Shown: positions 1 to 36,564 of the stretch, one piece after another
Layout of the letters: the number at the start of each line of letters is the position of its first letter
How positions within the stretch are numbered: the first letter of the stretch is position 1
DNA from: Alphaproteobacteria bacterium
Lineage (GTDB): Bacteria; Pseudomonadota; Alphaproteobacteria; Rhizobiales; Devosiaceae
Direction of reading: 5' to 3'
Assembly (NCBI GenBank): GCA_018818925.1
Contig: JAHJQZ010000042.1
Coordinates: 1-36,564, forward strand
DNA: 36,564 nucleotides
Translations under genes and position numbers: made by a program
The notes under the pieces: generated by a model
What the model saw: the letters and a program-made list of their open reading frames with translations, nothing else
What the model was told of the DNA's origin: nothing
Database searches by the model: none

Positions 1-509
1 AGGCCGTCGCGGTCGCCTTCGAGCAGGGCATGGTGCGCCCAGGTGACCGTGGTGCCCGAAGTCAGGAGCAGGAGCGTATTGAACAGCGGCAGGTGCCAGG
101 GATCGAACAGCTCGACCCCGACCGGCGGCCAATGACCGCCCGTCGCCTCGACGCGCGCGATCTGATTGAGGCTGTCAAAGCCGAAGAAGATGTCGAAATA
201 GGCCCAGAACCAGGCGACGAAGAACATCACCTCCGAGGCGATGAACAGGATCATGCCGTAGCGGTGGTGCATCTGCACGACCGGGGTGTGGTCGCGGCCA
301 TTGTTGCCCTCGGCGATGACGTCCGACCACCAGGCGAACATGGTGTACAAAATCCCGACGAAGCCGGCGAGCATGAGCCAGATCGGCAGGATTTCGTGCA
401 TCCACAGGATGGCGCCGACCGCCGTCACGAAGGCGGAGATGGCCCCCACCACCGGCCAAGGGCTCGGATCGACGAGATGGTAGTCGTGGTTCTTGGCATG
501 AGCTGCCAT
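1..509 (-). CDS. ctaE: cytochrome c oxidase subunit III, N-terminal part (runs off window)
   Basis: This is subunit III of the aa3-type cytochrome c oxidase, a membrane subunit that stabilises the catalytic core in the inner membrane. Reading from the ATG at 509, the protein starts MAAHAKNHDYHLVDPSPWPV and continues through hydrophobic helices. Family hallmarks follow: MHHRYGMILFIASEVMFF, a WFWAYFD motif, and LLLTSGTTVTWAHHAL just before the window edge. About 169 residues are visible of an expected 260-290, so the C-terminus lies outside. It is the last visible gene of the minus-strand operon, 11 nt after the ctaG stop. A GGGGGA-type Shine-Dalgarno sequence lies just before the start. Identification is very secure. 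Confidence 0.96.
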   Translation of the reverse strand, partial: MAAHAKNHDYHLVDPSPWPVVGAISAFVTAVGAILWMHEILPIWLMLAGFVGILYTMFAWWSDVIAEGNNGRDHTPVVQMHHRYGMILFIASEVMFFVAWFWAYFDIFFGFDSLNQIARVEATGGHWPPVGVELFDPWHLPLFNTLLLLTSGTTVTWAHHALLEGDRDG

Positions 510-520
510 GTCAGTTCCCC

Positions 521-1069
521 CTAGTCAGCGGCGTAAAACGTGTAGGACAGCGTGATCTCGCGGATCGTGTCGAGATCGGAATTGGCGTCGAGATCGGGAT
601 CGACGAAGAAGCTCACCGGCATGTCGACCGTCTCGCCCGGCTGCAGCGTCTGCTCGGTGAAGCAGAAGCACTCGATCTTGTTGAAATAGGCGCCGGCCAG
701 TTCGGGCGTGACGTTGAACCCGGCGGTCGTGGTCAGCACCTGGTTCGACAGGTTGCGGGCCCGGTAGGTGATGGTCTGGACTTCCCCGATCGGGCTCGCG
801 ACCGGCCTTGACGGCGTGACCGCGATGGGCAGGCCGCCGGGCACGGTCACATCGAAGCGCGTCGTCATTTGGCGGGCGATGACGCCCTTGGGATTGCCAT
901 CGGCGCGCTGGGTGGTGCCGCCATAGCCGGTGACGGCGCAAAACAGCGAATAAAGCGGCACGGCGGCAAAGCTCAGCCCCACCATGCCGGCGACGAGGCC
1001 GGACAGCAGGACGACGATCCGCGTATTGGCGCGGGTGCTGCGGTCCTCGATGTAGGGCGTGTCGACCAT
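521..1069 (-). CDS. ctaG: cytochrome c oxidase assembly protein CtaG/Cox11
   Basis: Cox11-family copper chaperone that delivers copper to the CuB centre of subunit I. It is 182 residues long, typical for the family. One N-terminal membrane helix (about residues 18-40) is followed by the conserved VPLYSLFCAVTGYGGTTQ segment and a periplasmic beta-sandwich. The copper-binding pair is visible as Cys134 and Cys136 in KIECFCFTEQ, with another conserved Cys at 44. The ATG at 1069 is chosen. An in-frame GTG at 1081 overlaps the stop of the upstream 50-codon gene as GTGA and could be the real, translationally coupled start, adding four residues. It lies between ctaE and the small coxF-like gene, the usual rhizobial order. 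Confidence 0.95.
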   Translation of the reverse strand: MVDTPYIEDRSTRANTRIVVLLSGLVAGMVGLSFAAVPLYSLFCAVTGYGGTTQRADGNPKGVIARQMTTRFDVTVPGGLPIAVTPSRPVASPIGEVQTITYRARNLSNQVLTTTAGFNVTPELAGAYFNKIECFCFTEQTLQPGETVDMPVSFFVDPDLDANSDLDTIREITLSYTFYAAD

Positions 1070-1077
1070 TGCGGTGC

Positions 1078-1230
1078 TCACATCCCACGGTCGAAAATGC
1101 CCGGCCCCATCTTGACGATGGTCAGGACGTAAAACAGCACGGCGAAGACGGCGAGCGCCAGCGCCAGGGCGATGGAGCGGCGCTTGCGTGCCGCTCTGAT
1201 GGCGTCGTCGTCCTGTGGCCTCGCGAGCAT
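1078..1230 (-). CDS. small CoxF-like membrane protein (50 aa)
   Basis: A 50-codon gene sits exactly between ctaB and ctaG. Its ATG at 1230 directly follows the ctaB TAG stop, and its TGA at 1080-1078 overlaps a possible GTG start of ctaG. The protein begins MLARPQDDDAIRAARKRRS, continues with one hydrophobic helix (about residues 20-40), and ends TIVKMGPGIFDRGM. The helix with a charged, Arg-rich N-terminus and the position match the small CoxF-type proteins of alphaproteobacterial oxidase operons. A role in oxidase assembly or stability is inferred from context only. The tight coupling on both sides argues that it is translated. Confidence 0.8.
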   Translation of the reverse strand: MLARPQDDDAIRAARKRRSIALALALAVFAVLFYVLTIVKMGPGIFDRGM

Positions 1231-2160
1231 CTAGAGCACCCCGAACCAGTTGGACACGACGATATCGGCGAGAAGCGCCAGGAACACCGCGAACAGATAG
1301 CTCAGCGAGAAGACGAACAGGGCGCGCGCGCTTTTGCGCATGTCGGCGCCCTCGGCGCGATAGAGCCGCACCGAAAGGGAAACGAAGGCCACGCCGAACA
1401 GGCCAACCGGGATGGCGTAGACCGGTCCGGCCAGACCCGTGGCGATGGGGATGAACGAGGCGAGCGCCAGCGCCACCGAATAGATGACGATCTGGTTCTT
1501 GGTCACCCGCACGCCGGCGACATTGGGCATCATCGGCACGCCGGCAGCCTCGTAATCGCCCTGCTTGAACAGGGCGAGCGCCCAGAAATGCGGCGGCGTC
1601 CACAAGAAGATGACAAGGAACAGCGCGATGGCGTCGATCGAGGTCGAGCCGGTGACGGCGGCCCAGCCGACCATGGGCGGAAAGGCGCCGGCGGCGCCGC
1701 CGATGACGATGTTCTGCGGCGTCGAACGCTTGAGCCACATCGTGTAGATGACGGCGTAAAAGAAGATGGTGAAGGCCAAAAGACCGGCCGCGACCCAGTT
1801 GGTGGCAAGCCCGAGCACCGCCACCGAGAAGGCGGAAAGGGTGAGGCCGACGGCGAGCGCGTCGTCGCGGCCAAGCCTGCCGGAAGGGATCGGACGGTTG
1901 CGCGTCCTTGTCATGACCGCATCGATGTCGCTGTCGTACCACATGTTGAGCGCCGCCGAGGCGCCGCCGCCAATGGCGATCGCGGCAATGGCGACGAGCG
2001 CGACGAACGGATGCAGCCCGCCGGGCGCCGCCAGCATGCCGACCACGGCGGTGAACACCACCAGCGACATGACGCGCGGCTTCAGAAGCGCAAAATAGTC
2101 GCCTACCCGCGCTTCGGACCCCGAATGGGTCAGGTCCCGGCTGTCACCGACAAAGGCCAA
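1231..2160 (-). CDS. ctaB: protoheme IX farnesyltransferase (heme O synthase)
   Basis: UbiA-superfamily membrane enzyme that transfers a farnesyl group from farnesyl diphosphate to heme B, giving heme O, the precursor of heme A. The 309-residue length is normal. It opens with [19 protein letters not shown], the usual heme O synthase start. The diagnostic Asp-rich prenyl-diphosphate site reads [19 protein letters not shown], and the second loop around [20 protein letters not shown] is also characteristic. Multiple hydrophobic helices are spread along the chain. It follows ctaD after a 12-nt gap and is directly followed by the small coxF-like gene, so it is clearly part of the oxidase operon. 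Confidence 0.97.
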
Positions 2161-2172
2161 TGCAATTCCCCC

Positions 2173-4792
<2,620 letters not shown>

Positions 4793-5303
4793 CTGAATTC
4801 CCCCTGACGTCCAAAAAGCCTGATGCACCGGCCCCGTCCGGCATAAGCGGCTGAGCCGTTCCCGCAGCGATTCCGAGCATCACGCATAAACGAAGGGTGA
4901 GCTAAACCATATTGTCGCACCCTTGGCAATGACGCATCATTTTGTCGCAGGTGCGACAAAATGTATCATTGAACCGGCTGATATTCCTTACAGATACAGT
5001 CCGGATTACCGAGGTTTGTGGCGTTCCGGCCGCGCCGGCCTGTCATCGATTCGGCGGCCGGTGACGACATCAGGCGCGTTGGTCGTTGCCCCCGCTTCCG
5101 GCGTGCGGCTGGAATGGCGCGGCCCCGCTTTCGGTCCTGCCTCACCATTGCCGCATTGGCACACAACCCATAGGCGCTGCCGCGACATCGGGCGTTGCGG
5201 CCCGGGCGGCGATTGTTGACAAGACCGACCGCGCGCCCAATGACTGCCCCTAAGCCGAAGGGGCGCCGATTCGAATGGAGCCAAGGCTCCGGGGAGCAGG
5301 ATA
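4793..5303. other. intergenic region upstream of ctaC and ialB-like gene 1
   Basis: About 510 nt between two divergent genes hold no convincing gene. Several short open frames on both strands have composition-driven Arg/Pro/Ala-rich translations and no matching ribosome binding sites. The left half (to about 4970) is comparatively AT-rich and holds the TTGTCGCA palindrome described separately, so it probably includes the oxidase operon promoter. A TTGACA at 5216-5221 could be a -35 element for the plus-strand gene at 5304, with the weak AATGAC at 5239 after a 17-nt spacer. No tRNA-like cloverleaf was seen. Confidence 0.6.
4912..4963. promoter_or_regulatory. operator-like palindrome upstream of the oxidase operon
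   Basis: A perfect inverted repeat with 12-bp arms (CATTTTGTCGCA at 4938-4949, TGCGACAAAATG at 4952-4963) is separated by only GG. A third copy of the half-site core TTGTCGCA lies at 4912-4919, in the same orientation as the left arm and 30 bp from it, about three helical turns. The tight symmetry suggests binding of a dimeric regulator about 120-170 bp upstream of ctaC. The GTCGC/GCGAC core loosely resembles GC-rich sites of RegA/ActR-type redox response regulators, but this assignment is a guess. It could instead control the divergent gene at 5304. Confidence 0.6.
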
Positions 5304-5981
5304 TTGCGCAAGAGCCAGGCCATCTTGGTAGCGGCGGCGGCAATCGTGGTGCTTGTCGCCATAGCCGCCTTCGTCTATTTCACCCAGCAGCCTGCCGCGC
5401 CCGCCATTGCCGTGACCCAGACCAGCACCTCCGCCGGCGGTACGGACGCGCCCGCGCGTACCGTTTCATCCACACCGGTCGTCGCCGCGACGCCCGCCGG
5501 CACGGCTGCGAGCAGCGACGCGACCACTGAGGCGCAGCGCGCCAACGCGGTTCCCGGCATCGTCAGGCAGCAATATGGCGACTGGCAGCTGAGCTGCGAC
5601 ACGCCGCCAGGCGCCAGCTTCGAGCAATGCGCCATCATCCAGAACGTCACCGCCGAGGACCAGCCCAATGTCGGACTGAGCGTCATCGTGCTGAAGACGG
5701 CCGACGCCAAGGCGCGCCTGCTGCGCGTGCTGGCGCCGCTCGGCGTCCTCTTGCCCAACGGGCTCGGACTCAATATCGACGGCACCGACATGGGCCGGGT
5801 AGCTTTCGTCAGGTGCCTGCCGAACGGTTGCATCGCCGAGGTGGTCATGGACGATGCGCTGATCGGAACGCTGTCGAACGGCACCACCGCCATCTTCATC
5901 GTCTTCAAGACGCCGGAAGAAGGCATCGGCATACCCGTCTCTCTCAGCGGCTTCGCGACAGGCTACGGCGCACTGCCCTAA
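5304..5981 (+). CDS. IalB-family (invasion-associated locus B) protein 1, membrane-anchored
   Basis: A 225-residue exported protein of the invasion-associated locus B family, widespread in Hyphomicrobiales; its biochemical role is unknown. An N-terminal hydrophobic segment (about residues 7-27), probably an uncleaved anchor, is followed by an Ala/Pro/Thr-rich linker to about residue 85. The IalB domain comes next: QYGDWQLSCDTPP, FEQCAIIQ, LLRVLAPLGVLL, VAFVRCLPNGCIAEV and VFKTPEEG. Four domain cysteines suggest two disulfides. The start is TTG with a good SD (GGGGAGCAGG) just upstream; the ATG at 5275 is out of frame. A paralogue follows at 6309. The GNAT-style name 'invasion' comes from Bartonella and need not apply here. 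Confidence 0.9.
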   Translation: MRKSQAILVAAAAIVVLVAIAAFVYFTQQPAAPAIAVTQTSTSAGGTDAPARTVSSTPVVAATPAGTAASSDATTEAQRANAVPGIVRQQYGDWQLSCDTPPGASFEQCAIIQNVTAEDQPNVGLSVIVLKTADAKARLLRVLAPLGVLLPNGLGLNIDGTDMGRVAFVRCLPNGCIAEVVMDDALIGTLSNGTTAIFIVFKTPEEGIGIPVSLSGFATGYGALP

Positions 5982-6011
5982 GCATTTCACGTTGTGACGA
6001 AAGCTGGTGCT

Positions 6012-6150
6012 TCCTTCACCTCTCCCTTTGGGGGAGAGGTCGACGCGAAGCGGTGGGTGAGGGGGCCTTGCTGCGAACGCGACGTAGGCCCCCTCACCCG
6101 GACCTTCGCCTTGCTACGGTCCGACCTCTCCCCCAAGGGAGAGGTGAAAG
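6012..6150. repeat. composite palindromic repeat between the two IalB-like genes
   Basis: A nested inverted repeat fills most of the gap between the two IalB-family genes. The outer arms are each hairpins themselves (ACCTCTCCC...GGGAGAGGT at 6018-6040 and 6124-6145) and are also inverted copies of each other. An inner pair, GGGTGAGGGGGCCT at 6055-6068 and AGGCCCCCTCACCC at 6086-6099, forms a third stem. The same CCTCTCCC/GGGAGAGG hairpin recurs at 27048-27069 and in variant form at 14361-14580. This is an interspersed palindromic family of the kind common in rhizobial genomes. The rest of 5982-6308 shows nothing else. Confidence 0.85.
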
Positions 6151-6308
6151 GTGCGAGCAAGGCGTTTCCATCAAAAATCAAAACATGAAACTCCCTAGAA
6201 CCTGTCGCCGCCGCCCGTGGCGGCATGAGCGAGAATATCCTTTGCACCGGGGACGCCAGCGCTGATAGAAGCCGCCGGCGTCCGATCCGGGCGTCGCGGA
6301 GTGCCAAG

Positions 6309-6824
6309 ATGCCGTCGCCCATCGCATCCCTTGCGGCAAGCTTCGCCGCCATGCTCGTCCTGTCCGGCCTGCTGTCTGCGACCATGCCGGTCCGGGCCGA
6401 GGACATCGTCGTTACCGGCGTTCATGGCCATTGGCAGGTGACCTGCTCGGACGGCGCGCAATGCGCCGTCGTCCAGAGCGTCGCCCATGAGGATCCGGAC
6501 AATGGCGGCATCGTCGTCATCGCCCTCAAAGGGCTCGCAAACGGTTCGCGCCTGCTGCGCGTCCTCGCCCCTTCCGGCGTGCTGGTCGAGCCCGGCCTCG
6601 GCCTGACCATCAACGGCGTTTCCATTGGCCGCGCGGCATTCGTGCGGTGCAGTCCCGAGGGCTGCGTGACCGAGGTGACGCTGGACGATTCCCTGTTCAC
6701 GCGCCTTGCGACGGGAGAAGCCGCCTTTTTCGACGTTTTCAAGACTGGGGACGAAGGCGTGGGCTATCTGGTGCCGCTCGCCGGATTCGCGGCGGCGTTC
6801 GCCGCCCTGCCCCAATCCAAATGA
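6309..6824 (+). CDS. IalB-family protein 2, secreted
   Basis: A 171-residue paralogue of the preceding gene. The ATG at 6309 is preferred: GGAG lies about 8 nt upstream and translation begins directly with a signal peptide (MPSPIASLAASFAAML to PVRAED). An ATG at 6225 would add 28 polar residues with a poor SD. The IalB domain shows GHWQVTCSDGAQCAVVQ, SRLLRVLAPSGVLV, AAFVRCSPEGCVTEV and VFKTGDEGVGY, aligning colinearly with gene 1 and keeping all four cysteines. It differs by having a cleavable-looking signal peptide and no Pro/Thr linker, so this copy is probably free in the periplasm while copy 1 is tethered. Confidence 0.9.
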   Translation: MPSPIASLAASFAAMLVLSGLLSATMPVRAEDIVVTGVHGHWQVTCSDGAQCAVVQSVAHEDPDNGGIVVIALKGLANGSRLLRVLAPSGVLVEPGLGLTINGVSIGRAAFVRCSPEGCVTEVTLDDSLFTRLATGEAAFFDVFKTGDEGVGYLVPLAGFAAAFAALPQSK

Positions 6825-6833
6825 CCGGGCGGC

Positions 6834-7883
6834 TCAGTCGGCGCGGAGCCTCGGCCTCGGCGGTTCGGCGCTGAACCGCGCCACCGAGTTCCTGAGGATC
6901 AATTCGCTGCGCAACAGCACTTGGCTATGGACGACCGGCCGGTCCTCGACCACCGACAGCAATAGTTCCATCGCCGTTTCGCCGATCTTGGAGCGCGGCT
7001 GCTTCATCGTCGTCAGCGACGGGGTCAGGAAGCTGGCGATGGAAATGTCGTCGAACCCCATGACGGAAAACTGGCGCGGCAGGTCGTAGCCGCGGGCGTT
7101 GAGGGCAATCATCACACCCAGCGCCGTCGCGTCGTTGACGCACAGGAAAGCCGAGGGCAAGAGGTCGCGCACGAAGAGCTGTTCGGCCGCCTGCCGCCCG
7201 CTTTCGGTGGTGCCGTCGCTGTCAAGGATCAGCGACGGATCGACGGCAATGCCGGCGCCGTCGAGCGCGGCGCGGTAGCCGCTTTCGCGCAGCCGGGCAA
7301 TCTCGCGGTTCGAGCGCCCGATAAAGGCGACGCGCCGGTGGCGCTGCGAAATCAGGTGTTCGGCGGCGATGCGCGCCGCCTCGAAATTGTCGATGCCGAC
7401 AAAGGGCACCATGTCGCCGGGCACCGGCTCGTTGACCGCGACGGTGGGCGGCAGCCGGTCCTCGGGACCGCCCTGGCCGAAACCGAAGGGCAGATGGCCG
7501 GTCAGAAGGATGAGCCCGTCGGCCTGGTTGGAGCTGATGAACCTCAGGTAATGGGTTTCGCGGGTCGGGTCGTTCTGGGTGTTGCCGATCAGGACGCCGT
7601 AGCCACGCTTGGACGCCTCGGTCTCGAGGCCGACCAGGATGTTGGAGAAGTTCGGGTCGCCCACGTCGGGGGCGAGGATGAGGATCATCTTCGACCGCCG
7701 CATCCTCAGAGAACGGGCCATGGCATTGGTGGTGTAGCCGGTGCGGGCAATGGCCTCGTTGACGCGGCGCCGGGTCGCTTCGGCGACTTTTTGCGGCTCG
7801 TTGATGACGCGGGAGACCGTGGCGATGGAAACGCCGGCCATGGCCGCGACATCTTCAATCGTAGCGAGCTTTTGTAGCTGCAC
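6834..7883 (-). CDS. LacI-family transcriptional regulator of the adjacent sugar importer
   Basis: DNA-binding repressor of the LacI/GalR family, 349 residues from a GTG at 7883 with GGAG about 7 nt upstream. A longer open frame extends to 8054 but runs through the operator region and would add 57 atypical residues. The N-terminal helix-turn-helix and hinge read ATIEDVAAMAGVSIATVSRV (about residues 7-26) and NEPQKVAEATRRRV. The periplasmic-binding-protein-like effector domain follows, with ILILAPDVGDPNFSNIL, VGIDNFEAAR and the C-terminal VMGFDDISIASFLTPSLTT. It is divergent from the importer operon with two palindromic sites between, so it most likely represses that operon until sugar binds. 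Confidence 0.95.
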   Translation of the reverse strand: MQLQKLATIEDVAAMAGVSIATVSRVINEPQKVAEATRRRVNEAIARTGYTTNAMARSLRMRRSKMILILAPDVGDPNFSNILVGLETEASKRGYGVLIGNTQNDPTRETHYLRFISSNQADGLILLTGHLPFGFGQGGPEDRLPPTVAVNEPVPGDMVPFVGIDNFEAARIAAEHLISQRHRRVAFIGRSNREIARLRESGYRAALDGAGIAVDPSLILDSDGTTESGRQAAEQLFVRDLLPSAFLCVNDATALGVMIALNARGYDLPRQFSVMGFDDISIASFLTPSLTTMKQPRSKIGETAMELLLSVVEDRPVVHSQVLLRSELILRNSVARFSAEPPRPRLRAD

Positions 7884-7983
7884 CCGGAGCTCCGCCAGCG
7901 GCAATTCCGCTTTGTTTCCCGCCTTTTGCCGGATGCTTGTCCACAGCGCCAGCGGTTTGGCGAAAATATACCAATACCGCCTT

Positions 7984-7999
7984 GTGTAAACCTTTACAC
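7984..7999. promoter_or_regulatory. LacI-type operator 1
   Basis: GTGTAAACCTTTACAC is a perfect 7-bp inverted repeat around a central CC, very like TGTAAACGTTTACA-type LacI/GalR-family operators. It lies between the divergent LacI regulator and the sugar ABC operon. Confidence 0.75.
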
Positions 8000-8004
8000 C
8001 CAGA

Positions 8005-8020
8005 ATGAAAACCTTTACAT
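8005..8020. promoter_or_regulatory. LacI-type operator 2
   Basis: ATGAAAACCTTTACAT repeats the operator 1 palindrome with one mismatched position. Its centre is 21 bp from that of operator 1, two helical turns, so two repressor dimers could sit on the same DNA face. The ABC operon start codon is 58 nt further on. Confidence 0.7.
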
Positions 8021-8077
8021 AGTCACCAAAGACGAAGAAAAATGCGATAGGCACCGCGTCTCGGGAGGAAGGACCGC

Positions 8078-9604
8078 ATGTCCAGCGACACGGACAATGC
8101 TGCGGCGCCGATTCTGGCGGCAGGCAGGGTTTCGAAGTCTTTCGGCGAAGTTCCGGTGCTGTTCAGCATCGATTTCGACGTCCGGCCCGGCGAGGTCCAT
8201 GCCGTGATCGGCGAGAACGGCGCCGGCAAATCCACCCTCATCAAGATCCTTTCCGGTTTCGAGCAGCCGACCTCGGGCATTGTGTCCTTCGAAGGCCGAC
8301 AGATCGTTTTGCCGCCGAACGGCCAGGCCGAGGCGCTCGGCATCGTGCTCATCCACCAGGAGTTCAACCTCGCCGAACATCTGACGGTGATGGATTCCAT
8401 CTTTCTTGGGCGCGAGATCACCCGCTACGGCTTTGTTGACGTCGCCGCGACACGGGCGCGGGCGCAGGAGCTTCTCGATACGCTGCACGTCGCCGTCGAT
8501 CCGACCATGCGCATCCGCGAACTGACGATCGCCGAAAAGCAGATGATCGAGATCGCCAAGGCGGTGAGCCGCGACGCGCGCGTCTTGATCATGGATGAGC
8601 CGACCGCGGTCTTGTCGGCGGCCGAGACCGAGACGCTGTTCGAGCAGATCCGGCGCCTGACCGCCAAGGGCGTCGCCGTCATCTTCATTTCGCACAAGCT
8701 CGACGAGGTGCTGGCGCTTTCCGACCGGGTGACGGTGTTGCGCGACGGCCAGCTCATCGCCACGGTCGAATCGAGCGCGCTGACATCGGAATCGGCGGCG
8801 CAGATGATGGTCGGGCGCGAGCTCTCCAACCTTTATCCGCCCAAGAACGAACCCGATGTCGACGCGCCGATCGTGCTCGACGTCAGGAACCTGACGACCG
8901 AAGAGGTGACCGACGTCTCCTTCCACCTGCGCAAGGGCGAAATCCTCGGATTTGCCGGGCTGATCGGCTCGGGACGCACGGGCGTTGCCGAGGCGGTCGC
9001 GGCGCTAACGCATCGCCAGTCCGGCACGATCGAGGTCAATGGCAGGCCGACGCATTTCTCGAGCGTGGCGCAATCGGTCAAGGCGGGCATCGCCTATATG
9101 ACCAAGGACCGCAAGGGCAAGGGACTGCTGACCAATATGGGCCTTAAGCCCAACCTCACCCTGTTGACGCTCGACCAGCACCTCAAATGGCTGCTGGTCG
9201 ATCCGGCCAGCGAGGCCAGGGCGCTCGACAGGGCGGTCAGGCGCTTCGACATCCGCGCCCGCGACGCCTCGGTCAGGGCCGAGCAGCTTTCGGGCGGCAA
9301 CCAGCAGAAGCTTATGCTGGGCAAGACGATGGAAAGCGAGCCGGACATCATCCTCATGGACGAGCCGACGCGCGGCATCGATGTCGGCACCAAGCAGCAG
9401 ATCTACCACATCGTCGCGGCTCTGGCGGCGCAGGGCAAATCCATCCTGCTGGTCTCGTCGGAACTGCAGGAGATCATCGGGTTGAGCCACCGGGTGATGG
9501 TGATGCGCGGCGGGCGAATTGCCGGCGAATTGAGTGGCGACGACATCAACGAAGAACAGATCGTCCGATATCAGATGGGCATTACGAACAGGAACGCGGC
9601 ATGA
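8078..9604 (+). CDS. sugar ABC importer ATP-binding protein (RbsA/XylG family)
   Basis: Fused two-domain ATPase that powers a carbohydrate importer; 508 residues, the usual length. The start has a strong SD (GGGAGGAAGGA). The first domain has Walker A GENGAGKST (45-53), Walker B LIMDEPTAVLS (about 170-180) and an atypical signature LTIAEKQMIEIAKA. The second domain has the degenerate P-loop GLIGSGRTGVAEAV, normal for this family, then LSGGNQQKLMLGKTM (about 404) and IILMDEPTRGIDVG. The TGA stop overlaps the permease ATG as ATGA, indicating translational coupling. The substrate is not readable from the sequence; ribose, xylose and similar sugars are all possible. Confidence 0.96.
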   Translation: MSSDTDNAAAPILAAGRVSKSFGEVPVLFSIDFDVRPGEVHAVIGENGAGKSTLIKILSGFEQPTSGIVSFEGRQIVLPPNGQAEALGIVLIHQEFNLAEHLTVMDSIFLGREITRYGFVDVAATRARAQELLDTLHVAVDPTMRIRELTIAEKQMIEIAKAVSRDARVLIMDEPTAVLSAAETETLFEQIRRLTAKGVAVIFISHKLDEVLALSDRVTVLRDGQLIATVESSALTSESAAQMMVGRELSNLYPPKNEPDVDAPIVLDVRNLTTEEVTDVSFHLRKGEILGFAGLIGSGRTGVAEAVAALTHRQSGTIEVNGRPTHFSSVAQSVKAGIAYMTKDRKGKGLLTNMGLKPNLTLLTLDQHLKWLLVDPASEARALDRAVRRFDIRARDASVRAEQLSGGNQQKLMLGKTMESEPDIILMDEPTRGIDVGTKQQIYHIVAALAAQGKSILLVSSELQEIIGLSHRVMVMRGGRIAGELSGDDINEEQIVRYQMGITNRNAA

Positions 9605-10605
9605 CGACGGTTGCGAGCGACAGCGCACCCAAGGTGCAAAAGAGACGGTTTCGGCTGGGGGTGCTCGGTCCGCTCATCGCGCTCGCCCTGCTGCTGATCC
9701 TTGGAACAGCGCTCAACGGCAATTTTCTGACCTTTGCCAACATGGCCAATATCGTGGCGCGCGCCTCGTTCATCGGCATCATCGCCATCGGCGCGACCTT
9801 TGTGATCACCTCCGGCGGGCTCGACCTGTCGGTCGGCTCGATGGCGGCCTTCACCGCCGGCATGATCATCATCATCATCAACGCCCTGGCGCCGACACTC
9901 GGTACCGGCATCGAGGTGATCGCGGTCGGCATTCTCGCCGGCCTTCTGATCGGCTCGGCCTCGGGCGCCTGCAACGGCATCCTGGTGACGGCGGGCCGGA
10001 TCGAGCCGTTCATCGTCACGCTCGGCGCCCTCGGCATTTTCCGCGCCCTTATCACCTTCCTTGCCAATGGCGGCACGCTCAACCTCAATTTCGAGGTCGG
10101 CTGGGCCTACGAGCCGGTCTATACCGGCGACATCCTCGGCATTCCGGTGCCGATCATCGTGTTCTTCGCCATCGCCATCGTCGCGGAAGTCGTCCTGAGG
10201 CGCACGACCTTCGGCCGCCATGTCGCGGCCATTGGCTCGAACGAGCAGGTGGCGCGCTATTCGGCCATCAATGTCGACCGGGTACGGCTTCTGACCTACA
10301 TCCTGCAGGGCCTGATGGTCGGCGTCGCCGCGGCGCTCTATGTGCCGAAATTCGGTTCGGCCAATTCCTCGACGGCGGTGTTGTGGGAACTGCAGGCCAT
10401 CGCCGCCGTGATCATCGGCGGCACCATGCTCAAGGGCGGTTTCGGCCGCATCTGGGGCACTGTCGTCGGCGTCGTCATCCTCGAGCTGATCGGCAACATT
10501 CTCAACCTGCAAAGTCTGATCAGCCCCTATCTCAACCAGGCGTTCCAGGGCGCCATCATCATTCTTGCCGTGCTGCTGCAACGCACTCGGACCAACCAGC
10601 GCTAG
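9601..10605 (+). CDS. sugar ABC importer permease (RbsC family)
   Basis: Inner-membrane permease of a CUT2-type sugar importer, 334 residues, with a highly hydrophobic multi-helix profile. Family landmarks are ITSGGLDLSVGSMAAFTAGM, the loop IEPFIVTLGALGIFRAL, the cytoplasmic coupling segment RRTTFGRHVAAIGSNEQVAR, and ELQAIAAVIIGGTMLKGGFG near the end. A His/Arg-poor Lys-Arg-rich N-terminus precedes the first helix. It overlaps the ATPase gene by 4 nt and is followed 53 nt later by the binding protein, so all three are probably co-transcribed under the LacI regulator. Confidence 0.95.
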   Translation: MTTVASDSAPKVQKRRFRLGVLGPLIALALLLILGTALNGNFLTFANMANIVARASFIGIIAIGATFVITSGGLDLSVGSMAAFTAGMIIIIINALAPTLGTGIEVIAVGILAGLLIGSASGACNGILVTAGRIEPFIVTLGALGIFRALITFLANGGTLNLNFEVGWAYEPVYTGDILGIPVPIIVFFAIAIVAEVVLRRTTFGRHVAAIGSNEQVARYSAINVDRVRLLTYILQGLMVGVAAALYVPKFGSANSSTAVLWELQAIAAVIIGGTMLKGGFGRIWGTVVGVVILELIGNILNLQSLISPYLNQAFQGAIIILAVLLQRTRTNQR

Positions 10606-10658
10606 GCGGCGGGCAAGTTTTCAACGCCCGAAAAGGGCAAAACCGGGAGGATAATTCC

Positions 10659-11609
10659 ATGAAGTTCGTCAAATACTCAGCAGTGGCCGTCGCCATTGCC
10701 GGCAGCCTGGGCCTTGCTGCCCCGGCTCTTGCCCAGACGGTGATCGGCGTTTCGGTTCCGACCGCCGACCATGGCTGGACGGGCGGCATCAACTTCTTCG
10801 CCCAGCAGGCGGTCGAACGCCTCGAAGCGACCTATCCGGAACTCGACTTCGTGTTCCAGTCGGCCCCCGATTCCACCAAGCAGGCCGCCGACCTCGAAGA
10901 CATGGTGACGACCCGCGGCATCGACGCCCTGGTCATTCTGCCGGGCGATCCGGACGCCATGACCGCCTCGATCAAGAAGGTCAAGGACGCGGGCAAGTGG
11001 GTGACGGTGGTCGACCGCGAGCTTTCGCAGTCCGGCATCGAGGACCTCTATGTGGCCGGCGACAATCCGGGCCTCGGCGCGGTGACCGCCGAGTACTTCA
11101 AGTCCCGTCTGCCCGACGGTGGCAAGATCGTCGTCCTGCGCGGCATGCCGATCCCGATCGACGCCCAGCGCGTCGACGCCTTCAAGGCCGGCATCGAGGG
11201 CTCGGGCATCGAGATCCTCGACGAGCAGTTCGCCAACTGGAACCGCGACGACGGCTACAAGGTCATGCAGGACTTCCTGACCAAGCATGCCGAGATCGAC
11301 GCCGTGTGGTGCCAGGACGACGATATCCTCATCGGCGTCATGAAGGCTTTGAAGGAAGCCGGGCGTGAAAACGAGATGTGGGTCGTCGGCGGCGCCGGCA
11401 TGAACCAGATCATCAAGATGGTCGGCGCCGGCTCCGAGCAGGTTCCGGTCGATGTGACCTACAACCCGAACATGATCGCGGTCGCCATCGATGTCACCGC
11501 CCTGCACTTCGTCGCCGGGCTGCAGACCAATGGCCGCTACATCATCGACTCGACCCTGGTGACGCCTGAAAACGCCGCCGAGTTCGACTACGAGGGCACC
11601 CCGTTCTAG
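10659..11609 (+). CDS. sugar ABC importer periplasmic substrate-binding protein
   Basis: Periplasmic binding protein of the RbsB-like family (316 residues) that captures the sugar for the importer. A signal peptide is evident: MKFVKYSAVAVAIAGSLGLA then APALAQ, with cleavage expected near residue 26. The mature protein starts VIGVSVPTADHGWTGGINFF, the usual first strand with ligand-contact residues, followed by TRGIDALVILPGDPDAMTAS and TVVDREL. A GGGAGG SD lies upstream of the ATG. Two hairpins follow the stop and mark the probable end of the operon. The exact sugar is not deducible. Confidence 0.95.
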   Translation: MKFVKYSAVAVAIAGSLGLAAPALAQTVIGVSVPTADHGWTGGINFFAQQAVERLEATYPELDFVFQSAPDSTKQAADLEDMVTTRGIDALVILPGDPDAMTASIKKVKDAGKWVTVVDRELSQSGIEDLYVAGDNPGLGAVTAEYFKSRLPDGGKIVVLRGMPIPIDAQRVDAFKAGIEGSGIEILDEQFANWNRDDGYKVMQDFLTKHAEIDAVWCQDDDILIGVMKALKEAGRENEMWVVGGAGMNQIIKMVGAGSEQVPVDVTYNPNMIAVAIDVTALHFVAGLQTNGRYIIDSTLVTPENAAEFDYEGTPF

Positions 11610-11628
11610 AAGAGGCAAACCGCCTCTT
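11610..11628 (+). terminator. hairpin directly after the binding-protein gene
   Basis: AAGAGGC (11610-11616) and GCCTCTT (11622-11628) form a perfect 7-bp stem with a 5-nt loop, starting right after the TAG stop. The T-tract is poor, so it may act mainly to protect the 3' end rather than terminate. Confidence 0.5.
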
Positions 11629-11653
11629 GCGTTCCTCCTGAACGTAGCGCCAG

Positions 11654-11679
11654 CGGCCGCCCCACGGGGCGGCCGTTTT
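11654..11679 (+). terminator. rho-independent terminator of the sugar importer operon
   Basis: CGGCCGCCCC and GGGGCGGCCG form a perfect 10-bp GC-only inverted repeat separated by AC, followed by TTTT. It stands 45 nt after the importer stop codon and is the best terminator candidate of the operon. Confidence 0.8.
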
Positions 11680-11727
11680 GCCTTTGCGGGTCCAGAGCGG
11701 CGCGCGTTCAAATTGAATCGCTTTGCC

Positions 11728-11850
11728 GCTCCATTTCTTGTTGTCGCATCGCTTGATGCGCAAAACCGGTTCCTGACTTTGCGCACGATGCTCCATTTCT
11801 TGTTGTCGCATCGTTTCCGCGCAAAACCGGTTCCTGACTTTGCCCACGAT
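11728..11850. repeat. tandem pair of ~62-bp repeat units with AACCGGTT core
   Basis: Two head-to-tail units (11728-11789 and 11790-11850) are almost identical. Each starts GCTCCATTTCTTGTTGTCGC, passes through GCGCAAAACCGGTTCCTGAC and ends at CACGAT; the start of a third copy (GCTCC) follows. The AACCGGTT core is palindromic, and the GCAAAACCGGTT...GATGCTC sequence resembles an interspersed rhizobial palindromic element. It is not CRISPR-like, because there are no variable spacers. Nothing else was recognised in 11680-12026. Confidence 0.85.
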
Positions 11851-12026
11851 GCTCCGGCGCGATCATCCGCCCGCTTGCGTCACAAGGCCGCGCCGGCCCC
11901 CGGCTTTGCCGGATATGGCAAACGGCGATAAAGCCACAGGCCCTGGTCAAGTCTTTGCGACCTGCCGAAAACGATGCTGCCGCCGGGTGATCGCGGCGGC
12001 CTGCCGGAGACCAAGTCAAAGGACGG

Positions 12027-12923
12027 ATGATGATTTCAAAAGCACTCTGCCTGATTTTTGTCGCCGTGGTCGGACTCCTCGCTTCGGGTCCGGCCCTTGC
12101 GGCGAAATTCACGCTGCACAAGAACCTCGCTTACGCCGCCCATTCCGAACGCAACGTACTCGATCTGTATCTGCCCGAGGGCGTCGATACGCCGCCGATG
12201 CTGATGTGGATTCACGGTGGCGGCTGGTCCGAGGGCAGCAAGGACGGGCCGGTCGGCCTGATGAGCTTTCTCGACGCCGGCATCGGCGTCGCCGCGATGA
12301 ACTACCGGTTCTGCCCCGATGCCGTGTGGCCGGCCCAGCTCGAGGACATGCGGGACGCCTTCGCCTTCCTGCGCGGACATGCCGAGGAATACGGCTATGA
12401 CGGCACGCGACTGGCCGTGATGGGGCATTCGGCCGGCGGCCAGCTTGCTTCTGTCGCCGGGCTGGCCTTCGCCGCCGATCCGGAAACCCGCCTCATGGCC
12501 GCCGTGGTCTATGCCGGACCAAGCGATTTTGCCGCCGACGAAGCGGACCGCGTGGCCTTTGCCGCGGCGACGGGGCTGTCGCGTCCGCCACCCGCCATGG
12601 CAAGCCGGTCGGAGGCCTGCCTGATTGGCGGGCCGGTCGCGGACAATTCCGACCAGGCCTGGCGCGCGAGTCCGCTCTCCTATCTTGCAGAGCTTCCGGT
12701 CGATGCCGAACTTCCGGCCTTCCTTATCCTGCAGGGCGCGCGCGACACCGTGGTCGTGCCTGGACAGGCGGGTCGGCTGTTCGACGCCCTTCTGGCCAGG
12801 GCGCCGAAGGCCGAGCTCGAATTCATGCTGGTGCCCAATGCCGGGCACGAAGGGATCAGGCTGGAAAACGCGGCACGAATGGATCTTGTGGCCGCGTTCC
12901 TCCGGCGCAATTTCGACCAATAG
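12027..12923 (+). CDS. secreted alpha/beta hydrolase (HSL-like esterase)
   Basis: A 298-residue alpha/beta-hydrolase with an N-terminal signal peptide (hydrophobic from about residue 4 to 24, ALA cleavage site near 26), so it acts in the periplasm or outside. The oxyanion-hole motif HGGG is at 63-66. The nucleophile elbow GHSAGG places Ser135, and the remaining triad fits Asp240 in QGARDTVV and His274 in NAGHEG. This arrangement is typical of the hormone-sensitive-lipase/carboxylesterase group; the substrate is unknown. A second ATG immediately follows the first, and either could be used (AAAGGAC upstream). It stands alone, convergent with the DUF1127 gene. Confidence 0.88.
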   Translation: MMISKALCLIFVAVVGLLASGPALAAKFTLHKNLAYAAHSERNVLDLYLPEGVDTPPMLMWIHGGGWSEGSKDGPVGLMSFLDAGIGVAAMNYRFCPDAVWPAQLEDMRDAFAFLRGHAEEYGYDGTRLAVMGHSAGGQLASVAGLAFAADPETRLMAAVVYAGPSDFAADEADRVAFAAATGLSRPPPAMASRSEACLIGGPVADNSDQAWRASPLSYLAELPVDAELPAFLILQGARDTVVVPGQAGRLFDALLARAPKAELEFMLVPNAGHEGIRLENAARMDLVAAFLRRNFDQ

Positions 12924-12943
12924 GCCGCATGGCCGTGGTCACG

Positions 12944-12980
12944 AAAAAAAGGCGCCGCACGCCCATCGGGGCTGCGGCGC
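12944..12980 (-). terminator. rho-independent terminator of the DUF1127 gene
   Basis: On the minus strand, GCGCCGCA and TGCGGCGC (8-bp perfect stem, 12952-12959 with 12973-12980) are followed by seven Ts (the AAAAAAA at 12944-12950). It ends the minus-strand DUF1127 transcript about 70 nt after its stop codon. Confidence 0.85.
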
Positions 12981-13052
12981 AGTCGGGTCTGGAAACACGT
13001 CAATTCGGGCGAACCGACGCGAGGTACCGGCGGCGCGAGCCGCCGGATGGGA

Positions 13053-13235
13053 TCAACGCATCCAGGATGCGGCGCGCTCGGCGGCGCGGGCGTGCAGGAA
13101 ACTGGCACTGCGGCGGGAATGACGTGCTTCATAAAGGTCGTCGCGCGAAAGCCCGAGATCGCACAGGAGGTGGTCGTCCAGCGAGGACAGCTCCTTGACG
13201 GTATTGGACGCGAACAAACGCATGAAGAAAGACAT
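13053..13235 (-). CDS. DUF1127-family small protein
   Basis: A 60-residue protein carrying the DUF1127 (YjiS-like) motif: ELSSLDDHLLCDLGLSRDDL followed by YEARHSRR. The N-terminus MSFFMRLFASNTVKELSSLD is typical of rhizobial members. The start has an ideal SD (GGAGGG, about 5 nt spacing), and a strong terminator follows, so this is a well-expressed single gene. Members of this family are Arg-rich small proteins; some influence RNA turnover and phosphate or carbon metabolism in Agrobacterium. It is divergent from the LysR gene, which probably controls it. A plus-strand open frame over the same DNA is a shadow. Confidence 0.9.
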   Translation of the reverse strand: MSFFMRLFASNTVKELSSLDDHLLCDLGLSRDDLYEARHSRRSASFLHARAAERAASWMR

Positions 13236-13361
13236 TTTTCCCTCCGTTCGGGGCGGCGCCCCAGGCTGCGAATCAGCGTGGACCCGCCATCAGATCGTTG
13301 TGTTGGACTTGAAATAGGGACTTGCGCTTCATCATTCAAACAAATAGATATCATTGACTCC

Positions 13362-13376
13362 ATAAAATTTGGTTAT
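13362..13376. promoter_or_regulatory. possible LysR-type binding site
   Basis: ATAA-N7-TTAT, a 15-bp interrupted dyad of the T-N11-A type expected for LysR regulators, lies in the AT-rich spacer 30 nt before the LysR start and about 130 nt before the divergent DUF1127 start. Judged by position and symmetry only. Confidence 0.4.
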
Positions 13377-13406
13377 TCGACTGCGTAAAAAAACAGCGAA
13401 CTGATC

Positions 13407-14306
13407 ATGACAGCGCCACTTGACCTCGACCAACTGCAGAGTTTTTGCGTGATTGCCGATTGCGGCAGCTTCACGGAGGCGGCACGCCGCGTACACAAGA
13501 CGCAGTCGGCGGTGTCGATGCAGATCAAGCGGCTCGAGGAACGCCTCGGCAAGACGCTGCTCAGCCGCGAGGGGCGGACGGTGTCGCTGACGGCCGAGGG
13601 CGAGGCCGTCTACACGCGGGCGCGGCGCATGCTCAGGCTCAATGCCGAGATCATCGATTTCTTCAACGACGAGGATCTGGCCGGCAATATCCGCTTCGGC
13701 GTGCCCGACGACTACGCCGTCAAGCTGTTGCCGATCATCCTGTCGAGCTTCCAGAAGACCCATCCGCGCATCACCGTCGACGTGCGGTGCCTGGCCTCGG
13801 AAGACCTGCTCGACGGCATGAGCTCGGGCCGGTTCGACCTCATCGTCTTCACGCAAGGCACGAGCCACGAATTCGGCGAGCTGTTCCGCACCGAGCGCAT
13901 GTTCTGGGTCACCGCGCCGGAAGGCACGGCGCTGCACCAGGACCCGCTGCCGCTGGCCTGCGGCACCAAGCGCTGCTTCTGGCGGGCCGGCGCGGTCGAC
14001 GCGCTGGCGCGGGTCGGGATCGACTACCGCATCGCCTATACCTCGTCCAACGCCACGGCCATCATCGGCGCCGTGATGTCGGATCTCGCCGTCGGCTATC
14101 TGCCGGAAAGCGCCTTGCAGCCGGGCATGAAGGTGATCACGCAGGCGGACAAGTTCCCCCTGCCCCACCTCAACGACGCCCAGATCGCCCTGATGCGCGG
14201 TTCGCATGCCTATGGCGGCATCTACGACGCGCTGGCCAACCACATCATTTCCGAGATGGGCAATCTCGACAGCCACGAGTCGCTGTCGAGCTTTGCGGCG
14301 GAATAG
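13407..14306 (+). CDS. LysR-family regulator, LsrB/VtlR-like
   Basis: A 299-residue LysR-type regulator. The N-terminal winged helix-turn-helix spans about residues 6-65: LDLDQLQSFCVIADCGSFTE, then AARRVHKTQSAVSMQIKRLE. The effector domain begins near GNIRFGVPDDYAVKLLPIIL. The N-terminal wording (LDLDQLQ...KTQSAVSMQIKRLEERLGK) closely resembles LsrB of Sinorhizobium and VtlR of Brucella as I remember them. VtlR activates small DUF1127 genes and an AbcR small RNA, and a DUF1127 gene is divergent here, which fits. I found no convincing AbcR-like RNA in the 171-nt spacer. Family assignment is secure; the LsrB/VtlR subgroup is an inference. Confidence 0.93.
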   Translation: MTAPLDLDQLQSFCVIADCGSFTEAARRVHKTQSAVSMQIKRLEERLGKTLLSREGRTVSLTAEGEAVYTRARRMLRLNAEIIDFFNDEDLAGNIRFGVPDDYAVKLLPIILSSFQKTHPRITVDVRCLASEDLLDGMSSGRFDLIVFTQGTSHEFGELFRTERMFWVTAPEGTALHQDPLPLACGTKRCFWRAGAVDALARVGIDYRIAYTSSNATAIIGAVMSDLAVGYLPESALQPGMKVITQADKFPLPHLNDAQIALMRGSHAYGGIYDALANHIISEMGNLDSHESLSSFAAE

Positions 14307-14354
14307 GCGGCCCTCGCCAAAGCCTGTCATCTATTGACGGAAGCAGCGCCCTTG

Positions 14355-14585
14355 CTTGCCTCCCCCTTGCGGGGAGGGCAATCGCACATGGCTGCGCAGC
14401 CCCCCTCATCCGGCGCTTCGCGCCACCTTCTCCCGCAAGGGGAGAAGGAAAGAATGCGGCAAGGTCTGCCGTAGTCCCCCTCTCCCTTGACGGGAGAGGG
14501 TGCCCGAAGGGCGGGTGAGGGTGGAGCCACACGGCACACCGTTGCCATATGCGATTGCCCTCCCCGTCAAAGGGGAGGGAAGCGT
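14355..14585. repeat. large composite palindromic element
   Basis: Most of the gap between the LysR and MarR genes is a nested inverted repeat. The outer arms at 14374-14391 and 14545-14562 are 18 bp with one mismatch (GAGGGCAATCGCACATGG against the complement of CCATATGCGATTGCCCTC). Outside and inside them lie hairpins of the form CTCCCCTTGCGGGGAG, CCTTCTCCCGCAAGGGGAGAAGG-like and CCCTCTCCCTTGACGGGAGAGGG-like. The GGGTGAGG motif shared with 6012-6150 shows common ancestry. No gene is visible in 14307-14614. Confidence 0.85.
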
Positions 14586-14614
14586 GTGGCGATTCCATGA
14601 GAAAATAACCGGCT

Positions 14615-15241
14615 CTAGCGCCTGCCCGAGGGAATGTCCGGCGGCGGTTCGTTCCAGGCGGCGGCCATCTCGGCCATGATCGCGCCGCGTTCGCGGCCGA
14701 CGCGGGCGGCGAAGTTCTTGGCCGCGCGCAGCCGTTCGACGGGATCACGAGCCTGGGGGTCAACATAGTCGCGCAAGAAGTCCGCCAGCACGGCGTTGAG
14801 ACGGGCGCCGGTGTGCAGGAACCTGGCGATCAGTTCCAGCTGCTCGATGGCGAGCGCACCCATGCCGGCGTCGCTGATTTCGTCAATCCGGCGATAAACT
14901 GCGTCGGTGATCGCCTCGGCCAGTTCGGTCAGCTCGACAAAGACCTTGCGGCGGTCCGCCGCATCGCGGATGCGACGGAGATAGCCGGCCATCTCCAGCC
15001 GGTCGATCACGGCGGTGACGGCACCGGTCGTCAGCCCTGATTGCCGCGCCAGTTCTCCTGCCGTTATCTGACCGAGCCTTTGGACAATATCCAGACACCG
15101 CCCGTCGGTGCGGTTGATGCCGAGCAGGTCGGCAAAGGCCTCGTCCATCCTGTCGTTGGCCGTCTGCGATTGCCGGATCGCCGCGACCAGCCGATCAAGG
15201 GCTTCCCGTTTTTCTCTTGACATGTGAATATCTTGACTCAT
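14615..15241 (-). CDS. MarR-family transcriptional regulator
   Basis: A 208-residue MarR-type winged-helix regulator. The DNA-binding core reads LGQITAGELARQSGLTTGAV then TAVIDRLEMAGYLRRIRDAA and DRRKVFVELT (about residues 57-107), the classical recognition helix and DR-rich wing. It is divergent from a two-gene ABC exporter with only 22 nt between start codons, so it most likely controls that operon and itself. The ATG at 15241 lies inside an operator-like palindrome and has no SD. The ATG at 15223 is an alternative start that would free the site, also without a clear SD. A leaderless transcript is possible. Confidence 0.92.
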   Translation of the reverse strand: MSQDIHMSREKREALDRLVAAIRQSQTANDRMDEAFADLLGINRTDGRCLDIVQRLGQITAGELARQSGLTTGAVTAVIDRLEMAGYLRRIRDAADRRKVFVELTELAEAITDAVYRRIDEISDAGMGALAIEQLELIARFLHTGARLNAVLADFLRDYVDPQARDPVERLRAAKNFAARVGRERGAIMAEMAAAWNEPPPDIPSGRR

Positions 15242-15248
15242 AAGATAT
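15228..15248. promoter_or_regulatory. MarR-type operator between divergent genes
   Basis: ATATCTT (15228-15234) and AAGATAT (15242-15248) form a perfect 7-bp inverted repeat with a 7-bp spacer, the size and AT-rich make-up typical of MarR-family operators. It overlaps the first codons of the marR gene and is 16 nt from the exporter ATG. Confidence 0.75.
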
Positions 15249-15263
15249 CAGCATACTGAAATA

Positions 15264-16250
15264 ATGGCGCAACGCAAGATGATTGAGACGCTTTCTCAGA
15301 ACATGATCGAGGCGCATGGCCTCAAGCGCACATTCCGGGCCCGTGGCAAGAACATCGAGGCCGTTCGCGGCATCGACCTGACGGTTGCAGCCGGCGAGAT
15401 CGTCGGCTTCCTCGGCCCGAATGGCGCTGGCAAGACGACGACGCTCAAGATGCTGACGACGCTTCTGGAACCGAGCGATGGCGAAGCAATTGTCGCCGGC
15501 TGCGATCTGCGGCGCGACCCGCGCGGCGTGCGGCGGCGCATCGGCTATGTCGCCCAGGGCGGCACCACCGCCGGCATCGCCAGGGCCGGCCTTGAAATCA
15601 CTTCGCAGGCCGAGCTGTTCGGCCTTACCCCGAAACAGGCGCGCCAACGCGGCGAGGAGCTCCTGTCGGCGCTCGATCTCGAAGACGTATGGGACCGCAA
15701 ATGCGAATCGCTGTCGGGTGGACAGCGCCGGCGGCTCGACATCGTCATGGGCCTGATCCACCGGCCGCAGCTTGTCTTTCTCGACGAGCCCTCGACCGGT
15801 CTCGACCCGCAGTCGCGCGCCAATCTGTGGCACCACATCAGAAAACTCAGGGACCAGTTCGGCACGACGGTGTTCCTGACGACCCACTACATGGATGAGG
15901 CGGATTCGCTTTCCGACCGGCTGCTGATCATCGACCACGGCGTCATCGTCGGCGAAGGCACCTCCGCCGCGCTCAAAGCGCGCGTTTCGGGCGATTCGCT
16001 GACCTTCACCCTGCGCGACGGCGAGCAGGCCGCCAGGGCCGCCGACATCGCCAACACGCTCGCCGGCGTCGCCAATATCGTCACCGAAGCCAATGTGCTG
16101 CACTATCAGATCCCGAAGGGGGCAATCGTGCTGCCCGTCTATCTCAGGCAGCTGACCCAGGCCGGGATCGAGCCCATCGGCGCCGAGATCGCCCGCCCGA
16201 CCCTCGATGACGTCTTTTTGACCCTGACCGGCAGAACCCTGAGAGACTGA
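15264..16250 (+). CDS. ABC-2 type exporter ATP-binding protein (DrrA/daunorubicin-resistance type)
   Basis: A 328-residue ATPase of the multidrug/antibiotic exporter group. Walker A GPNGAGKTT is at about 51-59, the Q-loop region at GYVAQGGTT, signature LSGGQRRRLDIVMGL at about 150, and Walker B VFLDEPSTGLDPQSR at about 170. The H-loop reads VFLTTHYMDEAD. The long C-terminal extension ending RPTLDDVFLTLTGRTLRD is the DrrA-type tail. Several in-frame ATGs are clustered (15264, 15279, 15303) without a clear SD; the first is given. The permease follows after a repeat-filled 167-nt gap. Export substrate unknown; local MarR control suggests a toxic compound. Confidence 0.93.
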   Translation: MAQRKMIETLSQNMIEAHGLKRTFRARGKNIEAVRGIDLTVAAGEIVGFLGPNGAGKTTTLKMLTTLLEPSDGEAIVAGCDLRRDPRGVRRRIGYVAQGGTTAGIARAGLEITSQAELFGLTPKQARQRGEELLSALDLEDVWDRKCESLSGGQRRRLDIVMGLIHRPQLVFLDEPSTGLDPQSRANLWHHIRKLRDQFGTTVFLTTHYMDEADSLSDRLLIIDHGVIVGEGTSAALKARVSGDSLTFTLRDGEQAARAADIANTLAGVANIVTEANVLHYQIPKGAIVLPVYLRQLTQAGIEPIGAEIARPTLDDVFLTLTGRTLRD

Positions 16251-16280
16251 CGCATGCCGAATGAAGCGAAACCAGCCGCC

Positions 16281-16382
16281 GTCATTGCGAGCGCCCAAGG
16301 GGCGCGCGGCAATCCAGAATGCCTCGAACCCAGGCGCTTGCTGCATTCTGGATTGCTTCGTCGCTTCGCTCCTCACAATGAC
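16281..16382. repeat. ~100-bp palindromic element, copy 1 (GTCATTGCGAGC type)
   Basis: Terminal inverted repeats GTCATTGCGAGC (16281-16292) and GCTCCTCACAATGAC (16368-16382) flank an inner pair GGCAATCCAGAATG and CATTCTGGATTGC, with TTCGTCGCTTCGCTCC near the right end. A second copy lies at 29994-30094. It sits inside the exporter operon, ending 36 nt before the permease ATG. The structure is that of a small non-autonomous palindromic element seen in many proteobacteria. Confidence 0.9.
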
Positions 16383-16417
16383 GTATGCGTCGCACCATCG
16401 CCCCTCAGGGAGTGCCA

Positions 16418-17182
16418 ATGATGACCTTTTTCCGCGACTCCTGGATCGTTTTCAAACGCGCCATCATCATCTCCTCGCAAAACCCGCTCTGGATCGTCAT
16501 CGGGCTGTTGCAGCCGATCCTTTATCTCGCCCTGTTCGGGCCGCTGCTGACGCAGATGGCCGGCATGCCGGGCTTTCCGCCGGGTAATGCCTGGCTGGTC
16601 TTCGTGCCCGGCCTTCTCGTCCAGCTCGGCATTTTCGGCGGCGCCTTTGTCGGCTTCGCCATCATCTACGAATGGCGTTCGGGCGTCATCGACCGGCAGA
16701 TGGTGTCGCCGGCCAGCCGGGCGGCGCTGATTGTCGGGCGGGTGATGCGCGACATCGTCGTCTTGTTCATCCAGGGCTGCCTGTTGAGCGGCGCGGCCTT
16801 CCTGTTCGGGCTCGCGGTGCCACTGCATGCCCTGGCGCTCGGCCTGTTGCTCATGGTGCTGCTCGGCGCCTCGTTTTCGGCCCTGAGCTATGCCGCCGGG
16901 CTGGCGCTCAAGTCCGAGGACAGCTTCGCCCCGATCGTCAACACCTTCGCCCTGCCGATCCTTTTGCTCTCCGGCATCCTGTTGCCGATGAGCCTGGCGC
17001 CGGGCTGGCTGCAGGTGCTTTCGGACCTCAATCCGTTCAAGCACATGGTGACGGCGCTGCGCTTCGTCTTCCGCGACGAGATCTGGAACGGGACGGTGCT
17101 CTTGGGCTTCGGGCTGGCGGTGGCGCTGCTGGTGCTGTCGGCCTGGGTCGGCACGCGGGTCTTTGAGCGGCAGACGAAGTAG
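16418..17182 (+). CDS. ABC-2 type exporter permease
   Basis: A 254-residue membrane permease of the ABC-2 transporter family, partner of the upstream ATPase. It opens MMTFFRDSWIVFKRAIIISS, contains about six hydrophobic helices, and has the family motif around FAPIVNTFALPILLLSGILL then PMSLAPGWLQVLSDLNPFKH. The ATG at 16418 (or the adjacent 16421) is chosen because CAGGGAGTG lies upstream; an ATG at 16385 falls at the edge of the repeat and has no SD. The stop is 21 nt from the convergent GNAT gene; the short hairpin there is too weak to call a terminator. Confidence 0.93.
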   Translation: MMTFFRDSWIVFKRAIIISSQNPLWIVIGLLQPILYLALFGPLLTQMAGMPGFPPGNAWLVFVPGLLVQLGIFGGAFVGFAIIYEWRSGVIDRQMVSPASRAALIVGRVMRDIVVLFIQGCLLSGAAFLFGLAVPLHALALGLLLMVLLGASFSALSYAAGLALKSEDSFAPIVNTFALPILLLSGILLPMSLAPGWLQVLSDLNPFKHMVTALRFVFRDEIWNGTVLLGFGLAVALLVLSAWVGTRVFERQTK

Positions 17183-17203
17183 GCGTCAGCGCCCGCCGAC
17201 GGG

Positions 17204-17980
17204 CTAAACGAGTGCCTTGCCGACCACCTTGTCGAAACGGGTGTCGATGCAGGCGCTCAGATCGGTGGTGACGAACCTGCCATCGAGGAACAGGCTGAAC
17301 ACCGTGGCCGGACTGGGTGCCGCCTGAGCATCGCTCAGGGACTCGAGCTTGTGGACGGTCAGTTCGAGACCGCGATTGCGGCAGGCCTCGGGCAACATTT
17401 GCCCGACATAATAGTCGGTGAACGGACAGCGCGCCGAGTAGTAGACCGTCACGCCCTTTGCCATGTTACCGGGCGGATTGCGGGCGCTGTCGGCAAAGCG
17501 TGCCGGCATGGCGCCTGCACCGGCGTCGAGTTCGCGCGCGAGCAGGACGAAACCGCTGTCGATGGCGTCGACTTCGCGAAAACCCTGACGGCGCAGCCAG
17601 GCACCGTCGCTCATGAAATGCATCTTCTTGCGGCCGACCACCGAAACGACACCGGCTCGCCCCTGGGCATGAGCCTCGTCAAGGACATGGGCGAGCAGAG
17701 CCTTTCCGTTCCCCTCTCCCTTGAAGCGCCCGGAAACCCAGAAACAGCCCAAAACAAGCCAGTCCGGCGCGCGCACCGGCATGAAGGCGAACTCACCCGG
17801 CCCGTATTCGACAAAGACCTTGCCGCGCTCGTCGAGCCGATGGAAGCGAAAGCCGAGAGCGTGTTGATCGGTGAGCCAGGCCTTCTTGGCCGCGTAGCCG
17901 GCAGTGCATTTCGTGTCGGAGATGGCGCAACAGATGTGAGAACCGGCAATGCTTTGCGGATCGAGCGTGATGAATCCCAT
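17204..17980 (-). CDS. GNAT N-acetyltransferase-like protein with YoaP-type C-terminal domain
   Basis: A 258-residue two-part protein. The N-terminal half is an acetyltransferase fold: LVLGCFWVSGRFKGEGNGKA carries the acetyl-CoA loop (here GRFKGEGNGKALL), followed by VVSVVGRKKMHFMSDGAWLR. The C-terminal part (from about residue 170) reads VTVYYSARCPFTDYYVGQML and then ELTVHKLESLSDAQAAPSPA, which I associate with the YoaP-like domain; CPFTDYY resembles a thioredoxin-fold start with a single Cys. The substrate is unknown. SD AAGGGGG lies upstream of the ATG. Cys18 and Cys19 near the N-terminus are notable. Confidence 0.8.
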   Translation of the reverse strand: MGFITLDPQSIAGSHICCAISDTKCTAGYAAKKAWLTDQHALGFRFHRLDERGKVFVEYGPGEFAFMPVRAPDWLVLGCFWVSGRFKGEGNGKALLAHVLDEAHAQGRAGVVSVVGRKKMHFMSDGAWLRRQGFREVDAIDSGFVLLARELDAGAGAMPARFADSARNPPGNMAKGVTVYYSARCPFTDYYVGQMLPEACRNRGLELTVHKLESLSDAQAAPSPATVFSLFLDGRFVTTDLSACIDTRFDKVVGKALV

Positions 17981-18129
17981 GACAGGGCCCCCTTTTGCCT
18001 CGGCATGCGTGACACAGCCTGGCCACGTCGCGTTATGACGGAATCACACTTCACAGCCCAGACGGTCGAGTGTCGCGCGTTGTCTCATCGGCGAATCGAG
18101 AGACAGGACTTCAGCGTGTCCGAAACCGC

Positions 18130-18540
18130 CTAGAGATGTCGGACCTCGTCGGGCGCGTTCCACCAGTTGTCGTGCAGCCCGTCGTAATAAACTGTCGGTG
18201 CGGCGAGCAGGGTCTCGACGTCGAGATCGTCAAGGCTCGATACGCTGATGCTGACGCGCGGACCGTCGTTCCAGTCCTGCTTGTCCATCGTGCTGAAGAC
18301 CAGCACGCCGCAGCTCGGGCAGAGGTGAAGCAGCGAACCGCCGCCGGTTTTGATCTTCAGCACATGATCTTCGCCGGCCTCGAGATGAAAATCCTCGGGC
18401 ACGATCTGGGCGCTCCACCAGCGCCGCTTGCGGCAGGATGTGCAATTGCAGCGTCCGGTCGGCGTCGTCTCGAAATCGATCTCCGCCGAATAGCGCACCG
18501 CCTTGCAATAGCAGGAGCCGTGATAGGTCGTCTTGGCCAT
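18130..18540 (-). CDS. GFA-family (S-Mss4-like) zinc-binding protein
   Basis: A 136-residue protein of the glutathione-dependent formaldehyde-activating enzyme (GFA)/CENP-V-like family. Zinc-binding cysteines follow the family pattern: Cys10 and Cys12 in GSCYCKAVRY, Cys31/33/36 in GRCNCTSCRKRR, and Cys74/77 in LCPSCGVLVF. Most GFA-family proteins have no proven reaction, so the formaldehyde role should not be assumed. It is next to gshA (glutathione synthesis) on the same strand, with a 66-nt gap holding a hairpin; a glutathione link is suggestive only. Confidence 0.88.
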   Translation of the reverse strand: MAKTTYHGSCYCKAVRYSAEIDFETTPTGRCNCTSCRKRRWWSAQIVPEDFHLEAGEDHVLKIKTGGGSLLHLCPSCGVLVFSTMDKQDWNDGPRVSISVSSLDDLDVETLLAAPTVYYDGLHDNWWNAPDEVRHL

Positions 18541-18582
18541 GGGGCACTCCCGTGTTGAGTGCCTGAAGGCTATTTCTTCACC

Positions 18583-18599
18583 CTGCCAGTATCTGGCAG
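18583..18599. other. hairpin between gshA and the GFA-family gene
   Basis: CTGCCAG and CTGGCAG form a perfect 7-bp stem with a TAT loop, 8 nt past the gshA stop on the minus strand. There is no T-tract, so it may be a processing or weak termination signal. Confidence 0.4.
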
Positions 18600-18606
18600 T
18601 ACATGA

Positions 18607-19983
18607 CTAGTATGCCGCGTCGGTGAACACGCGTGAAATGTCGCCGCCCCAGGCGGTGTGGTAGAGGTCGAGCAGGCGGTCGGCGCGGGTCTTGCCGAGG
18701 CTCAATGTGTTTTCGAGCGGGCGCAGGAACACCGACTCGTCGGCGCCTTCCCAATTGGTGTTGTGGCGGGCGACAAGGCCGATGCGCGAGATGTTGACGA
18801 CTTCGCGGGCGATGTCGGCGACGGTGCGGTCGCGGAAGGGCGTCTTGAGCGCCATCCTCGGAACCGCGTCCCTGAGGGTCTGGCGCTCCTCTTCGGTCCA
18901 GTCCTTGACGAGGTCCCAGGCGGCGTCGAGCGCCGTCGTGTCGTAGAAGATGCCGGTCCACAAGGCCGGCAGGGCGCAGATTTCCTGCCAGGGGCTGCCA
19001 TCGGCGCCGCGCATTTCGAGGAAGGATTTGAGCCTCACTTCGGGGAAGATGGTCGACAAATGATCTTCCCAGTCGGCCCTTGTCGGCTTCTCGCCGGGAA
19101 GCTGCGGCAGTCTGCCATCGAGGAAGGCGCGGAAGCTCTCGCCGGCCACGTCGATATAGCGGCCCTCGCGCCGGACGAAATACATCGGCACGTCGAGGGC
19201 ATAGTCGACATAGCGCTCAAAGCTCATGCCGTCTTCGAAGGCGAAGGGCAGCATGCCGGTGCGATCCGGATCGGTGTCGCGCCAGATTTCCGAGCGGAAC
19301 GAGCGGTAACCGCTAGGCTTGCCATCGAGGAACGGCGAGTTGGCGAACAGCGCCGTCACGATCGGCTGCAGGGCGAGGCCGACGCGCAGCTTCTTGACCA
19401 TGTCCGCCTCGTCGCCGAAATCGAGATTGGCCTGCACCGTGCAGGAGCGGAACATCATCGAGGTGCCAAGACGCCCCTTTTTCTCCATATAGGGCTTCAT
19501 GATCGCATAGCGCGACTTCGGCATCATCGGCATGTCGGCAACGCTCCAGGTCGGGGCGACGCCGAGGCCGAGAAAGGCGATGCGCATCGGGTCGGCGATG
19601 CGCCGCAATATCTTCAGGTGGTCGTTGGTCTCGCGGCAGATGCGATGGATGGTCTCGAGTGGTGCGCCGCTGAGTTCGAGCTGGCCACCCGGTTCGAGCG
19701 AGACCGCGGCCTTGGTTTCCGAACACCTGAGGCCGATGACATTGTCGCCGTCGAGCACCGGTATCCAGTCCTCCTCGGCGACGATAGCCTCAAGGATCGC
19801 CCTTATGCCGCGCTCGCCCTCATAGGGCACCGGCTTGTTCTCGATGCGGTAGAAGACGAATTTTTCGTGCTCAGTGCCGATGCGCCAGTCGGATTTCGCC
19901 TTGGCGCCGTGCGACAGCGCCTCGATGAGGTCGGCGCGTGACTCGATCAACGGCGAGTCGCCGTCGTCAGTGGCCATGGACAT
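18607..19983 (-). CDS. gshA: glutamate--cysteine ligase
   Basis: First enzyme of glutathione synthesis, joining glutamate and cysteine with ATP. The 458-residue form starting at ATG 19983 has an excellent SD (AAGGAG, 7 nt). It belongs to the plant-like alphaproteobacterial class of the ligase: WRIGTEHEKFVFYRIENKPV early on, SLEPGGQLELSGAPLETIH for ATP/metal binding, and RSCTVQANLDFGDEADM in the middle, ending WGGDISRVFTDAAY. Longer open frames reaching 20232 run into antisense of rsmE and are not used. The order rsmE then gshA on the same strand suggests co-transcription. Confidence 0.96.
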   Translation of the reverse strand: MSMATDDGDSPLIESRADLIEALSHGAKAKSDWRIGTEHEKFVFYRIENKPVPYEGERGIRAILEAIVAEEDWIPVLDGDNVIGLRCSETKAAVSLEPGGQLELSGAPLETIHRICRETNDHLKILRRIADPMRIAFLGLGVAPTWSVADMPMMPKSRYAIMKPYMEKKGRLGTSMMFRSCTVQANLDFGDEADMVKKLRVGLALQPIVTALFANSPFLDGKPSGYRSFRSEIWRDTDPDRTGMLPFAFEDGMSFERYVDYALDVPMYFVRREGRYIDVAGESFRAFLDGRLPQLPGEKPTRADWEDHLSTIFPEVRLKSFLEMRGADGSPWQEICALPALWTGIFYDTTALDAAWDLVKDWTEEERQTLRDAVPRMALKTPFRDRTVADIAREVVNISRIGLVARHNTNWEGADESVFLRPLENTLSLGKTRADRLLDLYHTAWGGDISRVFTDAAY

Positions 19984-20071
19984 GGAAACGCTCCTTGAGA
20001 CGCGGGGGGACGATAAAAATGTGCGGGCCGGGGCGGCGACCATAGCGCCGGCCGGACGGAATGCAATGGCC

Positions 20072-20821
20072 TTATCGCCAATCGCCGATGATCGACTGCA
20101 TGACGGCCAGGGCGGCGACGGCAGCCGTATCGGCGCGCAGGATGCGCGGCCCGAGCGAGACCGGCAAGACGAAGCTTTGCCGCATGAGAAGCGCCCGTTC
20201 CTCGTCGTCGAAACCGCCTTCCGGACCGACAAGGAGACCGACCCGACGGTCGGCGAGGGCGCGCAGCGCCTCGACCGGCGAACCGGAAGGCGCCGCCTCG
20301 TCGGCCACGACCAGCACGCGGTCGCCCTCGGTTTCGGCCCAAAGGGCGATGAGCCTGTCGAGACCGATCTCGTCGCGGATTTCGGGCAGGGTCAGGACCT
20401 CGCATTGTTCCGCCGCTTCGAGCGCGTTGGCGCGCATACGTTCGCGCTTGATGCGGGAAACCTGGGTGCGGCGGGTGATGACCGGCTGGATGATGCCGAC
20501 CCCCATTTCGGTCGCCTTCTGCACGACATAGTCGAGGCGGGCGGTCTTCAATGGCGCAAAGCCGTACCAGAGGTCGGATTGCGATGTCTGTGCCGCGATG
20601 CATGCGACCGGCGCGAGGCGGACGAGCTTGCGGCTGGCTTCGACGATCTCGCAAAGCCAGGCGCCGTCGCGCCCGTTGAACAGGACCACCCGGTCCCCGG
20701 TGCCGCGCCGCAGCACCGAGACCAGATAGGTCACCTGATCGTGGCCGAGCGCCAGTTCCGCCCCCGCGCGGAGCGGATCGTCGACGAAAAGGCGCGGCAG
20801 GGTGGCGTGGGTGCGCGGCAT
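20072..20821 (-). CDS. rsmE: 16S rRNA (uracil-1498-N3)-methyltransferase
   Basis: SPOUT-class methyltransferase that methylates U1498 of 16S rRNA. From ATG 20821 the protein is 249 residues, starting MPRTHATLPRLFVDDPLRAG, the usual RsmE beginning; a TTG six codons upstream is less likely. An N-terminal PUA-like domain (HDQVTYLVSVLRRGTGDRVV) is followed by the trefoil-knot SAM site: VGLLVGPEGGFDDEERALL and SLGPRILRADTAAVAALAV at the C-terminus. It precedes gshA by 88 nt on the same strand and is divergent from ubiA. Confidence 0.95.
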   Translation of the reverse strand: MPRTHATLPRLFVDDPLRAGAELALGHDQVTYLVSVLRRGTGDRVVLFNGRDGAWLCEIVEASRKLVRLAPVACIAAQTSQSDLWYGFAPLKTARLDYVVQKATEMGVGIIQPVITRRTQVSRIKRERMRANALEAAEQCEVLTLPEIRDEIGLDRLIALWAETEGDRVLVVADEAAPSGSPVEALRALADRRVGLLVGPEGGFDDEERALLMRQSFVLPVSLGPRILRADTAAVAALAVMQSIIGDWR

Positions 20822-20901
20822 GGTTTGTTGACCTGGCAAAACGCGGGACTAGCGTTTTCGGGATAAGTGGTTATCGCTTTTCCGGTTCGAGTGAGAAGGA
20901 T

Positions 20902-20929
20902 CGGTGATCGTTCCCCGCGAATCGATCAC
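20902..20929. promoter_or_regulatory. inverted repeat between rsmE and ubiA
   Basis: GGTGATCG (20902-20909) and CGATCACC (20922-20929) form an 8-bp perfect inverted repeat with a 12-nt spacer in the divergent promoter region. It may be an operator or a hairpin; no regulator is suggested. Confidence 0.35.
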
Positions 20930-20954
20930 CCGACGAACGCGACAACTGAACAAC

Positions 20955-20998
20955 CTAGAGCATCCGATCTGGTTCAATCGGAGCGGATACGGCTCTAG
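20955..20998. repeat. palindromic element with CTAGAGC ends upstream of ubiA
   Basis: CTAGAGC at the left and GCTCTAG at the right enclose CCGATCTGGTTCAATCGG-type sequence, an imperfect 44-bp palindrome. It matches in style a short interspersed element frequent in rhizobial genomes, and ends 31 nt before the ubiA start. Confidence 0.75.
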
Positions 20999-21029
20999 TG
21001 TCCCCGGCATAGCGCAGAGGCACGACAGC

Positions 21030-21965
21030 ATGCAATCGCAACAGGACGGAACGGACCGCATCGCCGACGCCGGCACGGGCAATTGGGTGGACAGGTTCGC
21101 GCCCGAATTCGCAAAACCCTATGCGCGGCTGGCGCGCTGGGACCGGCCGATCGGCTTCTGGCTGTTGTTCTGGCCCTGTGCCATGTCGCTCGGGCTCGTC
21201 GCCGTGGCGCAACCGATGGTCGCCTACGACTTTGTGTCCTTCGCCCTGTTCCTGATCGGCGCCGTGGCCATGCGCGGCGCCGGATGCACGTTCAACGACA
21301 TCGTTGACCGCGACATCGACAGCAAGGTCGCCCGCACCCGCGAGCGCCCGCTCGCCAGCGGTCGGGTCAGCCTGGTTCAGGCGATCGCCTGGCTGGTTCT
21401 GCAATCGCTGGTTGGCCTTGTCGTTCTCGTCCAGTTCAACGGGTTCACCATCTGGCTCGGCATTGCCTCGCTGGCGCTCGTCGCCATCTACCCCTTCATG
21501 AAGCGCATCACCTGGTGGCCGCAGCTTTTCCTCGGCCTCGCCTTTTCCTGGGGGGCGCTGGTCGGCTGGTCGTCCGAATTCGGCGCACTGCACCTGCCGG
21601 CCTATCTCATGTATTTCGGCGCCATCCTGTGGACCATCGGCTACGACACGATCTATGCCCTGCAGGACGTCGAGGACGATGCGTTGATCGGGGTCAGGTC
21701 GACGGCACGCCTGTTCGGCACACAGGCGCGGGTGATGGTGGCGCTGTTCTATGCCAGCGCGCTGGCACTATGGATCTGGGCCGGCATGGCGGCTGAGGGC
21801 TGGACGATTTTCCTCCTCGCCAGCATCCCGACGGCGTTGATCCTTTTCTGGCAGGTCGTGACCCTTGATCCCGACGACCCGAAAAACTGCCTCGTCCGCT
21901 TCAAGGCCAACCACTATGTCGGCCTCACCTTCACGCTGGCGCTCTGGATTCAGGCGCAGTTTTAG
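21030..21965 (+). CDS. ubiA: 4-hydroxybenzoate polyprenyltransferase
   Basis: Membrane prenyltransferase of ubiquinone synthesis that attaches the polyprenyl tail to 4-hydroxybenzoate. From the ATG at 21030 (AGAGG upstream) it is 311 residues; a longer open frame to 20904 would read through the palindromic repeat. Both Asp-rich prenyl-diphosphate motifs are present: NDIVDRDIDSKVARTRERP and YDTIYALQDVEDDALIG. The N-terminal part YARLARWDRPIGFWLLFWPC is typical of bacterial UbiA. It supplies quinone to the respiratory chain that ends at the oxidase encoded at the left of the window. Confidence 0.97.
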   Translation: MQSQQDGTDRIADAGTGNWVDRFAPEFAKPYARLARWDRPIGFWLLFWPCAMSLGLVAVAQPMVAYDFVSFALFLIGAVAMRGAGCTFNDIVDRDIDSKVARTRERPLASGRVSLVQAIAWLVLQSLVGLVVLVQFNGFTIWLGIASLALVAIYPFMKRITWWPQLFLGLAFSWGALVGWSSEFGALHLPAYLMYFGAILWTIGYDTIYALQDVEDDALIGVRSTARLFGTQARVMVALFYASALALWIWAGMAAEGWTIFLLASIPTALILFWQVVTLDPDDPKNCLVRFKANHYVGLTFTLALWIQAQF

Positions 21966-22015
21966 TGCGAAAATAGGAGTGCTATTAGGGACGTTGTTTT
22001 TGGGGGGATATTGAA

Positions 22016-23074
22016 GTGACGTTCAAGGAAGAAGTTGACGATCTCGCGAAACGCGCAATAGCGGCGCAATCGGTCGCTCAAACCGAAGAGGCAACAAAAA
22101 ATGCTGTGATCCTGCCGTTCTTGCGCTGCCTTGGATTCGATGTCTTCGACCCGTCGCAAGTGATCCCCGAATACATCGCGGACATTGGGCTGAAAAAGGG
22201 AGAGAAGATCGACTACGCCGTGAAGATCGGCGACAAAATCGAGTATCTGGTTGAGTGCAAGGCGATCTCGACAAGCCTCCGAAACGCACAATTCAGTCAG
22301 CTTTTCAGATACTTCCACACGCTCGACGCGAAAATCGCTATCCTCACGAACGGACTGGAATTCTGGTTCTTTTCAGATATCGATGCGCCAAACCGCATGG
22401 ATGAAAACCCATTCTTCAGGTTCGATCTGCTGGCCTATGACGAGAGCGACCTTCACGAGCTTGAGCGGTTCCACAAGAAGCATTTCAACATTGCAGGTAT
22501 CCGGCAGGCGGCTTCGTCGCTCAAGTATCTCAAATCGGCAATGGCTTTTATCAAGAGCCAATGGGACAGTCCCGACGAAGCATTCGTTCGCATGGTCGCC
22601 AAGAGCTTCTATGAATCGCACGTGACGGCGTCCGTCGTCGAAAACCTCACACCGATAGTGAAACGCGCTTTCGACGACCTGTTCCGGCAACGGGTGCGTG
22701 CGCGAATAAACGTCGCACTTAACGAGGAAACCTCTTCCACTGATGCCGGCGACAGCGAGCAAACCGCCCAAGAGATCGAAACCACCGAGGAGGAGCTGCA
22801 GGGTTTCCTGATCGTTCGCGCTATCGCTGCGGAGGCTGCGCCAGTAGATCGAATCGCCGCTCGCGATGCGCGATCCTATTTTGCCGTCCTGTTCGACGAC
22901 AACAATCGCAAGCCAGTAGCTCGCCTTCACTTCAACGGGCGCACCAAGTTCGTCACGCTGTTCGACGCGGAAAAGAATGAAACAAGGCACGACATCGCTC
23001 GGCTTGAGGACATCTACAAGTGCGCGCCGCAAATCCGTGCCGTCGTGCGCCACTACGTGGACGCCGGCACATAG
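22016..23074 (+). CDS. HsdR-N-like (type I restriction R-subunit N-domain) stand-alone protein
   Basis: A 352-residue protein related to the N-terminal nuclease domain of type I restriction R subunits, without the helicase part. Residues 20-40 (VAQTEEATKNAVILPFLRCL) and 54-90 fit the fold: KKGEKIDYAVKIGDKIEYLV then ECKA, placing a PD-(D/E)xK-like site at Asp66, Glu80 and Lys82. The Glu-rich segment at 247-261 links to a C-terminal module ending with VARLHFNGRTKFVTLFDAEK. GTG start with GGGGGG upstream. Base use is less GC-rich than in its neighbours by eye, with AAA and GAT codons common, suggesting transfer. No methylase or specificity subunit is nearby. Defence is possible but unproven. Confidence 0.8.
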   Translation: MTFKEEVDDLAKRAIAAQSVAQTEEATKNAVILPFLRCLGFDVFDPSQVIPEYIADIGLKKGEKIDYAVKIGDKIEYLVECKAISTSLRNAQFSQLFRYFHTLDAKIAILTNGLEFWFFSDIDAPNRMDENPFFRFDLLAYDESDLHELERFHKKHFNIAGIRQAASSLKYLKSAMAFIKSQWDSPDEAFVRMVAKSFYESHVTASVVENLTPIVKRAFDDLFRQRVRARINVALNEETSSTDAGDSEQTAQEIETTEEELQGFLIVRAIAAEAAPVDRIAARDARSYFAVLFDDNNRKPVARLHFNGRTKFVTLFDAEKNETRHDIARLEDIYKCAPQIRAVVRHYVDAGT

Positions 23075-23136
23075 GCATCAGAAATAGTGGCTCGGATGCG
23101 GCGCAGTCTCAACACACTTTGGAATCAGGCGCCGTG

Positions 23137-25017
23137 CTAGCCCTCGCCCGGCAGCGTGATCGGTTCCACCGGCGTGCGTGAGCCGCCGAAGATGGCGATG
23201 CGCGTGTCGAGTTCGATGTGGAACTCCAGGCCGCGCGGATCGGAGAGCGGGCTCGAGACCAGAATGGGCGTTTCCTGCCGCGTCGAGGCGATGTCGAGCA
23301 GGTCGTCCGGGCCGGCCCAGCGCGGGGTGACGTATTTTTCGGCGGTGATCCAGTAGGTGCCGCCGGGCAGATCGTCGATCTCGAGAATGTAGACGCCATC
23401 CCGACCCGAGGTCACTTCACGCTTGACGCCGGTGCTGCCGACCTGGCGGGCGATGACCGTCACGCCCTCGATGCCCTTGTCGCGGTAATGGACGCGGCCG
23501 TAGATCGCGCCCTCGGTCTTGGGCGGCAGACGCACCTTGGCCGAAACGGAAATGTGCTGGCGGTCCCAGACCACCTGCATCGCGTCGGCCGCTTCCACCC
23601 AGACCTCGTCGGGTATGGAGACGGTCATCGAGCGCCAGGGTGCCGAACCGGTATCGAGCACGTAGCCGGGCGGGAAATCGGGCGGAACCAGTTTGCGCAC
23701 GCCGATGACGTAATAGCCCTCGGGCAGGTTCTCGAAGCGGTAACTGCCATCCGCGTTTGCCATGATCACGGCGATCGGTGCCCCGAGCGTGGTGCCGCGA
23801 TGCAGCTCGACCTCGGCGCTTTTCGGATCGAGCGCCGGATAGGGGTAGATCCCCGGCGAGTAGTCGAAGGTGACAAAGCCCGAAATCGAGCCGAGCGGCT
23901 GCTTGCCATAGACGCGAACCTTGCCGGCAAGGGTCCATTGACGCTCGCCGAGGGTCACGAGCACCTCGAAGGGGATTTCCTCGCCGTCCTTGGCCGACTC
24001 CCTCAGGAAGAACTTGCCGTCGCGCATTTCGAGCGAACCGGCAGGCAGGCTGCCCCATCTGAGGCTGGAATCGGGAACATAGACCCGCTGGGCCTCGTCG
24101 CCGACCACGGCCTGCACGAAGGGCAATTCGGCGAATTCGCCGGGAGACATGGCCAGAAGGCTCGGCAGCAAGATGACGTCGGTGACGCTGTCGGGATCGA
24201 TCTCGTCCGGCGGCGGGTCTTTGCCGTCGTCCTTGTCGTCGTCGGTCTTGCCGTCCTTGCCCGGATCGGCATCATCCGAGGGCGTGGCACCCGGATCGGC
24301 GGCACCGCCGTCGATATAGACCTTGTTCGTGGGCGGGAAATTCCAGCCATAGCGGCCGTTCTCGCCTTCGATGCGCATATGCAGGACCGGGTCGAAATAG
24401 CCGTCGTCCTTGAGGAAGAACTTGAACGTGCCGTGATTGGGGGCGTCGGTGCCGCAGAAATGCTCCGTGCCTTCCCAGGTGCCGTCGATCGAGCCCTCCT
24501 TGCTTTCCCAGACGCCGCTGAGGGTTGCTCGCAAGTTCAGGTCGGCGCCGCCGAGATGGATGTTCTGCTCGCAGACCGACTGGATCCACATCGTGCCGGT
24601 CACGACGTTGCCGTCGAAGGAGAGATCGAGCCTGGCCCGGCGTCCGTCCCCGGCGGCCTCGCCGTCATAGCGGAGCTCGAGGGAGGTGTCGTCGAGGGAG
24701 GTGCCGTCGAGGGTCGTAACGTCGGTCTCGAACGTCTGTTGCGGCTGTGGCGTCGATAAAGCCGGCTGCGACGGCTCGAAGCCGGGAAGCGTCGTGGCGG
24801 GAAAGGTCGTGACGGGTGGCGCCGGATTGTCGAAGGCGGGCAGGCCGGGCGAACCGGACCCGCCCTTGAGGATGTCGGTCAGGGCATCGGCGTTCTGCGC
24901 GATGGCGGCCGGCAGGCCAAAAAGAAAAATGGCGGCAAAGGCAAGGAGCAGGCCGGACAGCACACGACGGCCAACCGGACTTCCATCAAACGCCGCAATA
25001 CGCCTGCCGAAATGCAT
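23137..25017 (-). CDS. large secreted protein with carboxypeptidase-regulatory-like domains
   Basis: A 626-residue exported protein of unknown function. A signal sequence with a long basic N-region ends near AAIAQN (about residue 40). A Pro/Thr-rich segment (41-100) leads to a beta-rich domain (about 115-235) with Cys149 and Cys188. An Asp/Lys/Pro-rich linker follows (240-278). The C-terminal half holds repeated beta-sandwich modules of the carboxypeptidase-regulatory/CnaB type: GSISGFVTFD...ANADGSYRFENLPEGYYVIG (376-440) and GAIYGRVHYR...SGRDGVYILEIDDLPGGTYW (503-556). These modules commonly mediate binding or carbohydrate contact. SD GAGGCGG precedes the ATG. Adjacent to the nuclease-like gene; it may be part of the same insertion. 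Confidence 0.8.
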   Translation of the reverse strand: MHFGRRIAAFDGSPVGRRVLSGLLLAFAAIFLFGLPAAIAQNADALTDILKGGSGSPGLPAFDNPAPPVTTFPATTLPGFEPSQPALSTPQPQQTFETDVTTLDGTSLDDTSLELRYDGEAAGDGRRARLDLSFDGNVVTGTMWIQSVCEQNIHLGGADLNLRATLSGVWESKEGSIDGTWEGTEHFCGTDAPNHGTFKFFLKDDGYFDPVLHMRIEGENGRYGWNFPPTNKVYIDGGAADPGATPSDDADPGKDGKTDDDKDDGKDPPPDEIDPDSVTDVILLPSLLAMSPGEFAELPFVQAVVGDEAQRVYVPDSSLRWGSLPAGSLEMRDGKFFLRESAKDGEEIPFEVLVTLGERQWTLAGKVRVYGKQPLGSISGFVTFDYSPGIYPYPALDPKSAEVELHRGTTLGAPIAVIMANADGSYRFENLPEGYYVIGVRKLVPPDFPPGYVLDTGSAPWRSMTVSIPDEVWVEAADAMQVVWDRQHISVSAKVRLPPKTEGAIYGRVHYRDKGIEGVTVIARQVGSTGVKREVTSGRDGVYILEIDDLPGGTYWITAEKYVTPRWAGPDDLLDIASTRQETPILVSSPLSDPRGLEFHIELDTRIAIFGGSRTPVEPITLPGEG

Positions 25018-25039
25018 TTCCGCCTCGCGCGGGTCGGCT

Positions 25040-25061
25040 GGCTCGGGCTTTGGCCCGAGCC
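25040..25061. other. 5'-leader hairpin of the secreted-protein gene
   Basis: GGCTCGGGC and GCCCGAGCC pair perfectly over 9 bp around a TTTG loop (CAAA on the minus strand), 22-44 nt before the ATG at 25017. It might influence translation, or be the end of a longer upstream transcript. Confidence 0.4.
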
Positions 25062-25137
25062 TTGACGGACTATACAGAGCAGAGCGGCTGCAAGCATTTG
25101 ATGCAAATCAAGTGATCAGCCATCAATCCCGCCAGGC

Positions 25138-25166
25138 AAAACGGCCCGGGACGCAGCCGGGCCGTT
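25138..25166 (-). terminator. rho-independent terminator of the DUF6101-like gene
   Basis: On the minus strand AACGGCCCGG and CCGGGCCGTT form a 10-bp stem with a 7-nt loop, with TTTT overlapping its 3' end (AAAA at 25138-25141). It lies about 55 nt past the stop of the minus-strand gene at 25221. Confidence 0.85.
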
Positions 25167-25220
25167 CGCTGGAGGTCGAGAATTTGATCTCCTCGACGGG
25201 TGGATTCATGCGGAGGGCGC

Positions 25221-25736
25221 TCAGGCGCTTTCGGTTTCACCGACCTTGCGGCGATTGAGAAAGCGCGGACGGCGGCTGGCGTCAGTGCCAAGACGCCGGC
25301 GATTGGTATCGTCGCCGACGATGACGCCGGAGACGCGCTGCGAATAGGGCATGAGCGTGCCGTCGCCGGCACGGATATAGAGGGGCAGGCGCAGCTTGCG
25401 GCCCCAGTTCTGCCACTCGGCGACGACATTGGCGTTGCCGGTCTCCTCGAACACCTTGTAGGTGAGGGTTTCGTCGTGGTGCACGAGCTCGATGGCGCTC
25501 GACAGAACCCCTTCCTCGGAAATGGCGGTCGACACGGAAACGCCATAGAACTCGGTCACCGGCACCTTGATCTTGACCATGACGCCGCTCTCCGGAAGAC
25601 GCTTGCGCACGGTCACGGTGCACACGGACTTGCGGGTGCCGTTGTCGTTGTCCGCTTCCGAGCAGCGATCCGCGAGGCGTCCGCCTCCGAACAGCGGAAC
25701 GACGTTCGATCCTTCGATCTTTGCGCCGTATTTCAT
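25221..25736 (-). CDS. DUF6101-like conserved protein
   Basis: A 171-residue cytoplasmic protein, probably of the DUF6101 family, found next to core genes in Hyphomicrobiales; function unknown. Recognisable features are VPVTEFYGVSVSTAI, IELVHHDETLTYKVF, EWQNWGRKLRLPLYI and a basic tail RRRLGTDASRRPRFLNRRK. The ATG at 25736 is preferred (AGGAAGG, 8-nt spacing); an ATG at 25769 would add 11 residues with a more distant SD. It is followed by a strong terminator, so it is probably a single-gene transcript. The family match is from memory of the WGR-type core and is moderate. Confidence 0.7.
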   Translation of the reverse strand: MKYGAKIEGSNVVPLFGGGRLADRCSEADNDNGTRKSVCTVTVRKRLPESGVMVKIKVPVTEFYGVSVSTAISEEGVLSSAIELVHHDETLTYKVFEETGNANVVAEWQNWGRKLRLPLYIRAGDGTLMPYSQRVSGVIVGDDTNRRRLGTDASRRPRFLNRRKVGETESA

Positions 25737-25961
25737 GTTGCCAACCTTCCTGCTAACTTCGAGAGCCATTGCTTTTTTGCCCCCGTTTAGCGTGAAGATA
25801 CCCGCCGCCCTTTCCTCCCCGCTTAAGAAAGTCGGTTAAGTTTTTGTGATTTCCAAAAGGGTTAGCGGGAGGTGACTCGCCTTTCGCGCGCCACGGGAGT
25901 TGCGCGGACCTCCGCGCTCGCATAACAAGGCGGCGACGTTCCAAAAAAGGCGAAACCGGAC

Positions 25962-26804
25962 TTGGCGCCCATCCAGGACCTGTCGGACGATCTTGAACTG
26001 CTCCGCTCCAACGCTGTGGCGGCGGGCATCCTGGCGCTCAGCCGCTTCCGCCAGCCGATCAAGACCTGGACAAAGGCGAATGAATCGCCGGTCACCGAGG
26101 CCGACATCATCGTCGACCAGTTCCTCAGGGCGTCGCTGTGCGGCGCCCGGCCCGATTACGGCTGGCTGAGCGAGGAAAGCGTCGACGACGAGAGCCGGCT
26201 CGACAGGCGTCGGACGTTCATTGTCGATCCGATCGACGGCACCCGCGCCTATATCCGCGGCGAGGACTGCTGGACCGTGTCGCTGGCGATCGTCGAGGAC
26301 GGCATTGCCGTCGCCGGAGTGATCTTTGCGCCGGCGCGCGACGAACTGTTCGACGCCCGTGCCGGCTTCGGTGCCCGGATCAACGGCGTCCCGTTGCGGC
26401 GACAGCCGCACAAAGGCGGCAAGCTGGTGATCCCGGCGCCGGGCGCCATCCATCGCGAACTCGCCGAAGCCGGCGTCGACTACGAACACGGACCGGCCCT
26501 GCCCTCGATCGCCTATCGTCTGGTCCAGGTGGCCACCGGCCGGTTCGATGCCGTGGCCGGCCGGCGCGGCGCCCAGGACTGGGACATTGCCGGCGCGGCG
26601 GCGATCCTGGCCGAATGCGGCGTCGGTTTCGAGGATGTGTGCGCCGGGCCGCTGGTGTTCAACAAGCGGGAAACCCGCCATGCCGGACTTGCGGCCTTTG
26701 CCGAGCCGGGGCTAAAAGCGCCGCTGCACGACGCCTTGCGCCGGGTTTACGGCTGCCCGGCGGAGGCAACGGACGCACAGCAAGCAATGAGGCAGGGTCT
26801 ATGA
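25962..26804 (+). CDS. inositol-monophosphatase/CysQ-family phosphatase
   Basis: A 280-residue Mg-dependent phosphatase of the IMPase superfamily, most like 3'(2'),5'-bisphosphate nucleotidase (CysQ). Metal-binding residues appear in order: Asp48 in TEADIIVD, Glu71 in GWLSEES, Asp89 and Asp92 in VDPIDGTRAY, and the C-terminal QDWDIAGAAAIL. The start is TTG; no ATG suits, and AAGGCG upstream supports it. It is linked to the DUF4170 gene by a 4-nt ATGA overlap. CysQ versus inositol phosphatase cannot be settled here. Confidence 0.9.
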   Translation: MAPIQDLSDDLELLRSNAVAAGILALSRFRQPIKTWTKANESPVTEADIIVDQFLRASLCGARPDYGWLSEESVDDESRLDRRRTFIVDPIDGTRAYIRGEDCWTVSLAIVEDGIAVAGVIFAPARDELFDARAGFGARINGVPLRRQPHKGGKLVIPAPGAIHRELAEAGVDYEHGPALPSIAYRLVQVATGRFDAVAGRRGAQDWDIAGAAAILAECGVGFEDVCAGPLVFNKRETRHAGLAAFAEPGLKAPLHDALRRVYGCPAEATDAQQAMRQGL

Positions 26805-27034
26805 GCGCAGCGCGGGCAAAGCAGCTTCTGCACCTGGTCTTCGGCGGCGAGATGGAATCGCTTAGCGAGGTGACCTTCAAGGATCTCGACGCTCTCGACA
26901 TCGTCGGCATCTATCCCGATTACGCCAGCGCCTATGCCGCCTGGAAGGCCAAGGCGCAGATGACGGTGGACAATGCGCACCAGCGCTATTTCATCGTCCA
27001 CATGCACAAGCTGCTCGATCCCGAGAACGACTGA
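26801..27034 (+). CDS. DUF4170-family small protein
   Basis: A 77-residue protein starting at the ATG that overlaps the phosphatase stop as ATGA. Its sequence is strongly typical of DUF4170: LHLVFGGEMESLSEVTFKDL, DALDIVGIYPDYASAYAAWK, and AHQRYFIVHMHKLLDPEND. The family is almost confined to Alphaproteobacteria and has no known function. The translational coupling suggests it works with, or is dosage-matched to, the phosphatase. Longer open frames in the same reading frame upstream lie over the phosphatase and are not real. Confidence 0.9.
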   Translation: MSAARAKQLLHLVFGGEMESLSEVTFKDLDALDIVGIYPDYASAYAAWKAKAQMTVDNAHQRYFIVHMHKLLDPEND

Positions 27035-27047
27035 GGAGCGCTGCTTG

Positions 27048-27069
27048 ACCTCTCCCTTGGGGGAGAGGT
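27048..27069. terminator. hairpin between convergent genes (repeat-family hairpin)
   Basis: ACCTCTCCC and GGGAGAGGT form a perfect 9-bp stem with a TTGG loop between the DUF4170 gene (+) and the glycosyltransferase gene (-). It is the same CCTCTCCC hairpin as in 6012-6150 and may serve as a two-way terminator, though neither side has a T-tract. Confidence 0.6.
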
Positions 27070-27085
27070 GAAGACTGCAGACACC

Positions 27086-28237
27086 CTACTTCCGCAATTC
27101 CGCGATCACCGCCGGTATCGTGCCCGGTCCGCCGAGGCGCTGCTTGCCGATTTCGCCCAATCGCGCCCGCAAGACCGGGTCGCGCAACAGCCTTGCCATT
27201 TCGGCTGCCACGGCGTCGGCATCCTCGGGCATCAGGCGGCGGGCTTCGCCCATCAATGCCTGTTCGTCGCGCATGCGCTTTCGCCTGTTGCCGGCACGAT
27301 CGAAGGTGATGACCGGCTTGCCGAGGCCAAGGGCCTGCTGGGTGCCGGTGCCGGCCTGCGACAGAACGAGATCGGACCCCTCGATCAGGTTGCCGGCGAC
27401 ACCGCGCGCCAGATGGAGCACCAGGCCGGTGCCTGAAAGCGTGCCGGCATCGCCGGGCGCACCGGTTTCGGGCGGCGCGAAGGCAAGGCCGGTTTCTTTC
27501 GCCAGCCTTGCCGGGTCGAGGCCGCCGGCCAGCGCCAGAAAGACATCGGGGACCAGGTCCTTGGGCAGGCGTTCGAGAGCCGCGACCTGCAACCCAAGGC
27601 TGTCGCCGGTCCATTCGCGGCTGCCCGGCATCAGTGTCACGGCAAACGGGTGGGCGCGGCGGGAGGCCATGTCGTAGGAACCGCGCGGAACGGTATCGAG
27701 CATGACGTTTCCGGCGCTGACAGCGTCCATGCCGACCCTGCGCAACGAGGCGGCAAGCATGTCGTCGCGGTTGAAGGTTTTTCGCGCCACCCGCCCGAGC
27801 ACCCATTTCTCGGCAGCCGAATAGCGGTGCGAATGGCCGGACTTGAACACGTCGAGATAGATGTCGATCTTGAGCCCGGCGAGAAGGCAGAGCACGGGCA
27901 CGACCATGTCGCCGACGGCGACGACTTTGTCCTGGGCGCCGCGCCGGCGCTTGAGAAAGCGAACAGCGGGCGGAACGCCCATCAGCATGCCGCCTCGCAA
28001 GTCGCGGGCGACCGAGCCCTTGGCGTGGCGCCAGCCCTCGGACGGCACATTGGCGCGCGGACCGACGATCGGGCAAAGCCCGTCATAGGCACGGCCATCG
28101 CCGACGACCGGGTAGGCCTCGGGCGCAAAGCCTTCGGGCAGGCGCCGGACGATCTCGGCGGCCATCGAGTCCTCGCCATTGCCGTTGGCGACGAACAGGA
28201 CCCGCTTCGGGGCGGCGGCAGGCGGATCGAGCCTCAT
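27086..28237 (-). CDS. LpxB-like/GT-B glycosyltransferase-related protein
   Basis: A 383-residue protein resembling lipid-A-disaccharide synthase and other GT-B glycosyltransferases. It starts MRLDPPAAAPKRVLFVANGN and contains GEDSMAAEIVRRLP, the donor-site-like GSDLVLSQAGTGTQQALGLG with KPVITF after it, and RVLFVANGNGEDS as the first Rossmann strand. Such 'lipid-A-disaccharide synthase-related' proteins are distinct from true LpxB and have unknown acceptors; an envelope glycolipid is the natural guess. The ATG at 28237 overlaps the DUF2093 stop (ATGA). The order xseA, DUF2093, glycosyltransferase is conserved in rhizobial genomes as I recall. Confidence 0.75.
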   Translation of the reverse strand: MRLDPPAAAPKRVLFVANGNGEDSMAAEIVRRLPEGFAPEAYPVVGDGRAYDGLCPIVGPRANVPSEGWRHAKGSVARDLRGGMLMGVPPAVRFLKRRRGAQDKVVAVGDMVVPVLCLLAGLKIDIYLDVFKSGHSHRYSAAEKWVLGRVARKTFNRDDMLAASLRRVGMDAVSAGNVMLDTVPRGSYDMASRRAHPFAVTLMPGSREWTGDSLGLQVAALERLPKDLVPDVFLALAGGLDPARLAKETGLAFAPPETGAPGDAGTLSGTGLVLHLARGVAGNLIEGSDLVLSQAGTGTQQALGLGKPVITFDRAGNRRKRMRDEQALMGEARRLMPEDADAVAAEMARLLRDPVLRARLGEIGKQRLGGPGTIPAVIAELRK

Positions 28238-28449
28238 CCAAGCTGGCGCAGATAGGCCTCGAACGCCGCTTCGGCATCGGCATAGGCCTCCTGCCTGTCG
28301 ACGCTCCAGTATTTGAGATCGTCGACCTGGATCGGCTTGCCGGTGATGGCGCAGCGCACGAAACTGCCCGGCTTGGTGATGACGAAGTCGGCGTCGAGAT
28401 AGCGGATCTTGGCTTCCTGGGCGGAAAAGCCGGGGTCGAAAATATTCAT
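28234..28449 (-). CDS. DUF2093-family small protein
   Basis: A 71-residue protein: MNIFDPGFSAQEAKIRYLDA then DFVITKPGSFVRCAITGKPI and QVDDLKYWSVDRQEAYADAE. This is characteristic of DUF2093, an alphaproteobacterial family with no known function. Start at ATG 28449 (AGAGG upstream). It overlaps the downstream glycosyltransferase start by 4 nt and follows xseA by 45 nt, so it is almost certainly co-transcribed. One Cys in VRCAITGKP is conserved in position with what I remember of the family. Confidence 0.88.
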   Translation of the reverse strand: MNIFDPGFSAQEAKIRYLDADFVITKPGSFVRCAITGKPIQVDDLKYWSVDRQEAYADAEAAFEAYLRQLG

Positions 28450-28494
28450 CAGCGTCGTACCTCTTGCCGCCAATATAGAGTCTTGGGCAAAGGA

Positions 28495-29919
28495 TCAAAA
28501 GAGTGAAGACTGATCGTCGGCTTCGGGCTTGGAACGGGCCGGGCGCGGCTTCGGCGAAGGCGGCACCGGGCCGTCGCCGCCGATGATCGCGGGCCGGGCG
28601 CCGTCGGAAAAGCCGATCGAGACGCTGTCGCCGTCGGCGAGCGCGGCGGCGGAGCGGACGAGCTGGCCGTCGGGGCCGGTGACAAGGGCAAAGCCGCGCC
28701 TCAGGACATTCCGGTAGCTCAGCGAGTCGACGAGCTTGCCGAGACCGGTCAGGCGGTCGCGACGCTGGCCGAGGACGCGCCCGAAGGCCGGGGTCAACCG
28801 GAGGGCAAAGCCGGACAGCCGGTCGCGGCGGATGGCGGTCTGCTGGCTGAGAAGCCGCGGCGCCAGGCGCGAATCGAGCCTTGCCAGCATGACGGCCTTT
28901 TGCGCGGCGGCACCGGCAAGACCGGCCGTCAGCCGGCTGGCGGCGAGATCGAGACGCTGGCGGGCCGTCGCCAGAAGGTCGAGCGGCCGCGGCAATCCGC
29001 GTTCGGCGGCGCGCAGGCGATCCTTGAGGCCGGCGGTGGCGCGCCGCAGCGCCTGGCGCTGGCGGATGCCCAGGTCCTCGACAGAAGCGATGAGTTCGCC
29101 CCGGACCGGCACCGCCATTTCCGCCGCGCCGGTCGGGGTCGGGGCGCGCCTGTCGGCGGCGTAGTCGATGAGCGTCACATCGGTTTCGTGGCCGACGGCG
29201 GATATGAGCGGTATCAGCGATTCGGCGGCGGCGCGGACCACCACTTCCTCATTGAAGCTCCACAGATCCTCGACCGAGCCGCCGCCGCGTCCGACGATCA
29301 GAAGCTCCGGCCTTTTGATCGGTCCGTCGTCAGGCAGGGCGTTGAAGCCCCTGATGGCGGCGGCGATCTCGGCGGCGGCGCTTTCGCCCTGTACCCGCAC
29401 CGGCCAGACCAGCACATGGGTCGGAAAGCGGTCGGCGAGGCGATGCAGGATGTCGCGGATGACGGCGCCGGTCGGCGAGGTGACGACGCCGATGACGCGC
29501 GGCAGATAGGGCAGTTCCTTTTTGCGCGCCGCGTCGAACAGGCCCTCGGCGGCGAGCTTCTTGCGGCGCTCCTCCAGAAGCGCCATCAGGGCGCCGATGC
29601 CGGCCGGTTCGACGGTTTCGACGATGATCTGGTATTTCGACTGGCCGGGAAAAGTCGTCAGCCGCCCGGTGACGATGACTTCGAGCCCCTGCTCCGGCTG
29701 GAAGCGCCAGCGCGCGGCGACGCCCTTCCAGGCGACGGCCGAAATGACGGCGTTCTCGTCCTTCAAATCGAAATAGAGGTGCCCCGAGCCGGGCCGGCTC
29801 AGCCGCCCGACCTCGCCGCGCACGCGCACATGGTCGAAACCCTCTTCGAGCGCCCGCTTGACGGCGTTCGAGAGGTCGGAAACCGAGTATTCGGGCACGT
29901 TGGAAAGCGCTTCAGCCAT
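28495..29919 (-). CDS. xseA: exodeoxyribonuclease VII large subunit
   Basis: Large subunit of exonuclease VII, which degrades single-stranded DNA to oligonucleotides. From ATG 29919 it has 474 residues. The N-terminal OB-fold runs from [19 protein letters not shown] through [20 protein letters not shown]. The catalytic domain includes [40 protein letters not shown] and [20 protein letters not shown], followed by a long helical region with many Arg/Leu residues. An in-frame TTG two codons upstream is less likely. It is divergent from purD and heads the xseA-DUF2093-glycosyltransferase operon. The small subunit xseB is not in this window. Confidence 0.97.
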
Positions 29920-29993
29920 TGCCAACAGGTGCCCGCATCCGCCGCAGGCGTCAAGACTGGCGAGAAGCCGACACAGGTGCTAGAGGCTCGACC

Positions 29994-30094
29994 GTCATTG
30001 CGAGCGACCGCAGGGAGCGCGGCAATCCAGGAGCCGCAAACCACAGCGCTTGGAGCCTTCTGGATTGCTTCGTCGCTTTGCTCCTCGCAATGAC
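29994..30094. repeat. ~100-bp palindromic element, copy 2 (GTCATTGCGAGC type)
   Basis: GTCATTGCGAGC at the left and GCTCCTCGCAATGAC at the right end, with GGCAATCCAGGAG and CTTCTGGATTGC as inner arms and TTCGTCGCTTTGCTCC near the right end. It matches the copy at 16281-16382 in orientation and length. It lies between xseA and purD and ends 29 nt before the purD ATG. Confidence 0.9.
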
Positions 30095-30123
30095 GGCGAT
30101 GGTTGAGCAGGGCGGGAGCAGGC

Positions 30124-31404
30124 ATGAAGGTTCTTCTCATCGGTTCGGGCGGACGCGAGCACGCGCTCGGGTGGAAGCTCACCCAGTCGCCGAAACTGAC
30201 AAAACTCTTCGTCGCGCCGGGAAATGGCGGCACGGCGCAAGTAGGCGAGAACGTCGCGCTCGATGTCACCGATCACGAGATGGTCGCTACGTTCTGCGCC
30301 GAACAGGGGATCGATCTCGTTATCGTCGGGCCGGAAGCGCCGCTCGTCAACGGCCTCGCGGACGATTTACGCGCCGCCGGTCTCGTCGTTTTCGGTCCGA
30401 GCGCCAGGGCGGCGCAGCTCGAAGGCTCGAAGGCCTTCACCAAGGCGCTGTGCGACCGCATGAACATCCCGACGGCCGCCTATCAACGCTTTGCCAACGA
30501 GGACGACGCCCTGGCCCATGTGCGCGCAAAAGGCGCCCCTATCGTCGTCAAGGCCGACGGGCTCGCCGCCGGCAAGGGCGTGACCGTCGCCGAGACGGTC
30601 GCCGAGGCCGAGCACGCCATAAGGGAATGCTTTGCGGGTGCCTTCGGTGCGGCGGGGGCGGAAGTGGTCATCGAGGAATGCCTTGTCGGCGAGGAGGCGA
30701 GCATTTTCGCCATTTGCGACGGTAAAAGCTTCGTCACCCTCGCCAGCGCCCAGGACCACAAGCGCGTCGGGGACGGCGACACCGGGCCCAATACCGGCGG
30801 CATGGGCGCCTATTCGCCGGCGCCGGCGGTCAGCGACGCCCTTCTGGGGCAAATCGAGCGCGAGATCATCGCGCCGACTTTTATCGGCATGGCCGAGGCC
30901 GGCATGCCGTTCCAGGGCGTGCTCTTTGCCGGGCTGATGCTGACAAAGACCGGGCCGAAGCTCATCGAGCACAATGTCCGCTTCGGCGATCCGGAATGCC
31001 AGGTCCTGATGATGCGCCTCAGGTCCGACCTGCTGGAGCTGCTTGTCGCCGCCGCCAGCGGCGATCTTGCCGGCGTGAAACCGGAATGGCGCGACGAGGC
31101 GGCGCTGACCGTGGTCATGGCGGCAAGGGGCTATCCGGGCAGCTACGACACGGGCAGCGTGATCGGCGGGCTCGAGGCCCTCGGCGACGAGACGCTGCAG
31201 GTCTTTCACGCCGGCACCAAGGCGGAAGGCGGCAAGGTGCTGGCCAGCGGCGGGCGCGTGCTCAGCATCACCGCCCTCGGCGCAACGGTCGCCGAGGCGC
31301 AGGCACGCGCCTACAGGGCCGTCGATGCCATTGACTGGCCCGAAGGCTTCTGCCGGCGCGACATCGGCTGGCGGGCCGTCGGGCGGGAACTGGCAAAACC
31401 GTAA
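30124..31404 (+). CDS. purD: phosphoribosylamine--glycine ligase
   Basis: GAR synthetase, the second step of purine synthesis, joining glycine to phosphoribosylamine with ATP. The 426-residue form from ATG 30124 begins [20 protein letters not shown], the standard PurD start; GGGAG lies upstream. ATP-grasp features follow: [40 protein letters not shown] and [20 protein letters not shown] (metal and nucleotide site). The longer open frame from 30103 is not needed. It is a single gene, followed 61 nt later by the patatin-like gene. Confidence 0.98.
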
Positions 31405-31465
31405 CGAAATCACCACTTCGCCCTGCTAGAAACGACAGCATGTTTCGGCATTCGCAAAGGCGGCC

Positions 31466-32356
31466 ATGACCCTGGCAGGCGGTCCCAGAATCGGCGTGGC
31501 GCTTGGCGGCGGCTCGGCCCGCGGTTTGGCGCATATTCCGTGCATCGAGGCGATGGACGAACTCGGCCTCAGGCCGGCACTGATCGCCGGCACCTCGATC
31601 GGCGCGCTGATCGGCGCCGGCTGGGCCGCCGGCATGACGGGTGCCGCCCTGCGTGCCCACGCCCTGCATGTGCTTGGCGACATGCAGACCATTTCCGGCC
31701 GCATCTGGTCCTCGCACACCCGCGACCTCAGAAAATTCTTCAAGACCGGGCTGCATATGCAACTCGATCCGCAGGACGTGGTCGAGGCTTTCCTGCCGGA
31801 TGGATTCGTTGAGGACTTCGCCGATCTGCGTACCCCGTTATTTGCCGTCGCCACCGATTTCGAGGCCTGGAACCAGGTCGTGTTCGGCGAAGGTCCGCTG
31901 CGTCCGGCTATCGCCGCCTCCATCGCCGTGCCGAGCCTGTTCCTGCCCATGCGGATCGATGGACGCATGCTTGTCGACGGCGGCGTCGCCAATCCGCTGC
32001 CGCTCGATGTGGCCTCGGCTGGGGCGGACATCCTGATCGGGATCGACGTCAACGGCGAGCCGAACATGAAGGCGCTGCAGCGCGCGCCTTCGCCGCTCGA
32101 TGTCATCGCCGGCGCGGCGCAGATCATGGACCACCACCTGACGGCGCACATGATGGCGGCCTATCCGCCCGATGTCTATGTCCGGCCGCACCTGCAGACC
32201 TTTTCGGCCCACGAATTCTGGCGGGTCAGGGACATCCTGAAAGCCGGCGACCGCGTCAAGCTCCAGTTCAAGCGCCAGGTCGACGCGGCGGTCGAGGACT
32301 TCATCGCCGGGCGGAAAAGAACTCCCTCAACAGAGCGGCCGCGGCGCTCTCGCTGA
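31466..32356 (+). CDS. patatin-like phospholipase
   Basis: A 296-residue lipid acyl hydrolase of the patatin/RssA type. The glycine-rich oxyanion loop GVALGGGSARGLAHI is at 10-24, the nucleophile elbow GTSIG places Ser44, and the catalytic Asp171 lies in VDGGVANPLPLDV, completing the Ser-Asp dyad. Length and motif spacing match bacterial patatin-like proteins with no extra domain. No signal peptide is seen, so it is probably cytoplasmic. The last 56 nt overlap the convergent tadA gene; the basic tail GRKRTPSTERPRRSR is what the overlap encodes. Confidence 0.92.
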   Translation: MTLAGGPRIGVALGGGSARGLAHIPCIEAMDELGLRPALIAGTSIGALIGAGWAAGMTGAALRAHALHVLGDMQTISGRIWSSHTRDLRKFFKTGLHMQLDPQDVVEAFLPDGFVEDFADLRTPLFAVATDFEAWNQVVFGEGPLRPAIAASIAVPSLFLPMRIDGRMLVDGGVANPLPLDVASAGADILIGIDVNGEPNMKALQRAPSPLDVIAGAAQIMDHHLTAHMMAAYPPDVYVRPHLQTFSAHEFWRVRDILKAGDRVKLQFKRQVDAAVEDFIAGRKRTPSTERPRRSR

Positions 32357-32747
32357 CCCCGGCGATCACCTCCGGCCGGTGGTGGCAGGTGGGCGCGGAA
32401 AAGAAACGCACGCCATTGTCCACGGCGCCGCCCTTGGGGTCGGGCGCGCCATAATAAAGGCGCCGCAAGCGGGCATGGGCGATGGCGCCGGCGCACATGG
32501 TGCAGGGTTCGAGCGTCACGTAGAGATCGCAGTCCGTCAGCCGTTCGGCGCTCAGAATGCCGAGCGCTTCGCGGATGACGCGCATTTCGGCATGGGCCGT
32601 CGGATCGTTGAGCGAACGCATGGCGTTCATCGCCTCGGCAATGATCTCGCCGTTGCGCACGATGACGGCGCCGACCGGCACCTCGCCATGGCGCGCGGCG
32701 GCTTCGGCCAGTTCGAGCGCGCGGGCCATCGGACCGTCAGCCGCCAT
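32301..32747 (-). CDS. tadA: tRNA-specific adenosine deaminase
   Basis: Zinc enzyme that converts the wobble adenosine of tRNA-Arg(ACG) to inosine. 148 residues, the usual size. The zinc site and proton shuttle are His52 and Glu54 in DPTAHAEMRVI and Cys82/Cys85 in LEPCTMCAGAI. DPKGGAVDNGVRFFSAPTCH downstream is also typical of bacterial TadA. It is convergent with the patatin gene and overlaps its 3' end by 56 nt. It is divergent from mutL, with 53 nt between start codons. Confidence 0.96.
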   Translation of the reverse strand: MAADGPMARALELAEAAARHGEVPVGAVIVRNGEIIAEAMNAMRSLNDPTAHAEMRVIREALGILSAERLTDCDLYVTLEPCTMCAGAIAHARLRRLYYGAPDPKGGAVDNGVRFFSAPTCHHRPEVIAGVSESAAAALLREFFSARR

Positions 32748-32800
32748 CGCGTGTTCTTTTCCGATTCATGTTCTAGTCTCCAGCCAAAGGAGAATCGCCC

Positions 32801-34591
32801 ATGCCCGTGCGGCAATTGCCAGACGACCTCATCAACAGGATCGCCGCCGGCGAAGTGGTGGAGCGTCCGGCCAGCGTCGTCAAGGAGCTTGTCGAGAACG
32901 CCATCGACGCCGGGGCGCGGCGGATCGCCATCGCCACGGCGGGCGGCGGCAAGGGCCTGATCCGCGTCGAGGACGACGGCGACGGCATGGACGAAGCCGA
33001 TCTCGTCCTGTCGGTCGAGCGGCATGCGACCTCGAAGCTTGCGCTCGACACCCTCGACGACATCAGAACGCTCGGCTTTCGCGGCGAGGCGCTCGCCTCG
33101 ATCGCCGCCGTGTCCGGGCTCTTCATCGCCTCGCGGCCGCAGGGAGCCGGATCGGGCCTCGGGCTCGGGGTCGCGCGCGGCAGGCGGGCGCCGGTCGAGC
33201 CGCAGGCGATGAACCAGGGCACAATCGTTGAGGTCCGCGACCTCTTCGCCGCCGTACCGGCGCGCCTCAAATTCCTCAAGTCCGACCGGGCCGAAGCCGG
33301 GGCGATCACCGAAATCGTCAAGCGGCTGGCCATGGCCAATCCGGAAGTGGCGTTCACGCTTTCGGGCAGCGACCGCTCTCCGCTCAAGTATGGCGCCCAT
33401 TCCGGACCGGGCGCGCTGAGAAACCGCGTCGCCGAAATCATGGGCCCCGATTTCACCGACAACGCCATGACGCTGGCACTGAGCCGCGACGGGCTGGTCG
33501 TCGCGGGTCTCGCCGGCTTGCCGACCTATACGCGCGCCAATACGCTTTCCCAGTTCTATTTCGTCAACGGGCGGGCGGTGCGCGACAAGGTGCTGCTCGG
33601 CGCCGTCCGGGCCGCCTATGCCGATTTCGTCTTTCGCGACCGGTTTCCGGCGCTGGCGCTGTTCGTCTCGGTCGATCCCGGCGATGTCGATGTCAACGTC
33701 CATCCGGCCAAGACCGAATTGCGCTTCCGCGATGCCGGCGCCGTGCGCGGCGCGGCGATCAGGGCGATGCTGAACGCGCTGGCCGAAGCCGGCTACAAGG
33801 CGAGTTCGAGCCTCGCCGACCGGGCGCTCATGAGCTTTTCGGCCCCGGAGCCCGCCGGGTCGCCGCAGCCGACGGCACCGGTCCAGGGTTCGGTCTGGCG
33901 GAACCCGTCCGGCGAGGCAATGCCGGCTTTTTCCAGGATGCCGAACGGCGTCGAACCGGGTTTTGCCGAGCCGGCGGCACGATTTAACGCTTCGGCAACG
34001 GCGGATGACGGCGGTTTCCCGCTCGGCGCGGCGCGGGCGCAGTTTTTCGATACCTATATCGTCGCCGAGGCCGGCGAGACGCTGGTGCTGATCGACCAGC
34101 ACGCGGCGCATGAGCGGCTGGTCTACGAGCGCTTCAAGGCGGAACTGGCGTCGGGGCTGGTGGCGAGCCAGGCCCATCTCATCCCGGTCGTCGTCGATCT
34201 GCCCGAGGAGGACTGCAACCGCATCGAGGCGGCCGCCCAGGAATTCGAACGGCTGGGCCTCGTGCTCGAACGGTTCGGCACCGCGGCCATCGCCGTTTCG
34301 GCCACCCCGTCCCTGCTCGGTACGACCGACGTGGCGCCGCTCGTCCGCGACATCGCCGACGGCCTTGCCGAATGGGAAGCCGCGCCGGCTCTTTCGGACC
34401 GGATGGACGCCCTGATCGGCCGCATGGCCTGCCACGGCTCGGTGCGCGCCGGCCGGCGCCTCAGGCCCGAGGAGATGAACGCCCTCTTGCGCGAGATGGA
34501 AAGAACCCCGCATTCCGGCCAGTGCATCCACGGCCGCCCGACCTATGTCGCACTGAAGAAAAAAGACCTCGAACGCCTGTTCGGGCGCTAG
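32801..34591 (+). CDS. mutL: DNA mismatch repair protein MutL
   Basis: Mismatch-repair mediator of 596 residues. The GHKL ATPase motifs are all visible: ELVENAIDAGARRIAI, VEDDGDGMDEADL, VERHATSKLALDTL and GFRGEALASIAAV. A Pro/Ala-rich linker (about 345-405) leads to the C-terminal domain, where DQHAAHERLVYE (432-443) exactly fits the DQHA(X)2E(X)4E endonuclease motif, followed by ACHGSVRAGRRL and CIHGRPTYV. It is therefore probably the nicking type of MutL found in organisms without MutH. AAAGGAG lies upstream of the ATG. Confidence 0.98.
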   Translation: MPVRQLPDDLINRIAAGEVVERPASVVKELVENAIDAGARRIAIATAGGGKGLIRVEDDGDGMDEADLVLSVERHATSKLALDTLDDIRTLGFRGEALASIAAVSGLFIASRPQGAGSGLGLGVARGRRAPVEPQAMNQGTIVEVRDLFAAVPARLKFLKSDRAEAGAITEIVKRLAMANPEVAFTLSGSDRSPLKYGAHSGPGALRNRVAEIMGPDFTDNAMTLALSRDGLVVAGLAGLPTYTRANTLSQFYFVNGRAVRDKVLLGAVRAAYADFVFRDRFPALALFVSVDPGDVDVNVHPAKTELRFRDAGAVRGAAIRAMLNALAEAGYKASSSLADRALMSFSAPEPAGSPQPTAPVQGSVWRNPSGEAMPAFSRMPNGVEPGFAEPAARFNASATADDGGFPLGAARAQFFDTYIVAEAGETLVLIDQHAAHERLVYERFKAELASGLVASQAHLIPVVVDLPEEDCNRIEAAAQEFERLGLVLERFGTAAIAVSATPSLLGTTDVAPLVRDIADGLAEWEAAPALSDRMDALIGRMACHGSVRAGRRLRPEEMNALLREMERTPHSGQCIHGRPTYVALKKKDLERLFGR

Positions 34592-34598
34592 CCCGAAC
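34579..34598. terminator. hairpin at the mutL/racemase junction
   Basis: GTTCGGGC and GCCCGAAC form a perfect 8-bp stem around GCTA, overlapping the mutL TAG stop and lying 11 nt from the convergent racemase stop. There is no T-tract on either side, so termination activity is uncertain. Confidence 0.5.
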
Positions 34599-34608
34599 GG
34601 TCTCCGGT

Positions 34609-35325
34609 TCAGGCCGCGCTTTCCATTTGCGGCGCCCCGGCGAGGGCGAAAGCCACCGCCGCGTCGGCATGGATGCGGGTCGAATCGAAGCCCTTGACCG
34701 GCAAAGCGTCAGGATCGATCAGCAGCGAAATCTCGGTGCAGCCGAGAATGACGCCGTCCGCCCCTCCGCGGACGGCGTCGTCGACGAGCCCGAGGACGTC
34801 GCTGCGCGATTGTGCGTCTATCCTGCCCTGGCAGAGCTCGTCGAAAATCACGTCGTGAATGCGCTGGCGGCCCTTTTCGTCCGGCGTCGACACGGTGATG
34901 CCGTGCCTTTTCATGCGCTCGGCGTAAAAGCCGTGTTCCATGGTGTAGCGCGTCGCCAGAAGCAGCGGCCGGACGATGCCGGCGCGCTTCAGCGCCTCGG
35001 CGGTTTCGTCGATGATGTCAATGAGCGGCACGCCGGCCCGCTCGGCCACCGGGGCGCTGACCAGGTGCATGGTGTTGGTGCAAATGAGCACGCATTCGGC
35101 GCCGGCCTTGACCAGGCCCTCGCCGGCCGAGGCGAGCATGTCGGCCGCCGCGTCCCAGCGCCCCTCGGTCTGCAGACGGACGACGGCGTCGAAATCGAGC
35201 GAGCGCAGCACGATCTCGCCCGAATGCAGGCCGCCGAGCCGTTCGCGCATCGCCTCGTTGATCAGCTGGTAATAGACCGCCGTCGATTCCCACGACATGC
35301 CGCCGATCAATCCGATTGTCTTCAT
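34609..35325 (-). CDS. aspartate/glutamate racemase family protein
   Basis: Cofactor-independent amino acid racemase family, 238 residues from ATG 35325 (GGAG 9 nt upstream; an ATG at 35334 is too close to the SD). It begins MKTIGLIGGMSWESTAVYYQ, as in aspartate racemases (YgeA/RacX type). Both catalytic cysteines are present: Cys82 in LICTNTMHLV and Cys196 in ILGCTEISLL. Substrate choice between Asp, Glu and broad-specificity is not decided. It is divergent from an Lrp/AsnC regulator, suggesting amino-acid-responsive control. A very long open frame extending to 36396 in the same phase crosses the regulator gene and is not real. Confidence 0.93.
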   Translation of the reverse strand: MKTIGLIGGMSWESTAVYYQLINEAMRERLGGLHSGEIVLRSLDFDAVVRLQTEGRWDAAADMLASAGEGLVKAGAECVLICTNTMHLVSAPVAERAGVPLIDIIDETAEALKRAGIVRPLLLATRYTMEHGFYAERMKRHGITVSTPDEKGRQRIHDVIFDELCQGRIDAQSRSDVLGLVDDAVRGGADGVILGCTEISLLIDPDALPVKGFDSTRIHADAAVAFALAGAPQMESAA

Positions 35326-35411
35326 GATGCCCATCTCCGCTTTGACCCGACCAGCATGCGCCCGCCGCCGCGCAACCAGCACGCGTTCCTGCGCGCCACT
35401 CTTCGCATCTC

Positions 35412-35466
35412 TGCACGTTTGCAGCGCCATTCGGCGCTCACGCGATGACGAGTTGCAACCTGCACG
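35412..35466. promoter_or_regulatory. candidate Lrp-family binding region
   Basis: The divergent spacer holds TGCACGTTTGCA (35412-35423), the dyad AGCGCC/GGCGCT (35423-35428 with 35433-35438), palindromic GTTGCAAC (35452-35459) and CCTGCAC. Repeated TGCA/TTGCA half-sites at roughly helical spacing suit an Lrp/AsnC regulator that wraps DNA; this is inferred from position. Confidence 0.4.
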
Positions 35467-35487
35467 CGGTTCATGCATCAATGCGGC

Positions 35488-35964
35488 ATGCTGGATGAAC
35501 GCGACCGCAAGCTGTTGGGCCTGTTGCAGCGCAACGCCGAGACGCCGGTCGGCGAACTGGCCGAGGCGGTGGCGCTGTCGCCGTCGGCCTGTTCGCGCCG
35601 CATCGCGCGGCTGAAAGAGGACGGCTACGTCACCTTCTGCGCCGCCCATCTCGACCGGGCGCTGATGGGGCTGCCGACCACGGTCTTTGTCATCGTGCGC
35701 ACCGGCCAGCATTCGCGCGACTGGCTGGCGAAATTCCACGACGCCGTCGCCGGCATCCCCGAGATCGTCGAGGTCCACCGGCTGACCGGCAATTTCGACT
35801 ATATCCTCAAGCTCGTCCTGCCCAATGTCGAGCACTACGATTTCATCTACAAGCAGCTCGTCGGCCGCATCGAGCTCTTTGACATGTCGGCCTATATCTC
35901 GATGGAAACGGTCAAGCAGGAAACGGCGCTGCCGACCAACTACGCCAGGGGCGCGATGGACTGA
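35488..35964 (+). CDS. Lrp/AsnC-family transcriptional regulator
   Basis: A 158-residue feast/famine regulator. The helix-turn-helix reads [20 protein letters not shown] then [11 protein letters not shown], and the RAM (amino-acid-sensing) domain follows, with [20 protein letters not shown] as its core. The ATG at 35488 gives the classic start [20 protein letters not shown]; an ATG five codons upstream (35473) is equally open and neither has a strong SD. It is divergent from the Asp/Glu racemase gene, which is its probable target along with itself. Confidence 0.94.
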
Positions 35965-36049
35965 CGGAAAGGGTGGCGGACGCCGGCGCGGCGCGGGGAG
36001 GCAGGGGCAGGGAGACTGGTTTTTCGCCTGTTCTCCACCAGCGGGTCTT

Positions 36050-36068
36050 CCCGGGGCTTGACCCCGGG
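36050..36068. repeat. CCCGGGG...CCCCGGG palindrome at the start of the GIY-YIG gene
   Basis: CCCGGGG and CCCCGGG pair over 7 bp around CTTGA. The wording CCGGGGCTTGACCCCGGGAC is that of an interspersed element frequent in alphaproteobacteria. The only in-frame start of the following gene (TTG 36058) lies in the loop. Confidence 0.75.
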
Positions 36069-36504
36069 ACCCAATGGCGGCGCAATCCGGCACCTGGCCT
36101 TTTTTGTCTACATCCTCGCCAGTCGCCTGCACGGCACGCTCTATATCGGCGTTACCAACGACATGGCGCGCCGCGTCTGGGAGCATCGGCAGGGCAAGGG
36201 TTCGCTGTTTGCCAAACGGTACAAGGTTCACCGCCTTGTCCACATGGAAGCCTTCGATGATCCGCGGGACGCCATCCAGCGCGAGAAGACGCTCAAGGAC
36301 TGGCAGCGCGCCTGGAAGATCGCCCTCATTGAAAAGGACAACCCGGACTGGCGGGATCTCTACGAGGAACTCAACCAGCAAGCTCCCCAGTCGCACCCCC
36401 CTCGCCCCGGTCGTCCCGGATTTGATCCACTGCTGTCCGGTTTAGCCCGGGACCAGTTGCAGCGTCATTTGCCTTGGGTCCTTGGGGGGCGGATTTGGTG
36501 GTGA
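36058..36504 (+). CDS. GIY-YIG nuclease-domain protein with repeat-derived ends
   Basis: A small GIY-YIG nuclease-like protein (YhbQ/UPF0213 group). The core spans about residues 16-105: FVYILASRLHGTLYIGVTND (holding the GIY-YIG equivalents, with VYIL and YIG), then MARRVWEHRQGKG, IQREKTLKDWQRAWKIALIE and NPDWRDLYEEL, which normally ends such proteins. Here translation continues for about 40 residues of Pro/Arg/Gly-rich sequence. The only upstream in-frame start is a TTG inside a CCCGGGG palindrome, with no good SD. Either the gene starts in the repeat, or it has lost its true start and is decaying. Activity (DNA nicking) is inferred from family only. Confidence 0.75.
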   Translation: MTPGPNGGAIRHLAFFVYILASRLHGTLYIGVTNDMARRVWEHRQGKGSLFAKRYKVHRLVHMEAFDDPRDAIQREKTLKDWQRAWKIALIEKDNPDWRDLYEELNQQAPQSHPPRPGRPGFDPLLSGLARDQLQRHLPWVLGGRIWW

Positions 36505-36564
36505 TTTGAGTTCGTCGAGTGCGCGCCGATGCATGAGGTTGAGGCGGATGAGGCGGGCGAAGGC
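36442..36564 (-). CDS. 3' end of an unrecognised minus-strand gene (runs off window)
   Basis: On the minus strand a frame is open from the right window edge to a TAA at 36444-36442, giving 40 residues: AFARLIRLNLMHRRALDELK, then a Pro-rich SPPNPPPKDP and a short tail. The regular hydrophobic/Arg pattern looks like a real C-terminus, and the spacing fits a gene ending convergent with the GIY-YIG gene, overlapping its tail by 63 nt. I do not recognise the family. Confidence 0.45.
   Translation of the reverse strand, partial: AFARLIRLNLMHRRALDELKSPPNPPPKDPRQMTLQLVPG

Follow-up and report, generated by a model that had tools for sequence, protein, structure and literature searches.

The window, by which we mean the whole 36,564-nucleotide stretch of DNA that was analyzed, ends in an open frame with a GIY-YIG nuclease domain. 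The domain lies between a REP-like palindrome and half of a similar repeat, and the frame runs on into the end of an insertion sequence (IS) (Table 1). The sequence-only reading had recognized a GIY-YIG gene here, and this identification was confirmed by a match of the translated frame to the Pfam family PF01541 (E = 1.3e-13, 51.4 bits against a curated cut-off of 22.6). Both motif tyrosines are invariant across four GIY-YIG genes of the source genome. The same reading had placed the start codon in the loop of the palindrome, and the earliest in-frame ATG, GTG or TTG is indeed a TTG at 36058-36060, inside that loop; a CTG at 36094, close to the position occupied by ATG in relatives, is a possible alternative start. 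There is no in-frame ATG before the domain, the usual stop is absent, and the frame stays open beyond the usual GIY-YIG end, across the half palindrome at 36409-36427. Because of these two losses and the splitting of the 3′ REP by the IS, the window copy may no longer work; judged from its sequence, it looks like an old and damaged copy and a poor example of the nuclease-REP cassette described below.

Table 1. Features at the right-hand end of the window.
Feature	Position	Strand	Detail
Upstream REP-like palindrome	36044..36073	+	Stem, 8 bp; loop, CTTGA; tag, GGTC; tail, CCCA (CGTC REP of PMC3733652 as reference for the form)
GIY-YIG open frame	36058..36504	+	TTG start in palindrome loop; frame end within IS
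GIY-YIG catalytic domain (PF01541)	36100..36318	+	Profile search of genome, 52.8 bits
Downstream half-REP GGTCGTCCCGGATTTGATC	36409..36427	+	Left half of similar repeat, interrupted by IS
End of multi-copy IS	36428..36564	-	Matches elsewhere in genome; runs off contig, outside GIY-YIG unit

The sequence from 36428 onward recurs at 96-100% over 111-141 nt at four other places in the source genome (C35 twice, C41 and C151). At C105, C175 and C12 lies a second IS type, which has only its outer end in common with the window IS. A minus-strand frame at 36442-36564 looks like the C-terminus of a transposase and had no match in Pfam; a comparison of the IS end with plasmids likewise gave no match. 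The position of this boundary changes how the 3′ side of the gene is read. The coding frame had been said to run on into repeat sequence, which holds for the half palindrome, but what follows from 36428 is the IS end. Since the IS starts there, GCCCGGGACC and TTGGGTCC are IS sequence. The claim that GGACCCAA at 36067-36074 is inverted as TTGGGTCC at 36474-36481 therefore falls: we rejected the inverted pair, one half of which lies inside the IS, and we take the match to be chance. The two real repeat pieces in the window are in direct orientation, not inverted.

Four of the eight IS ends observed lie within a REP-like hairpin, joined after TTGACC or TTGATC; these are window 36428-36564 and, elsewhere in the source genome, C41:11836, C151:14254 and C105:29788. 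A fifth place (L206) is REP-like in appearance. The window IS may prefer REPs as targets.

The repeat directly before the GIY-YIG frame, GTCTTCCCGGGGCTTGACCCCGGGACCCA (36045-36073), forms a hairpin of 8 bp with the loop CTTGA, and its palindromic core, TCCCGGGG-CTTGA-CCCCGGGA, occupies 36049-36069. Its folding energy of -12 kcal/mol was equaled or bettered in 4 of 200 shuffles, and 8-bp stems are not rare in the window, with 90 stem/loop entries, in which one hairpin is often counted in several registers. The weight that we give to this palindrome comes from its homology to the repeats that bracket related genes. Stem (8), loop (5) and tail (CCCA) all fall within the form given for CGTC REPs in their 2013 description (PMC3733652), but both window pieces carry the tag GGTC in place of CGTC, TGTC or CCTC, and we therefore file the window copy as REP-like only. 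Copies of the window repeat at C41 and C105 of the source genome carry the tag CGTC. The repeat type is rare in that genome, with 8 loose matches versus 5 in a reversed control, and 3 of the 8 are cut by an IS end (C41, C105 and C151). An earlier pattern gave 35 loose matches versus 25 in the control, and abundance of the palindrome was rejected, as was a tandem array at the window feature; no Rfam RNA reached the gathering threshold there. Palindromes of the CCTCTCCC...GGGAGAGG kind also occur in the window, at 6018-6145, 14359-14579 and 27048-27069 and probably belong to a separate repeat family.

A profile search of the source genome returned five matches to PF01541, one of which (L005) is presumably uvrC. 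The remaining four genes adjoin four different repeat types. If the repeats belong with the nuclease, the other GIY-YIG genes of the genome should also be flanked, and two of the three are: L001 lies within the inverted bracket CGTCATTCCCG...GAATCCAG (flank score, 36.5) and L003 within CGTCATTGCGAG...GCAATCCAGAAGG (flank score, 26). L002 scored 12, which is background, and has CCTCATCCTGAGG-type repeats on its 3′ side. The gene and repeat count proposed along with the sequence-only reading yielded several nuclease genes, each beside a repeat of its own kind, and a window repeat that is scarcely more frequent than its control. NCBIfam held no family above cut-off for the GIY-YIG proteins searched.

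For the comparison with relatives, we took the best-scoring GIY-YIG hits from the family (136 genomes) and from 60 longer stretches; a GIY-YIG match, uvrC-like genes included, was present in 131 of the 136 genomes. For each locus, the 300 nt upstream of the gene were compared by alignment with the downstream 300 nt in reverse complement, and a score of at least 20 was taken as the threshold. Removal of near-identical domains reduced 93 loci to 85, and setting aside the window gene, which is too near the contig end, left 84 scored loci from 62 genomes, including three from the source genome. Inverted flanks reached the threshold at 58 of these 84 loci (median score, 27.5), compared to 4 of 422 shifted positions, none of 30 RidA genes and 4 of 215 neighbor ORFs. 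When either orientation was counted, the figures were 67 of 84 for GIY-YIG loci, 20 of 422 for shifted positions and 0 of 30 for RidA genes. A cross-locus control reached the threshold in 15.6% of 2000 comparisons, a high value that arises because loci share repeat families. The pattern extends beyond the family: from 80 named loci, mostly of Alphaproteobacteria, three were dropped as too short, and 59 of the other 77 scored at least 20, versus 20 of 409 shifted positions. Among records titled as another group, 10 of 16 reached 20, with Myxococcales, Desulfobulbus, Uhrbacteria, Nomurabacteria and, barely (20.0), Elusimicrobia represented; Chloroflexi, Bacteroidetes, Edwardsbacteria, Daviesbacteria and two Parcubacteria were below 20 in the inverted test. 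Bracketing by cognate REPs is thus commoner at the GIY-YIG genes of these relatives than at control genes.

The repeat type tracks the nuclease lineage. Between genomes, the median flank score was 12 for nucleases of less than 30% identity, 18 at 50-60% and 40.5 at 70-80%, a rise that at high identity is due in part to plain synteny; the Mantel rho between flank and nuclease similarity was 0.60, with 0 of 500 permutations as high. The class C REP, CCTCATGGTGAGGTGCG, was present in at least 10 copies in all eight genomes with the closest nuclease (12-157 copies) versus 15 of 128 others, at a nuclease cut (>110 bits) chosen after the data had been seen; the next genome below that cut, G018, had zero copies. 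With a wider nuclease cut, 11 of 19 versus 12 of 117 genomes had at least 10 copies (Fisher, 1e-5), such p-values being overstated because the genomes are related. Some loci in this wider group are flanked by other repeats (CCTTCGA...CTCAGGATGAGG) that lie outside the CCTCATGGTGAGGTGCG pattern. The class A REP, CGTCACCCTCGGGCTTGACCCGAGGG, had a median of 41 copies in 16 holders of the nuclease (15 of them among the matches listed, with G038 added from the collected loci) versus 2 in 59 other genomes of the genus, 14 of which nevertheless had at least 15 copies. Orphan class C repeats occur as well: G048 has 177 copies and G074 has 114, the cognate nuclease was detected in neither genome, and we rejected a strict rule that REPs are found only where the gene is.

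The limits of the unit could be seen in class A. Among the matches listed, a cassette from G030 was found at at least 18 other places in at least 14 genomes; the left-hand ends of these matches fall at query positions 305-343 (median, 331) and the right-hand ends at 674-720 (median, 705), and the outer tags of the query are CGTC at 331 and GACG at 697. From tag to tag the class A unit measures about 370 nt, and the stop codon of its gene adjoins the right-hand hairpin. In an alignment of nine class A cassettes, conservation runs from the CGTC tag and fades shortly past GACG and a short GGTGG, the right-hand REP being damaged in L084 and L049. Class B, represented by L088, differs in that each bracket consists of two REPs in inverted orientation, together about 108 nt long, and so resembles a REPIN.

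Flanks of closely related copies were compared by blastn, which may miss diverged flanks. None of 13 class A pairs with at least 80% identity shared flanks (L033 has one usable flank). Over all 39 between-genome pairs at this level of identity, synteny extended to both sides in 16, to one side in 7 and to neither in 16, and many copies have therefore been inherited in place. Sites with and without a cassette were also found, as the sequence-only reading had proposed to check. Between two genes that we take to be topA and rnr, G084 carries a class B cassette, and G044 and G062 carry a nuclease of another class together with another REP pair (by eye, the gene of G062 appears frameshifted). In G076 and G077 there is no cassette, and the site is instead occupied by other sequence that includes a single CCCTCGGG-type palindrome. 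The G030 cassette lies between genes that are presumably queA and tgt, and by eye it was not seen in that gap in the 10 relatives, of 11 tried, that yielded both of its sides; the smallest gap was 35 nt. As for the window gene itself, 29 relatives were compared at the matching AsnC gene, and it was not found within 1.5 kb in any of them; L308, one of the 29, is cut off on the informative side. We noticed no target-site duplication by eye at the compared cassette sites; some elements make none. Like an insertion sequence, the class A relatives are discrete units that end in inverted repeats and occupy different sites; this does not hold for the window copy.

Our preferred reading, to which we assign a probability of about two in three, is that the window carries an ageing example of a compact cassette in which a GIY-YIG nuclease gene stands between two REPs. 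Each nuclease lineage would have a REP of its own, in most cases of the CGTC kind, and in several lineages the cassette would move as a unit. More than 100 relatives with a similar arrangement suggest that enzyme and repeats make up one tiny mobile unit, and comparison of their sequences shows bracketing, pairing of repeat and nuclease, edges at or near the tags and sites with and without the cassette. Gene and repeats would then be one system, and the whole unit appears to relocate in at least class A. The guess of a small RAYT-like mobile unit, made from the window alone, is well supported by these relatives; the 3′ details on which it had partly relied belong to the IS. As for a mechanism, the enzyme may recognize the REP hairpin in single-stranded DNA, as RAYTs do, a mode suggested by the tag-plus-hairpin form. 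It would nick the DNA beside the tag, and the cassette or a REP pair would then be pasted elsewhere through repair or replication by the host. Scattered REP pairs, and presumably lone REPs, would be non-autonomous offspring of the cassette. GIY-YIG enzymes are not known to join strands, which counts against this reading. A broader proposal, on which we would place slightly less than an even bet, is that GIY-YIG nucleases are the missing mobilizing enzymes of CGTC REPs and that the unit of about 370 nt, with one gene and two hairpins, spreads itself, is among the smallest that carry a gene and occurs in several phyla.

The most serious alternative, which we nonetheless consider unlikely, is that the protein is a non-mobile, site-specific single-strand nuclease with REPs as its targets, serving gene control, DNA uptake or genome stability, and that the REPs nearby are self-regulatory. 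A 2025 study in Nature Communications reportedly describes such enzymes, the Ssn GIY-YIG single-strand nucleases with their own NTS repeats, in Neisseria and many other bacteria; the likeness extends to a small GIY-YIG nuclease with a cognate repeat. The pairs that are syntenic on both sides and the repeats that persist without the gene fit this alternative. It is opposed by units whose edges lie near the tags at no fewer than 18 places beyond the query site, by the lack of shared flanks in every close class A pair and by the presence of different cassettes, or none, at one site. Unit edges, unit-free sites and the swapping of cassettes at a site are not known to feature in the Ssn study, which probably covers the pairing of nuclease and repeat. 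If it does, the pairing is already known and the evidence for a cassette is the part that may be new.

That the gene has simply been invaded by generic genome repeats, with nuclease and repeat unlinked, is very improbable. REPs are generally common between genes, several kinds occur in the source genome, and L002 lacks brackets, but such brackets are mostly missing from neighbor ORFs, shifted positions and RidA genes, and flank similarity follows nuclease identity. Moreover, flanks of paralogues within a genome are no more alike than those of equally distant genes in different genomes (medians of 13 vs. 13.5 at 30-40% identity and 18 vs. 18 at 50-60%). Where a gene has a paralogue, its flank was closer to that of the nearest homologue in another genome in 31 of 38 cases, with the reverse in 6 and one tie. 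The window gene and L001 are among the six exceptions and match each other because both share the IS end. We give equally little credence to a homing endonuclease gene whose spread proceeds through repair of double-strand breaks at one fixed target: GIY-YIG domains do occur in homing enzymes, and L001 and L003 gave weak, below-cut-off NCBIfam matches to a group I intron endonuclease, but one class occupies many sites with unlike flanks, among which no common target was noticed, and the units carry their own terminal repeats.

Under the preferred reading of a mobile REP-nuclease-REP cassette, we regard the system as a possible GIY-YIG counterpart of RAYT/REPIN for CGTC REPs. Like RAYT/REPIN (PMC3116915, PMC2817692), the system pairs a DNA-processing enzyme with palindromic repeats of its own, which bracket the gene, and includes scattered repeat pairs. 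The two differ in the enzyme, which is a GIY-YIG nuclease here and a tyrosine transposase of the IS200 type in RAYTs. The window protein is accordingly not a RAYT, since Pfam assigned it to GIY-YIG above the cut-off and to no transposase, but it may act in a RAYT-like manner all the same.

CGTC REPs, as described by Di Nocera et al. 2013 (PMC3733652), have a stem of 8-9, a loop of 4-5 and a CCA tail, form mostly head-to-head dimers and occur mostly in Alphaproteobacteria, where they are abundant. The elements found here resemble them in these respects, and CGTC is the tag in most relatives, unlike the GGTC of the window pieces. The 2013 paper describes CGTC elements as seemingly without a dedicated transposase, with no RAYT or IS200 transposase gene flanked by them, and leaves their means of spread an open question, whereas here they flank a GIY-YIG gene. 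A cognate nuclease beside CGTC REPs provides a testable enzyme and a minimal mobile element for study, and the target of a small GIY-YIG protein becomes predictable from its own flanks. A link between GIY-YIG nucleases and REPs was not found among the titles and abstract openings listed by searches of a literature collection that covers some of the journals. The two solved relatives found by sequence, the UPF0213 proteins 1ZG2 and 1YWL, are entered as hypothetical, with no function in their names.

Two further observations concern individual copies. Decaying GIY-YIG genes with in-frame stops were seen at L085, G025:C1:2249215 and G060:C1:3950021. At L019, two near-identical GIY-YIG genes lie about 900 nt apart (G002:C6:81844 and 82725), and one of them is bracketed by CGTCACCCTCGGGCTTGACCCGAGGG.
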